NCBI RefSeq assembly: GCF_000767615.3
Contig: NZ_CP009553.3
Coordinates: 3,224,001-3,288,000 of the forward strand
Source: Pandoraea pnomenusa
Lineage (GTDB): Bacteria > Pseudomonadota > Gammaproteobacteria > Burkholderiales > Burkholderiaceae
Length of the DNA stretch: 64,000 nucleotides
Reading direction: 5' to 3'
Position 1 is the stretch's first letter. Every line of letters begins with the position of its first letter. The position numbers and the translations under genes were made by a program. Positions 1 through 64,000 of this stretch are shown here, one piece after another. Below the pieces are notes generated by a model. That model was given only the letters and a program-made list of their open reading frames with translations. It had not been told where the DNA came from and ran no database searches.

Positions 1-17
1 GCGCGGGCGGCTGACGC

Positions 18-1427
18 TTACCGCGGCGCCCTGCGCTCGCGATACATCGCACGGAACGTCTTGCCGCTCGGGGCCGGCATCTCGCGCGTGTCGGTCCAGC
101 CTCCCCCGAAAGGCAATTTCGAAATGCTGCCGCGATCGCGCCCCATGCGACGCAGCGCCCACGAGCCAATGCCCGTGAGCGTGGCATACAGACGCGGCCG
201 ACGCGCGGCGAACGCCCATGCCGCAAGCGCCGCCCGCTCCTGCCACGGACGCAGGCCACGGTCGACCTGGCGCTCACGCAGCTTTCGCAGCAGGTCCGAA
301 ATCGGAATGCCGACCGGACACACACGGTTGCACTCCCCGCATAGCGTTGCTGCCTGCGGCAGGTCGAGCGTCTTCTCCAGCCCCACGTAGCTGGGGGTGA
401 GCACCGACCCCATCGGCCCAGGATAGACCCAGCCGTAGGCGTGGCCTCCGATCTTCTGGTACACCGGACAGTGGTTCATGCACGCGCCGCAGCGAATGCA
501 TCGCAGCATCTCCTGGAACGCACCGCCGATCAGCCCCGAGCGCCCGCCATCGACGAGTACGAAGTACATGTGATCGGGGCCGTCCACCTCGCCTTCAGCA
601 CGCGTGCCCGTGAGCAACGAGAAGTAGTTCGACGTTCCCTGCCCGGTCGCCGAGCGCGGCAGCAAGCGCATCGCCGTGGCCAGGTCCTCGAGCGTGGGCA
701 ATACCTTTTCGATGCCCGTCACCGCCACATGCACGCGCGGCATGATCGTGCACATGCCCTCGTTGCCCTCGTTGGTCACCACGGCCACGGAGCCGGTTTC
801 GGCCACGAGGAAGTTGCCGCCGGTCACGCCCATGTCGGCCGAGAGAAACTGCGGGCGCAACATCTCGCGGGCTTCGCGCGTCATCGCGGGAATCTCGGTC
901 AGGCGCGGCTTTTGGTGCACGCGCGCGAACAGATCCGCGACCTCGTCTTTATCCTTGTGCACCACCGGCGCGATGATGTGCGACGGCGGCTCGTTGTCGT
1001 TGATCTGAAGAATGTACTCGCCAAGATCGGTCTCGACGGACTGCACGCCCATGTCGGCGAGCACCTTGTTGAGCTGCAACTCCTCTGTGACCATCGACTT
1101 CGACTTGATCACCTTTTTCACGTCATGCTTGCGCGCGATCTCGGCGATCAGGCGCGCGGCGTCCTGCGTGGATTCGGCGAACAGCACCGTCGCGCCGCGA
1201 CGCGTGGCTTCGCGCTCGAAGATCTCCAGCCAGACGTCAAGCGTCTCGAGCCCGCGGTTGCGGCGCTCCTTGAGCGCCTCGCGAGTGGCCTCGAAATCGA
1301 TCTCTTCGATGGCCGCGGCGCGCGCCGTCACGAACTTGGTCGAGAGCTTCTTGAGATTGGCCTGCAGACGCTGATCCGCGAGCTTCTGCCCCGCGCGCGC
1401 CTTGAACTGCATCGATTGAACTTGCAT
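18..1427 (-). CDS. lutB: LutB-type iron-sulfur protein of lactate oxidation
   Basis: Predicted 469-residue subunit of the cytoplasmic LutABC complex that oxidises L-lactate to pyruvate. The N-terminal two thirds is the LutB/YkgF (LUD) domain. Ferredoxin-like cysteine motifs follow near residues 310-385, CIRCGACMNHC and CGECNRVCP, which fit two 4Fe-4S clusters. The length matches the family. lutA lies 97 bases upstream on the same strand, and lutC would be expected just beyond the window start but cannot be seen. No strong ribosome-binding site precedes the first ATG; a second in-frame Met occurs five codons later. Family assignment is firm; the lactate substrate is inferred from the pairing with LutA. 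Confidence 0.92.
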   Translation of the reverse strand: MQVQSMQFKARAGQKLADQRLQANLKKLSTKFVTARAAAIEEIDFEATREALKERRNRGLETLDVWLEIFEREATRRGATVLFAESTQDAARLIAEIARKHDVKKVIKSKSMVTEELQLNKVLADMGVQSVETDLGEYILQINDNEPPSHIIAPVVHKDKDEVADLFARVHQKPRLTEIPAMTREAREMLRPQFLSADMGVTGGNFLVAETGSVAVVTNEGNEGMCTIMPRVHVAVTGIEKVLPTLEDLATAMRLLPRSATGQGTSNYFSLLTGTRAEGEVDGPDHMYFVLVDGGRSGLIGGAFQEMLRCIRCGACMNHCPVYQKIGGHAYGWVYPGPMGSVLTPSYVGLEKTLDLPQAATLCGECNRVCPVGIPISDLLRKLRERQVDRGLRPWQERAALAAWAFAARRPRLYATLTGIGSWALRRMGRDRGSISKLPFGGGWTDTREMPAPSGKTFRAMYRERRAPR

Positions 1428-1524
1428 CGCGACTCAAGAGTAGTGATGGCAACCCGCACGCGCGCCGCGCGTCACCACGCGCGACAGTGCCGGGGCCGGT
1501 AGGGTCGGGAGGATGGCGGCGAAC

Positions 1525-2250
1525 TCACGCATCGCCGGCGAGCACCTGTGCGATGTGCAACACGCGCGTCTTCGTGTCGCCCGTGCGCCGCAGGCGCCCT
1601 TCGATGTTGAGCATGCAACCGAGGTCGCCGAGCACCACGGCCGGTGCACCGCTCGCCGCAATGTTCGCGCACTTCTCGTCGACGATCGCCGTCGAGATGT
1701 CGCCGTACTTCAAGGCGAACGTGCCGCCGAATCCGCAGCAGGCCTGGCAGTCCTTCATCTCGGTCATCTTCACGCCGGGCATCTTCGCGAGCAATGCACG
1801 CGGCTGCGTCTTGACGCCAAGCTCGCGCAGGCCCGAGCAGGAATCGTGGTACGTCACTTCGCCGTTGTAGTCGCCGGGCACTGTGTCGATGTGCAGAACG
1901 TTGACGAGAAAATCGGTCAGCTCGAACACCCGCGGGCGCAGGCGTTCGTAGCGTCCCATGAGTTCGGGGTCGTCGGCGAAGAGGTCGCCGTAATGCGCCT
2001 TGACCATGCCGCCACACGAACCCGACGGCACCACGACATAGTCGAACGATTCGAATTCATCGAGGAATTTCTGGGCGAGATCGCGGGCGATGGCGCGCTC
2101 GCCCGAGTTGTAGCCCGGCTGACCGCAACAGGTCTGGGAATCGGGAATGACGACTTCGCAACCGGCTGTCTCGAGCAGCTTGAGCGTCGAGAAGCCGATC
2201 TCCGGACGCATCATATCGATCAGACACGTGACAAACAGTCCGACGCGCAT
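1525..2250 (-). CDS. lutA: LutA-type (Fe-S)-binding oxidoreductase subunit
   Basis: 241-residue protein with two cysteine-rich CCG domains. One CCG motif (TCCGQPGYNSG) lies near residue 41 and the second (ACCGFGGTF) near residue 170, each with an upstream Cys (CLID, HDSC). This is the arrangement of LutA and of the C-terminal half of glycolate oxidase GlcF. It is the first gene of the lut pair and is expected to act with LutB in respiratory lactate oxidation in the cytoplasm. Length is normal. The reading frame starts at an ATG preceded by a purine-rich stretch. It could alternatively be a GlcF-like partner of another oxidase, but adjacency to lutB makes LutA the better name. Confidence 0.9.
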   Translation of the reverse strand: MRVGLFVTCLIDMMRPEIGFSTLKLLETAGCEVVIPDSQTCCGQPGYNSGERAIARDLAQKFLDEFESFDYVVVPSGSCGGMVKAHYGDLFADDPELMGRYERLRPRVFELTDFLVNVLHIDTVPGDYNGEVTYHDSCSGLRELGVKTQPRALLAKMPGVKMTEMKDCQACCGFGGTFALKYGDISTAIVDEKCANIAASGAPAVVLGDLGCMLNIEGRLRRTGDTKTRVLHIAQVLAGDA

Positions 2251-2340
2251 TGGGGGAATCCTCTTTTCGGGAACAATGCGCCATTATAAGTCGCCGGGCC
2301 AGGGCGGCCCAGCGTGGATTCCCGCATATCGCGCAGTGGA

Positions 2341-3858
2341 TCACACCATGCGCGGAACGTGCGGGCCGGCGCGGCCCGCCGAGCGGGAGCGCGGCGGCAC
2401 GTAACCCCGGTCCGCCATCAGCGTGGCGACCTGATCCGAGGTGACCTTCAGCATGCGCTCCAGGCGATCCTGCCCCGCCGAGAGCCGCGCGTATCCCTCG
2501 GCCTGTGTCGTCCTGAGGCTCGCCACGTCGGCCTCGAGCACGGTCAGGCGATTCACGTCGGCCTCCACACGATCGAATCGTTCTCCAGTCGTGCCGGCGA
2601 GCGCCTTCAAGTCCGAGGAAAGCGCGTCGAGCCGGTGCCAGACCTGTTTGTCACGCGCCTCCTGCGCACGCGTCGCCTTCTCCAACCCGGTGGACAATCC
2701 GTCGAGCCGGTGCGAGACGCGCGCTTCGCTTTCCTGCCGCGCCCGGGTCTCCTTCGCCAGGTCCGCCGACAGCCCATCGAGCCGACGCCGCACCTGCGCA
2801 TCGTCCTCCCGACGCGCCAGCGCCTCCTTCGCGAAATCCTCTGACAGTCCCTCGAGCCGGTTCGTGACGAAAGTGTCGCGCGCCTGTTGCGCCTGCGTCG
2901 CCTTGGCAAGATCCGCCGACAGCGCATTGAGCTGGTTCCATACCATCGTGTCACGCTCCAGTCGCGCACGTGTGGCCTGCACGTTCATTTGCGTTTTCAT
3001 CATTGCCCCCTCCGATTCCAGAAAATGTCGGGTATCCGCCAACAGACCTTCGATCGACTTCCACGCGCGATCGCGATCGAACCCTCGTATGCTCGCCAGA
3101 CTCTGCAGGCGAATAACCGTGGTGAATGTCAGTGCGGCGATGCCGATGATCGCCGCGAACGAGCCCCCCGAAGCAATCAGCGCCGCGATGCCGATTCCGA
3201 CGGAGACGGCGTATAGCGCCGACGAAATCCAGAATCGCTTGCCGTAGTGCTTCTTCTCGGGCACCACCTGCTTCGAGGCCTGCCCAAGCGCCTCGCGCAC
3301 CTCGTCGAGATGCAGGTCGATGGTCGCCATGAGCGCGGACGCCTCGCTCTCCACCTCGAGCCGGCTGCGCCACTCTCCCTGCACGTGCGAAGGCGGCCTC
3401 GCCCCGAGCTCCTCCACGCTCCGGGCCACGTCGATGCACGTCTGAAGCGCCTGATGTTCGTGCGCCAACACCTCCGTCAACTTCTCCAGAATCCGCGAAA
3501 ACCGCCTGGCCGACGGCGTCAGCCGGCGGGCGTCGCTCACTGTCGTCTGATCGCCGACGAAGCCGAGCAGACCGGATGCCCGCGACGCCGATCCGCACCG
3601 CCAGAACGCATCGCACAGCCCGCCGCGCCAATAACCGGACGTCGCCTTCGCATAGCTCGTCACGAAGGTCTTCTGAAGCTTGCGCGTTGCAACGTTGCTC
3701 AGGCCGAGCCGGTCGCGGGCGTTGGCGATCTGCTCGAGTCGCGCGACGATTTCCGCCCGCCTCGCATCGATCGACCCTCCCAGCCCCTTGACCGCGCGAG
3801 GAACGTCATGGCGTCGGGGCAACACCGCCACCGCCGGCGCGTACACATAACCGAACAT
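2341..3858 (-). CDS. Unrecognised membrane protein with 25-residue coiled-coil repeats
   Basis: I do not recognise this 505-residue protein. The start is chosen at the ATG at 3858 because AGGAGG sits eight bases upstream; an in-frame ATG at 3957 has no such site and would add 33 basic, low-complexity residues. Visible parts: a helical, Arg/Leu-rich region (about residues 1-200); a hydrophobic hairpin of two helices (about 209-250, with a GGS turn) that probably spans the inner membrane; five tandem 25-residue repeats of type RLDGLSADLAKxTRARQE (about 305-427); and a further coiled coil to about residue 480, ending in a basic tail. It lies alone between lutA and a divergent IclR regulator. A coiled-coil scaffold or secreted effector are possibilities without direct support. 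Confidence 0.75.
   Translation of the reverse strand: MFGYVYAPAVAVLPRRHDVPRAVKGLGGSIDARRAEIVARLEQIANARDRLGLSNVATRKLQKTFVTSYAKATSGYWRGGLCDAFWRCGSASRASGLLGFVGDQTTVSDARRLTPSARRFSRILEKLTEVLAHEHQALQTCIDVARSVEELGARPPSHVQGEWRSRLEVESEASALMATIDLHLDEVREALGQASKQVVPEKKHYGKRFWISSALYAVSVGIGIAALIASGGSFAAIIGIAALTFTTVIRLQSLASIRGFDRDRAWKSIEGLLADTRHFLESEGAMMKTQMNVQATRARLERDTMVWNQLNALSADLAKATQAQQARDTFVTNRLEGLSEDFAKEALARREDDAQVRRRLDGLSADLAKETRARQESEARVSHRLDGLSTGLEKATRAQEARDKQVWHRLDALSSDLKALAGTTGERFDRVEADVNRLTVLEADVASLRTTQAEGYARLSAGQDRLERMLKVTSDQVATLMADRGYVPPRSRSAGRAGPHVPRMV
2578..2946 (-). repeat. Five tandem 75-bp coding repeats
   Basis: Five consecutive imperfect 75-base units inside the unrecognised membrane protein gene encode 25-residue segments sharing the core (R/Q)LxxLSxDLxK. 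The first unit begins VWNQLNALSADL and the last VWHRLDALSSDL. The heptad-like Leu spacing predicts one long alpha-helical coiled coil. The copies have diverged at DNA level, so they are old repeats, not a recent expansion. Confidence 0.8.
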
Positions 3859-4149
3859 TGCCTGCACCTCCTCCGTGCCGGCCGCCGCCGCCCTCGACCG
3901 CGGCTTGACACTCCGTTGAATGGCACTGTCATCGTAACGAGCCACGGCGTTGGCCACTTTCGGTTTCTATCGGCGGTTACTGCGGCACCAACGCGCTTGC
4001 ATGGCGAAGACCGAGCCACGGCGGCTCGCCGCCCCTTGCGCATACGATCGGCGTCGACGTCACTTTTCGCATGAGTCCTCTACGCGAAATGTGCGAATTT
4101 TTCACCATATGATATAGAATCGACGCTATACGAAACTCGGCCCTACCCC

Positions 4150-4980
4150 ATGAAAGACGAAAGCAGTCAAGGCACGGAATCACGCACGTCCATCCAGGTG
4201 ATCGAGCGCATGATGCGTTTGCTCGACGCGCTGGCAGCGCATGCGGACCCGGTCAGTCTCAAGGATCTGGCGCACGCCACCGAACTCCACCCGTCCACCG
4301 CACACCGCATCCTGAACGATATGGTGGCTTGCCGTTTCGTGGATCGTTGCGACCCGGGCACGTACCGTCTGGGCATGCGGTTGCTGGAACTCGGCAACCT
4401 GGTCAAGGCGCGCCTGTCGGTGCGCGACGCCGCGCTCACGCCGATGCGCAGCCTGCACCGCATTACCGGACAGACGGTGAACCTTTCGGTCCGTCAGGGC
4501 GACGAGATCGTCTATATCGAGCGCGCCTACAGCGAGCGCTCGGGCATGCAGGTGGTGCGTGCCATCGGCGGCCACGCGCCGTTGCACCTGACCTCGGTCG
4601 GCAAGCTGTTCCTCGCCGCCGACGAAGCGGCTCGCGTGCGGGCCTATGCCACACGCACCGGACTGTCGGGACATACGCGCAACAGCATCACCGATCTGCA
4701 GAAGCTCGAGCGCGAACTGACCCACGTTCGCAAATCGGGCTACGCGCGCGATAACGAAGAGCTCGAGCTTGGCGTGCGATGCATTGCTGCGGGAATCTAC
4801 GACGACAGTGGCAAGCTCGTGGCGGGCCTCTCGCTCTCGGCGCCCGCCGACCGGCTGCAGGACGCCTGGCTGGCCAATCTGAACGAAACCGCGTTGGCGA
4901 TTTCCACCTCGCTGGGTTTTCACGCCCCGCATCCGGATACCAGCGGCGCGGCAGCACCGCACACCGCCGCGGCGGAATAG
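4150..4980 (+). CDS. IclR-family transcriptional regulator
   Basis: 276-residue DNA-binding regulator. An N-terminal winged helix-turn-helix (about residues 15-75, with LHPSTAHRILNDM as recognition region) is followed by the IclR effector-binding domain (about 90-255, with GKLFLA and the late motif LELGVRCIAAGIYD). Members bind a small carboxylic or aromatic acid and repress or activate neighbouring catabolic genes. No obvious catabolic operon adjoins it; lutAB on the opposite strand, beyond one unknown gene, is a possible but unproven target. The AT-rich stretch at 4085-4135 upstream is the likely promoter and operator region. A bidirectional terminator follows. Confidence 0.93.
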   Translation: MKDESSQGTESRTSIQVIERMMRLLDALAAHADPVSLKDLAHATELHPSTAHRILNDMVACRFVDRCDPGTYRLGMRLLELGNLVKARLSVRDAALTPMRSLHRITGQTVNLSVRQGDEIVYIERAYSERSGMQVVRAIGGHAPLHLTSVGKLFLAADEAARVRAYATRTGLSGHTRNSITDLQKLERELTHVRKSGYARDNEELELGVRCIAAGIYDDSGKLVAGLSLSAPADRLQDAWLANLNETALAISTSLGFHAPHPDTSGAAAPHTAAAE

Positions 4981-5050
4981 CCTGGATCGCCCAGTCGCGC
5001 CAGGGCCTCCTCGGCCTTCACGGCCTTCACGACGACCGGAACGGTTTGGA

Positions 5051-5089
5051 AAAAACAAAAGGCGCTCCCGTGGGAGCGCCTTTTGTTTT
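5051..5089. terminator. Bidirectional intrinsic terminator
   Basis: A perfect 9-bp stem GGCGCTCCC/GGGAGCGCC with a 2-base loop is flanked by an A-rich tract on the left and a T-rich tract on the right. It can therefore stop both the iclR-type gene (plus) and pbpG (minus), which converge here. Confidence 0.9.
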
Positions 5090-5125
5090 GAACCCGAGCG
5101 TGGCAGCGGCCACGCCGCGAGCCGC

Positions 5126-6391
5126 TTACAGCGCGTGCTCGCTGTTGGTCGCGACCTGCGCCGTCGGCGCGGTACCGGCCGTACGCTGCGGCACCGAGCC
5201 ACCCCCTTCCAGCAGCCACTTGCGGACGCGCGTTGCGTCGGCGAAGCGTGAATACTTGCCGGTCGAATCGAGCAGAATCATGATCACGGGACGGCCATCG
5301 ACGTTCGCCTGCATCACGAGACATTGTCCGGCTTCGTTGATGTAACCCGTCTTCTGCAGACCGATTTCCCAACCCGGATGTCCGATCAGGTGGTTCGTGC
5401 TTACGTAGTGCAATTCACGACGACCGGTATTGACGTCGTAATTGCTGTCCGTCGAGAAACGGCGAATCATCGGGTACTGATACGCGGCCTTGACCATCTT
5501 CACGAGATCGCGGGCGCTCGACACGTTCTGGCTCGACAGTCCGGTGGGATCGTTGAAGTGCGTATCGTTCATGCCGAGCGCTTTCGCCTTGCGGTTCATC
5601 GCCGCGAGGAACGCCGGACGGCCACCCGGGAAATAGCGCGAGAGCGCCGCTGCCGCACGGTTCTCCGACGACATCAGCGCAATGTGCAGCATGTCCTCGC
5701 GCGTTAGACGCGAGCCCACCGACAGACGCGAGCCGGTGCCCTTCTCGTAGTCACGATCCTCGTCCGTCACTTCCATGACGTCCGTCATCGGGATATTGGC
5801 GTCGAGCGCGACCATTGCCGTCATCAGCTTGGAAATCGATGCGATCGGCAGCACGGCCTGCGAGTTCTTGTCGAACAGCGACTCGCCGGTGCGCTCGTCG
5901 ACGACATACGCCACCGACGAACGCAGTGCCAGGGAGTCCGGTGTTTCGTGCAGGCCGAAGGCGCGGCCCGTCGACAAACGCTCCGGCGCCTGCGGTGCAA
6001 AACTCACGGTGCGGTACGACGTCACGACACGACGCTTGCCGTTCTTGTAGACGACGCGCTTGACGGCAACTCGCTTGGCCGCGGGTTCGTCGACTTCGAC
6101 GGCCGCGAGCTTGCGAACCTTGCCACCGGCTTTCGCGTGTTTCGTTTCGCGAGAGACCTTGGTCGCTACAGCGGGTCTGACTTGGGATTTGGCGTTAACG
6201 GATTTCGTGGAGGCAACATTCGCGCAGGCACGCTTCTGTGCAGCCGTCTTAGCCGTCTTGGGCGAGCAGGGGCTCGTCTTACCAGCGGCATGAACGACTG
6301 CCGGTGCACCGGCGGCGAGCGAAATCGCCACGACGGCAGCACCCCAGAGGCGGGAGCGGCACAGACGCGCAAGGGCGGTGATCGCGTACAT
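5126..6391 (-). CDS. pbpG: D-alanyl-D-alanine endopeptidase (PBP7 type)
   Basis: 421-residue periplasmic serine peptidase that cleaves D-Ala-meso-DAP cross-links in peptidoglycan. All three penicillin-binding motifs are present: SISK at 185-188 (nucleophile Ser185), SEN at 242-244, and KTG at 347-349. A signal peptide (about residues 1-36, ending VHAAG) is followed by about 100 Lys/Ala-rich residues that may bind the wall. The catalytic core has the S11-family order. The gene is monocistronic, with its own promoter at 6436-6464 and a terminator at 5051-5089. A D,D-carboxypeptidase role cannot be excluded from sequence alone. Confidence 0.93.
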   Translation of the reverse strand: MYAITALARLCRSRLWGAAVVAISLAAGAPAVVHAAGKTSPCSPKTAKTAAQKRACANVASTKSVNAKSQVRPAVATKVSRETKHAKAGGKVRKLAAVEVDEPAAKRVAVKRVVYKNGKRRVVTSYRTVSFAPQAPERLSTGRAFGLHETPDSLALRSSVAYVVDERTGESLFDKNSQAVLPIASISKLMTAMVALDANIPMTDVMEVTDEDRDYEKGTGSRLSVGSRLTREDMLHIALMSSENRAAAALSRYFPGGRPAFLAAMNRKAKALGMNDTHFNDPTGLSSQNVSSARDLVKMVKAAYQYPMIRRFSTDSNYDVNTGRRELHYVSTNHLIGHPGWEIGLQKTGYINEAGQCLVMQANVDGRPVIMILLDSTGKYSRFADATRVRKWLLEGGGSVPQRTAGTAPTAQVATNSEHAL

Positions 6392-6435
6392 AGATTGGGG
6401 GTAGCGTAAGGTTGGCAGGCAACGAGTTTGGGAGA

Positions 6436-6464
6436 AGTTTAGTAACTTCCGAAAAAATAAGCAA
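6436..6464 (-). promoter_or_regulatory. Sigma-70 promoter for pbpG
   Basis: On the minus strand a -35 TTGCTT (6459-6464) and a -10 TAAACT (6436-6441) are separated by exactly 17 bases. They lie about 45 bases upstream of the pbpG start codon, in an AT-rich pocket that contrasts with the surrounding GC-rich DNA. Confidence 0.7.
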
Positions 6465-6579
6465 TATGAATGACTTAGCTGAAATACTTAAACTGGCATC
6501 TGGCAGTTTTGTGCAGCGCAACGCGGCGAAATGCACATCCGCCAAATTTTGCCAAATTACGCCAACCTCTCGTGAAACG

Positions 6580-7467
6580 TCAGTTCAGAAAATGCGCCCA
6601 TTCTTCAAGGGGCGCGCGCTCGGTGACGAGGCCGTTTTCCACCGCGTTCGGGTCGGCATGGCCCATCGCCATGCCACAGACCACCATGCGGGTCTCGGGC
6701 AGACGCAGTTCCGCCGCAATGACCTGATGAAACGTGGCGAAAGCCGCTTGTGGACACGTATCGAGCCCACGCGCGCGCGCCGCGACCATCACGCTCTGCA
6801 GGAACATCCCGTAATCCAGCCAGCTTCCCTGCTCCAGATGCCGGTCGATCGTGAAGATCAGTCCGACCGGGGCGTCGAAGAAGGTGAAATTGCGGGCATG
6901 TTGTCCGTGCATGCGCGCCTTGTCGGCCCGACCGATGCCCAGCAGTCCGTACAAATCCCATCCCACCTTGCGGCGCCGCGCCTGATAGGGCTCGGTCCAC
7001 TCGCGCGGGTAGTACGCGTACTCCTCCTGGTGCAACAGCCGCTGCGCCGGATCGTTGAACGCCTCGAGCAAACGCGTCGTGAGCCGCTTCAGCGCTTCAC
7101 CGGTCAGAACATAGGTCTGCCACGGTTGAATGTTGCTGCCGGATGGCGCCCTCGACGCGACCGACAGAATGTCGGCCACGGTCGACGGCGGCACCGGCTT
7201 GGGCAAATAGGCGCGAATCGAACGACGGCTGCGAATCGCCTCGTCGACATATCTCACGCACAGACCCGCATCGTCGTTGACAACTTCGTTCTGCGAACTT
7301 TCCCCAGGGCGTGCGCAATCGCCGTCGGCCGTCGCCATCGGACCGGGCGAATCGACGCGATCGGACGGATCGGCCGAACCGGTCGAATCCGTAGGATACG
7401 TAGAATCCGTCGAATCGACGTGCGGCATCGACTGTGCCGTGGGGATGTGCGGTGCTTCGTGACTCAT
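6580..7467 (-). CDS. Nitroreductase-family flavoprotein with low-complexity N-terminus
   Basis: 295-residue FMN-dependent NAD(P)H nitroreductase-fold protein. The flavin-binding sequences RRSIRAYLPKPVP (about residue 81) and APSGSNIQPWQ (about 106) and the C-terminal CGMAMGHADP are typical of the NfnB/BluB-like superfamily. The first 60 or so residues are unusual: a Ser/Thr/Asp/Pro tract encoded by nonamer DNA repeats, with no family counterpart. No later Met precedes the domain with a convincing ribosome-binding site, so I keep the first ATG. It lies 45 bases after the EamA gene on the same strand, so the two may be co-transcribed with the deacetylase-like gene. The physiological substrate is unknown. 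Confidence 0.87.
   Translation of the reverse strand: MSHEAPHIPTAQSMPHVDSTDSTYPTDSTGSADPSDRVDSPGPMATADGDCARPGESSQNEVVNDDAGLCVRYVDEAIRSRRSIRAYLPKPVPPSTVADILSVASRAPSGSNIQPWQTYVLTGEALKRLTTRLLEAFNDPAQRLLHQEEYAYYPREWTEPYQARRRKVGWDLYGLLGIGRADKARMHGQHARNFTFFDAPVGLIFTIDRHLEQGSWLDYGMFLQSVMVAARARGLDTCPQAAFATFHQVIAAELRLPETRMVVCGMAMGHADPNAVENGLVTERAPLEEWAHFLN
7345..7425. repeat. Degenerate 9-bp tandem array
   Basis: About nine consecutive nonamers of the form RATCSGWCG (for example GATCGGACG, GATCGGCCG, AATCCGTCG) read in register inside the 5' end of the nitroreductase gene. They encode its Ser/Asp/Thr/Pro tract. A related array with the same GATCGGACG unit occurs at 54620-54710. Confidence 0.7.
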
Positions 7468-7512
7468 GACGATGGACTCGTAACGTTCGGGAAAAGGCGA
7501 GCGCCGTGCCGA

Positions 7513-8505
7513 TTACGACACTGCTGCGGCAGGCGCCGTGCGGCGTTCGATCACGAGGGCAACGCCCAGGGCCGCAACGACCATGCCTGCAGCGCTCAGC
7601 GGCGAGAGCGTCTCGCCGAACAGCAGCCACGCCATGACGGCAGTGGTCGGAGGTGTCAGGTACATCAGACTGGAAACCTTGGTTGCGGCACCATGCCGGA
7701 TCAGCACGAACAGCAACGAAATGGCGCCGATCGACAAGGCGAGCACCGACCACGCGAGCGCACCGATCATCTCGGCATTCCAGCGCACCTGCATGGTTTC
7801 GAGCGCCCAGGCGGCAGGCAAAGTCACGGCGAAGGCGGCGCCGAACTGCACGATCATGCCCACGCGCAGGTCGAAGTGCGAGCAGAAGCGCTTCTGGTAC
7901 AACGTGCCCATGGTGATGGCAAACAGGCTCAGCACACACAGCGCGACCGTGCCGGCGCCAACGCCGCGAACACCGACCTTGTTGGCTACCACCAGCCCAA
8001 CGCCCACGAAGCCGCACAGCAGGCCAAGCCATTGGCGGCGCGATACGGGTTCGCCGACCACACGCGCGAAGAGCGCCGTCAGGAGCGGCTGGATACCCAC
8101 GACGAGCGCCGCCAGCCCTGCCGGTGCCCCGTGCTTGATCGCAGCCCAGACACCGCCGAGATAGATCGCCTGAATCAGGATGCCGGAGATCGCCAGATGC
8201 ACGATGAGGGCCCAGTCGATGCGCTGCGCATCGCCGCGTCGCCTTGGCCACGGCGTGCGCGTGAGCAATGCGATCGGCAGCATCACGATCAGCGTGCCGC
8301 CAAACCGCAGTGCCAGGAAGGTCAGCGGTTCGGCGTTCGGCATGCCGTACTTCGCGACAATGAAGCCCGTGCTCCAGATCAGCACGAACCACCAAGGCAT
8401 GGTGGCGCTCCAGAGCGCGCCCGCTCCGGCACGCGGCGCAGCGTATGCGCCTGGCAAATTCGGGGAATGGGAGGATTGCGGGTCGGCCGCGCGTCGATCC
8501 GTCAT
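7513..8505 (-). CDS. EamA/DMT-family inner-membrane exporter
   Basis: 330-residue transporter with two tandem EamA domains and about ten hydrophobic helices, starting at WWFVLIWSTGFIVAKYG (about residue 38) and ending at GMVVAALGVALVI. The PLLTALFARVVGEPVSRRQ segment is the conserved DMT signature between helices 4 and 5, and it recurs in the second half as TAVMAWLLFGETLS. Family members export amino acids or other metabolites; the substrate is not predictable here. Its ATG overlaps the stop of the deacetylase-like gene by four bases (ATGA), so the two are translationally coupled. Longer in-frame extensions upstream would overlap that gene and are rejected. Confidence 0.92.
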   Translation of the reverse strand: MTDRRAADPQSSHSPNLPGAYAAPRAGAGALWSATMPWWFVLIWSTGFIVAKYGMPNAEPLTFLALRFGGTLIVMLPIALLTRTPWPRRRGDAQRIDWALIVHLAISGILIQAIYLGGVWAAIKHGAPAGLAALVVGIQPLLTALFARVVGEPVSRRQWLGLLCGFVGVGLVVANKVGVRGVGAGTVALCVLSLFAITMGTLYQKRFCSHFDLRVGMIVQFGAAFAVTLPAAWALETMQVRWNAEMIGALAWSVLALSIGAISLLFVLIRHGAATKVSSLMYLTPPTTAVMAWLLFGETLSPLSAAGMVVAALGVALVIERRTAPAAAVS

Positions 8506-9479
8506 GCGAGCGCAACCGTCTGCGAGGTCGCGCTCGACGAGCCTGCCGCAAGTGCGCTGACTGCACCCAATGCACGACGTGAAGCGCGCTGGAACTGACT
8601 GGCGAGTCGAATCGTCGAGAAATGCGCGTCGACGGTCTGGCCAATGTCCCGTCCATATCCCCCTGCCATGGCAATCGCCACCGGCAGCCCCCGCTCGACG
8701 CACGCCGTGAGCACCCGCCGGTCGCGTGCGATCAGACCATCGTGCGTGAGCGCGAGCCGTCCGAGCCGGTCGTTCTCCAGCGGATCGGCGCCCGCAAGAT
8801 AGATCACGAGCGTCGGGGTGAACTGCGCGAACAGGTCCGTCAACGCATGCCCCAGCGCGACGAGGTATTCGTCGTCGCCGCAGCCGTCGGGCAATGCGAC
8901 ATCCATGTCGCCGTGCGCCTTGTGAAACGGATAGTTATGCTCGCCGTGCAGCGACAGCGTGAAGACGCTCGGATCCTGCTCGAAAATCGCCGCGGTGCCA
9001 TTGCCCTGGTGCACGTCGAGATCGACGATCGCCACGCGCGTGCCTGGGCCGAGCTCGGCCTGCATGGCACGGGCCGCGACCGCGGCATCGTTGAATACAC
9101 AAAAGCCCTCGCCGTGATCGGAATAGGCGTGATGCGTACCCCCAGCGAGATTGACGGCAACACCGTCGACGAGCGCCGCCCGACACGCCGCCACCGTGGC
9201 CCCCGCTGACCGACGCGAACGCTCCACCATCTGTAGCGACCACGGAAACCCGATTTCGCGCTGTTCTTTCGGACTCAGCGCGCCCGAGCTAACGCGGCCA
9301 ACGTAGTCCGAGGCATGGACGCGGCCGAGCATCGCATCATCGGCCGGCAGGGCCTCGACGAGCATGACCTGGGGCAGCTCTCGCGCCACACGTTCGCGCA
9401 GGCGCGCGTACTTCTCCATGGGAAACCGATGCCCGGGAGGCAGCGGCAAGACGAAATGGTCGCTGTAAAACGCTTGCAT
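8502..9479 (-). CDS. Histone-deacetylase-superfamily (acetoin-utilisation type) hydrolase
   Basis: 325-residue zinc amidohydrolase of the HDAC/AcuC superfamily. The catalytic His pair is THH (116-117); zinc ligands are D155 and H157 in DLDVHQGNG, and D232 in AGADP. Bacterial members deacetylate acetylpolyamines, acetyl-lysine or related substrates in the cytoplasm. The start is the ATG at 9479 (MQAFYSDHF), which matches the family N-terminus; an open frame extending to 9671 adds a non-homologous segment. It heads a probable three-gene unit with the EamA exporter (four-base overlap) and the nitroreductase. Confidence 0.92.
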   Translation of the reverse strand: MQAFYSDHFVLPLPPGHRFPMEKYARLRERVARELPQVMLVEALPADDAMLGRVHASDYVGRVSSGALSPKEQREIGFPWSLQMVERSRRSAGATVAACRAALVDGVAVNLAGGTHHAYSDHGEGFCVFNDAAVAARAMQAELGPGTRVAIVDLDVHQGNGTAAIFEQDPSVFTLSLHGEHNYPFHKAHGDMDVALPDGCGDDEYLVALGHALTDLFAQFTPTLVIYLAGADPLENDRLGRLALTHDGLIARDRRVLTACVERGLPVAIAMAGGYGRDIGQTVDAHFSTIRLASQFQRASRRALGAVSALAAGSSSATSQTVALA

Positions 9480-9772
9480 CGACGCGGATGGCCGGCGGGT
9501 GCGGCACGCTAAAAGGCGTTGAACGACGTCGGCAACGGCGAACGGCGCTCGCGGGAGCCCCCATCGGGTGTCCACCGCACGGCAAGCGCCCGTTCCGCCA
9601 GTGCCGGAACTCGTCGATAGTACCATCGCCCGGGACGGTGCGCCGGGCGCCACAACGGTGCAAAGCCGCACCAGTCAAGGCGTGCGAGGCGTCTCCCTGC
9701 CTTCGCCGCAACGCGAGGTGATATGCGCGCCACGGGATCCCAAGTTGCTGATTTTGTAAGTCTTTGTTGAAT

Positions 9773-9787
9773 TTGTGCGCCGCACAA
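9773..9787. promoter_or_regulatory. Palindromic operator 1 upstream of phaP
   Basis: A perfect 6-3-6 inverted repeat, TTGTGC-GCC-GCACAA, lies just upstream of the phaP -35 box. The same palindrome with a different central triplet occurs at 9828-9842. In PHB-producing betaproteobacteria the phasin gene is repressed by PhaR, so these are candidate PhaR sites; the protein is inferred. Confidence 0.65.
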
Positions 9788-9794
9788 AAAAGAC

Positions 9795-9822
9795 TTGACA
9801 GCCACGGGAAAATCTCTAAACT
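9795..9822 (+). promoter_or_regulatory. Sigma-70 promoter of phaP
   Basis: Consensus -35 TTGACA (9795-9800) and -10 TAAACT (9817-9822) with a 16-base spacer. The promoter lies between two copies of a TTGTGC-N3-GCACAA palindrome, so a bound repressor would cover both its upstream edge and the transcription start. Confidence 0.8.
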
Positions 9823-9827
9823 TGCAT

Positions 9828-9842
9828 TTGTGCGATGCACAA
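9828..9842. promoter_or_regulatory. Palindromic operator 2 at the phaP transcription start
   Basis: A perfect inverted repeat, TTGTGC-GAT-GCACAA, overlaps the expected transcription start (about 6-8 bases after the -10 box). Its centre is 55 bp from that of operator 1, close to five helical turns, a spacing that would allow two dimers on one DNA face. The rest of the 9480-9961 intergenic stretch holds only the 120-base phaP leader and nothing else I can recognise. Confidence 0.65.
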
Positions 9843-9961
9843 AAAGAGATCGCACCCATTTTGAGAAGGCCCCAACCGTGTTTTCACCGAGATAAGGTGA
9901 GAACCATCCAGCGAACACGGAGTGGGTCGATACGTTGTGTATGACACCCTAGGAGAACGCC

Positions 9962-10522
9962 ATGTCGTTTCTGACCCCCGAACAATTCGCTGCCGCGCAC
10001 AAAGCCAACCTCGAAACCCTGTTTGGCCTGACCAACAAGGCCTTTGAAGGCGTTGAGAAGCTGGTCGAGCTGAACCTGCAAGCCGTCAAGGCATCGCTGG
10101 CCGAATCCGCCTCGACCGCACAGAAGGCTTTCGCCGTGAAGGACGCTCAGGAGCTGCTCGCCCTGCAAGCCAATCTCGTTCAGCCGGCGGCCGAAAAGGC
10201 GCTCGCGTATGGCCGTCACCTGTATGAAATCGCTTCGTCGACGCAAGCCGAAGTGACCAAGGTGGCGGAAGCCCAACTGGCCGAAGGCTCGCACAACATG
10301 CAAGCGCTGTTCGACAATCTGGCCAAGAACGCTCCGGCCGGTTCGGAGTCGGCGGTGGCACTGGCCAAGTCGGCCCTGTCCGCTGCCAACAGCGCGTTCG
10401 ACAGCGTCCAGAAGGCAACCAAGCAAGCCGTGGAAATCGCCGAAACGAACTTCGCCGCTGCGACCAACGTCGCATCGAAGGCTGCGGCTCAGGCGTCGCG
10501 CGCCGCCAGCGCCAAGAAGTAA
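9962..10522 (+). CDS. phaP: Phasin (PHB granule-associated protein)
   Basis: 186-residue amphipathic helical protein of the phasin 2 family. It begins [20 protein letters not shown] and continues with long Ala/Glu/Lys/Gln-rich helices, ending in an Ala/Lys-rich tail typical of phasins. Such proteins coat polyhydroxybutyrate granules and control their number and size. A strong GGAGAA ribosome-binding site precedes the ATG. Expression is probably repressed by a PhaR-like protein at the two palindromes around its promoter. Two terminators follow. No PHB synthase gene is in the window, which is common since phaP paralogues are often unlinked. Confidence 0.95.
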
Positions 10523-10633
10523 TCTCGGCGAGTCTTTGGCATTGCTTTACGAGGGACGCTTGAAAATTCGTCGCCGCACCCCAAACTGATGTGGCGACAC
10601 CAGTTGTCTCCTCGGTACCAAGGGTACCTTTCG

Positions 10634-10661
10634 AACCCGGCACTCGCCGGGTTTTCTTTTT
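10634..10661 (+). terminator. Intrinsic terminator after phaP
   Basis: The stem CCCGGC/GCCGGG, loop ACTC, is followed by a T-rich tract (TTTTCTTTTT). It lies about 110 bases after the phaP stop codon. Downstream of it, two diverged TTGTGCG half-palindromes (about 10656-10680 and 10697-10709) lie in inverted orientation. Confidence 0.85.
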
Positions 10662-10708
10662 GTGCGGTGCGAATTGTGCGCCACTGCGGAGCATCGACGC
10701 CGCACAAA

Positions 10709-10744
10709 AGAAAACCGCCATTCGGAGTCCGAACGGCGGTTTTT
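10709..10744. terminator. Bidirectional terminator between phaP and lpdA
   Basis: The inverted repeat ACCGCCATTCGG/CCGAACGGCGGT is flanked by AAAA on the left and TTTT on the right. It can terminate read-through from phaP (plus) and the pdh operon ending at lpdA (minus). Confidence 0.85.
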
Positions 10745-10851
10745 CACTTTGGCGATCGATGCGGCAGGGAGCACCCCTGGCGACCCTGCCGCACCGTGCT
10801 ACGCCCTATCGCGCCGACGCGGCAAACGTGGCAAACGCGATCAACGTTGCC

Positions 10852-12630
10852 TCACTTCTTGCGAGCAGGCGGCACATCGGTGCACACCCCTTCATAGATC
10901 TCCGCGGCCATGCCGACCGATTCGGCCAGCGTCGGATGCGGATGGATCGTCTTGCCGATGTCGACCGCGTCGGCGCCCATCTCGACCGCCAGGCAAAGCT
11001 CGCCGATCAGATCGCCCGCATGGGTGCCGACGATCGCGCCGCCAACGATGCGATGGGTTTCTTCGTCGAACAGCACCTTGGTGAAGCCCTCGTCGCGGCC
11101 GTTCGCGATCGCGCGGCCCGACGCCGCCCACGGGAACACGGCCTTGCCGTACTTCACACCTTCGGCTTTCAACTGATCCTCGGTCTTGCCAGCCCAGGCC
11201 ACTTCCGGATCGGTGTACGCGACCGAGGGAATCTGGATCGCATCGAAGTAAGCCTTCTCACCCGCTGCCGCCTCGGCAGCCACGTGCGCCTCATGCACCG
11301 CCTTGTGCGCGAGCATCGGCTGGCCGACGATATCGCCGATGGCGAAAATGTTCGGCACGTTGGTGCGCATTTGCTTGTCGACGGAAATGAACCCGCGATC
11401 GCCCACCGCCACGCCCGCCTTCTCCGCGCCGATCTTCTTGCCGTTCGGGCTGCGGCCCACCGCGACGAGCACGAGGTCGTAGCGTTGCGGCTCGGCCGGT
11501 GCGGATTCGCCTTCGAATTTCACATAAATGCCGTCGGGCTTGGCTTCGGCACCCACGGTCTTGGTCTTGAGCATGACGCGACCGAAGCGCTTGGCGTTCA
11601 TTTTCTCCCAGACCTTGACGAGATCGCGGTCCGCGCCCTGCATCAGGCCATCGAGCATTTCGACGACGTCGATTTCGGCACCCAGCGCGCTGTACACCGT
11701 CGCCATCTCGAGACCGATGATGCCACCGCCGATCACCAGCATCTTCTTCGGCATCTGGCGCAACTCCAGCGCACCGGTCGAATCGACGATGCGCGGGTCT
11801 TCCGGCAGGAACGGCAGCTTGACGGCTTGTGAGCCAGCCGCAATGATCGCCTGCGCGAACTTCACCACGCGCTTGTTGCCCTCGCCGTCCACGACTTCGA
11901 TGTGATTCGGGTCGAGGAAGGTGCCCACGCCGCGCACGACTTCGACCTTGCGCATCTTGGCCATGCCCGCCAGGCCGCCGGTGAGTTTGCCGACCACGCT
12001 TTCCTTGTAGCTGCGCAGCTTGTCGAGGTCGATCTCGGGCTTCGCAAACGAGATACCGTGATGCCCAAGCGATTGCGCCTCTTCAAGCACGGCGGCCGTG
12101 TGAAGCAGCGCCTTCGACGGAATACACCCCACGTTCAGACACACGCCGCCGAGCGTCGCGTAGCGCTCGATCAGCACGGTCTTGCGCCCCAGATCGGCAC
12201 TGCGGAAGGCGGCCGAGTACCCGCCCGGTCCTGCGCCGAGCACGACCACGTCGCACTCGGTGTCGGCGCCACCGGCATGCGTGGCCGCGGCCGGTGCGGG
12301 TGCGCTCGATGCGGCTGGCGCTGCCGGCGCTGCCTGGGCCGTTTGCGGCGCGGGCGCAGCGGCGGCCGGCGCAGAGGCCGTTGCGACACCCGCGTCGTCG
12401 GCTTCGACGAGCGCGATCAGCGTGCCCTGGCTGGCCTTGTCACCAACCTTGATCTTCACTTCCTTGACGGTGCCCGCCACTTCGGACGGCACTTCCATGG
12501 ACGCCTTGTCCGATTCCAGCGTGATGAGCGACGCATCCTTGGCGATCTTGTCGCCGGGCTTGATCATCACTTCGATGACATCCACGCCCTCTGCGCCGAT
12601 ATCCGGCACCTTGACTTCAATGAGACTCAT
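10852..12630 (-). CDS. lpdA: Dihydrolipoyl dehydrogenase (E3) with N-terminal lipoyl domain
   Basis: 592-residue E3 of the pyruvate dehydrogenase complex; it reoxidises dihydrolipoamide and reduces NAD+. Residues 1-80 form a lipoyl domain with the modified Lys at 42 ([10 protein letters not shown]). An Ala/Pro linker follows (about 83-122), then the FAD domain (GAGPGGYSA, about 132), the redox disulfide C164/C169 in [13 protein letters not shown], an NAD-binding domain (GGGIIGLE), and the C-terminal interface with HPHPT. An E3 with its own lipoyl domain is known in Neisseria and Burkholderiales. It is the last gene of the pdh operon, 20 bases after the BPH gene. Confidence 0.96.
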
Positions 12631-12650
12631 GCGGGGTCTCCCTGTCGCAT

Positions 12651-13232
12651 TTATGACTTGATGGTGGTATCGATCGGAAACGCATGCACCTGAAACGGGC
12701 CGGCCGAGCTCTTGTCGAACTCGGCCCCCGCCTTCACGCCCGCTTCGGCGATGGCGCTAGCGCTCAGATCCTGGTCGTAGAGGGCGTACATCGCACCGAG
12801 CGCGAAGTTGCGCCCCGAGCCGATCCCCCAGAACCGATCGAAAACAAACACTTCCCGATAGGAATAGATCCCGTAGATACCCGTCGGATTCGCGACCACA
12901 CAAGTGATCTGCGACGATTCGTACGGATCGTCTTCCTCTTCCTTGGTGTTGAGGAAATACTCTTCCTTGAGCTTCTGGTGGACGCGACAGAACGTGCGGA
13001 ACACTTCGTCACGCGTGTGCAGACGGCACTCATCCGCCATGCCGGAGAGAATGGCGCGCATGACCGGAAAGTGCGCGGTCGTGCCGGCCAGTCCGATATA
13101 CGAGTCGCCGACGAGAAACACCTTGCGATTCTCTTCGTACGTTTGCGACAGCCGCGTATCGCCGAACGTGACGAGCGAATCGGCGGCAATGGCGATCTCG
13201 CCGGCCTTCCTGACGACTACCACGGTGGTCAT
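12651..13232 (-). CDS. Proteasome-like Ntn hydrolase (BPH type)
   Basis: 193-residue Ntn-hydrolase of the HslV/proteasome beta fold. After Met removal the N-terminus is [17 protein letters not shown], giving a candidate nucleophile Thr1, Asp17 at the canonical spacing, a Lys at 36 (ENRKVF), and [12 protein letters not shown] for the late Gly/Ser loop. It differs from HslV by an acidic insertion (NTKEEEDD, near 96) and has no HslU beside it. It fits the betaproteobacterial proteasome homologue (BPH), reported to form double heptameric rings without a dedicated unfoldase. GGAGGGGCAGC precedes the ATG. Its position between aceF and lpdA implies co-transcription with pyruvate dehydrogenase. The BPH assignment is from memory of the family and is moderately sure; the fold is surer. 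Confidence 0.82.
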
Positions 13233-13315
13233 GCTGCCCCTCCCCCGTCCAGATCCAGAAACTTGTCCGCGCCGCCGCCGGCATTGCGCTCACGCGCGGC
13301 CGGCGGCGATTGCCA

Positions 13316-15028
13316 TCACAGCATTGCGCGGCGGAAGTCAGCCAACAGTTGACCCAGGTAGGCATTGAAGCGCGCGGCCTCGGCGCCGTCGATCACGCGG
13401 TGATCGTACGACAGCGACAGCGGCAGCGTCAGTTGCGGCACGAACTGCTGCTTGCTTTCGTCCCACACCGGCTTCTGATACGAACGGGACAGGCCGAGAA
13501 TGGCCACTTCCGGCGCGTTGATGATCGGCGTGAAGGTCGTCCCGCCGATACCGCCCAGCGACGAAATCGAGAAGCATCCGCCCTGCATCTGGTCCGGCTT
13601 GAGCTTGCCTTCGCGGGCGAGCTTGGCCAGTTCCGACGTTTCGCGAGCGATCTCGAACACGCCCTTCTTGTCGGCGTCGCGCACGACCGGCACCACGAGG
13701 CCGTTCGGGGTGTCAGCGGCGAAGCCGATGTGGAAATACTGCTTGAAGACGAGGTTGTCGCCGTCGAGGCTGGCGTTGAACGTCGGGAACTTCTTCAGGG
13801 CCAGCACGCAGGCCTTGATCACGAACGCAAGCATCGTCACCTTGATGCCGGCCTTTTCGTTTTCCTTGTTCAGTTGAACACGGAAGGCCTCGAGCTCGCC
13901 AATATCCGCTTCGTCGTTGTTCGTGACGTGCGGAATCATGACCCAGTTGCGGTGCAGATTGGCGCCGGAAATCTTCTTGATGCGCGAGATTGCCTTGGGC
14001 TCGACCGGGCCGAACTTGGAGAAGTCGACCTTCGGCCACGGCAGCAGATTCAGTTCGCCACCACCGGCCGGGGTCCCAACCGCCGCAGCCGGACGATTGC
14101 CGGCAAGCGCTGCCTTCACGAAGTTGCGAACGTCGTCGATGACGATACGTCCCTTCGGACCGGTGCCCTTCACTTGCGTAACATCCACGCCCAGTTCGCG
14201 GGCGAATTTGCGCACCGACGGGCTGGCATGGCTGATCGGTTGACCGCTCTGGGCCACGGCGGGCGCAACAGGTGCGGCGGCAGCGGGGGCCTGCTGGGGC
14301 GCCGGCGCGGGCGCCTGTGCTGCGGGCGCCTGTGCTGCGGGCGCCTGTGCTGCGGGCGCCTGCACTGCGGGAGCCGGCGCGGGTGCAGGTGCAGCGGCCT
14401 TGGCCGGGGCAGCAGCGCCTTCGAGCACGACGATCGACGTGCCTTCCGAAACCTTGTCGCCCACCTTGACCTTCACTTCCTTGACAACGCCAGCCGCCGG
14501 GCTCGGTACGTCCATCGACGCCTTGTCCGACTCCAGCGTGATCAGCGATTGCTCGGCCGTCACGGTGTCGCCCACCTTGACGAGCAATTCGATCACGGGC
14601 ACGTCGTCGTAGCCGCCGATATCCGGCACCTTCACATCGATCGTGCTTGTGCCCCCGGCGACCGGTGCGGAGGCCGGGGCCGGGGCCGCGGCGGGTGCAG
14701 ACGGCGCGGCGGCCGTCGTCGCAGGCGCCTGAGGCGCTGCAGCCGGTGCGGGCGCCGCGGCACCGTTGGCTTGCGCACCCGAGCCGTTTGCGGTCTCGAG
14801 CGTCAGAATGAGGGAACCCTCGGATACCTCATCGCCGACTTTCAGGCTCATCGCCTTGATGACACCGGCGGCCGGACTCGGCACATCCATCGTGGCCTTG
14901 TCCGATTCCAGGGTGATCAGGGCCTGCTCGGCATCGATCTTGTCGCCCGCCTTGACCAGCACGTCGATGACGGGCAAGTCCTTGAAGTCACCGATATCCG
15001 GGACTTTCACTTCGATCACTTGACTCAT
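13316..15028 (-). CDS. aceF: Pyruvate dehydrogenase E2, dihydrolipoamide acetyltransferase
   Basis: 570-residue E2 core of the pyruvate dehydrogenase complex. Two lipoyl domains carry modifiable Lys44 and Lys169 (both in ESDKAxMDVP). Ala/Pro-rich swinging linkers separate them and precede the peripheral-subunit-binding domain (about 267-305, ASPSVRKFARELGVD). The acetyltransferase core contains the catalytic DHRVIDG near the C-terminus. The start at 15028 ([13 protein letters not shown]) has GAGGAG upstream and the family N-terminus; an open frame to 15061 is rejected. In the 97-base gap from aceE a GC-rich hairpin (about 15073-15102) lacks a T tract and may be an mRNA-stability element. Confidence 0.97.
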   Translation of the reverse strand: MSQVIEVKVPDIGDFKDLPVIDVLVKAGDKIDAEQALITLESDKATMDVPSPAAGVIKAMSLKVGDEVSEGSLILTLETANGSGAQANGAAAPAPAAAPQAPATTAAAPSAPAAAPAPASAPVAGGTSTIDVKVPDIGGYDDVPVIELLVKVGDTVTAEQSLITLESDKASMDVPSPAAGVVKEVKVKVGDKVSEGTSIVVLEGAAAPAKAAAPAPAPAPAVQAPAAQAPAAQAPAAQAPAPAPQQAPAAAAPVAPAVAQSGQPISHASPSVRKFARELGVDVTQVKGTGPKGRIVIDDVRNFVKAALAGNRPAAAVGTPAGGGELNLLPWPKVDFSKFGPVEPKAISRIKKISGANLHRNWVMIPHVTNNDEADIGELEAFRVQLNKENEKAGIKVTMLAFVIKACVLALKKFPTFNASLDGDNLVFKQYFHIGFAADTPNGLVVPVVRDADKKGVFEIARETSELAKLAREGKLKPDQMQGGCFSISSLGGIGGTTFTPIINAPEVAILGLSRSYQKPVWDESKQQFVPQLTLPLSLSYDHRVIDGAEAARFNAYLGQLLADFRRAML

Positions 15029-15125
15029 TTTCCACAGTCTCCTCGAGGCTGCGCTTGGCACACAGCGCGCGAGCGCCGGCCGCTGGGGGGCGGCCGGTGC
15101 GCATGCACACCGTGCGAAGCGGCCT

Positions 15126-17813
15126 TTAGACGGTCATCGGGTTGGGTTTGTTCGGATCCAGGTTGTACTTGGCAATCGCTTCGGCGACCTTGCTCGCCGG
15201 CAGCGTGCCTTCGTCGGCCAGTGCCTTGAGGGCAGCGACCGTGACCCAGTTACGATCCACCTCGAAGAAGTGACGCAGCTTCTCGCGCGTGTCCGAGCGG
15301 CCGTAACCGTCGGTACCGAGCACCACATAGCGCCCGCGTACGAACGGACGGATCTGATCGGCGTACGTACGGATATAGTCGGTCGATGCGATGACCGGAC
15401 CACGCGTGTCATTCAGGCACTTCTCGACATGCGACAGACGCGCCGTCTCGGTCGGGTGCAGGAGGTTGTAACGTGCCACGTCGTTGCCTTCGCGGGCCAG
15501 TTCGGTGAAGCTCGGGCAGCTCCACAGATCCGATTCGACACCCCAGTCGTTCCTGAGCATCTCGGCGGCGGCAATGACCTCATTGAAGATCGTGCCCGAC
15601 CCCAGCAGTTGCACCCGCGGCGCCTTGCCGTTGTCCGCGCCACGGCGGAACGCGTACATACCCTTGAGGATGTCCTTTTCCACGCCTTCCGGCATGGCCG
15701 GATGCGGGTAGTTCTCGTTCATCACGGTCAGGTAGTAATACACGTCTTCCTGATCCTGCACCATGCGGCGCAGACCGTCCTGAACGATCACGGCGAGTTC
15801 GTAGGCGAACGTCGGATCGTACGGCAGGCAGTTCGGAATCGACGACGCCCACAGCAGCGAGTGACCGTCTTCGTGCTGGAGACCTTCGCCGTTGAGCGTC
15901 GTGCGACCAGCCGTGCCGCCAACCAGGAAGCCGCGTGCACGCATGTCGCCCGCTGCCCAGGCCAGATCGCCGATGCGCTGGAAGCCGAACATCGAGTAGA
16001 AGATGTAGAACGGGATCATCGTCTCGCCATGCGTCGAGTACGACGTCGCAGCGGCGATCCAGTCGCACATGCCGCCCGCTTCGTTGATGCCTTCCTGGAG
16101 AATCTGACCGCTTTCCGATTCCTTGTAGAACATGAGCTGGTCGTGATCCTGCGGAATGTAGCGCTGACCAGCCTGGCTCCAGATGCCGATCTGGCGGAAC
16201 AGACCTTCCATCCCGAAGGTGCGCGACTCGTCCGGCACGATCGGTACGATGCGCTGGCCGAGCGCCTTGTCCTTGAGCAGCACGTTGAGAATACGCACGA
16301 ACGCCATCGTCGTCGAAATCTCACGGCCTTCTGCCGTCGCCTTGAGCAGCGCGTCGAACGCTGCCAGCGCGGGCACCGGCAACGAAGCCGCCTTGGTACG
16401 GCGCTGCGGCAGGTAGCCGCCCAGTTCCATGCGGCGAGCGCGCATGTACTCGAGTTCCTTCGAGCCTTCCTCGAACTTCAGGTAGGGCACTTCAGCGATC
16501 TGATCGTCCGGAATCGGGAGCTTGAACTGATCGCGGAACTTCTTGAGCGACTCCACCGGCATCTTCTTCTGCTGGTGGGTGATGTTCATGGCCTGACCGG
16601 CCTCGCCCATGCCATAACCCTTGATCGTCTTGGCCAGGATGACGGTCGGTTGCCCCTTGTGCTGCGTGGCGGCCTGGTACGCGGCGTAGATCTTGTGCGG
16701 ATCGTGACCGCCGCGGTTGAGCGCCCAGATGTCCTCGTCGGAATAATCGGCGACCATCGCCTTGAGTTCCGGCGTGTTGAAGAAATGCTCGCGCACGTAG
16801 GCGCCGTCCTTCGACTTGTAGGTCTGATACTCGCCGTCCACGCACTCCATCATGCGCTTCATCAGCAGGCCGTTCTTGTCGCGAGCCAGCAGCGGATCCC
16901 AGCGGCTACCCCAGATCACCTTGATGACGTTCCAGCCTGCGCCGCGGAACTCCGACTCGAGTTCCTGGATGATCTTGCCGTTGCCGCGCACCGGACCATC
17001 CAGGCGCTGCAGGTTGCAGTTGATCACGAAAACGAGGTTGTCGAGCTGCTCGCGGCCGGCCATGCCGATGGCGCCCAGCGATTCCGGCTCGTCCGTCTCT
17101 CCATCGCCGAGGAAGGCCCAGACCTTACGGCCCTCGGTCTTCACGATATTGCGCGACTCCAGGTACTTCATGAAGCGTGCCTGGTAGATCGCCATGATCG
17201 GGCCGAGGCCCATCGACACGGTCGGGAACTGCCAGAAATCCGGCATCAGCCAGGGGTGCGGATACGACGACAGACCGCCGCCATCGACTTCCTGGCGGAA
17301 ATTGTCGAGCTGCGGCATGTCGAGTCGGCCCAGCAGGAAAGCCCGGCTGTACACGCCCGGCGACGAGTGGCCCTGCACGAAAACCAGGTCACCGCCATGC
17401 TTGTCGGAAGGTGCATGCCAGAAGTGGTTGAAACCGACGTCGTACAGCGTGGCGGCCGAGGCGAACGATGCGATGTGGCCGCCCACGTTCGTGTCCTTGC
17501 CGGCGCGCAGCACCATCGCGATCGCGTTCCAGCGGGTGTACGAGCGGATCTTGTGCTCGACGTCCTGATCGCCAGGAATGCGGGCCTGCTGATCGACCGG
17601 GATGGTATTGATATAGGGGGTGTTGGCCGAGAACGGGTGGTGCTCGCCGTTGATGCGGGCGAATTCGATCAGCTTCTCGAGCAGGTAGTGGGCGCGCCCA
17701 GGTCCTTCGGCCGCCAGCACGCCTTCGAGCGATGCCAGCCATTCTTGCGTTTCTTGGGGATCGGCGTCCGCAGGGGATACGATCTTCAGGGCTTCTTCAG
17801 GTACGGCGGACAT
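15126..17813 (-). CDS. aceE: Pyruvate dehydrogenase E1 (homodimeric)
   Basis: 895-residue thiamine-diphosphate enzyme that decarboxylates pyruvate and acetylates the E2 lipoyl groups. The ThDP/Mg motif runs from GDGET (236-240) to NCNLQ (265-269); the homodimeric AceE length and start (EALKIVSPADADPQETQEW) are typical. AAGGAG lies six bases before the ATG. It is the promoter-proximal gene of aceE-aceF-BPH-lpdA, with a sigma-70 promoter at 17899-17928 and an inverted repeat just upstream of the -35 box. A sensor kinase gene reads divergently. There are no anomalies in composition or length. Confidence 0.97.
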   Translation of the reverse strand: MSAVPEEALKIVSPADADPQETQEWLASLEGVLAAEGPGRAHYLLEKLIEFARINGEHHPFSANTPYINTIPVDQQARIPGDQDVEHKIRSYTRWNAIAMVLRAGKDTNVGGHIASFASAATLYDVGFNHFWHAPSDKHGGDLVFVQGHSSPGVYSRAFLLGRLDMPQLDNFRQEVDGGGLSSYPHPWLMPDFWQFPTVSMGLGPIMAIYQARFMKYLESRNIVKTEGRKVWAFLGDGETDEPESLGAIGMAGREQLDNLVFVINCNLQRLDGPVRGNGKIIQELESEFRGAGWNVIKVIWGSRWDPLLARDKNGLLMKRMMECVDGEYQTYKSKDGAYVREHFFNTPELKAMVADYSDEDIWALNRGGHDPHKIYAAYQAATQHKGQPTVILAKTIKGYGMGEAGQAMNITHQQKKMPVESLKKFRDQFKLPIPDDQIAEVPYLKFEEGSKELEYMRARRMELGGYLPQRRTKAASLPVPALAAFDALLKATAEGREISTTMAFVRILNVLLKDKALGQRIVPIVPDESRTFGMEGLFRQIGIWSQAGQRYIPQDHDQLMFYKESESGQILQEGINEAGGMCDWIAAATSYSTHGETMIPFYIFYSMFGFQRIGDLAWAAGDMRARGFLVGGTAGRTTLNGEGLQHEDGHSLLWASSIPNCLPYDPTFAYELAVIVQDGLRRMVQDQEDVYYYLTVMNENYPHPAMPEGVEKDILKGMYAFRRGADNGKAPRVQLLGSGTIFNEVIAAAEMLRNDWGVESDLWSCPSFTELAREGNDVARYNLLHPTETARLSHVEKCLNDTRGPVIASTDYIRTYADQIRPFVRGRYVVLGTDGYGRSDTREKLRHFFEVDRNWVTVAALKALADEGTLPASKVAEAIAKYNLDPNKPNPMTV

Positions 17814-17898
17814 GGCGTCTCCTTGTCTGTCGTTAGCGGGTTGGCGTAATGGTCGATACCCGCTTCATGGACGGGCCCACCGGCATTTTTACCGGGGC

Positions 17899-17928
17899 AT
17901 TGTACGAAGGATATTCCCGCATTCGCAA
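17899..17928 (-). promoter_or_regulatory. Sigma-70 promoter of the pdh operon
   Basis: On the minus strand the -35 TTGCGA (17923-17928) and the -10 TACAAT (17899-17904) are separated by 18 bases. Transcription would start near 17892, giving a leader of roughly 80 bases before aceE. Confidence 0.72.
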
Positions 17929-17930
17929 GC

Positions 17931-17958
17931 GAAATTTCAGATTACGATAGTAAATTTC
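17931..17958. promoter_or_regulatory. Inverted repeat abutting the pdh promoter
   Basis: GAAATTT (17931-17937) and AAATTTC (17952-17958) form a 7-bp inverted repeat with a 14-base spacer, two bases upstream of the pdh -35 box. The AT-rich half-sites stand out from the GC-rich surroundings. Position suits an activator or repressor of aceE; the cognate protein is unknown. The rest of the 17814-18156 divergent gap shows only a TACAAT box near 18144 for the kinase gene. Confidence 0.5.
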
Positions 17959-18156
17959 ATGATGCGGAATTCTGTTGCAGTGCACATAAAATCAAGGGGT
18001 TGCTGACGACATCACACCACGAATCGAGCGCGTACCGATCGGTCTCAACTGCACTTTGAGGTGCCGTCTTACCAAAAGGATCGGACGCATCCGAAAAGCA
18101 GGACCCTACGTGTTGCGGCAGCGGGAAACGGGGCGCGCCTGCGCTACAATCTCGCC

Positions 18157-20640
18157 ATGCTTTCGCCACGCCTTGCCAACTCCGCCCCACCGTCCCGGTC
18201 CGCCGCTACGCCTGCCCGCTCCAACCGATGGTTGCAGGGGTTCGCGGAGTCGCATTACTACTTGCTCGTCCCGCTCGTCTCCATTGTGATCTTCCTCGTG
18301 GTGATGAGTTTGATCCTGTGGAGCCTGAACCGCAGGGAGACGGAGCAGCAGCAGGACACGCTTTACCGCAACGTGGCGTGGGCGCAGCAGCAGATTCGCC
18401 TGAACATGCTGGCCATTCAGGACCAGATCAGTTCCCTCGCGCGGGACACGGCCGCCAAGCCCCAGGACATCACGCACTTCCAGAACACCGCGAGCGAGCT
18501 GATGCAGAATCATGCGGACATCGTCTTCATGAACTGGCTCGACGCGTCGCAACGTCCGCGGTGGGCCGTCCCCGCCGATTCACCGTTTGCCTCGCGCCTG
18601 CAAGGCTCGGCGCAGCATCCGATGGAGGACGAACTGTTGGTGGCGTTTCGCGCCGCCCGGGATTCGCGGCGATCGGCGTACTCCACGCTGATCTACGACG
18701 CGTCCGGCGCCAGCTACATCGTCGTGCAGGTGCCGGTGCTGCGCGAGCGCGAGTTTCTCGGCACGATCAGCGCAGTGTATTCCGTCGAGGGGCTGCTCAT
18801 CCATGAGCTGCCTCAGGAGCTCGGCGACAAGTTCAAGGTGTCGTTCATCGACACGCACAACAACGAGTTGGCCACGACCTCCACACGTCCGCCGTTGCCG
18901 CGCGACGTCTCGTACGAGTTGCTGCTCGATCCGCCGGGTCACAGTCTGGCGGTGCGTATCTACTCGTATCCGGCCGTCGGGAATTTCGTCAACAACACAC
19001 TCGTCTGGCTGATCGCGGGACTGTCGTGTTTCGTCCTGTGGAGCTTGTGGAGCCTGTGGCGTCACACGCGGCAACGCTTCGAAGCCCAGCAGGCGCTGTT
19101 CAACGAAACGTCGTTCCGGCGTGCCATGGAGAACTCGATCGTCATCGGCATGCGCGTGCTGGACCTGCAGGGCCACATCACGTACGTGAATCCCGCGTTC
19201 TGCCGCATGACCGGCTGGGACGAGCCCGATCTCATGAATCGCGCGCCGCCCTACCCCTACTGGCCGAAGGACGACATTCACGAAATGCAGCGCCGCATCG
19301 ACATGACACTGCGCGGCAAGGCCCCGTCGCACGGATTCGAGATTCGCGTGCAGCGCAAGGACGGCACCATCTTCTACGCGCGCATGTTCGTCTCGCCCCT
19401 CGTGGATGCACACGGCCGCCAGACCGGCTGGATGTCGTCGCTGACCGACATCAGTGAGCCCAAACGCGCGCGCGAGGAACTGGCGGCGGCGCACGAGCGT
19501 TTCACGACCGTGCTCGAAAGCCTCGACGCGTCGGTGTCGGTACTGGCCGTCGACAAGGCCGAATTGCTGTTCGCGAACCGTTACTATCGACAACTGTTCG
19601 GTACGCGTCCCGAAGGTCACCTCGAACTATCGGGCGGCGGAGAACTGTCCCCGACGTCGCTCGATCATATCGACATGGTCGATGCGTTTGCGGGGCTGCC
19701 GGCGGCATCGCTGACCGACACGGCAGCGGAAACGCAGGAAATCTACCTGCCAACGCACCAGAAATGGTTCGAAGTCCGACGTCAGTACATTCAGTGGGTG
19801 GATGGTCATTTGGCGCAATTGCAGGTGGCGACCGACATTACGGCGCGTCGGCACGCGGAAGAACTGGCCCGCCAGGAAGAAGAACGCCTGCAATTCACCG
19901 GGCGCCTGACGACCATGGGTGAAATGGCGTCGTCGCTGGCTCACGAACTGAACCAGCCGTTGGCGGCCATCAACAACTACTGCATGGGCACGGCCGCACT
20001 GGTCCGTGCCGGGCGTACGTCCCCCGAGACCTTGCTGCCCGCGCTGGAAAAGACATCCCAGCAGGCCGTTCGCGCGGGCATGATCATCAAACGGATTCGC
20101 GCGTTCGTGAAACGTAGTGAACCGAAGCGTCAACCGTCATCGATTTATGAGATCGTGGCGGATGCCGTGGGCCTCGCCGAGATCGAAGCGCGCAAGCGGC
20201 GCATTCGCATCGTGACCGAGCTGCCCGCGGGACTACCGCAGATTTACGTCGATCCGGTGCTCATCGAGCAGGTGTTGGTGAACCTGCTCAAGAACGCCGC
20301 GGAAGCCATGCACGGCTACACGCCGCCGCCTGGTCAGCGACGCGATCCGACGGTACGTCTGCATGTGGAACGGCGAGACAAATCGGTCGAATTCCAGGTA
20401 TCCGATCATGGACCTGGCGTCGACGAGGCGACCATCGAACGACTGTTTGAACCGTTCTTTAGCACCAAGTCGGACGGCATGGGCATGGGCCTGAACATTT
20501 GCCGCTCCATCATCGAATCGCATCACGGCCGTCTGTGGGTCGAAAACAATGAAATCGACGGCGTGCGGAATGGTTGTACTTTTTGTATTCTGTTACCGTT
20601 AGAAGGCGATACGACATCCGGATCCGGGGGAGGACTATGA
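18157..20640 (+). CDS. PAS-domain sensor histidine kinase (FixL type)
   Basis: 827-residue inner-membrane sensor. Helices at about 34-57 and 279-302 bracket a periplasmic or extracytoplasmic sensing domain of about 220 residues. Two PAS domains follow (about 318-438 and 448-563), then HisKA with the phospho-acceptor His596 (SSLAHELNQPLAAINNY) and a HATPase domain (NLLKNAAEAM; DHGPGV; FEPFFSTKSDGMGMGL). The start MLSPRL is preferred: TACAAT lies ten bases upstream, so the message may be leaderless; an upstream open frame to 18061 lacks support. Its stop overlaps the response-regulator start (ATGA). The ligand is unknown; divergence from aceE suggests, without proof, a link to carbon or respiratory metabolism. 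Confidence 0.9.
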   Translation: MLSPRLANSAPPSRSAATPARSNRWLQGFAESHYYLLVPLVSIVIFLVVMSLILWSLNRRETEQQQDTLYRNVAWAQQQIRLNMLAIQDQISSLARDTAAKPQDITHFQNTASELMQNHADIVFMNWLDASQRPRWAVPADSPFASRLQGSAQHPMEDELLVAFRAARDSRRSAYSTLIYDASGASYIVVQVPVLREREFLGTISAVYSVEGLLIHELPQELGDKFKVSFIDTHNNELATTSTRPPLPRDVSYELLLDPPGHSLAVRIYSYPAVGNFVNNTLVWLIAGLSCFVLWSLWSLWRHTRQRFEAQQALFNETSFRRAMENSIVIGMRVLDLQGHITYVNPAFCRMTGWDEPDLMNRAPPYPYWPKDDIHEMQRRIDMTLRGKAPSHGFEIRVQRKDGTIFYARMFVSPLVDAHGRQTGWMSSLTDISEPKRAREELAAAHERFTTVLESLDASVSVLAVDKAELLFANRYYRQLFGTRPEGHLELSGGGELSPTSLDHIDMVDAFAGLPAASLTDTAAETQEIYLPTHQKWFEVRRQYIQWVDGHLAQLQVATDITARRHAEELARQEEERLQFTGRLTTMGEMASSLAHELNQPLAAINNYCMGTAALVRAGRTSPETLLPALEKTSQQAVRAGMIIKRIRAFVKRSEPKRQPSSIYEIVADAVGLAEIEARKRRIRIVTELPAGLPQIYVDPVLIEQVLVNLLKNAAEAMHGYTPPPGQRRDPTVRLHVERRDKSVEFQVSDHGPGVDEATIERLFEPFFSTKSDGMGMGLNICRSIIESHHGRLWVENNEIDGVRNGCTFCILLPLEGDTTSGSGGGL

Positions 20641-21281
20641 CGACACCCAACACCAATATCGATCAAGAAACTGTCTTCGTTGTCGATGACGACGAAGCTG
20701 TCCGCGACTCGCTTCGCTGGCTTCTCGAGGCCAATGGCTATCACGTGCGTACTTTTTCGAACGCCGAAGATTTCCTTTTGCACTACAACGAACATCAGAT
20801 CGGCTGCCTGATTCTGGATGTCCGCATGCCCGGCATGACCGGCCCCGAACTTCAGGACCAACTGCTTGGCAAGAAAGTCAATATTCCGATCATTTTCGTG
20901 ACCGGGCACGGCGACGTGCCGATGGCCGTCGAGACGATGAAAAAAGGCGCGATGGATTTCATCGAAAAGCCGTTCGACGAAGCGGACCTCCGGGCACAGG
21001 TCGAGAAGATGCTGTCGAAAGCGCGTGCCGAAGCGAGCAGCCAGCGCGAACAACAGGCAGCGGAAGAGTTGCTCTCCAAGCTCACCAGTCGCGAGCACCA
21101 GGTGCTCGAGCGCATCATCGCCGGTCGCCTGAACAAGCAAATTGCCGACGATCTGGGCATCAGCATCAAAACGGTCGAAGCGCACCGCGCGAACATCATG
21201 GAGAAGCTCAACGTCAACACCGTTGCCGATCTGCTTCGCCTCGCGCTCTCGAAGCGCTCCAGCAGCGCACCTCGCCCCTGA
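20637..21281 (+). CDS. FixJ-type response regulator
   Basis: 214-residue cytoplasmic regulator and cognate partner of the overlapping kinase. The receiver domain has the acidic pocket VDDDE (about 16-20), phosphorylation site Asp61 in LILDVRMPGMTG, and the conserved Lys in FIEKPF. It is joined to a LuxR/FixJ helix-turn-helix (about 145-205, LTSREHQVLERIIAGRLNKQIADD and SIKTVEAHR, shown here in separate pieces). Translation is coupled by a 4-base overlap, and GGGGGAGGA precedes the ATG. Target genes are not evident; the divergent pdh operon is a candidate because an inverted repeat lies at its promoter. Confidence 0.93.
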   Translation: MTTPNTNIDQETVFVVDDDEAVRDSLRWLLEANGYHVRTFSNAEDFLLHYNEHQIGCLILDVRMPGMTGPELQDQLLGKKVNIPIIFVTGHGDVPMAVETMKKGAMDFIEKPFDEADLRAQVEKMLSKARAEASSQREQQAAEELLSKLTSREHQVLERIIAGRLNKQIADDLGISIKTVEAHRANIMEKLNVNTVADLLRLALSKRSSSAPRP

Positions 21282-21489
21282 GCGAACCGCCGCGAGCCGT
21301 GTGAAGGACGCCTCGTCACTCCCCCTTTGACGAGGCGTCAAAGCGCAGGCGCCCGCGCTTGTACGCCCTCTCCCGTCCGTCCAGACGCGTCGGTATAATA
21401 CGGTCTTTGCGCTCGTCATCCGCCTGACACGCGCCGCCGTATCCGGCCCCTTGGGCCAGCCCCCTTCCTTCATTGAATACCCACGCATC

Positions 21490-22344
21490 ATGACCGCCAC
21501 CCTCATCGACGGCAACGCCCTCGCCAAACGTATTCGCGCCGAAGTCGCCACGCGCGCCGCCGCCCTCACCGCCCGCGGCCACCAGCCCGGCCTGGCCGTG
21601 GTGCTCGTCGGCGACGACCCCGCCAGCCAGGTCTACGTGCGCAACAAGGTCAAGGCGTGCGAGGACAACGGTTTGTATTCGTCCCTCGACCGCTATCCGG
21701 CGGATCTGACGGAAACCGCCCTGCTCGCCCGAATCGATGAGCTCAATCGCGACCCGAAGATCAATGGCATTCTGGTGCAACTGCCACTGCCGAAGCATAT
21801 CGACAGCCACAAGGTGCTCGAAGCCATCGCGCCGGAAAAGGACGTCGACGGCTTCCACGTCTCAAACGCCGGCGCACTCATGACCGGCGCGCCGCTGTTC
21901 CGCCCGTGTACGCCCTACGGCTGCATGAAAATGCTCGAGTCCGTCGAATTCCCGCTGCGCGGCGCGGTGGCCGTCGTGATCGGCGCGTCGAACATTGTCG
22001 GCAAGCCCATGGCCATGATGCTGCTGCAAGCGGGCGCCACCGTCACCATCTGCAACAGCAAGACCCGTGACCTGGCCGCGCACACCCGTAACGCCGACGT
22101 GATCGTCGCCGCCGTGGGCAAGCGAAACATCGTGACGGCCGACATGGTCAAGCCGGGCGCCGCGGTCATCGACGTCGGCATGAACCGTGACGACGAAGGC
22201 AAGCTTTGCGGCGACGTCGATTTCAATGGTGTCAAGGACGTGGCGGGCTACATCACGCCAGTGCCGGGCGGCGTTGGCCCCATGACGATCACCATGCTGC
22301 TCGTCAACACGATCGAGGCCGCCGAGCGCGCACTGGGCGCCTGA
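21490..22344 (+). CDS. folD: Methylene-THF dehydrogenase/methenyl-THF cyclohydrolase
   Basis: 284-residue bifunctional enzyme interconverting 5,10-methylene- and 10-formyl-tetrahydrofolate with NADP. Family signatures are visible: [13 protein letters not shown] (catalytic Lys near 54), VQLPLPKH, ek[15 protein letters not shown] for cofactor binding, and the C-terminal [11 protein letters not shown]. The start [12 protein letters not shown] at 21490 fits the family; an open frame from 21451 adds 13 unrelated residues. It stands alone with a strong downstream terminator. Normal length, nothing unusual. Confidence 0.97.
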
Positions 22345-22372
22345 TCGCCCACCCGCCTCGGCCGCCCCTCGC

Positions 22373-22411
22373 AAGGGTGCATGCGGACAACCGCATGCAC
22401 CCTTGTTGTTT
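22373..22411 (+). terminator. Intrinsic terminator after folD
   Basis: A 14-bp perfect stem, AAGGGTGCATGCGG/CCGCATGCACCCTT, with an ACAA tetraloop is followed by GTTGTTT. Confidence 0.85.
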
Positions 22412-22541
22412 CTGGACGCGCGCCATCGGACGGCCATTCGGGACCGCCCCACCCAATCGGCGCGGTTGAAAAAAACGACTGGAAAATTCGACGGGATGCC
22501 CCCACACTCTTCGTAAGCCCTTTCCAGTGGACCATGAACGC

Positions 22542-24620
22542 ATGAATACGCCGCAAACCAATCCCCTGCTCGACATCGAAGGCCTGCCCCGTTTCGCCGA
22601 AATTCGCCCTGAGCACGTGACGCCGGCCGTCGACGTGCTGCTGGAGCAGGCGCGCGCGGCGGTCGAGCGCGCAGCGGACCCCGCAACGCCGGCGACCTGG
22701 GCCAACATTCTCGACGCCGTGGAAGACGGCACGGAAGGCCTTGGCCGTGCCTGGGAGATCGTCGGGCACCTGAACGCCGTTGCGGATACCCCCGAACTGC
22801 GCGCCGCCTACAGTGAAAACTTGCCGCGCGTTACCGAATTCTCGGCCAGCGTCGGCCAGAATCTGGCGTTGTTCGAAAAGTACAAGGCGATCGCCGCCGG
22901 CTCGGAATTCGACGGCCTGTCCGCAGCCCGCAAAAAGATCCTCGAAAACGAAATGCGCGGCTTTCGTTTGGGCGGTGCCGAACTGCCCGAAGACCAAAAG
23001 CCTCGATTCGCCGAGATTCAGGAAGCGCAGGCGCGACTGGCCAAGACCTTCTCGGATCACGTGCTCGACGCCACGAACAAGTTTTCGCTGATCGTCACCG
23101 ACGAGCAGGAAATCGCTGGCCTGCCCGACGACGACAAGGCCGCCGCCCGTGCCGCCGCAGAGCGCGACGGCGCACAGGGCTGGAAGTTCACGCTGCACTT
23201 CCCGTCTTATTTCCCGGTGTTGCAGTACGCCGAAAATCGCGCGTTGCGCGAGAAGCTGTATCGCGCAAACGTCACGCGCGCCTCGGAGCTGGGACCGAAG
23301 TTCGGTGACGGCGAAGCCGACTGGGACAACACGGAAATCGTCGTCGAACAGCTGGCATTGCGTCGCGAAGAAGCCCATATGCTCGGCTTCAAGAACTATG
23401 CGGAGGTGTCGCTCGAACCCAAGATGGCGGAATCGCCGGCACAAGTGCTCGAGTTCCTCGAAGACCTCGCCCGTCGTGCCCGCCCCTACGCCGAACAGGA
23501 TTGGGCGGAACTTCAGGCATTTGCCGCGACATCGCTCGGCATCGACAAGCTCGAACCCTGGGACACGGCCTATGCCTCTGAGAAGTTGCGTCAACAGCGC
23601 TACGCATTCTCGGAAACCGAAGTTCGCCAATATTTCCCCTTGCCCAAGGTGCTCGACGGCCTGTTCCGCGTGGCCGGCACGCTGTTCGGCGTGACGATCC
23701 GTCCGCAGGATGCCGAGACGTGGCACCCGGACGTGCGCTTTTTCCGTATCGAGCGCGACGGTGAACTGGTGGCCCAGTTCTACATGGATCTGTTCGCACG
23801 CGAAGGCAAGCGCGGCGGCGCCTGGATGGACAGCGCCCGTACGCGCAAGCGCCTGCACGACGGTGCGCTTCAAACCCCGGTCGCGTACCTGGTTTGCAAC
23901 TTCCCCGCGCCGGTTGGCGAGAAGCCAGCCCTGTTGCCGCATGACGACGTGATCACACTGTTCCACGAGTTCGGCCACGGGCTGCACCATATGCTCACGC
24001 AGGTGGAAGACGCCGGCGTCGCGGGCATCAACGGCGTGGAATGGGATGCCGTCGAGCTGCCGTCGCAGTTCATGGAGAATTTCTGCTGGGAATGGGATGT
24101 GCTGGAGCACATGACGGCGCACGTCGACACGGGTGCCCCATTGCCGCGCGCATTGTTCGACAAGATGGTCGCCGCACGCAACTTCCAGAGCGGCCTGATG
24201 ATGCTGCGTCAGCTGGTTTTCTCCGACTTCGACATGCATCTGCATTACGACTTCGACCCGCATGGCAAGGAGTCGGTGCTGGCGCTGTCCAAGCGCATCA
24301 ACGATCGTCTGCACGTCACGCCCCAAGCGGAGTTCTCGCGCTGGCCGAACACGTTCAGCCACATCTTCGCCGGCGGATATGCCGCGGGGTACTACAGCTA
24401 CAAGTGGGCCGAGGTGCTGTCGGCGGACGTGTATGCCGCGTTCGAGGAAGCCGCCAAAGTGAGTGGCACCGTTCTCGATACGACCACGGGTGCACGGTAC
24501 CGCGATGAAATTCTTGCCGTGGGCGGCAGCCGCGAAGCGATGGAATCGTTCATCGCATTCCGTGGCCGAGCCCCGCAGGTGGACGCGCTGCTGCGCCACA
24601 GCGGGATGTCGGCAAACTGA
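22542..24620 (+). CDS. prlC: Oligopeptidase A (M3 zinc metallopeptidase)
   Basis: 692-residue cytoplasmic oligopeptidase that degrades short peptides, including cleaved signal peptides. The zinc motif HEFGH is at residues 475-479 (FHEFGHGLHH), with the distal Glu in the following helix region (VEWDAVELPSQFMEN). The M3A helical fold is full length. The ATG at 22542 is chosen; an upstream GTG in frame would add five residues. Neither has a strong ribosome-binding site. It follows folD at 197 bases and is closed by a terminator at 24666. Confidence 0.95.
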   Translation: MNTPQTNPLLDIEGLPRFAEIRPEHVTPAVDVLLEQARAAVERAADPATPATWANILDAVEDGTEGLGRAWEIVGHLNAVADTPELRAAYSENLPRVTEFSASVGQNLALFEKYKAIAAGSEFDGLSAARKKILENEMRGFRLGGAELPEDQKPRFAEIQEAQARLAKTFSDHVLDATNKFSLIVTDEQEIAGLPDDDKAAARAAAERDGAQGWKFTLHFPSYFPVLQYAENRALREKLYRANVTRASELGPKFGDGEADWDNTEIVVEQLALRREEAHMLGFKNYAEVSLEPKMAESPAQVLEFLEDLARRARPYAEQDWAELQAFAATSLGIDKLEPWDTAYASEKLRQQRYAFSETEVRQYFPLPKVLDGLFRVAGTLFGVTIRPQDAETWHPDVRFFRIERDGELVAQFYMDLFAREGKRGGAWMDSARTRKRLHDGALQTPVAYLVCNFPAPVGEKPALLPHDDVITLFHEFGHGLHHMLTQVEDAGVAGINGVEWDAVELPSQFMENFCWEWDVLEHMTAHVDTGAPLPRALFDKMVAARNFQSGLMMLRQLVFSDFDMHLHYDFDPHGKESVLALSKRINDRLHVTPQAEFSRWPNTFSHIFAGGYAAGYYSYKWAEVLSADVYAAFEEAAKVSGTVLDTTTGARYRDEILAVGGSREAMESFIAFRGRAPQVDALLRHSGMSAN

Positions 24621-24665
24621 CGGACCTGCTCCGGGCGTGCGGGGGTAGACGCCGCGGTAAGGAAG

Positions 24666-24695
24666 ACGGGCGCTTTCGAGCGCCCGTTTTTGTTT
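24666..24695 (+). terminator. Intrinsic terminator after prlC
   Basis: The stem ACGGGCGC(T)/(G)AGCGCCCGT with a TTTC loop is followed by TTTTTGTTT. It lies about 45 bases after the prlC stop and before the convergent Cys-rich gene. Confidence 0.88.
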
Positions 24696-24744
24696 CGTCG
24701 GCCTTTCGCAAGGCACCAGCCGTCCAACGTCCCGACAACCGGCG

Positions 24745-25377
24745 TCACCCAGCGTCGTCACAGGCGTCCGGCTGCCAGACGTAGCGGTTCGTCTCCTTGT
24801 CAAAACAACGGGTAGCCTGAAAGCGAACTGTACAGCCGTTGTCGTAGGTTCGCGTGCAGCCGAGCGCATCGCATCGGGTCTGCATTCGGATCACCTGACC
24901 TGTCGGGATCCGGCACTGTGCGGGAGAAGCCTGTGCCGCCGGCGGCGGTGGCAGTCTGCGGCCCGGTCGTTGACCGTTGTCCGCCCACACTTGCGCGTTC
25001 TCCAGCGTGCATTGCCCCGCGCGCTGACACACCACGAAAGCGTCCCCGATTGCCGCCTCCTGCGTGTCGCCGAGCGCCACACCGACCTCGCCATTGGTCG
25101 CTCGCACCACCGCCCAGTAGGCGGGGCCGTTTCCGGCCATCAGAACTTCACATCGCCCTCCCCGGCTCCCCGCCGAGAACTGGGTCCGGCACCGGCTCAA
25201 GGCCGCAACTTTGGCCTTGGCCATGGATGTCTGGTTGGTCACGTACACGAGTCGAAACCCGCCCGACCCGCGTACCCCCGCCACGGCAGACGCCGCAAGG
25301 CCCGACGTGCTGGCCAAGCCCAACAGGCAGGACAGCCACATCGCAAGCATCACGGAAAGATAACGACTTCCATTCAT
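24745..25377 (-). CDS. Secreted cysteine-rich protein of unknown function
   Basis: 210-residue predicted exported protein. The ATG at 25377 gives a clear signal peptide (MNGSRYLSVMLAMWLSCLL, cleavage near GLAASA), so it is preferred over an upstream start at 25467. The mature part has a DUF4189-like stretch (YWAVVRATNGEVGVALGD, then AAIGDAFVVCQRAGQC) and a C-terminal segment with six Cys (CRIP, RCDALGCTRTYDNGC, RCFD) probably paired as disulfides in the periplasm. It is alone between prlC and a phosphoribosyltransferase. The DUF4189 resemblance is by eye only; I propose no function. Confidence 0.75.
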   Translation of the reverse strand: MNGSRYLSVMLAMWLSCLLGLASTSGLAASAVAGVRGSGGFRLVYVTNQTSMAKAKVAALSRCRTQFSAGSRGGRCEVLMAGNGPAYWAVVRATNGEVGVALGDTQEAAIGDAFVVCQRAGQCTLENAQVWADNGQRPGRRLPPPPAAQASPAQCRIPTGQVIRMQTRCDALGCTRTYDNGCTVRFQATRCFDKETNRYVWQPDACDDAG

Positions 25378-25841
25378 CAGGGCGTAACCGCTGGTGCGGG
25401 AGCAACGAAGGCGTGAACCGATGCCCTCATCAAACCACACGACACCGCCTGACGAAGCGCGAAACAAAGGGGATTTTCGGGGGCATTATGGCCCGTCCAG
25501 CGTGGCGGCCATGCGCGCATGGGGCTCATCGGTGTCGCCGCTGCCTTGTCGGGTTGACGCGGCCACCGGCGTTCCGGCCCACTTCCCGGGAGTCTCGATA
25601 GAGAGAGCGATGCAGCGCGATAGCACGTCGCGGGCCGAAGCGCACACCGAAACGGCGATACCGCCTCAAGTCGTCGGATAGCCGCTGCCAAAGCGCCTTC
25701 GGCATGCAAAGTCGCCGAAAAGCCGATATAACACTCCCGCCAAAGAAAAAGGCGGTGCATCTTTCGATATCACCGCCTTCCGGCAGAAGTTCGGCAGTTG
25801 GACGCCCCTGTCAAGGCGCGTCCAGTGCCTGCAAATTTCGC
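25378..25841. other. Intergenic stretch, 464 bases
   Basis: No convincing gene on either strand. It holds the presumed promoter of the Cys-rich gene on the right side of that gene and a terminator at 25742-25779 belonging to the phosphoribosyltransferase/purA unit. Open frames here lack ribosome-binding sites and recognisable domains. Confidence 0.6.
25742..25779 (-). terminator. Intrinsic terminator of the hisZ-purA-PRTase unit
   Basis: On the minus strand the stem AAGGCGGTG/CACCGCCTT with a 12-base loop is followed by TTTTTCTTT. It lies about 65 bases after the phosphoribosyltransferase stop. Confidence 0.85.
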
Positions 25842-26378
25842 TCAGGTGCCGCGTTTGATCCAGGCCGCCAGGTTGTGCGGGCGCAGCGTGTCGTACTCTT
25901 CGAACGGCTGGTGAATCCATGGGTTCGTCGGCAGGAATTCCACGGCGTAGTCGGGCGCCACCTTCGAGCAGGCCTTGTGCCAGAGCACTGCCGAGCGCAC
26001 GTCGGTCACGGCAGGAAATCGCTGCTTGAGGTGCTGGCCCACGCGCTCGAGCGTCACGCCCGAATCGACCAGATCGTCGACCAACAGCACGCGGCCTTCC
26101 AGCTCGCCGCGCGTGATGGTGATGTACTGAGCGATATCGAGGTCACCGCGCACGGTCCCCTCGGCTTCACGATACGAACTGGTCGCCAGAATCGCGAGCG
26201 GCACGTCGTAGATGCGCGCGAGCTGATCGCCCACGCGCAAACCACCACGGGCCAGACACAGGATCTTGTCGAACTTCCAGTTGGACTCATGGACCTTGAG
26301 CGCCAGACGCTCGATCAGCCGGTGATACTCTTCCCACGAGACCCAGAGGTTCTTATCGTCGTTTTGGGGCAGATTCAT
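25842..26378 (-). CDS. Purine-type phosphoribosyltransferase
   Basis: 178-residue type I phosphoribosyltransferase. The PRPP loop VLLVDDLVDSGVTL is near residues 97-110; an upstream CLARGGLRVGDQLA and the late LPTNPWIHQPFEEYD resemble xanthine/hypoxanthine-guanine salvage enzymes. Expected to transfer ribose-5-phosphate from PRPP to a purine base in the cytoplasm. It lies 27 bases after purA on the same strand, which supports a purine role. The base specificity (xanthine, guanine, hypoxanthine) cannot be settled from the sequence. Confidence 0.9.
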   Translation of the reverse strand: MNLPQNDDKNLWVSWEEYHRLIERLALKVHESNWKFDKILCLARGGLRVGDQLARIYDVPLAILATSSYREAEGTVRGDLDIAQYITITRGELEGRVLLVDDLVDSGVTLERVGQHLKQRFPAVTDVRSAVLWHKACSKVAPDYAVEFLPTNPWIHQPFEEYDTLRPHNLAAWIKRGT

Positions 26379-26405
26379 GGTGTGCCTTGCCAGTCCTACG
26401 GTATT

Positions 26406-27776
<1,371 letters not shown>

Positions 27777-27820
27777 CTACCCGTGTTGACGGACGCTAGT
27801 GCCGCTTTTTTCAGCGGGGT

Positions 27821-28981
27821 TCACCTGGGTGTCACTACCCATTGCCCATCTTTCTCGACGAGTACGCGGTCTCCCGTGAATTCCTCGAAATCCTGGTCGT
27901 GGCCGGGCAACATGCGGATGACCACCTCGCCCGCGTCGCGCAGGCCATCGATCTTCGCGCGCAGACCCGGCACATCGTCGGCCGGCGCCAAAATCGCGTT
28001 ACTGCGCGCTTCCACCGGCGAAATAGCTGCCAATTCTCGCAAATCGAGCGAAAAACCAGTGGCAGGACGATCACGTCCGAAGGCCTGTCCAACCTTGTCG
28101 TAACGGCCACCGCGCGCGATCGCATTCGGGATGCCGTCCACGTAAGCGGCGAACATCACGCCGCTGTGGTACTGGTAGCCACGAAGATCGGCCAGATCGA
28201 TCGAAAGGACGGCGGGTCCGTCCTTGCCTTGCGAAGCCGCCAGATACGCCAGATCATCCAGTGCGGCCTTCACGCCCGGCAGGTCCGGCAGCGCGTTGCG
28301 CGCGCGCGCGAGCGTCTCGGCCGGTTCACCGTACAACGTGGTCAGGGCAAGCAGCGCATCGCGCAGGTGCGCGGGCAGATCGCGCGTCAACTCCTGCAGC
28401 TGGGGCACGTCCTTCGTCGCGAGCGCGCCGAACAGCTGGCTTTCAATGGCCTCCGCCGCCGGCACGCCTTCGATCAGCGCCTCGAGCACGCCGGCGTGAC
28501 ACAAATCGATACGAATCTGCTTCAGACCCGCCAGTTGCAGGCAGTAGAGCAGCAACTCCTGGATCTCGAGATCGGCTTCCAGGCCGCTGTGACCGAAGAT
28601 CTCGGCACCGATCTGGAACGGCTCGCGGGTCGCCAGCAGATTGCGTGGGCGGGTGAAGAGCACACTGCCCGCGTAGCACAGGCGGGTCACGCCCTTGCGA
28701 TTAAGCAAATGTGCATCGATACGGGCGATCTGCGGCGTGATATCCGCGCGCAGGCCCATCGTGCGTCCCGAAAGCTGGTCGACGAGCTTGAACGTGCGCA
28801 GATCGAGGTCATGCCCGGTCCCCGTGAGCAGCGACTCGACATATTCGAGCATCGGCGGCATCACGAGTTCGTAGCCGTAGGTACGGAATCGATCGAGCAT
28901 GAGACGGCGCAGATCCTCGATCTTGCGCGCCTCGGACGGCAGCACGTCGGCGATATTTTCGGGAAGTAGCCAATTCGGCAT
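27821..28981 (-). CDS. hisZ: ATP phosphoribosyltransferase regulatory subunit
   Basis: 386-residue HisRS-like protein without tRNA synthetase function. It pairs with the short HisG to form the hetero-octameric ATP phosphoribosyltransferase that starts histidine synthesis. It has class II synthetase-like motifs ([25 protein letters not shown]) but no C-terminal anticodon domain. Start [15 protein letters not shown] is typical. hisG is not in the window. It lies in the conserved DUF2065-hisZ-purA string. Confidence 0.95.
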
Positions 28982-29019
28982 GGGTAGTTCGGTATTCAGA
29001 CGGCGCGCAAAGGCGCCTT

Positions 29020-29211
29020 TTAGTAGTCGGCCAGCAGCATCAGAATCAGCCCCAGCGAGACGGCGGCCAGGCCGAAGAAGCGAATCTGGCCGGACGGCAT
29101 TTCCGTTATTTTACGAAAACTTTGCCGCCACCGGTCCGGCGCGACAAACGGAAACATTCCCTCGACGATCAGCATGAGGGCAAAAGCGAGAATTATCGTG
29201 CTGCTGGTCAC
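29020..29211 (-). CDS. DUF2065 small inner-membrane protein (YjeT type)
   Basis: 63-residue protein with two hydrophobic helices ([14 protein letters not shown] and [18 protein letters not shown]) around a conserved [18 protein letters not shown] loop, the DUF2065 pattern. I choose a GTG start at 29211, giving the N-terminus (M)TSSTIIL and the family length. An in-frame GTG at 29235 would lie inside the terminator hairpin 29231-29261. Function unknown; it usually travels with hflC and hisZ. Confidence 0.8.
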
Positions 29212-29230
29212 AGGGAGGCTCGGCCAAAAC

Positions 29231-29261
29231 GCCACCGCCCGCGATTGACGCGGGCGGTGGC
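29231..29261 (-). terminator. Hairpin after hflC
   Basis: A perfect 13-bp stem, GCCACCGCCCGCG/CGCGGGCGGTGGC, with a 5-base loop is followed on the minus strand by GTTTTGG. It lies 23 bases after the hflC stop and may end or attenuate transcription into the DUF2065-hisZ-purA genes. Confidence 0.65.
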
Positions 29262-29283
29262 AGCTACTCGGATGTCAAGAGCG

Positions 29284-30183
29284 CTATTTTCCCGCTTTTC
29301 CGGCCGACGCGCCAGCACCACCGGAACTGCGCATGAATCGGAAGAAATCGCTGTTCGGGTCGGCGATGATCACGTCCTTCTTGTCGCGGAAGGTGGCCTT
29401 GTACGCCTCCAGACTCTGGTAGAACTGCGCGAACTGCGGGTCACGCCCAAAAGCCTGGGCATAGATGCCAGCCGCGGTGGCGTCGCCCTCACCCTTGACC
29501 TGCTGGGCCTTGGCATACGCTTCGGCCACCACGACGTCGCGCTGACGGTCCGCATCGGCACGAATCTGTTCGGCCTCGGCGGCGCCTGTCGAACGCAACT
29601 CGTTCGCCACACGCTTGCGCTCGGCCGCCATCCGGCTATAGACCGAATCGCTGATGCCCGCGGCCAGATCCACGCGGCGCATCCGCACGTCGACGATCTG
29701 GATGCCAACCTGCGCGGCGTCCTCGCCCACCTTCTGCTTGACCCACTGCATCACCTGCTCGCGCTGCGTCGACACGACTTCGGTCACCGTACGCTTGGTG
29801 AAGGCCTCCTGAAGGGCCGAGCGAATCTGCTGCGTCAGGCGATCCTGGGCGAGACGATTGTCGCCCTTGAAGCTCACATAGAACTTTCGCGGGTCGACGA
29901 TGCGCCATTTCACGTATGAATCGACGATCAGGTTCTTCTTCTCGGCCGTGATGAAGCGCTCCGGCTCCGGGTTATCGATGGTCATGATGCGCTTGTCCAG
30001 ATACAGCACGGTCTGGAGCGGCGGCGGCAACTTGAATTTCAAGCCGGGCTGGCCATAGACATCCTTGATCTCGCCGAGCGAGAACACCACGGCGTAACGG
30101 CGCTGATCCACCACGAACATGGTCGAGGCGAGCACGATCAGCAGGACGATCAGCGCGACAATAGCGGTTCCAATACGGTTCAT
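29284..30183 (-). CDS. hflC: Protease modulator HflC
   Basis: 299-residue SPFH/prohibitin-family inner-membrane protein that forms the HflKC complex around FtsH and limits its proteolysis. An N-terminal helix (IVALIVLLIVLASTMFVV) anchors a periplasmic SPFH domain (about 25-190), followed by a long coiled coil. The start at 30183 is preferred to 30189 because AAGGGG lies eight bases upstream of the former and only two from the latter. The gene lies 12 bases after hflK and the two are certainly co-transcribed. Confidence 0.95.
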   Translation of the reverse strand: MNRIGTAIVALIVLLIVLASTMFVVDQRRYAVVFSLGEIKDVYGQPGLKFKLPPPLQTVLYLDKRIMTIDNPEPERFITAEKKNLIVDSYVKWRIVDPRKFYVSFKGDNRLAQDRLTQQIRSALQEAFTKRTVTEVVSTQREQVMQWVKQKVGEDAAQVGIQIVDVRMRRVDLAAGISDSVYSRMAAERKRVANELRSTGAAEAEQIRADADRQRDVVVAEAYAKAQQVKGEGDATAAGIYAQAFGRDPQFAQFYQSLEAYKATFRDKKDVIIADPNSDFFRFMRSSGGAGASAGKAGK

Positions 30184-30195
30184 GCGCATATCCCC

Positions 30196-31530
30196 TTAGC
30201 GTGAATCGCGGTCGCGGTTGCGCAGTGCCGCGCGCGAACGATCATGGTCGACATCGTTGTTGTCATCAGCGGCCGGCGCACCCGCCGCCGAACCCGTGCC
30301 GGCGCCGGACGCCGGTGCAGGGGTCGACGCGTCGCCGCGCGAACGCTCCATGATCTTGTCCAACGGCAGGTACAACAGACTGTTGTTCTTCGAGTCCACC
30401 ATGATTTTCGTGGTACGCGAGTAGATCTGTTGCATCGTGTCGAGATACATCCGCTCGCGAATCACGCCAGGCGCCTTGGCATAGGCTTCCTGCACCGACT
30501 TGAAGCGATCGGCATCACCCTGCGCCTGCGATACCACGCGCGCCTTGTACGCGGCGGCTTCCTCGGTCAGGCGCGAGGCCGTACCCTTGGCGCGCGGTAT
30601 CACGTCGTTGGCATAGGCCTGCGCTTCGTTCTTCGCACGCTCCAGATCCTGGCCGGCCTTCACGGCGTCGTCGAATGCGGCCTGCACCTGTTCTGGCGGC
30701 TGCACGCTCTGCATCGTCACGCTCGTGACGAGAATACCGGTCTTGTAGCTATCGAGAATGCGCTGAATCGACGTGACGAGTTCGTTGGCGATTTCCTCGC
30801 GCCCCGCATAGAGCACAAAATCCATCTTGCTCTTGCCGACGATTTCGCGAACCGCCGTCTGGGCCGCCAGATTCACCGACGATTCGGCGTCCACGTTATT
30901 GAAGAGGAATTCGGTCGCGTCCTTGATGCGGTACTGCACGGCAAAGCGCACGTCGATGATGTTCTCATCGCCCGTGAGCATGGACGAATCCTTCAGATCG
31001 GTGTCGCGGATCGTATTCGAGCGGCCGATCTCGACCGACCGGATTTGCGACATGTTGACGATCTCGACCGACTGGAAAGGATAAGGCAGGCGCCACTGAA
31101 TCCCGGAGGTCGTCGTGTATTTGTACTTGCCGAATTGCGTGACGACGCCGACCTGGCCTTCCTGCACAATGAACACGCCGGTGGCGAGCCAGATGAGGAA
31201 CGCCAGCGCGACAACGACGCCCACGCCGATGCCCGACCCACGCGAGCCGCCGGAGACATTGCCGGAGCCGCCGTTGCCGCTTCCGCCGCCCTTGCGGCCA
31301 AAGATACGGTTCAGGCGCCGGTTGAAATCGCGCCACAATTCGTCGAGATCGGGCGGGCCGTCCTGCTGCGGGCCTTGCGGTCCGCGTTGCGGCTCCTTCG
31401 GATCCTGCGAATTCGGTGGATTCGCACGATCAGGGCGGTTCGGCTCCTGATTGCCGGACGGCGTGTCGCCGCCGCCGTCCCGCCCCCAGCGCGGGTCGTT
31501 CAGGGAGAAAATCAAGCCAACTCGTCGCAT
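30196..31530 (-). CDS. hflK: Protease modulator HflK
   Basis: 444-residue partner of HflC in the FtsH-modulating ring. A long Pro/Gln/Asp-rich cytoplasmic N-terminus (about 90 residues) precedes a transmembrane helix (VVVALAFLIWLATGVFIV), the SPFH domain and a coiled coil ending near KIMVDSKNNSLLYLPLDKIM. The start at 31530 (MRRVGLIFSLNDPRWG) has AAGAG five bases upstream and matches the conserved SLNDPRWG beginning; an ATG at 31548 adds only six residues. The Pro-rich tail is coded by weak 9-base periodic DNA. Confidence 0.94.
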   Translation of the reverse strand: MRRVGLIFSLNDPRWGRDGGGDTPSGNQEPNRPDRANPPNSQDPKEPQRGPQGPQQDGPPDLDELWRDFNRRLNRIFGRKGGGSGNGGSGNVSGGSRGSGIGVGVVVALAFLIWLATGVFIVQEGQVGVVTQFGKYKYTTTSGIQWRLPYPFQSVEIVNMSQIRSVEIGRSNTIRDTDLKDSSMLTGDENIIDVRFAVQYRIKDATEFLFNNVDAESSVNLAAQTAVREIVGKSKMDFVLYAGREEIANELVTSIQRILDSYKTGILVTSVTMQSVQPPEQVQAAFDDAVKAGQDLERAKNEAQAYANDVIPRAKGTASRLTEEAAAYKARVVSQAQGDADRFKSVQEAYAKAPGVIRERMYLDTMQQIYSRTTKIMVDSKNNSLLYLPLDKIMERSRGDASTPAPASGAGTGSAAGAPAADDNNDVDHDRSRAALRNRDRDSR

Positions 31531-31767
31531 CAAAGCTCTTGGAAGCATAGGTAGAAGCGTGGTGACTGAAGCGGTCTTGGCGTTGCGACCGGCGCCCGCG
31601 CTTCGGAGCGCGCATGCTGCCGGTTCGCGCGTGGTTACCGAATCTGGTTTGCCGATCGGTGGCCTTGCCCGGCCTCCGTCTAGTCTCTTGCCAGTTCGTC
31701 ACCCGTCTCGGGTCGCGCTGCCGGTATTCCCCGTGGCAACCCGCCCTTCACGGTGCGACGTCTCGTG

Positions 31768-32973
31768 TTATCTGTCTTCTGCGCGCGGCGCATCTTCCCA
31801 ACGGTCGATGAGCCGGACATCGGGCGCTTCGTGTTGCGATTGTAACCCAGCAGTGCCGGCCACAACCGCTTCGCTGATGGCCTCGCGCAGCAGATCGAGG
31901 CCCTGGCCGGTACGTGCGCTCAGGAAGACGCGTGTGATGCGCCCCGCCTCATCCCGCTCGATTCTCGGCCCTTGCGCGGCCAGTTCCGGCACCGCGTCGA
32001 TCTTGTTCCAGACGAGAATCTGCGGGATGTTCGCCGCGTCGATCTCCGCCAAAACGGCATTGACCTCGGCCATCTGCTCCTGACGCACCTGACTCGAGGC
32101 GTCCACCACATGCAACAGCATGTCGGCGTGCACCGTCTCCTCCAGGGTCGCCCGGAATGCCGCCACCAGTTGGTGCGGCAACTCGCGGATGAATCCGACA
32201 GTGTCGGACAGCACGATGTTCCCGACTTCGCCAAGATAAACGCGACGCGAGGTCGTATCGAGCGTGGCGAACAGCTGATCCGCGGCGTAGGCATTGGCCT
32301 TCGTCATCGCGTTGAACAGCGTGGATTTACCGGCGTTGGTGTAGCCGACGAGCGAGATCGACATGGTGCCGCTGCGCTGGCGCGCCCGGCGTTGCGTGTC
32401 GTGCTGGCGCTTGAGCCGCTCCAGACGCGCCGTGAGCGACTTCACCCGCTCGCCCAGCAGACGACGGTCGGTTTCGAGCTGCGTCTCACCCGGCCCTCGC
32501 AGGCCGATACCGCCCTTCTGACGTTCCAGGTGAGTCCAGGCGCGAACGAGGCGCGTGGACAGGTACTGCAACTGCGCCAGTTCGACCTGCAGCTTGCCCT
32601 CGTGACTCTTCGCGCGCTGGGCGAAGATGTCGAGAATCAGGCTGGTACGGTCCACCACGCGACGTTGCAGCAGGTGTTCGAGGTTTCGCTGCTGACCGGG
32701 TGTCAGCGCGTGGTTGAAGATCACCAGGTCGACGTCGTATTCCGCGATCGCGGCGCGCAATTCTTCCGCCTTGCCGCTGCCGATGAACAGCTTCGCATCG
32801 GGGCTGTGACGGCGACCGGTAATGGTCACGACAGGCGTGGCGCCTGCGGATTGCGTCAGAAGGTCGAGTTCCTGGAGACTGGCTTCGAAATCGAGTTTGC
32901 CGAAATCGATGCCGACGAGCGCGGCGTTGGTGGTCAAGCTACGCTGAGACTGGGTGTTGGGACTGTTGGACAA
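31768..32973 (-). CDS. hflX: GTPase HflX
   Basis: 401-residue ribosome-associated GTPase that splits stalled or heat-damaged 70S ribosomes. The N-terminal HflX domain (GIDFGKLDFEASLQEL to GRRHSPDAKLFIGSGKAEEL) is followed by a coiled coil and the G domain: P-loop GYTNAGKST, DTVGFIRELP and NKID. The frame opens at TTG (32973); no ATG or GTG lies before the domain, so a TTG start is required or the true start is a later TTG at codon 13. It lies in the conserved hfq-hflX-hflK-hflC order. Confidence 0.94.
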   Translation of the reverse strand: MSNSPNTQSQRSLTTNAALVGIDFGKLDFEASLQELDLLTQSAGATPVVTITGRRHSPDAKLFIGSGKAEELRAAIAEYDVDLVIFNHALTPGQQRNLEHLLQRRVVDRTSLILDIFAQRAKSHEGKLQVELAQLQYLSTRLVRAWTHLERQKGGIGLRGPGETQLETDRRLLGERVKSLTARLERLKRQHDTQRRARQRSGTMSISLVGYTNAGKSTLFNAMTKANAYAADQLFATLDTTSRRVYLGEVGNIVLSDTVGFIRELPHQLVAAFRATLEETVHADMLLHVVDASSQVRQEQMAEVNAVLAEIDAANIPQILVWNKIDAVPELAAQGPRIERDEAGRITRVFLSARTGQGLDLLREAISEAVVAGTAGLQSQHEAPDVRLIDRWEDAPRAEDR

Positions 32974-32998
32974 GAGCGGGCGATGGGGAAGAGAAATT

Positions 32999-33028
32999 CG
33001 CCCGGCCGGAGAGACTCCCGGTCGGGCG
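32999..33028 (-). terminator. Hairpin between hfq and hflX
   Basis: The imperfect inverted repeat CGCCCGGCCGG/CCGGTCGGGCG lies 9 bases after the hfq stop. On the minus strand it is followed by AATTTCTCTT, a weak T tract. It may be a leaky terminator that lowers hflX relative to hfq. Confidence 0.5.
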
Positions 33029-33036
33029 AGCCTGAA

Positions 33037-33273
33037 TCAGGACTGCTCGGCTTCCGGATGGAAATTCACCGGACGCGCAGGGACGACCGTCGAAATGGCG
33101 TGCTTGTACACCATTTGGGTGACCGTGTTGCGCAGCAGGACGACATACTGGTCGAACGACTCGATGTTTCCCTGCAGCTTGATACCGTTGACCAGATAGA
33201 TCGAGACGGGAACATGCTCCTTACGCAAGGCGTTCAGAAACGGGTCTTGTAGAAGTTGCCCTTTGTTGCTCAT
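33037..33273 (-). CDS. hfq: RNA chaperone Hfq
   Basis: 78-residue Sm-like hexamer subunit that anneals small RNAs to mRNAs. It begins [19 protein letters not shown] and carries the Sm1 sequence ([19 protein letters not shown], about 23-41) and the Sm2 YKHAIS motif (about 57), with Gln8 and the rim basic residues conserved. The short C-terminus ([13 protein letters not shown]) is usual for betaproteobacteria. The message likely continues into hflX-hflK-hflC. Confidence 0.98.
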
Positions 33274-33399
33274 AAGTTACTCCATTGTATTTTTAGCAAA
33301 TGACCGTAAGCCAGGGCGTGTGCGCGCTTCCCACCCTGACCTCCACACTATAGCCGATTTTGCTAGCGTCGCCAGCAAAACCCCGCCCGGGACTGGCTT

Positions 33400-34737
33400 T
33401 CACTCGCCCTTGGCGTAAGGGTTCGCGCTGTTGCGGAACTCTATGCGTAATGGAGTGCCCTTCAACTTAAAAGTTTCGCGGAAGCGGTTCTCCAGGTAGC
33501 GGCGATACGTGTCGGTCACGCCATCCAGATTGTTCCCGTGGATAACGATGATCGGCGGGTTCGATCCCCCCTGGTGCGCGTAGCGCAGCTTCGGACGAGA
33601 GAACCCCGAACGACGCGGCTGCTGGTGCTCCACCGCCTCGATGAGGGCCTTCGTGAGCTTCGGCGTGGGCAGCTTGCTCATGGCCGCGGCGTAGGCCTCG
33701 TCCACCGAGCGCATCAGCGGGCCGATACCGGTTGCCTTCGCGGCCGAAATGAAGTGGAAGTTCGCGAAACTCAGGAATTTGAGTTTGCGCTCCAACTCCT
33801 GCTTCGCCTGGTCCCGGGTGTACTCGTCCAGGCCGTCCCACTTGTTCACGCCAACGACCAGCGCGCGCCCCGACTCGAGAATGAAGCCGGCAATGTGCGC
33901 GTCCTGATCCGAGATGTCCTGACGTGCGTCGAGCATGAGAATCACGACATTGGCGTCCGCGATCGATTGGAGCGTTTTCACAACCGAGAACTTCTCGACC
34001 GCCTCGAACACCTTGCCGCGACGGCGCAGACCCGCCGTATCGATCAGCGTGTACTGCTTGCCCTGACGCTCGAAGTCGATGTGAATCGAGTCGCGCGTGG
34101 TGCCCGGCATGTCGAAGGCGATCACGCGCTCTTCGCCGAGCAGCGTGTTGACCAGCGTCGACTTGCCGACGTTGGGGCGCCCGACGATGGCGATGCGCAC
34201 ACGGCCGTCATGCTTCGCATCGTCGTCCTCTTCGTCCTGATTGGCATAGAACGGTGCGATCGCTTCGTCGATCACCTCCTTCACGCCATCGCCGTGCGCG
34301 GCGGAAATCGCCAGCGGATCGCCCAGACCGAGTTCGTAGAAGTCGTTCGCCACGGTGGTGTACTTCATGCCCTCGGCCTTGTTGACCACGAGCATGATCT
34401 TGCGTCCCGTCTTGCGCAGGTATTCGGCGATGATCTGGTCCTGCGGCGTGAGGCCCTGACGCCCGTCCACGATGTAGATCACCACGTCGGCCTCGACCAC
34501 GGCCTGGCGCGTCTGCTTGGCCATTTCGTGGAAGATGCCGTCCTTGGCCACGGGTTCGAAGCCGCCGGTGTCGATCAGCAGATACGGGTGCTCGCCCACG
34601 CGCCCCTCGCCGTAGTGACGGTCGCGCGTGAGCCCGGGCATGTCGGCGACGAGCGCGTCGCGCGAGCGGGTCAAACGGTTGAATAGCGTCGATTTACCGA
34701 CGTTGGGGCGCCCTACGAGCGCGATCACGGGTTTCAT
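33400..34737 (-). CDS. der: Ribosome-assembly GTPase Der (EngA)
   Basis: 445-residue essential GTPase for 50S assembly, with two tandem G domains. The first P-loop is [12 protein letters not shown] (residues 8-19) and the second [12 protein letters not shown] (about 187). DTGG and DTAG switch II motifs and two NK(A/W)(E/D) motifs follow. A C-terminal KH-like domain ends in [15 protein letters not shown]. It is the last gene of the rodZ-ispG-hisS-yfgM-bamB-der run, after a terminator-like hairpin at 34749-34781. Confidence 0.97.
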
Positions 34738-34748
34738 GAATAAGCCCT

Positions 34749-34781
34749 AAAAACGAAGACGGCCGGCGCGCTGCCGGCCGT
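34749..34781 (-). terminator. Intrinsic terminator between bamB and der
   Basis: The perfect 9-bp stem ACGGCCGGC/GCCGGCCGT is followed on the minus strand by CTTCGTTTTT and ends 11 bases before the der ATG. It is probably an attenuator, since der otherwise has no obvious promoter of its own. Confidence 0.75.
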
Positions 34782-34815
34782 TCCCGGAAAATGCCCGGGT
34801 GCTGCCGGTTACCGG

Positions 34816-36033
34816 TTATTCCGGACGGAAGCCATAGATGTTGCCGTCGCGCGTCTGGACCACCAGCGTCTGGCCGGCCAGCACCGGCTGCGCGCTGATC
34901 GCGCCGCTCAACTTGACGCGGGCGAGAATGTCACCGTTGTCACGCGACAGGAAATGCAGATAGCCCTGCTTGTCGCCCACGACCACCACGCGGCCGAGCG
35001 CCAGCGGCGCCGACAGGTCGCGGTACTTGAGCTTGTCGTTCTGCCACAGTGTACTGCCATCAGCCGCATTGAAAGCGTACACGGCGCCGTCGGTATTGAC
35101 CGCCGCCACCACGCGCTCGTCCTGCGACACGCCGTTCGGCGACGAGAAATCACGCGCCCAAAGGCCATTGCCGGTCTGCACGTCCACGCAGCCCACGCGG
35201 CCCTGGAACGACGCACCACAAACTTGACGGCCGAAAACGACCGGCGAGCCCGTGACGTCATTCACGCGCTCGACCTCCGTCACGCCCTTCGGGTACGACA
35301 GCGGCGTGATCCACAGCGGATTGCCCGTGTTGGCGTCGAGTGCCACCAGCTTGCCGCCCGGGAAGCCCGTCACGATCGCACGGTCGCCCACGAATGTCAT
35401 GCCGGTGCCGGTGCGCAGCGTGAGCGTGGAGGTCGGCTGCGAATACGACCAACGCACGCTACCGGTGCCGGCGTCGAACGCCGTCACGCGGTTATTGATC
35501 GCGCGCACCACCACCAGACCGCGACCGACGAGCGGCGCGGTCAGCACCTCGCTGCCGGCGTTGGCCTTCCAAGACGGCTTTCCGTCATGGTCGAAAGCGA
35601 TCACGTCACCCTTGTGGGTGGCGACAACCGTCGTCTCGCCGTCGCTACCCGGGCCGGCGGTGATGTTCGTGTCGGCCTTGGCCGACCAGGTCGATGCCCC
35701 CGTGTCCGCATCCACGCGCACGACGCCGCCGTTGGCGCCGGCCGCAAACACGGCATTGCCCACCGCGACCGGGGCAAAGCTGTAAGCGCCCGCCTTGCCG
35801 ACGCTCGCCGTCCAGATTTGCTTGACGGTCAACGCCTGCTTGATCTCCGTGAGCGGCGTCGGCTCATGCGCCGGCTTGCTGCCGAACAGACCGCAACCAC
35901 CCAGCGTGCCCAGCACCGCCAGCGTCAGCGCGGCGCTGCCCACTCGCTTGAAAATGCCACGGCGCGACGGCTCGGACTGTGACATGGCCATCGTTTGCGG
36001 CATCGATCGACGGAAGTCGTTAAGGATCATCAT
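34816..36033 (-). CDS. bamB: Outer-membrane assembly lipoprotein BamB
   Basis: 405-residue beta-propeller lipoprotein of the BAM complex that folds outer-membrane proteins. The lipobox LGGC puts the lipidated Cys at 47. The rest is eight PQQ-like blades (for example VDADTGASTW, FDAGTGSVRW, FNAADGSTLW) ending GNIYGFRPE. Several Met codons crowd the N-terminus (1, 2, 11, 15, 17); starting at the seventeenth (35985) would give a signal peptide of normal length, so the exact start is open. It follows the yfgM-type gene by 56 bases. Confidence 0.94.
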   Translation of the reverse strand: MMILNDFRRSMPQTMAMSQSEPSRRGIFKRVGSAALTLAVLGTLGGCGLFGSKPAHEPTPLTEIKQALTVKQIWTASVGKAGAYSFAPVAVGNAVFAAGANGGVVRVDADTGASTWSAKADTNITAGPGSDGETTVVATHKGDVIAFDHDGKPSWKANAGSEVLTAPLVGRGLVVVRAINNRVTAFDAGTGSVRWSYSQPTSTLTLRTGTGMTFVGDRAIVTGFPGGKLVALDANTGNPLWITPLSYPKGVTEVERVNDVTGSPVVFGRQVCGASFQGRVGCVDVQTGNGLWARDFSSPNGVSQDERVVAAVNTDGAVYAFNAADGSTLWQNDKLKYRDLSAPLALGRVVVVGDKQGYLHFLSRDNGDILARVKLSGAISAQPVLAGQTLVVQTRDGNIYGFRPE

Positions 36034-36089
36034 GTACCCGGTTATGCGTTATGGGAGGGTAATACTTGCCAACGGAATGCCGACGCGCG

Positions 36090-36719
36090 TCAGGCCCCCA
36101 GCGCGTCGAGCTTGAACTGCACGAACTGCCGCATGCCCGAGTCCTGCTTGTCGAGCTTGTCGAGCGCGAGCTTGTATGCGGTGCGCGCATCGGCCACCTT
36201 GCTCTGCGCGACGAGCACGTCGCCGCGACGGTCGGCAAACAGGGCAGCATACGCCGCCGGCGGGTTCTCGAGCAGCTTGAGCGCCTCGTCGTAGGCCTTC
36301 TCGTCGAGCAACACACCCGCCAGACGCAGCTTGGCCAGTTGTTTGTACTCGTCGTCCTTCGCATTCGACACCGCCCATTGCAGTTGGGCCTTGGCGCCGG
36401 CAGCGTCGCCCGCGTCCGAAAGCGACTTCGCCGCCAGCAGCGCGGTCATCTGCGCATACGGCGTGCCGCTGAACTTGCTCTCCATGTCGGAGGCAATACG
36501 CGCGACCTTGGCCTTGTCCTTCGCATCGATGGCGCTTTCCAGTTCGCCGTACAGCACGCCCGCCTCGACCGTTTGCTTGCGCTCGTAGTAGCGCCACAGG
36601 TTCCAGCCGCCATAGGCCAGCATGATGACGACCAGCGTCCAGATAACGTAATTGCCGTACTGCTTCCACCAGGCTTTTACGTTCTCGATCTGTTCCTGTT
36701 CCTCGTGATAGCTGCTCAT
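36090..36719 (-). CDS. YfgM-type TPR membrane protein
   Basis: 209-residue inner-membrane protein with a short cytoplasmic N-terminus (MSSYHEEQEQIENVKAWW), one transmembrane helix (about 23-43, YVIWTLVVIMLAYGGWNLW) and a periplasmic TPR-like domain (QLAKLRLAGVLLDEKAYDEA). YfgM homologues associate with the Sec translocon and the chaperone network. The start at 36719 is set by the family N-terminus; the upstream open frame overlaps hisS. It lies 32 bases after hisS and just before bamB, the standard order. Confidence 0.92.
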   Translation of the reverse strand: MSSYHEEQEQIENVKAWWKQYGNYVIWTLVVIMLAYGGWNLWRYYERKQTVEAGVLYGELESAIDAKDKAKVARIASDMESKFSGTPYAQMTALLAAKSLSDAGDAAGAKAQLQWAVSNAKDDEYKQLAKLRLAGVLLDEKAYDEALKLLENPPAAYAALFADRRGDVLVAQSKVADARTAYKLALDKLDKQDSGMRQFVQFKLDALGA

Positions 36720-36751
36720 TCGCCGGGGTTCTCCGTGTCTGGCGTCTTGGA

Positions 36752-38128
36752 TTAGTGAAGCGTTTCGTTGCCCGTACCGTTGCCGGTCAGGCTTTCGTTC
36801 ACGCTTTCGTCGGCACTGGCGACGATCGCGTCGATCAGGTGCTCGGCGAGGGCGTCGAACGCCACGCTCGTCTGGTTGTTGGCCTGGTCGGCCGCGCGCA
36901 GGTGCTTGACCACCGCGGTGCCCGAGGCAACTTCGTTCTCGCCGACGATTACGGCGAAATTCGCCCCGCTCGCGTCCGCGCGCTTCATCTGCGACTTGAA
37001 GCTGCTGCCCTTGCCGTCCGGGCTGCAATGGAACACGACGTTCAGCCCGGCATCGCGCATGCGCTCGGCCGCGATCAGCGCCGGCGCCACCGCCGACTCA
37101 CCCTGGTGCACGACGTAGACGTCGGCGCCTTCGGCCTGCGGCACGAGATCGTCTTCACGCAGCAGTTCGAGAATTCGCTCCACGCCCATTGCCCAGCCGC
37201 ATGCCGGCGTGGCATCGCCGCCCAACTGTTCGATGAGCGGGTCGTAGCGGCCGCCGCCGGCCACCGTGCCTTGCGCGCCGAGCTTGTCGGTCACCCACTC
37301 GAACACGGTCAGGTTGTAATAGTCCAGCCCCCGCACCAGGCGCGGATTGATCGTGAACGGGATGTTGTTCGCCTTGAGCAGCGACTGCACACCCTCGAAG
37401 TGCTTGATCGACGCCTCGCCGAGGTAATCGATGAGCTTCGGCGCACCTTCGACCATCGCCTGCATCGCGGGGTTCTTCGTGTCGAGCACGCGCAACGGGT
37501 TCGTGTACAAACGACGCTTGCCATCCTCGTCGAGCAGGTCGACGTGCTTTTCCAGATACGTGATCAGGTCGGCACGGTGGCGCGCGCGCTCCTCGCCCTG
37601 CCCCAGCGAGTTCAGTTGCAGATGAATCCCGGTCAGGCCGAGATCGTCCCACAGGCGCTGGCACATCAGAATGATTTCGACGTCGGCATCGGGACCGGCC
37701 AGGCCGAGCGCTTCGACGCCCACCTGATGGAACTGGCGATAGCGACCGCGCTGCGGCTTCTCGTGACGGAACATCGGACCGAAATACCACAGGCGCTTCG
37801 GACCGCCGTAGAGCAAATTGTGCTCGAGCGTCGCACGCACAGCGGCGGCCGTACCCTCGGGGCGCATCGTCAGTTGCTCACCGTTGAGCGAATCGGTAAA
37901 GCTGTACATCTCTTTCTCGACGATATCGGTCACTTCGCCGATACCGCGCGTGAACAACTGCGTGTGCTCGAGAATCGGCGTACGGATCTGCTGATAGCCA
38001 TACGCGCGCAGCATGGCGCGCACCGATTCTTCGAAAAACTCCCACAGGGCTTCGTCCTGCGGGAGGATGTCGTTCATGCCCTTGACCCCGGCCAGCTTGG
38101 CGGGGCGTTTCTTCTTTGCGTCAGTCAT
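36752..38128 (-). CDS. hisS: Histidine-tRNA ligase
   Basis: 458-residue class II aminoacyl-tRNA synthetase. Motif 2 ([16 protein letters not shown]), the histidine A and B motifs ([13 protein letters not shown] and [14 protein letters not shown]) and the C-terminal anticodon-binding domain are present. The protein ends with an unusual Ser/Glu/Asn/Gly-rich tail (about 20 residues, [16 protein letters not shown]). Part of the ispG-hisS-yfgM-bamB block. Confidence 0.97.
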
Positions 38129-38195
38129 ATTCTCTTGTGTCCTGCCTGCTTGCTCCTGCTTGCAACGGCCTCACTGCCCCACCGTCGGCACGGGG

Positions 38196-39476
38196 TCAGG
38201 CAGCGACCACCCCTTCGGCCTGACCGTAGCGCGTCTTCACGTACTCGTCGACGATCTGCTGGAATTCCTCGGCGATGTGATCGCCGCGCAGCGTGCGTAC
38301 CTTCTCGCCGTCGACAAACACCGGGGCGGCCGGGGATTCGCCCGACCCCGGCAGGCTGATGCCGATGTTCGCGTGCTTCGATTCGCCCGGGCCGTTCACG
38401 ATACAGCCCATCACGGCCACGTGCATGTTCTCGACGCCCGGATATTGAGCCTTCCATACCGGCATTTGTTCACGCAGATACGTCTGGATGCTCGAAGCCA
38501 GCTCCTGGAACACCGTGCTCGTCGTACGGCCGCAACCCGGACAGGCGATGACCATCGGTGCGAACGCGCGCAGGCCCATCGTCTGCAGGATTTCCTGCGC
38601 CACCACGACTTCGCCCGTGCGTGCGCCACCCGGCTCCGGCGTCAGCGAAATCCGAATCGTGTCGCCGATCCCTTCCTGCAGCAGCACCGCGAGCGCGGCC
38701 GTCGACGCCACGATGCCCTTCGACCCCATGCCGGCTTCGGTCAGCCCCAGATGCAACGCATAGTCGCAGCGCCTGGCCAACTCGCGATACACGGCGATCA
38801 GGTCCTGCACGGCGCTCACCTTGCACGAGAGCAGGATCTTGTCGGCCGACAGCCCCACGCGCTGCGCGAGTTCCGCCGATTCGAGCGCGGACGTGATGAG
38901 CGCTTCGTACATCACGCTTTGCGCGTCCCACGGCGTGGCGCGCGACGCGTTTTCGTCCATGATGCGTGCGAGCAGCGACTGGTCCAGACTGCCCCAGTTC
39001 ACGCCGATGCGCACCGGCTTGTCGTGCTTGATCGCCATCTCGATCATCTGCGCGAACTGCGTGTCGCGCTTGGCGCCCTGCCCGACGTTGCCCGGGTTGA
39101 TACGATACTTCGAGAGCGCCTGCGCGCACTCCGGATAGTCGGCGAGCAGCTTGTGACCGTTGTAATGGAAATCACCCACGAGCGGCACCGTCACGCCCAT
39201 GCGATCGAGCTGCTCACGAATCGCCGGCACCGCCGCGGCGGCCTCCGGCGTATTCACGGTGATACGCACGAGTTCGGAGCCCGCCTGCGCAAGTTCCTTG
39301 ACCTGGATGGCCGTGCCGATCGCGTCCGCGGTATCGGTATTGGTCATCGATTGCACGCGAATCGGCGAGTCGCCACCGACCGTCACCAGCTGGCCGCCCC
39401 AGCGAATCGCAACCTTGCGCGACTGACGGCGCGGCGCCGGACCGCCGATGATCGGCATGCATTCTACAGAAGCCAT
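38196..39476 (-). CDS. ispG: 4-Hydroxy-3-methylbut-2-enyl diphosphate synthase
   Basis: 426-residue 4Fe-4S enzyme of the MEP isoprenoid pathway, converting MEcPP to HMBPP with flavodoxin. The TIM-barrel part includes [11 protein letters not shown] and IGVNWGSLD. The cluster-binding cysteines lie in CPGCGRTT and GCIVNGPGE near the C-terminus. Length is normal for Gram-negative IspG. It lies between rodZ (20 bases) and hisS (67 bases), as in many proteobacteria. Confidence 0.96.
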
Positions 39477-39496
39477 GATTACCCTCTTTCGGTCAC

Positions 39497-40558
39497 TTAC
39501 TGGAGCGTCAGACGCGCCACGTTGCCCGCATTGCGGGACTTGATCTCGACCGGTTGACCGTTGAACTCCAGCGACTCGACGCCCGCGACGTTACCCACGA
39601 CGATCCTGAGCGGCGCATCGCCCGTAATTTCCTGTTGCGCACCTGCGCGCAGCAACTGGGAGAACAGCACCTTGCCGTCCTTCGAACGCACTTCTACCCA
39701 GCTATCCGCCTTCAGACGCAACGCAATCTTGCCATTACCCGGCGCACCGGCGCTCGACGCCCTGGCGTCCGACGGCGCCTCGGGGGCCGAAGCCACCTGC
39801 GCCGCGGCGGCCGCGCTCGCGATACCCGCCACCACATGCGTGGGGTCGACGGCCGCGATCAGGCCCGGGCCAGCAACGGCGGCACTGGCCGTCGCACCAT
39901 TGACCGCATTTTCCGTGTTGCCGATGTTGGCCCCATCCGCGCCCGGCGGCGTGCCGTTGGCGTCGGTAACCACCGGCTGGCTCGCCGGCTCGGCGGCGTC
40001 CGTCGCACCTTGCGCCGACACGCCGCTGGCGAGTTCGGCCGGCTCGACCGAACCGCGTCCGGCCTTGTGGGCGTTGCCAAAGTACCAGGCGGCGCCAGCG
40101 ATCACCACGAGCGCGGCGAGCGCCCAGGGCCATTTGGCCTGCGACGCGGCCACAGGCGAGCGAAAGCGCACCGGGCTCTTCGGAATGCTCGGCTGCCCCG
40201 TGGGCGCCTGCGGAATATCGATGGGTGCCGCGCGGCCGAAACGACGCAGCGGTTCGATCATCGGCTCCGGATCCGCGCCGAGCATGCGTGCATAGCTGCG
40301 CACGACGCCCTGGAGGAATGGCATCTCCGGCAAGGCATCCCACTCGCCGGCTTCGAGGCGCCTGAGCTTTTGCACCGACACTTTCAGACGCGCCGACACG
40401 TCTTCGATCGACATGCCGCGCTGTTCGCGCAATGCGGCCAGTTGCGCACCCACCTGCGCGCCCAGCTCAGCCAATCCGGCGGAAGACGATCCCTGCGGCA
40501 GCCCTTGGCCCTGAGCCTCGGCTTGCCCGCCTGCATCCGCCTGATTCTGGTTATCCAT
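39497..40558 (-). CDS. rodZ: RodZ-like cytoskeletal membrane protein
   Basis: 353-residue bitopic membrane protein that links MreB to the envelope. An N-terminal Cro/HTH_25 domain (about 33-100, [19 protein letters not shown] and [14 protein letters not shown]) is followed by a basic linker, a transmembrane helix ([18 protein letters not shown], about 144-161), an Ala/Thr/Pro-rich periplasmic linker, and a C-terminal DUF4115 domain ([16 protein letters not shown]; ending VARLTLQ). In many proteobacteria pilF/pilW lies between rlmN and rodZ; here that slot is only a 261-base gap. Confidence 0.93.
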
Positions 40559-40819
40559 CGATACGCCCCCGTTCGTAAGCAGCCGCCCGCAGCGGCTGAG
40601 GATATGCTGACGACAGTCCCGCTACATCATCAGACGTACGCTCGGCGTGAAGATCTGCTCGGCGCATCGACGGATTCGGCATGGAACTGACGGAATCGCG
40701 CGGCGCACGAAACGCGCCCCGCGCAAGGAATGCTGTCCTGCGAGACTGATCCGACGGGCGGCACGGCGCGTGCGGGGCCGACGGCCCTCGCCACGGTCCG
40801 CGCCCGCCCGTTCGCAACC

Positions 40820-41941
40820 TCATACGGTACGCACCTCGACCGCGATTTTCCCGAATTTGCCGCGTTGCGCAAGCCGTGTGCGGTCCTGCACTTCACCGGC
40901 GAGTTGGCCGCACGCCGCGTCAATGTCGTCGCCACGCGTCTTGCGCACGGTGGTGACCAGGCCCGCGTCGAGCAGAATTTGAGCAAATCGCTTGATCTGC
41001 GGATCCTTCGAACGCAGCAGACCGGATTCGGGAAACGGATTGAACGGAATCAGATTGAATTTGCACGGCACGTCGCGCGTAAGGGCGACCAGCTCGCGCG
41101 CATGCGCTTCGGTGTCGTTCACACCGTCGAGCATGCAGTACTCGAACGTGATGAAATCGCGCGGCGCCACTTCCAGGTAACGCTCGCACGCGGCCATCAG
41201 TTCGCGTAACGGATATTTCTTGTTGAGCGGCACGAGCACGTCGCGCAGCGCGTCGTTCGGCGCATGCAGCGACACGGCCAGCGCCACGGGCAACTCCTGG
41301 CCCAGGCGATCCATCATCGGCACCACACCGGACGTCGACAATGTAACGCGCCGACGTGACAGCCCGTAAGCATTGTCGTCGAGCATCAGGCGCATGGCGC
41401 CCACGACGTTATCGAAATTGAGCAGCGGCTCGCCCATGCCCATCATCACCACGTTGGTGATGACACGCTCGTTCTTGCCCTCGCGCCCGAGATCACGACG
41501 CAGCGCGAATTCGGCCATCCACAGCTGGCCGATGATCTCGCCGAGCGTCAGGTTGCGCGAGAAACCTTGCTTGCCGGTGGAACAGAACCGGCAATTGACC
41601 GCGCAGCCCGCCTGCGACGAGACGCAAAGCGTGCCACGCGTTTCCTCGGGAATGTAGACGGTCTCGACGGCATTGCCGTTACCCACGTCCAGCAGCCACT
41701 TGCGCGTGCCGTCCGCCGACAGGTGGTCGGTGATGGCGGCGGGCGCTGCGATGGTCGCGCGCGTCTTCAACTTCTCGCGCAGCGACTTGGCAAGATCGGT
41801 CATGCCGTCGAAATCGGCGGCGCCCATCTGGTGGATCCAACGCTGGAGCTGGCGGGCACGGAACGGCTTTTCGCCGAGCGTGCCGCAATAGGCGGCCAGA
41901 CCGTCCGGATCGTAATCAAGCAGATTCGTAAGGTGGGTCAT
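40820..41941 (-). CDS. rlmN: 23S rRNA A2503/tRNA A37 C2-methyltransferase RlmN
   Basis: 373-residue radical-SAM methyltransferase. The cluster motif CAVNCRFC lies near residue 112, GMGEPLLN binds SAM, and the substrate-activating Cys is expected near the C-terminus (AACGQLAGE). The start [19 protein letters not shown] is typical. It is transcribed away from ndk, 62 bases after it, the same pair order as in E. coli. Confidence 0.96.
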
Positions 41942-42003
41942 GGCCGTAGTCCGTCTAACATCCCTTCGGTAACTTCCTGCAATCGAGCGACTGAACGCGC
42001 GGC

Positions 42004-42429
42004 TTAGCGCGCGTAGACGTTCATGCCCGGGAAGAAGAATGCCACTTCCACGGCGGCCGTTTCAGCGGCGTCCGAGCCGTGCACGGCGTTGGCGTCGATG
42101 CTGTCGGCGAAGTCGGCGCGAATCGTGCCCTTTTCGGCCTTCTTCGGATCGGTGGCGCCCATCAGTTCGCGGTTCTTCGCGATGGCGTTCTCGCCCTCGA
42201 GCACCTGGATCATCACCGGACCCGAGACCATGAAGTCGACCAGATCCTTGAAGAACGGGCGCTCCTTGTGCACGGCGTAGAACTGCTCGGCTTCGGCGCG
42301 CGACAGGTGCACGAGCTTGGCAGCGGCGATCTTCAGGCCTGCGCCTTCGAAGCGGCTGTAAATCTGGCCGATCACGTTCTTGGCAACGGCATCGGGCTTG
42401 ATAATCGACAAAGTGCGTTCGACTGCCAT
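42004..42429 (-). CDS. ndk: Nucleoside diphosphate kinase
   Basis: 141-residue housekeeping kinase that equilibrates NTP and NDP pools by a phospho-His intermediate (His117 in NAVHGSDA). The start at 42429 ([15 protein letters not shown]) has GGAG six bases upstream and the family N-terminus; an in-frame ATG four codons earlier is rejected. It heads the ndk-rlmN-rodZ-ispG-hisS string. A TACAAT box near 42480 on the minus strand may be its -10 element. Confidence 0.97.
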
Positions 42430-42836
42430 GAAAAACTCCAAAAAATTAAGCAGTTATATAACCAACATGAACCCATAATTGTAGCACGAAGGCTGTTATG
42501 ATGGGGATGGAACCTACAGTGCGCGTACCGCTCAAACGCAGGACGGCCGGGACGATCCGGCTTTTCGTGAAGTCGACGCAGGGGTATGAATCGGCAACCC
42601 TCCTATTATTGGAGGGTCAGGTGTCGGAAAGGTGAATTGAAATTCGGGGATTCGCCCGCAAATTTCGAGCGTCTTCCGAGTCCGCTGCCGGGTATCTTTC
42701 GGTATCCTCTGGACTTCGACGACGAGCCAGTCGCAGCGGCTGCGGGGAATTTGCCGGAGAAACGCCGGCATCGTAAGCGTCAAGCGGCGCTTGCCGGCCC
42801 CGCCGGCGGGCACAATGACCACGGAGAACACAATAT
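42430..42836. other. Divergent intergenic region with hairpin
   Basis: A 407-base divergent gap between ndk (minus) and the Bax-inhibitor-1 gene (plus). It holds the ndk leader and a perfect 7-bp hairpin ACCCTCC/GGAGGGT with a 7-base loop at 42597-42617, without a T tract. That hairpin masks a GGAGGG sequence and could be a leader structure. I see no gene: a small plus-strand frame at 42586-42840 has no ribosome-binding site or known domain. Confidence 0.5.
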
Positions 42837-43538
42837 ATGAACCAGGACTTCCAACGTTTCGGCTACGGCGGGACCGCCGGCGCCACCACCGTACAAGTGC
42901 GCAACAAGGTACTGCGCAATACGTACTGGCTGCTCGCCCTGTCGATGCTGCCGACGATTGCGGGCGCCTGGCTGGGCGTGAACTACGGTTTCGCCTTGTT
43001 CGCGGGCAGCCCGATGGTCAGCATGATCGCCTTCCTGGCGATCGCTTTCGGCTTCATGTTCGCGATCGAGCGCTTCAAGAACAGCGGCGTGGGGGTTGCC
43101 CTGCTGCTGGGCTTCACGTTCTTCATGGGCCTGATGCTCACGCGCCTGCTGAGCTTCGTGCTGGGCTTCTCGAATGGCGCATCGCTCATCATGCTGGCGT
43201 TTGGCGGCACGGCGGTGATCTTCGGCGTCATGGCCTCGATCGCCACGGTCAGCAAGCGTGACTTCAGCGGACTCGGCAAGTGGCTGTTCATGGGCGTGCT
43301 CGTGATCCTTCTGGCCTCGGTCGCCAACATCTTCCTGCAACTGCCGGCACTGATGCTGACGGTTTCGGTGCTTGCCATCGCGATCTTCTCCGCCTACATC
43401 CTGTTCGACGTCCAGCGCGTGGTGAATGGCGGCGAAACGAACTACGTGACGGCAACGCTGGCGATCTACCTCGACCTTTACAACATCTTCACCAACCTGC
43501 TCGCCTTGCTGGGCGTGCTGGGCGGCAACCGCAACTGA
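42837..43538 (+). CDS. Bax inhibitor-1/YccA-family membrane protein
   Basis: 233-residue inner-membrane protein with seven hydrophobic helices and a short hydrophilic start (MNQDFQRFGYGG). The BI-1 signature is clear: LRNTYWLLALSMLPTIAG in helix 1 and the late Asp-containing FSAYILFDVQRVVNGGETNY followed by YLDLYNIFTNLLALLG, the conserved acidic pair of the pH-sensing calcium-leak fold. E. coli relatives are YccA/YbhL; YccA inhibits FtsH. Single gene with a bidirectional terminator after it. Confidence 0.93.
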   Translation: MNQDFQRFGYGGTAGATTVQVRNKVLRNTYWLLALSMLPTIAGAWLGVNYGFALFAGSPMVSMIAFLAIAFGFMFAIERFKNSGVGVALLLGFTFFMGLMLTRLLSFVLGFSNGASLIMLAFGGTAVIFGVMASIATVSKRDFSGLGKWLFMGVLVILLASVANIFLQLPALMLTVSVLAIAIFSAYILFDVQRVVNGGETNYVTATLAIYLDLYNIFTNLLALLGVLGGNRN

Positions 43539-43587
43539 TCTGCCGCGGATGCGGTGGGTGCGCCCACCGCATCCATCTCGATCCGAC

Positions 43588-43619
43588 AAAAAAACCAGTC
43601 CCTCGGGACTGGTTTTTTC
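43588..43619. terminator. Bidirectional intrinsic terminator
   Basis: The stem AACCAGTCC/GGACTGGTT with a 4-base loop is flanked by an A tract and a T tract. It serves the BI-1 gene (plus) and rlmD (minus). Confidence 0.9.
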
Positions 43620-43701
43620 GTTTTGGCGAATCGCGCCGCGCGCCTCGTCCTTCGCCGGGCCACGGGGAGAGAAGCGGGATTGCCGTCCCGCCCGCACGAA
43701 A

Positions 43702-45231
43702 TCACTCGCTTTCGTGGACCACACCGTCACCGCCGATGGCACCGGCGATCGCCTCGACCCCCTCATCGGCGGGCGTCGCCTCGTCCTGCGGCTCCGACAC
43801 GCGCACGCGCGGCACCCAGGGCTGACCGATACTCTCGTGCTCGAACACCGCCATCGATTCGACGTGCGACGTATGGGGGAACATGTTCACCACCCCCGCC
43901 AGCGTCAGACGGTAACCCGCCTCGTGCACGAGCAGGCCGGCGTCTCGCGCAAGCGTTGCAGGACTGCACGACACGTAAACGATTCGCCTGGGTAGCCCAT
44001 CGTAGCCCTGTTGCGCCAACTCGGCGAGCGCCTTCGCGACGGCCAGCGCCCCTTCGCGCGGCGGGTCGATCAGGTAGCGATCGAACGCGCCCAGCGCCCG
44101 AATGTCGTCAGGCGTGATGTCGAACAGGTTGCGGCACGCGAACTCGGTACGATCCGCCACGCCATTGCGCTGGGCGTTGGCCAGCGCCCGCTCCGTAAGC
44201 GCCGTGCTGCCCTCGATCCCCATCACGGTGCCGGCGCGACGCGCCAGCGGCAGCGTGAAGTTACCCAGGCCGCAGAACAGGTCGAGCACGCGCTCATGCG
44301 ACTCGGGAGCCAGCAGCCGCAGCGCACGATGGACCAGTACGCGATTAATCTGGTGATTGACCTGCGTGAAGTCCGTCGGCTTGAACGGCATGCGGATCTG
44401 ATATTCCGGCAGCGTGTAATGCAGCTCCGGCTCGAGCGGATAGAACGGCACCGCGGTATCCGGCCCCTTCGGCTGAACCCAGAACTGCACACGATGGGCG
44501 TCGGCAAACGTCCGCAGAATGGTTTCGTCTTCTGGCGTAAGCGGCTCGAGAATACGCAACACGAGCGCTGTCACGTCCGCGCCGATAGCCAGCTCGATCT
44601 GCGGCAGACGCTCGCGAATCGAGAGCGACTCGACCAACCGCCGCAAGGGCACGAGCATGTCGGAAACATGGCGCGGCAACACTTCGCACGAGTCCATGTC
44701 GGCCACGTAGCTGCTCTTGCGTTCGTGAAAACCGATGAGCACCCCACCCTTCTTCGGCACGTAACGCACCGTCAGACGCGCCCGGAAACGGTACCCCCAG
44801 TCCGGGCCCTGAATCGGGCGAAGCATGGCTTCGGCTTTCACTTTCCCCAACCGGGCGAGATTGTCCTCGAGCACGCGCTGCTTGATGGCGATCTGTGCCC
44901 GGGGCTCGAGGTGCTGCATCGAGCAGCCGCCACACTTGCCGAAATGGGGGCATTGTGGCTTCGCGCGCATCGGACTCGAGCGCAGCACGCTGACGGCTTC
45001 GGCCTGCTCGAACTTGGGCTTGCGGCGATAGCTCAGATAGGTGACGCGTTCGCCGGGCAATGCGCCTTCGACGAAGATGACCTTGCCGGGCTTGTAATCG
45101 GGGGTACCCGGCTCACCCTCTGGCGCGGTGCGGCCAACGCCGCGCGCTTCCATGTCGAGCGATTCGATGTCGATGATGCCGGGCTCGGCGGCCGGCCGGC
45201 CGCGCGAGGCGTTTCGGGAGGAACGGGTCAC
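43702..45231 (-). CDS. rlmD: 23S rRNA (uracil-1939) C5-methyltransferase RlmD
   Basis: 509-residue SAM-dependent rRNA methyltransferase. A TRAM domain (about 20-80) is followed by the 4Fe-4S Cys cluster [10 protein letters not shown], the central domain, and the Rossmann methyltransferase with [14 protein letters not shown] and the catalytic [10 protein letters not shown]. The C-terminus carries about 45 extra acidic residues after the domain. Single minus-strand gene, preceded by a 131-base gap from the exonuclease gene. Confidence 0.95.
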
Positions 45232-45362
45232 GTCTTGGTTCTCATGGGCGACAGCAAACCCGGCATTTTAATCGATTCGTCCGCCCCTGACGCGTGCAGG
45301 CCGCGTCGCACCGCACCCCCATGCCTCGAACTGTCGATTCCGCGCACCGCCCCGCCTTGCGT

Positions 45363-46139
45363 TCAGCCCCACGCGTCGAGATATTCCTTCCAGTGGGCAG
45401 CGGCCTCCTGCGCGAGCGAATTTTTCACAAACTCGATTTCCTGCTCGTACTCGGCCTGACGCAGTCCACCGCGCATCAACTGATAGCGGCAATAGACGAG
45501 GTACGTGTTCACGACATCCGTCTCGCAGTAGTTGCGAATTTCCTCGAGCTTGCCTTGGCGATACGCCTCCCACACCTTGCTGCCGTCCATGCCGAGCTTG
45601 CCCGGGAAGCCGCACAGTTTGGCCAGATCGTCGAGGGGCGCATTTGCCCGAGCCTGATACATCGCAAGCAAGTCCATCAAATCAAGGTGACGCTGGTGGT
45701 AACGGCTGATGTAGTTGTTCCATTTGAACTCGCGATCGTCTTCGCCCATGTCCCAGTAGCGCGGCGCGGCAATGCCGTGAATCATCGCGCGGTAGTGCAA
45801 CACGGGCAGATCGAATCCGCCGCCGTTCCACGATACGAGTTGCGGCGCGTACTTTTCGATCGTGCGATAAAACCCCGACACCAGTGCGCCCTCGCCGTCC
45901 TCGAGCGTGCCCAGCGACTTCACCCGGAAACCGTCGCGATCGCGAAACACGCAGGAAATGGCGGCGACACGCTGCAGATGCAACGGCAGGAAATCATGCC
46001 CCACCTTTTCGCGGCGCGCGGCGAAAGCGGCCTCGGCAACGGCATCGTCGGACAGGCCGGCGTACGCCGGTTCGAGCTTGCGCAAGCCCTCGACATCGGG
46101 AATCGTTTCAATGTCGAAGACGAGTACGGGAGATGGCAT
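45363..46139 (-). CDS. DEDD-type 3'-5' exonuclease (PolB-like)
   Basis: 258-residue exonuclease of the predicted PolB-like 3'-5' family. Exo I is VFDIETIPD near residue 7, Exo II WNGGGFDLPVL near 126, and Exo III YCETDVVNTYLVY near 205. These supply the four acidic metal ligands. The start MPSPVLVFDIET at 46139 is set by the family; an upstream frame to 46211 is rejected. Stand-alone exonucleases of this type may act in DNA repair; the biological role is not established. Confidence 0.9.
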   Translation of the reverse strand: MPSPVLVFDIETIPDVEGLRKLEPAYAGLSDDAVAEAAFAARREKVGHDFLPLHLQRVAAISCVFRDRDGFRVKSLGTLEDGEGALVSGFYRTIEKYAPQLVSWNGGGFDLPVLHYRAMIHGIAAPRYWDMGEDDREFKWNNYISRYHQRHLDLMDLLAMYQARANAPLDDLAKLCGFPGKLGMDGSKVWEAYRQGKLEEIRNYCETDVVNTYLVYCRYQLMRGGLRQAEYEQEIEFVKNSLAQEAAAHWKEYLDAWG

Positions 46140-46297
46140 GGTGACAATCGAAAGAGAAAAAATAGTGAGCGCCGCAATGCGGCATCGACGTGAGGCATGA
46201 CCCGCCGGCAACGTTGGCGATTCGCGGCAATCCGTGATGCCGACCGGCGCGCGTCAGCGAGATGGCCGCATGCCGTAAGCGACTGGACCTGCGTTGC

Positions 46298-47383
46298 TCA
46301 GAGCACCGCGTCCTTGCGCACGCCGTTCGACGCGAAGTAGCGCTTGAGCTTGACGAGTGCTTCCTGCTGGATCTGACGTACGCGCTCGCGCGTCAGCCCC
46401 ATTTCGTCGGCCAGCTCTTCGAGCGTCGCGGGCTCGACGCGATTGAGCCCGAAACGACGCTCGATCACGTAACGATGCTTGGTCGACAGCCGGGACAGCC
46501 ACAGACGCATCAGGTCCTCCAGCTCTCGGTGTTGCACCTCTTGCTCGGGAGCCTCGCTGTGATCGTCGGACAGCAAATCGAGCAGACTGCTGCCCGGATC
46601 GATGTCCAGCGGTGCGTCGAGCGACGCCACGTGTTCGTTGAGCGCGAGGATGTCGGTAATTTCCTCGGGCGTCTTGCCGGTCAGGTCGGCAATGTCCTCG
46701 ATACTGGCCTCGCGTTGTTCGCCAGCGTCGACATACGCCGCGCTCTTCTCGAGATGACGCTTGGCGCGCAGCACCTGATTGAGCTCGCGAATGACGTGCA
46801 CCGGCAGGCGCACGGTGCGCGCCTGATTCATGATGGCCCGCTCGATGCTCTGGCGAATCCACCACGTGGCGTAGGTCGAGAAGCGGAACCCGCGACCCGG
46901 ATCGAACTTCTCGATGGCGTGCATCAGGCCGAGATTGCCTTCCTCGATCAGATCGAGCAGCGGCACCCCGCGATTGAGATAGCCTTTGGCGATACTCACG
47001 ACCAGACGCAGGTTGCGCTCGATCATGACCTGACGGGCGTCGAACTCGCCCGCTTGCGCGCGCGTGGAGTAATCGAGCTCCTCCGCGGGCGTGAGCAGCG
47101 GCTTGACACTGATGCGGTTGAGATAGTGCTGGACGGTGTCGGCCGTGAGTTCGGCCTGCAGCACGGTGCCGAAGTCGTCGGCGTCGGCGGACTTGCGCTT
47201 GCGCGCGCTACCGCCGTCTTCGGCGGCATCGGACGACGAGGCGTCGTCGTCCTCCGCCTCGCGCTCGTCGAAAGCGTCGTCCACGTCCTCGTCCTGCCGG
47301 GATTGCCGATCGTCGATTTCCTGATCGGGCTCCGGGGCAGCGAGGTCTTCCTCTTGCGAAGTACGACGCTTTCTCTTGAGCAT
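46298..47383 (-). CDS. rpoS: RNA polymerase sigma factor RpoS
   Basis: 361-residue stationary-phase/general stress sigma factor. After an acidic N-terminus (about 90 residues, rich in Asp/Glu) come sigma region 1.2/2 ([70 protein letters not shown]), region 3 and region 4 ([17 protein letters not shown]). The order surE-pcm-nlpD-rpoS is the classic cluster; as in other proteobacteria a main rpoS promoter may lie within nlpD. The gap between genes is 15 bases. Confidence 0.96.
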
Positions 47384-47398
47384 TCGACCCTGCCTAGA

Positions 47399-48226
47399 TT
47401 ATTGAGGCGGCAAATACTTCATCGGATCCACAGGCTTGCCATCCTTGCGCACTTCGAAATGCAGCATCACACGGTCTGCATCCGAACTGCCCATTTCGGC
47501 AATTTGCTGACCCCGCGTAACGGAGTCGCCTTCCTTGACCAACAGTTTGCGGTTGTGCGCATACGCCGTCAAGAAGGTGGCGTCGTGTTTGATGATGACA
47601 AGGTTGCCGTAGCCGCGCAGCCCCGCGCCGGAGTACACCACCTTGCCCGCCCCGGCGGCGTAGACGGGGGCGCCCGCGTCGGCGGCAATGTTCAGCCCCT
47701 TGTTCTTCGAATCGTCGAAACGCCCGACGACCATCCCCTTTGCCGGCCACGAGAGTTGCAGCTCGCCGCTCGACACCGCGGTCGGCGCCGACGACGTTGC
47801 CGGCGGCGGCACAACGGCCGGCGGCACGGTCGCCGCCGTGTTGCCGGTGCTCGACGGCGTGCTGGCCATCGGCGGCGGCAGCGGCGTGCCGGTGTCGCCT
47901 GCCGGCGGCTTCACGCGCAGCACCTGACCGACCTCGATCTGGTCCGGATTCTGGATGTTGTTCCAGCGCGCGATGTCGCGATAGTTCTGACCGTTCTCCA
48001 GCGCGATGCGATAGAGGCGATCACCGGGCTTGACCCGATAATAGCCCGCCGGCACCGGCGTGTTGTCGATAACGGGCGCAGCACCCGGCACGTTGCTGTC
48101 GGTCGTCGCACCGCCTACGGTACGGTCGACGACCGGCGCCCCGACTTGTCGCGATGCGCACGCTGCCAGCATGCTCAGCAACAGGACACTGGCGACGCGT
48201 TGTTGGAAACCCGCTCGCAAATTCAC
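47399..48226 (-). CDS. nlpD: Murein-activator lipoprotein NlpD (LysM, degenerate M23)
   Basis: 275-residue outer-membrane lipoprotein, lipobox LAAC near residue 22. A LysM domain (about 60-110, YRVKPGDRLYRIALENGQ) is followed by a Pro/Thr linker and an M23/LytM domain (about 165-272). The catalytic M23 residues are replaced: NIAAD instead of HxGxD, and MLH instead of HxH. This is the state expected of an activator of cell-separation amidases rather than an active endopeptidase. Located just upstream of rpoS. Confidence 0.93.
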   Translation of the reverse strand: MNLRAGFQQRVASVLLLSMLAACASRQVGAPVVDRTVGGATTDSNVPGAAPVIDNTPVPAGYYRVKPGDRLYRIALENGQNYRDIARWNNIQNPDQIEVGQVLRVKPPAGDTGTPLPPPMASTPSSTGNTAATVPPAVVPPPATSSAPTAVSSGELQLSWPAKGMVVGRFDDSKNKGLNIAADAGAPVYAAGAGKVVYSGAGLRGYGNLVIIKHDATFLTAYAHNRKLLVKEGDSVTRGQQIAEMGSSDADRVMLHFEVRKDGKPVDPMKYLPPQ

Positions 48227-48257
48227 TCAAATCCTCCGCAGAATAGGCCCGTCGGGC

Positions 48258-49439
48258 TCAAATGATGCCCGATTTTAAGGGGACGAATAACACCCTATCA
48301 AGCTGCGTCTCGCGCCATTGGCGCGCACCGACGCGCTCGATCAGGGTCAAAATCTGTTGCTCGCCGCCAACCGGCGCGACGAGACGCGCACCAACGGCCA
48401 GTTGGTCGATCAGCGCGTCCGGAATCTCCAGCCCGGCGGCCGCGATCACAATACCGTCGAACGGGGCGACCGCTGGCAATCCCAGGCGTCCGTCGCCGTA
48501 ATGCAACCGGATGTTCGGCACGCGCAACGGCCGAAGATTGGCTTTGGCCCGCTCATGTAACGGCCGAACCCGCTCAATGGAATACACGTCGCGCGCGACG
48601 CACGACAACACGGCCGCCTGATAGCCGCAGCCAGTGCCGATCTCAAGCACCTTCTCGAGCGGACGTCCGCCCGCGAGCAGTAACTCGATCATCCGGCCGA
48701 CGACCGAAGGCTTCGAAATCGTTTGTCCGTGGCCGATGGGCAGCGCGGCGTCCTCATACGCCTGAGTGGCCAGCGCGGCGTCCACGAAGCCATGGCGCGG
48801 CACCGTTGCGAGCGCCGCCAGCACGCCCGCGTGTTTGACGCCGGATGCGGCGACGCGTTCAGCCATTCGCGCCCGCACCCGATCGGATGTAAGTCCCATG
48901 CCCTCGGGCACGCTGGTGACCGCCGACGGGCCCGTGCGTACGGTACCGACAGACGAAACCTTCGCCGACGCGCCGCCATGCGACATCCCCGACGCACCGG
49001 CGGTACCGGCGGTGCCGACGGCACCGGCGACGGCCGGCTTGTGCAAACCGCCCGCAGCGGGCTTTGCCGCCTGACGCGGTGGGGTCTTCGCGGCGTGTGG
49101 GGCGGGTTGGGCATGCGGCGCCGCCGCCGGGCGCGCCAACCCTTTGGGCACGACGGGATGCGGCGTCTGGGCGCCACCCGGTCGCGCGGACGCGCCCGCC
49201 ATCGGCGTCGACGCGGCGCGCGGTCCAGTGCGCGTGTTGGAATGCGCCGTAGCCGCGCCTCCTGCCGCCGGCGTTTTCCCATTCCCCGGGTTCGCTGAGC
49301 CCGCCTTGCGCGTCATTGCCGCGGGCGGTGCCCCTGCGGGACTTACCCGCGACGCCTTGTCGAGCGTCGGCGCCTTGCGTTGCCGACGCGTCATCACTTC
49401 GGCCAGGGGGAGAGGAAAACGCTTCGGCGGTGTCGTCAT
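48258..49439 (-). CDS. pcm: Protein-L-isoaspartate O-methyltransferase with long N-terminal extension
   Basis: 393-residue repair methyltransferase that initiates conversion of isoaspartyl residues. The last 210 residues are the complete PCMT domain: [33 protein letters not shown] (SAM motif I) and [20 protein letters not shown]. About 180 Ala/Pro/Gly/Lys-rich residues precede it, almost certainly disordered. The N-terminal RFPLPLAEV sequence and the 4-base overlap with surE support the long start. Similar extended Pcm proteins occur in Burkholderia as far as I recall. Confidence 0.92.
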
Positions 49440-50197
49440 CGTTGGGCCACCCCTGCGCTGGCCAGCCAGTCATGCACGACACCGAGCCGTGCGTTATGCG
49501 TGAGATCCAGTTGCAAGGGGGTGACCGAGACGTAATCGTGCGCCACGGCGTGAAAATCGGTGCCTTCGCTGCTGTCGCGCGCGTCGCCGGCCGGACCGAT
49601 CCAATAAATGGCTTCGCCGCGCGGATTTTCCTGACGGATCACCGGCTGCGATTGGTGTCGCTTCCCAAGACGCGTGGCGAGTGCGCCTTTGAGCCGATCG
49701 TACGGCAAATTGGGAATATTGACGTTCAACAGGAACGGCGCGCCCAGCGGGCGCTCCATGTAGCGCTCGACGATCTCGCGCGCCACGCGTGCGGCGCTGT
49801 CGAGATGATCCCAACCCTTGTTGACCTGGGAAAACGCGAACGAGGGAATGCCGAACAGGAAACCCTCGGTGGCAGCGGCCACGGTACCGGAGTACAGCGT
49901 GTCCTCGCCCATGTTCTGGCCGTTATTGATACCCGAGACGACGATATCGGGACGCTCATTGAGCAGGCCTGTGAGCGCCACGTGTACGCAATCGGTCGGT
50001 GTGCCGTTGATGAACGTGAAATCGTTGGCCGCCTTGAAGACGGAAAGCGGCCGTTGCAGGGTCAGGGAATTGGACGCACCGCTACAGTTCTGTTCGGGCG
50101 CCACCACGGTAATGTCGCCAAGCGGTGCCAGCGCTTCGTAAAGCGCGGCCAGGCCTGGCGCCTGATACCCATCGTCGTTGCTGAGCAGGATTCGCAT
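49436..50197 (-). CDS. surE: 5'/3'-nucleotidase SurE
   Basis: 253-residue metal-dependent survival protein E phosphatase that dephosphorylates nucleoside monophosphates. The N-terminal [13 protein letters not shown] carries the paired Asp metal ligands; [25 protein letters not shown] continues the active site (given here as family signature, in two parts of the fold). The start [10 protein letters not shown] at 50197 is the family start; an open frame to 50266 is rejected. Its stop overlaps the pcm start (ATGA). First gene of surE-pcm-nlpD-rpoS. Confidence 0.96.
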
Positions 50198-50368
50198 GCG
50201 GCAATTGTAACCGAGGAAAGGTACCCGGATATGACGCCTTCGCGGCATCGATCCACGCTTGGCCACGATCCGGGGTGGGCGGCAACGGCAAAATCGCCGT
50301 GTGTCGCCCAGTCGGCCATGCCACTGCCGCGAGCGCCGGAAACCCGGGGCGCCAGCGACACCGGCGCG

Positions 50369-51187
50369 CTACATCTTCTCGGTCTCGCCGGCTTGCGGTT
50401 GCCACACGAGCAAGCGCCGCTCGGCCACCCCGACCAGTCCGTCGAGCACCAGGGCGAATGCGGTGAGGATCAGCACCCCGGCAATCACGGCATTGATGTC
50501 GAACGTGCCCTCGGCCTGGAGGATGAGGTACCCCACGCCGCGCGCGGAGCCGAGGTATTCACCGACCACCGCGCCGACGAATGCCAGCCCCACCGAATTG
50601 TGAAGACTGGAGAACACCCAGCTCGTGGCGCTCGGCAAGTAGACGCGGCGCAGCAACTGGCGCTGGTTCGCGCCCAGCATGCGGGCGTTGGCCAGCACGA
50701 CCGGACTCACTTCCTTCACGCCCTGGTAGACGTTGAAGAACACGATGAAAAACACCAGCGTGACCCCAAGTGCGACCTTCGACCAGATACCCAGCCCGAA
50801 CCAGACCCCGAAAATCGGGGCGAGAATCACGCGCGGCATCGAATTGGCCGCCTTGATGTACGGATCGAGCAAGGCGCCGGCGCTGGGCGAGAGCGCCAGC
50901 CAGAGCCCGACCGCCAGGCCGGACACGGTGCCGATGATGAAAGCCAGCACCGTTTCGAGCAGCGTCACACCCAGATGCAGGTAGATCTCGCCGCTGGCGA
51001 ACCATTGCCAGATTTGCAGGAGCACTTTCTGCGGTTCGCCAAAGAAGAAAGCCGCCTTGTCGGGGCTGTCGAAGTAGAACGCGGGCAGCAGCGTCGGGCT
51101 GGTGAGCACATACCAGACAAGAAACGCCACCGCCAGCAGCAGCCATTGCCACAAACGCAAATGCCGCATGATCGAACGATTACGCAT
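50369..51187 (-). CDS. ABC transporter permease (nitrate/sulfonate/taurine class)
   Basis: 272-residue inner-membrane permease of the SsuC/TauC/ThiX type. About six hydrophobic helices are visible, with the cytoplasmic EAA loop as LGANQRQLLRRVYLPSATSW (about 175-194) that docks on the ATPase. It is the third gene of an importer with an ATPase (51353-52168) and a periplasmic binding protein (52165-53196). A 165-base gap separates it from the ATPase gene, unusually long for such operons. The substrate is unknown. Confidence 0.92.
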   Translation of the reverse strand: MRNRSIMRHLRLWQWLLLAVAFLVWYVLTSPTLLPAFYFDSPDKAAFFFGEPQKVLLQIWQWFASGEIYLHLGVTLLETVLAFIIGTVSGLAVGLWLALSPSAGALLDPYIKAANSMPRVILAPIFGVWFGLGIWSKVALGVTLVFFIVFFNVYQGVKEVSPVVLANARMLGANQRQLLRRVYLPSATSWVFSSLHNSVGLAFVGAVVGEYLGSARGVGYLILQAEGTFDINAVIAGVLILTAFALVLDGLVGVAERRLLVWQPQAGETEKM

Positions 51188-51352
51188 GACGAACGGATTC
51201 CGGGAAATTCAGACGGACACGCAAACGAGCCGTCAGACAAGCCAATCGAACAGGCCGAAGCCATCCGGGAGATCGAACCAGTCCAGCCAATCGAACCAGC
51301 GCGCCCAGCCGCATGTACTCATCAGAAAGCCCGCGATTTGGCACATGACGAT
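51188..51352. other. Spacer with 9-base periodic sequence inside the ABC operon
   Basis: The 165-base gap between the ABC ATPase and permease genes is largely built of degenerate nonamers, for example GATCGAACC, AGTCCAGCC, AATCGAACC (about 51274-51310). They resemble, more weakly, the arrays at 7345-7425 and 54620-54710. No terminator or gene is visible in it. Confidence 0.5.
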
Positions 51353-52168
51353 TCAGACCGCCTTCAACTGTTGGGCATAGCCCTTGAGCACTTCCTCGCG
51401 CAGCACGTCCCAGATCTGGGCGTGGAGCTCGGTAAAGCGCGGATGGTTCCGGATTTCCGCCACATCGCGCGGACGCGGCAGATCGATCCGGAACTCCCCT
51501 ATCGGATGGGTGCCCGGCCCCGCGGCGAGCACCACGACACGGTCGGACAATGCAATCGCCTCGTCCAGATCGTGCGTGATGAAGAGCACCGCGCGACGTT
51601 TGGCCGCCCACAGCTCGAGCAACTCGTTCTCCATCAGCTGTCGCGTCTGGATATCGAGCGCCGAAAACGGCTCGTCCATCAAAATGATGTCGGGGTCGAG
51701 GATCAGCGTCTGCGCCATGGCAACCCGCTTTCGCATCCCGCCCGAAAGCTGGTGCGGATATCGGTCGCCGAATCCGCCGAGCCCCACCCGCTTGAGCCAT
51801 TCATGGCCGCGCGCCTTCGCCTCGTCGGCCGCCATGCCGCGAAATTCGAGGCCGGCGGTCACGTTGTCGATCGCGTTGCGCCAGGGCATCAGCGCTTCGG
51901 CCTGAAACATGTAGCCGGCGCGCGAATTGATGCCCCGAAGCGGTTCGCCGAACACCTTCACGGCGCCCGACGACGGCATGAGCAACCCCGCCGCGACGTT
52001 GAGCAAGGTCGACTTGCCGCAGCCGGTCGGCCCCACGACGGAGACGAACTCTCCCGGCGCAATATCGAGCGAGGTGTCCGCCACCGCCGTGTAACGCCTG
52101 GCGCGATCGTCGCGTGCGACGAAGGTGCACGTAATGCTGTCGAAACTCAGAGCCGGCGCAGTCATCAT
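51353..52168 (-). CDS. ABC transporter ATP-binding protein (nitrate/sulfonate/taurine class)
   Basis: 271-residue cytoplasmic ATPase. Walker A GPTGCGKST (about 46), Q-loop FQAEALMPWRN, signature LSGGMRKRVAMAQ, Walker B ILMDEPFSALD and the H-loop FITHDLDEAI are intact. Similar to SsuB/TauB. The start overlaps the stop of the binding-protein gene by four bases, so the two are coupled. Works with the permease at 50369-51187. Confidence 0.94.
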   Translation of the reverse strand: MMTAPALSFDSITCTFVARDDRARRYTAVADTSLDIAPGEFVSVVGPTGCGKSTLLNVAAGLLMPSSGAVKVFGEPLRGINSRAGYMFQAEALMPWRNAIDNVTAGLEFRGMAADEAKARGHEWLKRVGLGGFGDRYPHQLSGGMRKRVAMAQTLILDPDIILMDEPFSALDIQTRQLMENELLELWAAKRRAVLFITHDLDEAIALSDRVVVLAAGPGTHPIGEFRIDLPRPRDVAEIRNHPRFTELHAQIWDVLREEVLKGYAQQLKAV

Positions 52169-53196
52169 TTGTACTTGGCGTCGGCCTTCTTGGTGAACTC
52201 GTTCGTGAACGTCTTCGACAGATCGATCGACTTGCCCTTGACGGTTTCGTCGAACGCCTGGAGCGTGCGCAGCGCCGTTGCCGGACCGTCGGCGGGAATC
52301 ATCCCATCGGGCGAGATCGCTTCTTTCACCCGCGCCCAGGCGTCGAGGTAAAGCGCACGATCGCCCAGCAGGTAGGCATCCGGCACCGTCTTGATGATGT
52401 CCGACGGACCGGCCGTCTGCAGCCAGCGCAATGCGCGAACCATGGCATTGGTCAGCGCCTGCGTGGTGTTCGGATTTTTCTGGATGAACGCTTCGTTCGT
52501 GTAAAGACAGCCGGCCGGCATGTTGCCGCCGAACAACGATACCGTTTCCTTGAGCGTGCGCGTGTCGGAGATCACGCGGATTTCCTTGTCGCGCTCGAGC
52601 ATCGTGATGACCGGATCGAGGTTCACGATCGCATCGATATTGCCCGAGCGGATCGCGGCGAGCGCACCGGACGAGGCCCCGACCCCGACGAAGGCCACCT
52701 CATTGGGTTTCACGCCGCCCTTGGCGAGCACGAAGTTCGCCATGATGTTCGTGGACGATCCGGGCGCGGTCACACCGATCTTCTTGCCGCGCAGATCGGC
52801 GATCGACTTGTAGTTCGGCAAGGTCTTGTTGGACACGCCGAAAACGATCTGGGGCGCACGGCCCTGCAGCACGAACGCGCGGATGTACTGATGCTTCGCC
52901 TGCAACAGGATCGTATGTTCGTACGCCCCCGACACCACATCCGCGCTGCCGCCGACCAGCGCCTGCAACGCCTTCGAACCACCGGCGAAGTCCGAGATCT
53001 CGACGTCCAGACCTTCGTCCTTGAAATAGTTCAGACGCTCGGCAATCGTGAGCGGCAAATAGTAGAAGAGGTTCTTTCCGCCGACGGCGATGGCGACCTT
53101 GGTCTTTTCCAGCTTGGCTTGCGCGAAGCCCGGACGAATGCCGGCCCCGATCAGACCGGTCGCGGCCAGTGCCGTAACGAATTGACGTCGTTGCAT
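52165..53196 (-). CDS. ABC transporter substrate-binding protein
   Basis: 343-residue periplasmic receptor of the SsuA/NMT1 family. The N-terminus MQRRQFVTALAATGLIGAG has a twin-arginine-like RRQF and is cleaved near FAQA. The mature protein contains the typical YYLPLTIAERLNYFKDEGLDVEI and GKKIGVTAPGSSTN segments. The start at 53196 is fixed by the signal peptide; the frame extending to 53385 is rejected. It is first in the importer operon, and the ligand (an aromatic or sulfonate acid, or thiamine-like pyrimidine) cannot be named. The neighbouring CoA-transferase may act on the imported acid. Confidence 0.92.
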   Translation of the reverse strand: MQRRQFVTALAATGLIGAGIRPGFAQAKLEKTKVAIAVGGKNLFYYLPLTIAERLNYFKDEGLDVEISDFAGGSKALQALVGGSADVVSGAYEHTILLQAKHQYIRAFVLQGRAPQIVFGVSNKTLPNYKSIADLRGKKIGVTAPGSSTNIMANFVLAKGGVKPNEVAFVGVGASSGALAAIRSGNIDAIVNLDPVITMLERDKEIRVISDTRTLKETVSLFGGNMPAGCLYTNEAFIQKNPNTTQALTNAMVRALRWLQTAGPSDIIKTVPDAYLLGDRALYLDAWARVKEAISPDGMIPADGPATALRTLQAFDETVKGKSIDLSKTFTNEFTKKADAKYK

Positions 53197-53338
53197 GGTT
53201 GTTTGTCTCCTTGGTTGCAGCGATTTTTCTTGGTGTGACGTGCGATGGGTGTGACGTGCTGCAGGGGCATCGCGTAAGGCGGCAAAGCGCGGACGATGCC
53301 GCATCTCGCGCGCCCCGGCGGGCACCAGGCAGTTTGGC

Positions 53339-54712
53339 TCAGATGACCCCGTTCTCGCGCAGCGCCTTGATTTGCTCGGCATCATACCCCAGGCGTGCGA
53401 GCACCTCGTCGGTGTGCGCGCCCAGTTCGGGGCCGAGCCACTGCGTCTGGCCAGGCGTCTCCGACAGCTTTGGCGTGACGTTGGGCAGATCGATCGGCGT
53501 GCCGTCGGGGAACGTGTGACGCTGGATCATCTGGCGCGCGATGAACTGCGGGTCCTTGAACATGTCGGCCACGGTGTAGATCCGGCTCGCGGGCACATCC
53601 GCGCCCTGCAGCACGTCGAGCGCCTCCTCGATCGGTCGCTCGCGCGTCCAGTTGCCGATGGCATCGTCGATTTCCTGCGTGCGTGGCACGCGTCCGTCGT
53701 TGTGTGCCAGGCCGGGGTCTTCCGCCAGATCGGCGCGACCGATGGCGTGCATCAGCCGCTTGAAGATCGGGTCGCTGTTGCCGCCGACGACGATCATGCC
53801 GTCGGCGCAGGGATAGGTATTCGAAGGCACGATGCCCGGCAGCGACGCGCCGGTTCGCTCGCGCACCATGCCCGCCACGCTGTATTCGGGCACCACGCTC
53901 TCCATGAGGTTGAAGACAGCCTCGTAAAGTGCCACGTCCACGACCTGCCCTCGCCCGCCGTTCGCATTCCGATGGTGCAGCGCCATCATCGCGCCGATCA
54001 CGCCGTGCAGCGCCGCGATCGAATCGCCAATCGAAATGCCGATACGCGGTGGCGGCAGATCCGGGTAGCCGGTGATGTGCCGCAATCCCCCCATCGATTC
54101 GGCAATGGCGCCAAAACCCGGGCGGTCGCGGTACGGCCCGGTCTGTCCGTAGCCCGACAGGCGCACCATCACTAGCCCGGGATTGAGCGCGGACAATTGT
54201 TCGTATCCCAGACCGAAGCGCTCGAGCAGGCCCGGCCGGAAATTCTCCACCACGATGTCGGCCTGCGCCGCCAGCTTGCGCACGATCTCCTGGCCTTCCG
54301 ACGATTTGAGGTTGATCGTCACCGACTTCTTGTTGCGTGCCTGCACGGCCCACCATAGCGAAGTACCGCCGGCGTCGGGGTGCAGCTTGCGCCACTTGCG
54401 CAATGGATCGCCGTGCTGCGGATCCTCGATCTTGATGACTTCAGCGCCGAATTCGCCGAGCATGCGCGCCGCGAACGGCCCAGCGATGAGCGTACCGAGC
54501 TCCAGGACCTTGACCCCGGCGAGCGCGCCGCGCGCGGGCAGGCCAGCGGTCGCGGCGGAATTCTGCGACGAAGCGGCCCCGGGAGTACCGGCAGTACCGG
54601 GATTTCCGCCCATACCGGACGGATCGGACGGATCGGACGGATCGGACGTGGCAACCGAATCGGGTGAACGCGACGGTTCAGACGATGTGAACGACGTGGA
54701 CGACTTGGACAA
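53339..54712 (-). CDS. Class III (CaiB/BaiF) CoA-transferase, TTG start
   Basis: 457-residue CoA-transferase that moves CoA between organic acids in the cytoplasm. Family marks are LAGVKVLELGTLIAGPFAARMLGEFGAEVIKIE (about 62, shown by its family position), RNKKSVTINL, NFRPGLLERFGLGY and GYGQTGPYRDRPGF. The frame opens at TTG 54712, supported by AGGAG at 54721-54725, eight bases upstream. The first 60 residues are a Ser/Asp/Pro/Gly tract (SDPSDPSDPSG) coded by nonamer repeats and foreign to the family. It lies 142 bases upstream of the ABC importer on the same strand, suggesting joint catabolism of an imported acid. Confidence 0.88.
   Translation of the reverse strand: MSKSSTSFTSSEPSRSPDSVATSDPSDPSDPSGMGGNPGTAGTPGAASSQNSAATAGLPARGALAGVKVLELGTLIAGPFAARMLGEFGAEVIKIEDPQHGDPLRKWRKLHPDAGGTSLWWAVQARNKKSVTINLKSSEGQEIVRKLAAQADIVVENFRPGLLERFGLGYEQLSALNPGLVMVRLSGYGQTGPYRDRPGFGAIAESMGGLRHITGYPDLPPPRIGISIGDSIAALHGVIGAMMALHHRNANGGRGQVVDVALYEAVFNLMESVVPEYSVAGMVRERTGASLPGIVPSNTYPCADGMIVVGGNSDPIFKRLMHAIGRADLAEDPGLAHNDGRVPRTQEIDDAIGNWTRERPIEEALDVLQGADVPASRIYTVADMFKDPQFIARQMIQRHTFPDGTPIDLPNVTPKLSETPGQTQWLGPELGAHTDEVLARLGYDAEQIKALRENGVI
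54617..54710. repeat. 9-bp tandem array, GATCGGACG unit
   Basis: Three perfect copies of GATCGGACG (about 54624-54650) are followed by about seven diverged nonamers in the same register, within the 5' end of the CoA-transferase gene. On the coding strand they give the Ser-Asp-Pro triplets. The same nonamer occurs in the array at 7345-7425. Confidence 0.75.
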
Positions 54713-54918
54713 CGCGTGGACTCCTGTACCCGTCGACGGCCATTGCCGTCGACTTCGAAACGCGCCCGGTGGGCGGCGCCTGTCACCATGGGTGGCAAAT
54801 GAAGTCCGTATAGTAATTCGACAGTCGGCTATCGGCCAATAACGTAGAACCCGATACCGGAGAGTTCCGATCCGGATCGTCGCGAAGTCCTAAACGTGGC
54901 CTTCACCGGCCGCAGCGA

Positions 54919-55644
54919 TCATGTCTCGAACAGGTGACGCGCGCCTCGCTGCGCCGCAATATAAATCGCTTCGCCCCGATTACGCGCGCCAAGCCGCCGG
55001 TAGAGCGCGGACACGTGGGTCTTTGCGGTGCCCTCCGAGATCACCAGTTGCTGGCAAATGGTTTTGATGGACAAACCGCGCGACAGCAGGGCCAGAATTT
55101 CATACTGCCTTTGCGAGATGCCGAGGAGCGCCGACTCGGCCAGTTGCGTCGCCTTGTCGCCGCCGAGCGGAAACACGGGCAGACGCGACAAGGGCAGCGC
55201 CTCGCCCATGGCTTCCTGCCGCCAGAGCACGAGCAGCGCCGATAGCGCATCTTCCGGCACATAGCGCCCGCCGCAGAACGCCAGGTCGAACACCGACCGC
55301 ACGCGCGCGACGGCGCTCGGCCAGGGCAGAAACGCGGTAACACCGCTCTGCAGCCAGTGAATGATTTCATCGGGAAAACCCGTATCGCCGATCACGATGA
55401 CCGGCACAGGCGGCGCGCATTCGCCGGCCATCGAGCACAAGGTGTCGAGAAGCGGGGTGCGAGCGACCGATTCATCGAGTACGAGTGCACGGCGCGAGGG
55501 CAGTTCGCGCAGCCAGATCCAGTCCTGCGTCGCCACGTCATGAACGTGGCGCAGGACCGGTAGTGTCGCGTTGGCGTCGGTTTGCAATGCGACCTGCAGG
55601 CCGCTCAGCCATCTGGCGGCCTCACCCATGACCAGTACACGCAT
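54919..55644 (-). CDS. LuxR-type regulator with degenerate receiver
   Basis: 241-residue regulator. The C-terminal LuxR helix-turn-helix (about 172-232) is intact: ISQRQYEILALLSRGLSIKT, then ISEGTAKTHVSALYRRL. The N-terminal 120 residues fold like a receiver (VLVMGEAAR, VIVIGDTG, WLQSGVTAFL), but the acidic pair after strand 1 is absent, the conserved Lys is replaced (FLPWP), and only Asp57 in LVLDES sits at the phospho-site. It may thus work without phosphorylation. The start at 55644 follows AGGGGA. It is divergent from the secreted-protein gene at 56078, next to the amyloid operon, so it may regulate them; this is inference. Confidence 0.87.
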   Translation of the reverse strand: MRVLVMGEAARWLSGLQVALQTDANATLPVLRHVHDVATQDWIWLRELPSRRALVLDESVARTPLLDTLCSMAGECAPPVPVIVIGDTGFPDEIIHWLQSGVTAFLPWPSAVARVRSVFDLAFCGGRYVPEDALSALLVLWRQEAMGEALPLSRLPVFPLGGDKATQLAESALLGISQRQYEILALLSRGLSIKTICQQLVISEGTAKTHVSALYRRLGARNRGEAIYIAAQRGARHLFET

Positions 55645-56077
55645 GGTTTCCCCTGTATTTCCGGTCGGCACCCCACGCCGCCGCCCCGATTCTGGTGACA
55701 CCCGCCCGCTCGCCTGCGCTTCATCGCGCGGCTGCGCCCCTTTGTCCGCTCGCCACGTATATCCGGCATCCCCGCGCGTTCCGCGCGTGTCGTGGCCGGC
55801 ACGAAAACCGAAGATATCCTCCAGCGTTCGTCGTGATCTGTCCCTCAGGTGTCACTTCGCTTTTGAAGCAGTTTATGCGTGAAATCCGCACGTCGGCGAG
55901 TCCGCCCTCACGGGATCCCGGCCGTTGTTGCCTCTGCGCGACAATCCGCAATGTGCGTAACCTATTTACTCATTTCACCGAGACTCCGCCATTACTTTTT
56001 TCCCTTCCTTTTCTGCAATAGCGCAATAGAATACAAAAAGCCTGACAGGACAGTCAGCGGAAGCCGGGGGGCACGCC
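55645..56077. other. Divergent regulatory region, 433 bases
   Basis: It separates the LuxR-type regulator (minus) from a small secreted-protein gene (plus). The right half is AT-richer than its surroundings (about 55950-56050) and probably holds the promoter of the plus-strand gene. I found no sigma-54 GG-N10-GC element and no gene. Confidence 0.5.
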
Positions 56078-56503
56078 ATGTTCAAATTTTCCGTCGTCTC
56101 GACGCGCAGCGCCATGTTTTGCATGGCTTGCGCGTGCATTGCCAGCAGCGCCCAGGCCGACGTCACCGGCGCAGGCATCCCGAATATCGCCGTGAGCGAC
56201 GCCTTGCTCGCCACCACCCGCGCCGCGAATCTGCAACAGAGTGTCGTTGCCCATCTCCCGGGCGCCACGCCCACCGCGCTCGCACCGGTCAGCTCGACAC
56301 TCACCACCGCCAACAACGTGCGACTCTGGGATGAAGTCATCCCGCCTGCGCCGTCGCCGAAGCCAACACAGGCATCGAGCGCGCCGCAGGGACAACTGCG
56401 CACCACGGTTGCCATCGCCCAGCCGTCGACGCATCCCATCGCGGCCGGTTTGCTGGCAACGAGCTTCACGCTCAACGCCAGCACGGTGCGCGTGGGGCGT
56501 TGA
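56078..56503 (+). CDS. Small secreted protein related to the first amyloid-operon gene
   Basis: 141-residue exported protein, not recognised as a named family. The signal peptide (about residues 1-27) ends SSAQA. The mature part begins around DVTGAGIPNIAVSDALLATTR and contains NNVRLWDEV at 80-87, a Pro/Ser-rich linker, and a C-terminal beta-like stretch (ATSFTLNASTVRVGR). Two motifs, VSDxxL and LWDE, are shared with the 184-residue protein at 62492-63046 that starts the amyloid operon, so the two are probably paralogues bracketing the locus in opposite orientation. The ribosome-binding site is a GGGGGG run about nine bases upstream. Role inferred: accessory fibre or chaperone component. Confidence 0.8.
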   Translation: MFKFSVVSTRSAMFCMACACIASSAQADVTGAGIPNIAVSDALLATTRAANLQQSVVAHLPGATPTALAPVSSTLTTANNVRLWDEVIPPAPSPKPTQASSAPQGQLRTTVAIAQPSTHPIAAGLLATSFTLNASTVRVGR

Positions 56504-56574
56504 TCACCGGCGCATCACCGAGGCTTTCCCGGCGCATCGCACGCACGCCGCGCCAGGCGCGCTCCGAATTTCAC

Positions 56575-56618
56575 TGACGCGCTGCGCCTCTCCTGCGGGC
56601 GGGATGCGCAGCGCGTCA
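56575..56618. terminator. Long hairpin between convergent genes
   Basis: A perfect 13-bp stem, TGACGCGCTGCGC/GCGCAGCGCGTCA, with an 18-base loop lies between the convergent secreted-protein gene and the F-like pore gene. It has no T tract on either side, so it may be a Rho-aided or mRNA-end structure instead of a classical terminator. Confidence 0.45.
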
Positions 56619-56643
56619 CTTGTCACGGCCTCGCGTCACGCCA

Positions 56644-57975
56644 TCAGAACGTGTACGGGAAACGCACGCCGATCACGTAATTCGGCGCATCCGGCGACAT
56701 GCCGGCGTTCACGTAACCGTTCACCGTCCAGTGCTTGTTGATGGCGTAATTGATGCCGAAGTTGAGCGACGCGGCGTTCGTCGAGCTGCCGGCCACCGTC
56801 GTCCACGGACCGCCCGGCGTGGCGGTCTTCGTCGCACGCGAAATGGCCGTCGAGTACGAGATCGACAGCGCCGTCTTGTCGTTGAGCGCGAGCGCCATGC
56901 CGGCGCCGAGCTGAATGATGTCGCCCAGCTTGACCTTCGCGGGCTGCACCGTACCTTCGATCGTCGAGATGTCGTCGAAGGTGCGCGCCACGTTGTACGT
57001 GTACGCCACGTTCGCGAACAGCACGATCGGATCGTAGGTCCGCAGGAACGACAAGCCGGCCGTGAACGCCCAGATCCCGTTCCCCGTGGGCAGACGCGAC
57101 GGCGTGGTCAGGTTGTTGTTGGACGGGTCGGGCGTGCCGAGCTTGATACCGAACGGCGACGTGCCGGTCGGCGCCGTGACGCGCAACGACGCCACGATGT
57201 CCGGCCAGTTCGCATTCTCCTTGACCAGCTGGTAGTACAGCGACGCGTTCACGTCGCCGATATTCGCCGAGTTCTTGCTGATGTCGCTCACCGACGATGC
57301 CGCGCCGCCCACCCCGCCCGAGATGAAGTCCGAGTTGCGGTACAGGTACGGCACGTCGAACGCCACGCTCATACGGTCGGTGATGCCGTAGCGCGTGTTG
57401 ACGTCGAAGGTCCACACGTTCGCCTTCGTCTGGCCGAGATTGAGCTGGCCGAGGAAGATGGCGTCGAGTGCCAGGAAGCCACTCAGTACGAGTTGACGCC
57501 GATCGTAGTAGCTGTAGCTGATACCGGCGTCGATGGTGAGCTTGCGATCGAACAGCGGCGCGTGCTGCGCCTGCACCACGGCTTCTTCGGCCGGCGTGCG
57601 CTGCGAGTCGGTCTCGCTCTTTTGCATCTGCTGCGTCTCGCCGATGGGCGTGGCCGTCGTGGGGCCCGCGGCCCCGGCCGCGCCACCGCCCGGCGTACCC
57701 GCGGACCCGGCGGCGGAACCGTCGCCGGGCGACACCTGCGCGATCTGCGCGGTGTCCCACGCGGTCAGGCCGCGTCCGCGTTGCGCCATCTCGATGTCGG
57801 TAAGGCGCTGTTTCAGAGAAGAAATTTCCCGCTGCTGCCGGTCGACCATGTCCATCAACATCTGGAGACGGTCATCCGGCGATGGGTTCGTATGCTCCTG
57901 AGCCTGGGCCGATAGCGTGAAAAGCAGTACCCCCAACGGAATAGCGGCAACGGGAAAAAAGCGGTGAGTGTTCAT
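56644..57975 (-). CDS. FapF-like outer-membrane pore of the amyloid system
   Basis: 443-residue outer-membrane protein. The signal peptide ends SAQAQ (about 26). A heptad region (34-65, RLQMLMDMVDRQQREISSLK) predicts a trimeric coiled coil, as in FapF. A Gly/Ala-rich linker (about 84-115) and a short helix follow, then a beta-barrel (about 140-443) with alternating aromatic strands ending YVIGVRFPYTF, the terminal-Phe signal for BAM insertion. In Pseudomonas, FapF exports the fibre subunits through a plugged barrel. The start at 57975 follows a GGGGGGG run. An intrinsic terminator ends 14 bases upstream. The frame extending to 58152 is rejected because MNTHRFF begins a good signal peptide. 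Confidence 0.85.
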   Translation of the reverse strand: MNTHRFFPVAAIPLGVLLFTLSAQAQEHTNPSPDDRLQMLMDMVDRQQREISSLKQRLTDIEMAQRGRGLTAWDTAQIAQVSPGDGSAAGSAGTPGGGAAGAAGPTTATPIGETQQMQKSETDSQRTPAEEAVVQAQHAPLFDRKLTIDAGISYSYYDRRQLVLSGFLALDAIFLGQLNLGQTKANVWTFDVNTRYGITDRMSVAFDVPYLYRNSDFISGGVGGAASSVSDISKNSANIGDVNASLYYQLVKENANWPDIVASLRVTAPTGTSPFGIKLGTPDPSNNNLTTPSRLPTGNGIWAFTAGLSFLRTYDPIVLFANVAYTYNVARTFDDISTIEGTVQPAKVKLGDIIQLGAGMALALNDKTALSISYSTAISRATKTATPGGPWTTVAGSSTNAASLNFGINYAINKHWTVNGYVNAGMSPDAPNYVIGVRFPYTF

Positions 57976-57989
57976 GGTCCCCCCCGGGT

Positions 57990-58011
57990 AAAAAAGCGGA
58001 CGGGCGTCCGC
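57990..58011 (-). terminator. Intrinsic terminator in the leader of the pore gene
   Basis: On the minus strand GCGGAC-GCCC-GTCCGC is followed by TTTTTT, then directly by the G-rich ribosome-binding site of the F-like gene. It lies at the downstream end of a 395-base gap after the E-like gene. The rest of that gap (58012-58370) shows no gene and no second promoter I can defend. Confidence 0.8.
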
Positions 58012-58370
58012 GCGCAATCCAACCAACACGTGATGCCGAAAAACGGTTGTCCTAGCTGCTCGACTGCGGGGTGATGCGTGCGAAACCCACCGCGACACCT
58101 GCTGCGCGCACTGCCCGGGCTCTGCCGACATCACCTTCTTGTTACGCCCCACTTCTTGTTGTCATCGCGTCCGGTGTCGCCCCGTCGCTTCACTGCGTTC
58201 GACGACCGCACCGGCCACTGCTGCCGGCGTCGCGTGGTGCATGCACCACCTCGCGACGCCGTTACGACACCTGCGCTTTGCCTGCACCGCCACCTGCATC
58301 GGCGTCTGGGCGAACCGCATCGACACGGCTCGCCACATCGGTCACCGAATCGGTCACCCCAGCGATCGCT

Positions 58371-59132
58371 TCACCGGCGAATGGCCGCCATGTTGGCAAG
58401 CGCACTCTGCACGCCTGCCTGACGCAGCCCGCCCGATGTGATCGGACTCGACTGGAGGTTCAACTGCAACGTATTCATGACCTGCTGTGCGTTGCCCGCC
58501 ACCTGCACGACCTGCATGATCTGGTTCATGGCCGCACCGGCGCCGCCGCCGATGCTCTGCCCGAGATTGCCGTTGGGCGTATTGAGCGTGACCTGCATGC
58601 CCGCCGACGTAATGGCGACGCTCGCACTCAGGTTGCCCACCGTGGTCTGCGAATGGTTGGCGCCCTGCCCGCTCACCGGTATGAGCGAGGCAATCGACAC
58701 GCCCGGGGCGTACTGGATGATGGCTTTGTTCAATGCGTTGTTCGCGTCGCCGGCCACCTGCGTAATCTGGGCGACGCCGTTGATGAGCACGCTCGCACCG
58801 CCGGAGACAACCTGCGTGACGGGCGTCGTTGCGTTCGCCACGCCCGGCAGGATGCCGGTCGCGGCGCCGGTTTGGACCTGGTAGCCGCCGGCGCCCTGAT
58901 TCACGCCGAGCACGCCGGTGGCCATCAGGCTCGCACCGGTCGGCATCTGCCATTGCGACTGCATGACGAGCTGAAAGCCCGTGATCATGTTCTGTTGAGC
59001 GTATTTGCCGGTCGCGTGCGAGAGCACCTCATCGCTCACGGGCGTCCAGCTCTCGGGCACCACGCTCGACGCGAATGCCGGCACGGCGCTCGCGAACAGC
59101 GGGATGGCCAGCATCGGGACATATCGATTCAT
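58371..59132 (-). CDS. FapE-like secreted repeat protein
   Basis: 253-residue exported protein in the position of fapE (after the peptidase, before the pore). The signal peptide ends PAFAS (about 22). Near the mature N-terminus, VSDEVLSHATGK (32-43) resembles the leader-like motif in the first operon protein. Three Gln/Asn-Ala-Gly segments follow: TGVLGVNQGAG, NGVAQITQVAGDANNALN and NQIMQVVQVAGNAQQVMN, weak versions of the B/C repeats. The spacing to the peptidase gene is 12 bases. Role inferred: minor fibre component, as suggested for FapE; direct homology to FapE was not tested. Confidence 0.75.
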   Translation of the reverse strand: MNRYVPMLAIPLFASAVPAFASSVVPESWTPVSDEVLSHATGKYAQQNMITGFQLVMQSQWQMPTGASLMATGVLGVNQGAGGYQVQTGAATGILPGVANATTPVTQVVSGGASVLINGVAQITQVAGDANNALNKAIIQYAPGVSIASLIPVSGQGANHSQTTVGNLSASVAITSAGMQVTLNTPNGNLGQSIGGGAGAAMNQIMQVVQVAGNAQQVMNTLQLNLQSSPITSGGLRQAGVQSALANMAAIRR

Positions 59133-59144
59133 GATGGTCTGGTC

Positions 59145-59855
59145 TCAAAACAGATCCGCCCGGATGATGCCGAAGTCCACCATCGGGGTCGGTGACGTCC
59201 CGGTCGCCAAGGCGCTGTCGCGTAGCTTGACTGCCAGGGATTCGTTGCCTTTGAGCAGCGGTGAATCCTCCAGAAACGGCTTGCCGATGACCGCCAACAC
59301 CAAGCCATTCCACTGCTTGGCAAAATCGGCCTGCTCGATGATGCGGTTGCCCAGCGCCGGATCCGACACGAACACGCGCCCGTCCTTCGCCGCCTTGATG
59401 ACCACAAAGTGCTGATAACCGTTGACGTCGATGAGCGCGATGACCGGGATCTTCAGGTCGTACAGCGCATTCACGTCCACCTTGAAACCGCGGCCCTCGA
59501 GCCCGAGCGTTTCGACGAACTTCTTCATGTCGAGCATCGAGAAACCATTCTTGATGACGGTCTGCGGATTGGAGAAGACCATCATCTTCTGAATCATTTC
59601 GGCCTCGGGGATATCGATCCCGTAGCCATATCGCAGCAACGTTGCCAGGGCTGCGGACCCACAGCTGAAGTCGTATTCCTGCTGGACCAGATTCACGTAG
59701 TGCATCGACTTGAACGAGCGCATCTTCTTGACCGCCGGTACACCGATCGAAGACTCCAGGTTCACCGATGCATACTGCGCGTGCCCGGCCACGCTTGCGC
59801 ACGCCAGGGCGCAAACAGTAGCGATCCTCACTGCGGCACGACGCGCATCACTCAT
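59145..59855 (-). CDS. FapD-like C39-family cysteine peptidase
   Basis: 236-residue exported peptidase of the C39 (bacteriocin-processing) fold. A signal peptide (about residues 1-27, ending GHAQ) precedes the catalytic set: Gln59, Cys65 in YDFSCGSAALATLL, His149 in GYQHFVVIKA and Asp165 in VFVSDPALG. All are present, so activity is likely. FapD of Pseudomonas is a periplasmic C39-like protein required for fibre secretion; relatives next to pilus-like systems in Acinetobacter are also known. GAGGTG six bases before the ATG lies immediately after an intrinsic terminator. Its substrates may be the leader-like motifs of the neighbouring secreted proteins. Confidence 0.9.
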   Translation of the reverse strand: MSDARRAAVRIATVCALACASVAGHAQYASVNLESSIGVPAVKKMRSFKSMHYVNLVQQEYDFSCGSAALATLLRYGYGIDIPEAEMIQKMMVFSNPQTVIKNGFSMLDMKKFVETLGLEGRGFKVDVNALYDLKIPVIALIDVNGYQHFVVIKAAKDGRVFVSDPALGNRIIEQADFAKQWNGLVLAVIGKPFLEDSPLLKGNESLAVKLRDSALATGTSPTPMVDFGIIRADLF

Positions 59856-59868
59856 GACACACCTCAGG

Positions 59869-59899
59869 AAAAAACCGGTCCGGGGAACCCCGGACCGGT
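59869..59899 (-). terminator. Intrinsic terminator between the C-like and D-like genes
   Basis: A perfect 12-bp stem, ACCGGTCCGGGG/CCCCGGACCGGT, with a 2-base loop is followed on the minus strand by TTTTTT. It begins 9 bases after the C-like stop and ends 13 bases before the peptidase ATG. It should end most transcripts after the fibre-subunit genes. Confidence 0.88.
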
Positions 59900-59907
59900 G
59901 ACCTGCA

Positions 59908-61287
59908 TTACTTGATTGCCGAGATGGCGAGGCTGTTGGCCTGAACGTTGCCGATACCGGCTGCGACGTTCACGCCCACGTTGCCGCTGGCCCACTGCAG
60001 AGCGCCGTTGCCCAGCGATGCGTTGGCGACGAAGTCACCCGAGGCCTTCATGCCTGCGACCTGGTCGGTTTGGGCCGTCGAGTTGGCCGCACCGCCCTTG
60101 AACCAGCCGTTTCCACCTTGCGAGACGGCCGCGGCCAGGCTGTTGCCCTGCACGTTGCCCACACCCGAAGCCACGTTCACGCCGACGTTGCCGGTGGCGC
60201 CGGCAAGCGCTCCGTCGCCCACGCTGGCGTTGACCATGAACTGCGAGATGCTGGCCGAACCCTTGGACGACTGGTTCGCAAACACCTGGGCCGACGCATA
60301 CACCGGCTGGGCGTTGAGCGATGCGATCGCCACGTTGTTGGCCTGGGCGTTGTCGGCACCCGCCGCCACGTTCACACCGACGTTGCCGTTGGCGTTAGCC
60401 AGTGCGTTGGTGCCCAGCGTTGCGCCCATCGTCTGGTATTGCGCCGTGTTGAAGTGGTACGTGAGCGCGCCCTTCGTCCATGCGGTCGACGACATGTAGG
60501 TGTTCGAGAAACCCCACAGCGCACCGGCGGCCATCGAGTCGCTCTCGACGGAGTAGTTGCCGTGGTTCAGCGTGGCGTGGAACGCCGCGTCGAAGCTCTT
60601 CTGCGTGTTCAGGAAGCCTGCAGCAAGGAATCCGGCAGCCTGCTGCGACTGTTGCCCGTAGGCGTAGCCGCCCCATGCCGAACCCTGACCCGCGCCGAAG
60701 TTGCCCACGAGATAGCCGCCATACAGCGCCAGACCGCCCGGCAGCGGGATAATGCCGCCGCCGATGATGCCTCCACCGCCTGCGACGTTCGAGTACTGAT
60801 ACCCGCCGCCCGCGATGAAGCCACCCGAACCGGAGCTCGACTGGCCGGCCACATAACCCGCGCCCGCCTGGAAGGAGTGGCTCGTGTTCAGGTGGCCGTT
60901 GGCCGAAGCGTTCACCCACGACGTGGAGTTGTCGTAGTGCGTGGTGGTCCTGCCTGCGATCATGTACGCGCTACCCTGATCCGTCACCGTCTTGGTCTTC
61001 GAATCGACGCCGTACGTCACATGGCCTGTCACATAGGAACCAAGCAGCGGTCCCGTCAGGTTCACGTGGTGTACGTCGACACGCTGGTTGCTCTGCACGA
61101 CAGCGTTGCCGGTGTTGTCCACCGTCACGCAGCCGCGAATGCCGACCAGACCGAAGATGCCGACCAGGTTCAGTACGTTGGTCTCGTTGCCGATGAACGA
61201 GAAGCTGTATTGCTGGTGATTGGGGGACGCCATGGCGGAACCCGTTGCTACCAGCAGTGCAGCCGCTGCAATTGCTTTCGTTTTCAT
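59908..61287 (-). CDS. FapC-like major amyloid subunit candidate
   Basis: 459-residue exported protein. The second Met (61287, MKTKAIAAAALLVATGSAMA) is chosen because AAGGAG lies six bases upstream of it but directly abuts the first ATG. After the signal peptide come an N-terminal domain with hydrophobic VLNLVGIFGLVGIRG, then a Gly/Ser/Tyr/Ala-rich middle (about 140-230). The C-terminal half holds three repeats of about 35 residues (289-324, 354-388, 423-458) sharing GNVGVNVAxGxxNxQxN, separated by linkers of 29-34 residues. The three-repeat, two-linker plan is that of FapC. Largest secreted protein of the operon, hence probable main fibre subunit; amyloid formation is not shown. Confidence 0.83.
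   Translation of the reverse strand: MKTKAIAAAALLVATGSAMASPNHQQYSFSFIGNETNVLNLVGIFGLVGIRGCVTVDNTGNAVVQSNQRVDVHHVNLTGPLLGSYVTGHVTYGVDSKTKTVTDQGSAYMIAGRTTTHYDNSTSWVNASANGHLNTSHSFQAGAGYVAGQSSSGSGGFIAGGGYQYSNVAGGGGIIGGGIIPLPGGLALYGGYLVGNFGAGQGSAWGGYAYGQQSQQAAGFLAAGFLNTQKSFDAAFHATLNHGNYSVESDSMAAGALWGFSNTYMSSTAWTKGALTYHFNTAQYQTMGATLGTNALANANGNVGVNVAAGADNAQANNVAIASLNAQPVYASAQVFANQSSKGSASISQFMVNASVGDGALAGATGNVGVNVASGVGNVQGNSLAAAVSQGGNGWFKGGAANSTAQTDQVAGMKASGDFVANASLGNGALQWASGNVGVNVAAGIGNVQANSLAISAIK
59914..60423 (-). repeat. Three amyloid-type repeats in the FapC-like gene
   Basis: Three coding repeats of 105-108 bases (60316-60423, 60124-60228, 59914-60021) encode the shared core GNVGVNVAxGxxNxQxN. 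They recur every 65-69 codons, separated by less conserved linkers. Related but weaker cores (VNQxAGxxNxxxN) appear three times in the B-like and E-like proteins. Confidence 0.85.
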
Positions 61288-61317
61288 GACCATCTCCTTG
61301 ACGAGAGAATTACCCAG

Positions 61318-61968
61318 TTAAAAAGATGTGCCCGCCGGGGGACGGAGCACAAAAACATTTGCGGTTACATTGCCTATCCCAGCCGACTGGTTCACTTGCA
61401 CCACACCGCTCGCGCCCCGAAAGGCGTCACCGGAAATCGACGCCGTGCGGAACTGATCGTTGAGGTTGTCGCGCCCAGCCGGGCCACCCTTGGAGATCGC
61501 AGCGGATAGTGCCGTATCCGATACGCTCGCCACTCCAGACGCATCGCCGGTCACAATGACGGTCGCGTTGCGTTGAAGATTGCCGGCACCGCTCGCCTGG
61601 TTGACTTGCGTCAGCCCCGAGGTGCCTGAAAATGCGTTGCCTTGAATTGCTGCGCTGGCCGCGCCGGTCGTGGTCGTGACGAGCGCCTGCTGATTCGTGC
61701 TCGACGCCCCGGCCGTCACACTGCCGCCATTGGCAATCACGGCACTGTTGGCCTGGGCGTTGTTCACGCCCGCCGCCTGATTCACACCCAGCGCGCCGGT
61801 CACGCCGACGGCCGTGCCGTTCTCGACGGTGGCGTGCGTGCCGGCGAGTTCACCGTTCACGAACCACACATCTTCCGCGGCCGATGCACCGGCAAGCGTC
61901 GCCAACATTGCGGCAACCGCCAGATGGACGGCGCGCTGCGCGCCACGCGACCCACGCAGTCCGCTCAT
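61318..61968 (-). CDS. FapB-like secreted three-repeat protein
   Basis: 216-residue exported protein; the signal peptide ends AGASA at residue 30. Three repeats, 46-81, 106-141 and 176-211, share GxxQVNQxAGxxNxxxN (GVNQAAGVNNAQAN, QVNQASGAGNLQRN, QVNQSAGIGNVTAN) with linkers of about 24-34 residues. The repeat plan and its position before the C-like gene fit FapB, the proposed fibre nucleator. Its ATG overlaps the previous stop by four bases, and the C-like gene follows after 30 bases. By repeat chemistry it also resembles curlins, but the rest of the operon is Fap-like. Confidence 0.8.
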   Translation of the reverse strand: MSGLRGSRGAQRAVHLAVAAMLATLAGASAAEDVWFVNGELAGTHATVENGTAVGVTGALGVNQAAGVNNAQANSAVIANGGSVTAGASSTNQQALVTTTTGAASAAIQGNAFSGTSGLTQVNQASGAGNLQRNATVIVTGDASGVASVSDTALSAAISKGGPAGRDNLNDQFRTASISGDAFRGASGVVQVNQSAGIGNVTANVFVLRPPAGTSF

Positions 61969-62486
61969 TTCGTCGCTCCTGCCGCGCCGAGATTGGTCAG
62001 CGGCGAGAGCGCCGAGCTGATCACCGACGGCACGAGCGTGCCGATGCTGCCGATACCGCCTACGCCACCCGAGGCACCCGCGAATCCACCGCCGACACCG
62101 TTGGACGTGTTGAGGCTGTTCCCACCAGGCGCATTGCCCACGAGCACGCCCATCACCGGATTGATGCCGGACTGCACGGCGCCCGTGACGAGACCGGCGT
62201 TGCCGCGGCCCATCAGGTCGCTGTCCGTGACCTGCTTGACAGCGCCCATGGCGGTATTGAACGGCCCGGTCGGGAAAGCCGGAACAGCGATGCCGATCGG
62301 GTTCTCGACGCGCGGCAGGCCTCGATAGGCGATTTGCGGACCGATGTTGCGCTCGACCACGATATCGCCCGGGGTCGCCGGTTCCGCACTCGCCTGACCC
62401 GCGAGCAGCACCGGCGTCAGCACCACGACCATCGTGGCGAGCGCTCGTGCGGCGTGCGCGACAGGAAGAAAATGGGTCTGGGTCAT
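61965..62486 (-). CDS. Secreted Gly/Asn-rich operon protein, unrecognised
   Basis: 173-residue exported protein of no family I recognise. The signal peptide ends GQASA (about 34). The mature sequence has a conserved-looking GDIVVERNIGPQIAYRGLP, then VTDSDLMGRGNAGL, and a Gly/Ser/Asn-rich C-terminal half (GGGFAGASGGVGGIGSIG). It lies 5 bases after the first operon gene and overlaps the B-like gene by four bases, so it belongs to the same unit. It occupies, with the preceding gene, the place of fapA, but shows no clear likeness to that chaperone. The start MTQTHFLP at 62486 gives the signal peptide; a frame to 62597 is rejected. Confidence 0.78.
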   Translation of the reverse strand: MTQTHFLPVAHAARALATMVVVLTPVLLAGQASAEPATPGDIVVERNIGPQIAYRGLPRVENPIGIAVPAFPTGPFNTAMGAVKQVTDSDLMGRGNAGLVTGAVQSGINPVMGVLVGNAPGGNSLNTSNGVGGGFAGASGGVGGIGSIGTLVPSVISSALSPLTNLGAAGATK

Positions 62487-62491
62487 GTCGT

Positions 62492-63046
62492 TCACCGCGT
62501 GGTGTAAGTCACACGCGTCACCTGCACGTTGTTCACGCCGTTGGACAGTTGCTGCGGACGCGGCATCGGCGTGACGGCGCCGGGCAGTTCGTCCCACAAC
62601 GTCACACCATTGGCGAGCGCCATGCCTGGTGACTTGACCATCGTGCCGCCCATGTTGCGGCCGCGCTGGTTCCCAAGTTGTTCGTCGTCGACACGGGCGG
62701 CCGCGAGCGGCATTCCCGTAACGGCGGGGGCATTGCTTGCGGCCTCAGCCGATTCGTCATTGGTGGCGGCCACGTCCTGCGCATCGCCTTGCGGCAATTG
62801 CGCGGCAAGCGGCGCCGGGATGGCGACATCGGCGTCGTAAATCGACGCACGCGGCAGTGCCGTGGTCGTGAACGTCGTCGGCACCATCGCGCCCGTGAGC
62901 ATCGCAACCTGCACGAACGGCGAGCGCGACACTTCCTGCGCCTGAGCCTGCGCGGCACACAGACCCAGTGCCACGGCAACCGCGGCGCCCAGAGCGCCTG
63001 CACTTTGCCGTACGCGGACCTGCATTTCGGTAGTGAGAATTCGCAT
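62492..63046 (-). CDS. First gene of the amyloid operon, secreted protein with LWDE motif
   Basis: 184-residue exported protein, unrecognised. AAGGAGG lies eight bases before the ATG. The signal peptide ends AQAQA (about 36). Residues 119-130 (VDDEQLGNQRGR) resemble a C39-type leader motif and are followed by NGVTLWDEL (147-154) and a C-terminal beta-like tail (NNVQVTRVTYTTR). Both motifs recur in the small secreted protein at 56078-56503. It occupies the fapA position behind the sigma-54 promoter, but I cannot show homology to FapA. A chaperone or minor fibre role is inference. Confidence 0.8.
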   Translation of the reverse strand: MRILTTEMQVRVRQSAGALGAAVAVALGLCAAQAQAQEVSRSPFVQVAMLTGAMVPTTFTTTALPRASIYDADVAIPAPLAAQLPQGDAQDVAATNDESAEAASNAPAVTGMPLAAARVDDEQLGNQRGRNMGGTMVKSPGMALANGVTLWDELPGAVTPMPRPQQLSNGVNNVQVTRVTYTTR

Positions 63047-63075
63047 CGCTTTGCCCTCCTTGCCCGGACCAATAA

Positions 63076-63091
63076 AGCGACTTCCGTGCCA
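63076..63091 (-). promoter_or_regulatory. Sigma-54 promoter of the amyloid operon
   Basis: On the minus strand TGGCAC-N5-TCGCT keeps the obligatory GG-N10-GC spacing. The -24 part TGGCACG is a perfect consensus and the -12 part differs at one base (TCGCT for TTGCT). It lies 30 bases upstream of the first operon ATG, giving a leader of about 20 bases that contains the AAGGAGG site. Confidence 0.8.
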
Positions 63092-63705
63092 CCCACCTTA
63101 AGTGCATGAAAACATTGGCTTTATATTTTTCGACGTTCCAGTGTGCCTGGCCATGTGTCCGAAAACGTTTCAGCATTGATACGTGGGCCGCCATCCAGCG
63201 CGTGCGTCGTTTCACCCATGCCGTTCGCAAGCATTCCGAACTGCGAACGATATCCGCGCGAGCAGCGACGCATGCCGCGAAGGCCCGGCCGGCAAGGCGC
63301 TCCTGTGACGGAGCGATGCCAAATTTGCCGCGCGGGCGCACAACGACACGACGCCGTCACACGGGTTCGCGCGATGCCTTGGCGAATGCGGCGCCACGGA
63401 TGTTTCATCTTTGATGTGTGCCTCCGACGCGCACGCGGCGCGCGCACCGATCGTGTTGGCGACGCGCTTCAAACGCGCGCTGCATGGCATCGCGTTATGG
63501 CAGGCGTGACGTCGCGACATGAGGTCTTTCGAAGCGCGAGAGAACGCATTGCGTACGGAGCGCGCGACAGGCGAAGGCAACGGAAATGGCGCGATTTTTC
63601 CGTCGTTATTGGCGACGTCAGGATTCGCGGAATGCGAAGACGCCGCAGCGAGGGCGTGTGTCGCAGCGTGACTTCAATGGTGTGTCAGGGAGATCTTCAG
63701 GACCC
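63092..63705. other. Upstream region of the amyloid operon
   Basis: About 610 bases between the sigma-54 promoter and the terminator of the activator gene. Plus-strand open frames here (for example 63143-63805) lack ribosome-binding sites and are compositionally like non-coding DNA. The space would suit enhancer sites for a sigma-54 activator 80-200 bases upstream of the promoter (about 63160-63290), but I could not define a palindrome confidently. Confidence 0.5.
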
Positions 63706-63743
63706 CAAAAAGAAACGACCGCCCTGTTCATCACAGGACGGTC
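63706..63743 (-). terminator. Intrinsic terminator of the sigma-54 activator gene
   Basis: On the minus strand GACCGTCCTG/CAGGGCGGTC (one mismatched pair) with a 7-base loop is followed by TTTCTTTTT. It lies 22 bases after the activator stop, so the amyloid operon is transcribed independently. Confidence 0.85.
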
Positions 63744-63765
63744 GCCCTCTCTTCGCCAGAAGATA

Positions 63766-64000
63766 TCAGGCCGGCACGCCCGATTCGTCACCACGCAATC
63801 CGTAGCGGCACATGAGCCGATAGAGGGTGATGCGTGAAATGCCCAACTCTGCGGCCACCTCGGTGAGCCGATGACAATGGCGCAGCAATGCTTGCTCGAT
63901 GGCCGTTCGTTCGGCCTCGGCACGGATTTCCTCGAGCGTGCGCACCTGCGTCGGCACCCACGGCAGCAGGTCGAGATCCTTGGCCGAGATCACGCGACTG
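63766..64000 (-). CDS. Sigma-54-dependent transcriptional activator, C-terminal part
   Basis: The window ends inside this gene; only about the last 78 residues are visible. They match the end of NtrC-type enhancer-binding proteins: a DLDLLPW linker, a helix EEIRAEAERTAIEQALLRH, and a Fis-type helix-turn-helix with EVAAELGISRITLYRLM and a terminal YGL. The AAA+ domain that contacts sigma-54 would lie beyond the edge. Its position directly upstream of a sigma-54 promoter on the same strand makes it the likely activator of the amyloid operon. Confidence 0.85.
   Translation of the reverse strand, partial: SRVISAKDLDLLPWVPTQVRTLEEIRAEAERTAIEQALLRHCHRLTEVAAELGISRITLYRLMCRYGLRGDESGVPA

Follow-up and report, generated by a model that had tools for sequence, protein, structure and literature searches.

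In Pseudomonas, FapF is the exit route for the amyloid subunits FapB and FapC, which polymerise. C39 peptidases are found in ABC exporters such as PCAT1, ComA and LahT. The double-glycine leader consensus has a hydrophobic residue at position −12, Leu at −7 and Gly at −2, and the residue before the cut made by C39 enzymes is usually G, A or S. FapD has been reported to act in the periplasm, its catalytic Cys being required for FapC secretion, and a Cys to Ala change abolished secretion; in the same work on Pseudomonas, FapE alone lacked N-terminal peptides, over about 70 residues (PMC5557850). A 2025 review names FapE and FapF as presumed substrates of FapD (PMC12822426). A C-terminal CxxC has been reported for Pseudomonas FapC (PMC5135000), a variable region of FapC has already been described (PMC3792158), and in P. 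fluorescens PF07 fapA is under the enhancer-binding activator BrfA (PMC13101488).

Our analyses of a 64,000-nucleotide stretch of the Pandoraea pnomenusa chromosome (the window) revealed seven minus-strand ORFs, the seventh taken from an internal ATG at position 57975 (Table 1). An earlier note had described seven genes for exported proteins; all seven products have, as read by eye, hydrophobic, export-signal-like N-termini. The note had also proposed the order fapB-C-D-E-F from the third gene onwards, and profile matches support each of these assignments. Indeed, genes 2 to 7 reproduce the full A-B-C-D-E-F order of the Fap operon, and all seven genes occur in the same order in 18/18 other Pandoraea loci, indicating that the arrangement does not reflect chance. 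The D-, C- and F-like proteins were further matched to solved structures: FapF to the FapF barrel (PDB 5o65, E 6.5e-79), positions 269 to 457 of the FapC profile to solved FapC (E 2.3e-23), and FapD to the C39 relatives 7n87, 6mpz and 3k8u. Judged by sequence, the locus is a Fap amyloid operon in which genes 2 to 7 encode FapA-B-C-D-E-F. The scores of fapA to fapF all lie under the NCBIfam equivalog cut-offs (for example, 370 of 700 bits for FapF, 201 of 330 for FapD and 30.8 against a cut-off of 110 for gene 2 with the FapA model NF058617), which we treat as a naming threshold and not as a defining trait of Fap. Because of these scores, it is plausible that most of these genes are left unnamed by automatic annotation.

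Table 1. Features of the fap locus and its surroundings (window positions)
Feature	Position	Strand	Evidence
VpsR-type sigma-54 activator gene, 3′ part; extends past window (L003:9767-11125)	63766..64000	-	Pfam
Sigma-54-type -24/-12 element TGGCACGGAAGTCGCT, 45 to 30 nt before gene 1 ATG	63076..63091	-	Conservation
Gene 1, exported 184-aa protein, operon head, LWDE family	62492..63046	-	Profile searches, conserved position
Site resembling a double-glycine leader, VDDEQLGNQRGR, gene 1 residues 119-130, predicted to be cut by FapD	62657..62692	-	PSSM rank 1
LWDE box of gene 1, residues 150-153	62588..62599	-	Invariance across copies
fapA (gene 2)	61965..62486	-	NCBIfam NF058617 E 3.1e-7; NF058556 E 3.4e-5
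fapB (gene 3)	61318..61968	-	NCBIfam NF058557 E 1.3e-24; weak match to solved FapC 9nqd E 9.7e-5
fapC (gene 4), long extra N-terminal region ahead of repeats	59908..61293	-	NCBIfam NF058558 E 2.7e-18
Terminator-like hairpin, fapC/fapD gap	59874..59899	-	Sequence
fapD (gene 5), C39 peptidase, export-signal-like N-terminus	59145..59855	-	Pfam PF03412 E 1.1e-26; NCBIfam NF058616 E 2e-59
fapE (gene 6)	58371..59132	-	NCBIfam NF058559 E 5.1e-15
Leader-like site VSDEVLSHATGK in FapE, residues 32-43	59004..59039	-	PSSM rank 2
fapF (gene 7), outer-membrane export barrel	56644..57975	-	NCBIfam NF058560 E 1.3e-110
Gene 8, diverged gene 1 paralogue	56078..56503	+	RLWDE box; degenerate site VSDALLATTRAA, 3.0 bits

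The individual products bear out the features that had been read from them. Three repeats are visible in the FapC alignment (A6), the gene 7 product, described as a coiled-coil plus beta-barrel protein, ends in Phe, and Cys65, His149 and Asp165 of the predicted C39-fold peptidase are invariant in 23 aligned sequences. FapC of the window contains a single Cys and has the C-terminus ISAIK; a C-terminal CxxC was not counted here as family-defining. The N-terminal region of FapC was considered as a new folded domain and rejected, its AlphaFold2 model having a mean pLDDT of 40.6 with residues 1 to 284 mostly below 50. Since this region is Ser-rich and variable in other genera, we treat it as an enlarged variable region of the known type. 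The hairpin in the gap between fapC and fapD is retained in 18/18 other Pandoraea loci, with 11 to 12 matched stem pairs and a T-rich tail.

Both leading genes had been said not to resemble FapA. This held for gene 1, which forms a separate conserved family, but failed for gene 2, which is FapA by its match to NF058617. Gene 1 had no match in Pfam at E up to 10 and nothing significant in NCBIfam, where its sole match was flagellin B (E 0.26). It adjoins fapA, and AlphaFold2 gave no confident fold (mean pLDDT 46.7, with one helix in the signal region), consistent with disorder, as might suit a duplicated or diverged FapA chaperone. We find this origin scarcely credible and ruled out a FapA variant because FapA lies directly downstream and the NCBIfam FapA models, which do match gene 2, gave no match to gene 1 at E up to 10; gene 1 also has invariant boxes of its own. 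One of these, the LWDE box, is invariant in 19 Pandoraea copies, 18 mixed copies and five copies from outside the Burkholderiaceae, the last five having been chosen partly by the box.

Gene 1 stands at the operon head in the 18 other Pandoraea loci and in 16/16 loci read from five other genera. Among 249 Burkholderiaceae genomes, FapF was found at 331 bits or more in 79, and 69 of these 79 contain the gene 1 family, with E 1e-20 or better and always on the same contig, at most 5.5 kb away. These counts exclude two partial FapF matches, G228 (188 bits) and G037 (141 bits), from an initial 81 genomes; matches to the gene 1 family were followed up mainly at E of about 1e-6 or lower. In G037, 919 bases separate the partial FapF from a likewise incomplete gene 1, probably a broken operon. 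Relatives of gene 1 were located inside fap operons in 5/15 sampled FapE-positive genomes of other families; they were picked by position, site and box, and support from profile comparison with gene 1 (E 2.1e-11) came afterwards. When the gene 1 profile was run over the same 15 genomes, it gave weak matches in G388 (E 0.006) and G403 (E 0.35) and did not find the LWDE genes of G489, G380 and G589, and matches of similar strength also occurred in other-family genomes that have no LWDE gene. By these sequence measures, gene 1 represents a separate family and a conserved addition to the Fap genes. It is absent from the three Pseudomonadaceae loci read and from four Burkholderiaceae loci (L058-L061), and thus Fap does not require it everywhere. 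Gene 8 is likewise kept in 18/18 other Pandoraea loci and matched gene 1 in profile comparison (probability 94.4%, E 9e-8).

Gene 1 and FapE have in common a leader-like site with a hydrophobic residue at −12, Leu at −7 and Gly at −2. A PSSM trained on FapE of families outside the Burkholderiaceae alone (32 unique windows) placed gene 1 at the top of the 377 ORFs of the window, with FapE next. In FapE, the site was found in 37/37 sequences outside and 39/39 inside the Burkholderiaceae, 76 in all, by a search rule that itself required L or M at −7, R at −3, G at −2 and K, R or G at −1. In gene 1, it precedes the LWDE box in 41/42 fap-linked copies; L065, where the site is also visible, stands outside alignment A4 and outside the 42. 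Comparison of the gene 1 and FapE profiles aligned the site stretch alone, with a modest probability of 50.7% (E 1.6e-4), and the same comparison with FapC and FapD gave 0.1% and 0.7%. The dN/dS of gene 1 is 0.040 in the 20-residue region around the site versus 0.388 in the middle region. At the weak end, 7/18 gene 1 relatives score no more than 3.6 to 6.5 bits, compared with a 90th percentile of 4.0 bits across 1463 ORFs of the loci.

We consider it likely that the locus is a complete Fap operon with a conserved first gene and that FapD cuts the gene 1 protein and FapE at this shared site. FapE has been suspected as a FapD substrate before; the cut site and gene 1 as a second substrate are new proposals. 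Neither a seventh Fap gene nor the FapE site was mentioned in the titles and abstract openings searched; a supplementary figure has been cited for GG motifs in FapE. The predicted cut in Pseudomonas FapE falls near residue 40 and therefore does not fully explain the published data, in which peptides are missing over about 70 residues. Moreover, the residue before the predicted FapE cut is not G, A or S but R or K in 32/32 training windows, and in gene 1 it is R in the window copy, G in 7/18 rows of A4 and T in 2/18. Such a basic residue is unusual for C39 cleavage, and catalytically inactive C39-like domains exist in type 1 secretion (PMC5557850), so that the site could instead serve for docking, with FapD binding it but leaving it uncut. 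We regard docking as unlikely, given the invariant Cys65, His149 and Asp165 and the published loss of secretion upon the Cys to Ala change. A second possibility is that the real FapD target is the linker of FapF, with the FapE and gene 1 sites used by another protease or unused. FapF has been considered as a FapD target (PMC5557850, PMC12822426), and FapF proteins of some loci (L139, L140, L058, L059) contain similar sites. However, in FapF of the window the match is weak (3.5 bits) and out of register, in contrast to the consistent presence of the site in FapE, and we judge this reading very unlikely.

The distribution of gene 1 outside fap bears on its role. We collected 31 orphan copies, 30 of them from genomes without fap, out of 32 places fetched (L168 was left out, its match containing a stop and no ORF). 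The site is absent in 29/31 orphans and present in two, and a soluble FapD-type peptidase was not found in 34/35 orphan genomes searched. All 31 retain the LWDE box and a VpsR-type neighbor (L154-L165 having been chosen for containing LWDE), and from the box onwards dN/dS is 0.27 in 13 close relatives selected from the 31. These properties would fit a gene that mainly serves another envelope or matrix function under VpsR control and accompanies fap as a passenger, its processing by FapD being secondary. Against this, retention of the site follows the presence of fap: copies with fap keep it, and most copies without fap have lost it. In addition, FapB-like remnants, mostly weak matches, beside some orphans (L158, L166, L171, L175, L177) suggest that the orphans are relics. 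We therefore hold such a primary role elsewhere to be improbable, although part of the role of the family may lie elsewhere, since many Burkholderia-type genomes contain relatives but no fap. In the orphans, both fap and the site may have been lost in few events.

Loci of a related kind also favor cleavage of FapE and the gene 1 protein by FapD. In 6/6 sister loci, a FapD-like peptidase and a FapF-like barrel flank a gene that has the site with a true GG, and all six barrels carry an RG[GAT] version (2.3 to 11.4 bits), a point that would also suit the FapF linker as target. Neither a FapB nor a FapC gene was found in these six loci, and their matches to FilB/FilC are far under the NCBIfam cut-offs.

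In each of the 19 Pandoraea copies, the sigma-54-type element upstream of gene 1 lies at −45, and in 40/42 fap-linked copies it has at most two mismatches to the consensus. The adjacent activator gene matched the Pfam families VpsR (E 1.8e-21), Sigma54_activat (E 7.3e-69) and Fis HTH (E 8.8e-8). From this conserved sequence, we propose that the VpsR-type activator and sigma-54 would switch the operon on from one promoter. All products would then, to judge from their N-termini, go to the periplasm, and FapB and FapC would exit via FapF and polymerise. FapD would most likely cut the gene 1 protein and FapE after the leader-like site, freeing roughly 54 C-terminal residues of the former as a peptide with the LWDE box and removing the N-terminus of the latter. 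The gene 1 peptide might start, cap or gate fibre export; this is a guess and the least certain step.

More broadly, and with somewhat less assurance, we favor the view that Fap and sister barrel loci use a periplasmic double-glycine maturation, in which a free C39 peptidase acts on exported proteins at a leader-like site within them, and that the LWDE protein is an overlooked seventh component that is cut along with FapE to give a short peptide whose function is coupled to fibre export. If true, the FapE site would be defined to an exact 12 residues in 76/76 FapE looked at, and the seventh gene would have been invisible to surveys that use profiles of the six known fap genes. Because processing may time amyloid exit, the proposed FapD site would be relevant to how many environmental and some opportunistic bacteria form biofilms.

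Compared with known systems, FapD has the same catalytic residues as the C39 peptidases of double-glycine ABC exporters and matches their solved domains in sequence, and the spacing of their leaders recurs in gene 1 and FapE. Unlike those systems, the fap operon has no ABC transporter, its peptidase and substrates would be periplasmic after ordinary export, and its site is internal, with R or K preceding the FapE cut. The loci resembling the FilB/FilC “putative pilus system” have, as in fap, a soluble C39 peptidase next to a FapF-like barrel, and their middle gene carries the fap-kind site with a true GG. Known counterparts of the activator are the enhancer-binding biofilm activators VpsR, BerB and BrfA; the gene here encodes VpsR, sigma-54 activator and Fis HTH domains and adjoins a conserved -24/-12 element, whereas Vibrio cholerae VpsR has been reported to be RpoN-independent (PMC5552954). 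With Pseudomonas fapABCDEF, the Pandoraea operon has in common the six genes and their order, the barrel, the C39 peptidase and the repeat subunits. It differs in Fap protein scores under the NCBIfam equivalog cut-offs, in a FapC with a long N-terminal region and without the C-terminal CxxC, and in an extra first gene together with a paralogue of it beyond fapF.

The seven minus-strand ORFs described in the earlier note were confirmed in the window genome, a single contig of 5.39 Mb (window at G000:C1:3224001-3288000), and profile searches bore out the assignment of fapB to fapF. Specifically, the products matched the NCBIfam models, all under the curated equivalog cut-offs, with E-values of 1.3e-24 (FapB), 2.7e-18 (FapC), 2e-59 (FapD), 5.1e-15 (FapE) and 1.3e-110 (FapF). 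Of the two leading genes that had been thought unlike FapA, gene 2 matched FapA itself (3.1e-7, likewise under the cut-off); for gene 1 the claim stood, as it had no Pfam match and a single NCBIfam match, to flagellin B, that is attributable to chance (0.26; both at E up to 10). Among solved structures, FapF matched the FapF barrel 5o65 (6.5e-79), the FapC profile matched FapC (2.3e-23) and FapD matched the C39 domains 7n87 (1.1e-8), 6mpz (3.9e-7) and 3k8u (9.2e-6). The proposed catalytic residues of FapD, Cys65, His149 and Asp165, are invariant across 23 FapD-type sequences, three of them of a sister type. With FapD as query, 24 loci were found, 18 in Pandoraea (92-97% identity) and six in Halothiobacillus, Guyparkeria or their family (40-45%). 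In each of the 18 Pandoraea loci gene 1 is followed by fapA to fapF in alphabetical order, and beyond these come gene 8, on the opposite strand, and a LuxR-type gene. The occurrence of Fap in Burkholderiales has been reported, as has that of Pandoraea among the genera encoding it (PMC3792158; PMC6173800), and the operon as such is therefore of a known kind, a Fap operon in its Burkholderia-Pandoraea form. In FapC a long N-terminal region, containing a single Cys, precedes the repeats; FapC from three other loci (L058, L059, L060) is without such length, and the FapC ORF of locus L006 is shorter (393 aa).

Gene 1 carries an LWDE box (residues 150-153), from which we name its family. Pfam matched none of 18 mixed family members (set A4) at E up to 0.1; NCBIfam produced two hits, each for a single member (0.012 and 0.085). 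FapF and the gene 1 family profile served as queries against 249 Burkholderiaceae genomes. FapF was present at 331 bits or more in 79, and in 69 of these the gene 1 family (E 1e-20 or better) lay on the same contig, no more than 5.5 kb from FapF. Partial FapF matches accompany gene 1 in two more genomes, G228 and G037, the latter with what looks like a broken operon; the one genome with gene 1 at E 1e-20 or better but no FapF (G201) has a copy with a stop. All 10 genomes that have FapF but lack gene 1 fall in three genera (g3, g5, g24), and the four loci read from them (L058-L061) contain no LWDE ORF. In L062-L077, the 16 loci that were read in five other genera, gene 1 immediately precedes fapA. 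Gene 8 is a gene 1 paralogue on the opposite strand (profile comparison 94.4%, E 9e-8).

FapE from 37 places outside Burkholderiaceae (16 class-wide, 20 Pseudomonadaceae, one Aeromonas) has a short conserved site shortly after the signal region, approximately [IV]E-L-[STK]-D-x-E-L-A-x-[LM]-R-G-[RK], then [YF]. A rule applied to the first 130 residues found it in 36; this rule itself fixes positions -7 (L/M), -3 (R), -2 (G) and -1 (K/R/G) relative to the predicted cut, leaving the other columns free. The 37th, from L101 (one and the same place as L152), has an over-extended ORF in which the site is at residue 118. C39 substrates have a double-glycine leader with the consensus LSxxELxxIxGG, and the spacing of the FapE site is that of this leader. 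A position-specific matrix built from 32 unique FapE windows, which exclude Burkholderiaceae as well as gene 1 sequences, was applied to 377 six-frame ORFs of the window; gene 1 scored highest (14.7 bits), ahead of FapE (12.2) and then an 85-aa ORF (10.9). The best-scoring stretch was the aligned site in 18/18 A4 sequences and in all 19 Pandoraea gene 1 sequences; seven of the A4 sequences reached only 3.6 to 6.5 bits, against a 90th percentile of 4.0 for the 1463 ORFs of the loci, FapE and gene 1 among them. Shuffled versions of four gene 1 proteins matched the protein's own score 0, 3, 0 and 1 times per 2000. When gene 1 and FapE profiles were compared, the site was the sole alignment (probability 50.7%, E 1.6e-4, 26 columns); nothing aligned between gene 1 and the FapC or FapD profiles. 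A looser rule, which accepts either a score above 5 bits or the combination of a hydrophobic residue at -12, L/M/I at -7 and G at -2, finds the site in 39/39 Burkholderiaceae FapE sequences.

The gene 1 family also occurs in Burkholderia-type genomes as orphans, outside any fap operon. By one rule for both groups (hydrophobic -12, L/M/I -7, G -2, at most 45 residues ahead of LWDE), which in Pandoraea also picks up one or two chance windows near the box, the site is present in 41/42 fap-linked copies vs 2/31 orphans. The linked exception, L146, has A at -2; the two orphans are a chance match four residues from the box (L161) and the decaying copy of G201 (L163). A FapD-type soluble C39 peptidase was absent from 34 of the 35 orphan-type genomes searched, which include all 30 behind orphans other than L162; the exception, G118, has one of the sister type, and nine others have a C39 domain only within ORFs of ~1030 residues. 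L162 comes from G205, where a complete fap operon is also present and includes a copy that bears the site (L074). All 31 orphans (L154-L167, L169-L185) keep a VpsR-type neighbor, and a few adjoin FapB-like remnants, mostly weak matches. In Pandoraea (19 copies, 171 non-independent pairs), dN/dS was 0.040 for the 20-residue site region, 0.388 for the middle region and 0.187 from the box to the end; among 13 orphans (78 pairs), the region at equal distance from the box gave 0.436 and box to end 0.270. The site is conserved, constrained and lost together with fap. The orphans belong to three genera (25 in g11, four in g20, two in g10), so the independent losses may be few.

Relatives of gene 1 extend beyond Burkholderiaceae. 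FapE was found in 16/369 class-wide genomes, the window genome among them, and five of the other 15 encode a short exported protein of gene 1 architecture. At L139, L143, L146 and L147 its gene sits between a VpsR-type activator and fapA or fapB; at L138 it is immediately ahead of fapB, yet after a fapC-like gene. Single-profile searches detect these five weakly or not at all, so their assignment rests on position, shared boxes and profile comparison (probability 97.3%, E 2.1e-11 against the gene 1 profile; E 1e-11 against a Pandoraea-only one). No LWDE ORF is seen in the Pseudomonadaceae loci L135-L137 or in the Aeromonas locus L125.

The activator gene adjoining gene 1 encodes a protein with a VpsR, a sigma-54 activator and a Fis domain. 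A -24/-12 element lies 45 nt ahead of the gene 1 start in 19/19 Pandoraea copies, and one with at most two mismatches to the consensus precedes 40/42 linked copies and 25/31 orphans. The enhancer-binding activator BrfA controls fapA in P. fluorescens PF07 (PMC13101488), and in B. cenocepacia BerB forms a link between c-di-GMP and RpoN (PMC5552954). In L062-L077 a VpsR-type activator gene lies just past fapF in 16/16 loci and another before gene 1 in 15/16; the window has none past fapF. A terminator-like hairpin separates fapC from fapD, with one stem pair altered on both sides in L014 and L016, and may raise subunit abundance over machinery.

Features of the fap locus and the third-ranked ORF (window positions)
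Feature	Position	Strand	Remark
Seven-gene operon	56644-63046	-	
Gene 1	62492-63046	-	
FapC	59908-61293	-	
Terminator-like hairpin	59874-59899	-	between fapC and fapD; 11-12 matched stem pairs in 18/18 other Pandoraea loci
Gene 8 (gene 1 paralogue)	56078-56503	+	past fapF; kept in 18/18 other Pandoraea loci
LuxR-type regulator gene	54919-55701	-	past fapF; kept in 18/18 other Pandoraea loci
85-aa ORF, matrix rank 3	25148-25405		

If the G[RK] of FapE occupies the GG position of other C39 substrates, true GG would be expected in sister loci. In six Burkholderiaceae loci (L126-L131), in which no FapB or FapC gene was detected, the gene between a FapD-like peptidase and a remoter FapF-like barrel indeed bears a true-GG site (6/6; five listed by the scan, L128 by reading). 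Each barrel has a version of the site as well, scoring 2.3 to 11.4 bits: RGG in two of them (L128, L130), RGA or RGT in the remaining four. A site resembling the leader is also present in FapF of L058, L059, L139 and L140, as would suit a further cut by FapD within FapF itself.

Published work (PMC5557850) places FapD in the periplasm, shows that FapC secretion needs its catalytic Cys and that only FapE was missing N-terminal peptides (about 70 residues), and calls the FapD target unclear, with FapE the most likely substrate; a 2025 review names FapE and FapF as presumed targets of FapD processing (PMC12822426). FapE as a FapD substrate is therefore not a new idea. What we add is a precise predicted site in FapE and a second protein bearing it, and we infer that FapD cleaves there, that the proteins are exported and that the gene 1 peptide thus released would have a role. 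The predicted cut in Pseudomonas FapE falls near residue 40 and does not account for the whole stretch of about 70 residues for which mass spectrometry gave no peptides. New here are the additional gene and the leader-like site that it has in common with FapE, and through them the question of the FapD target becomes directly testable.
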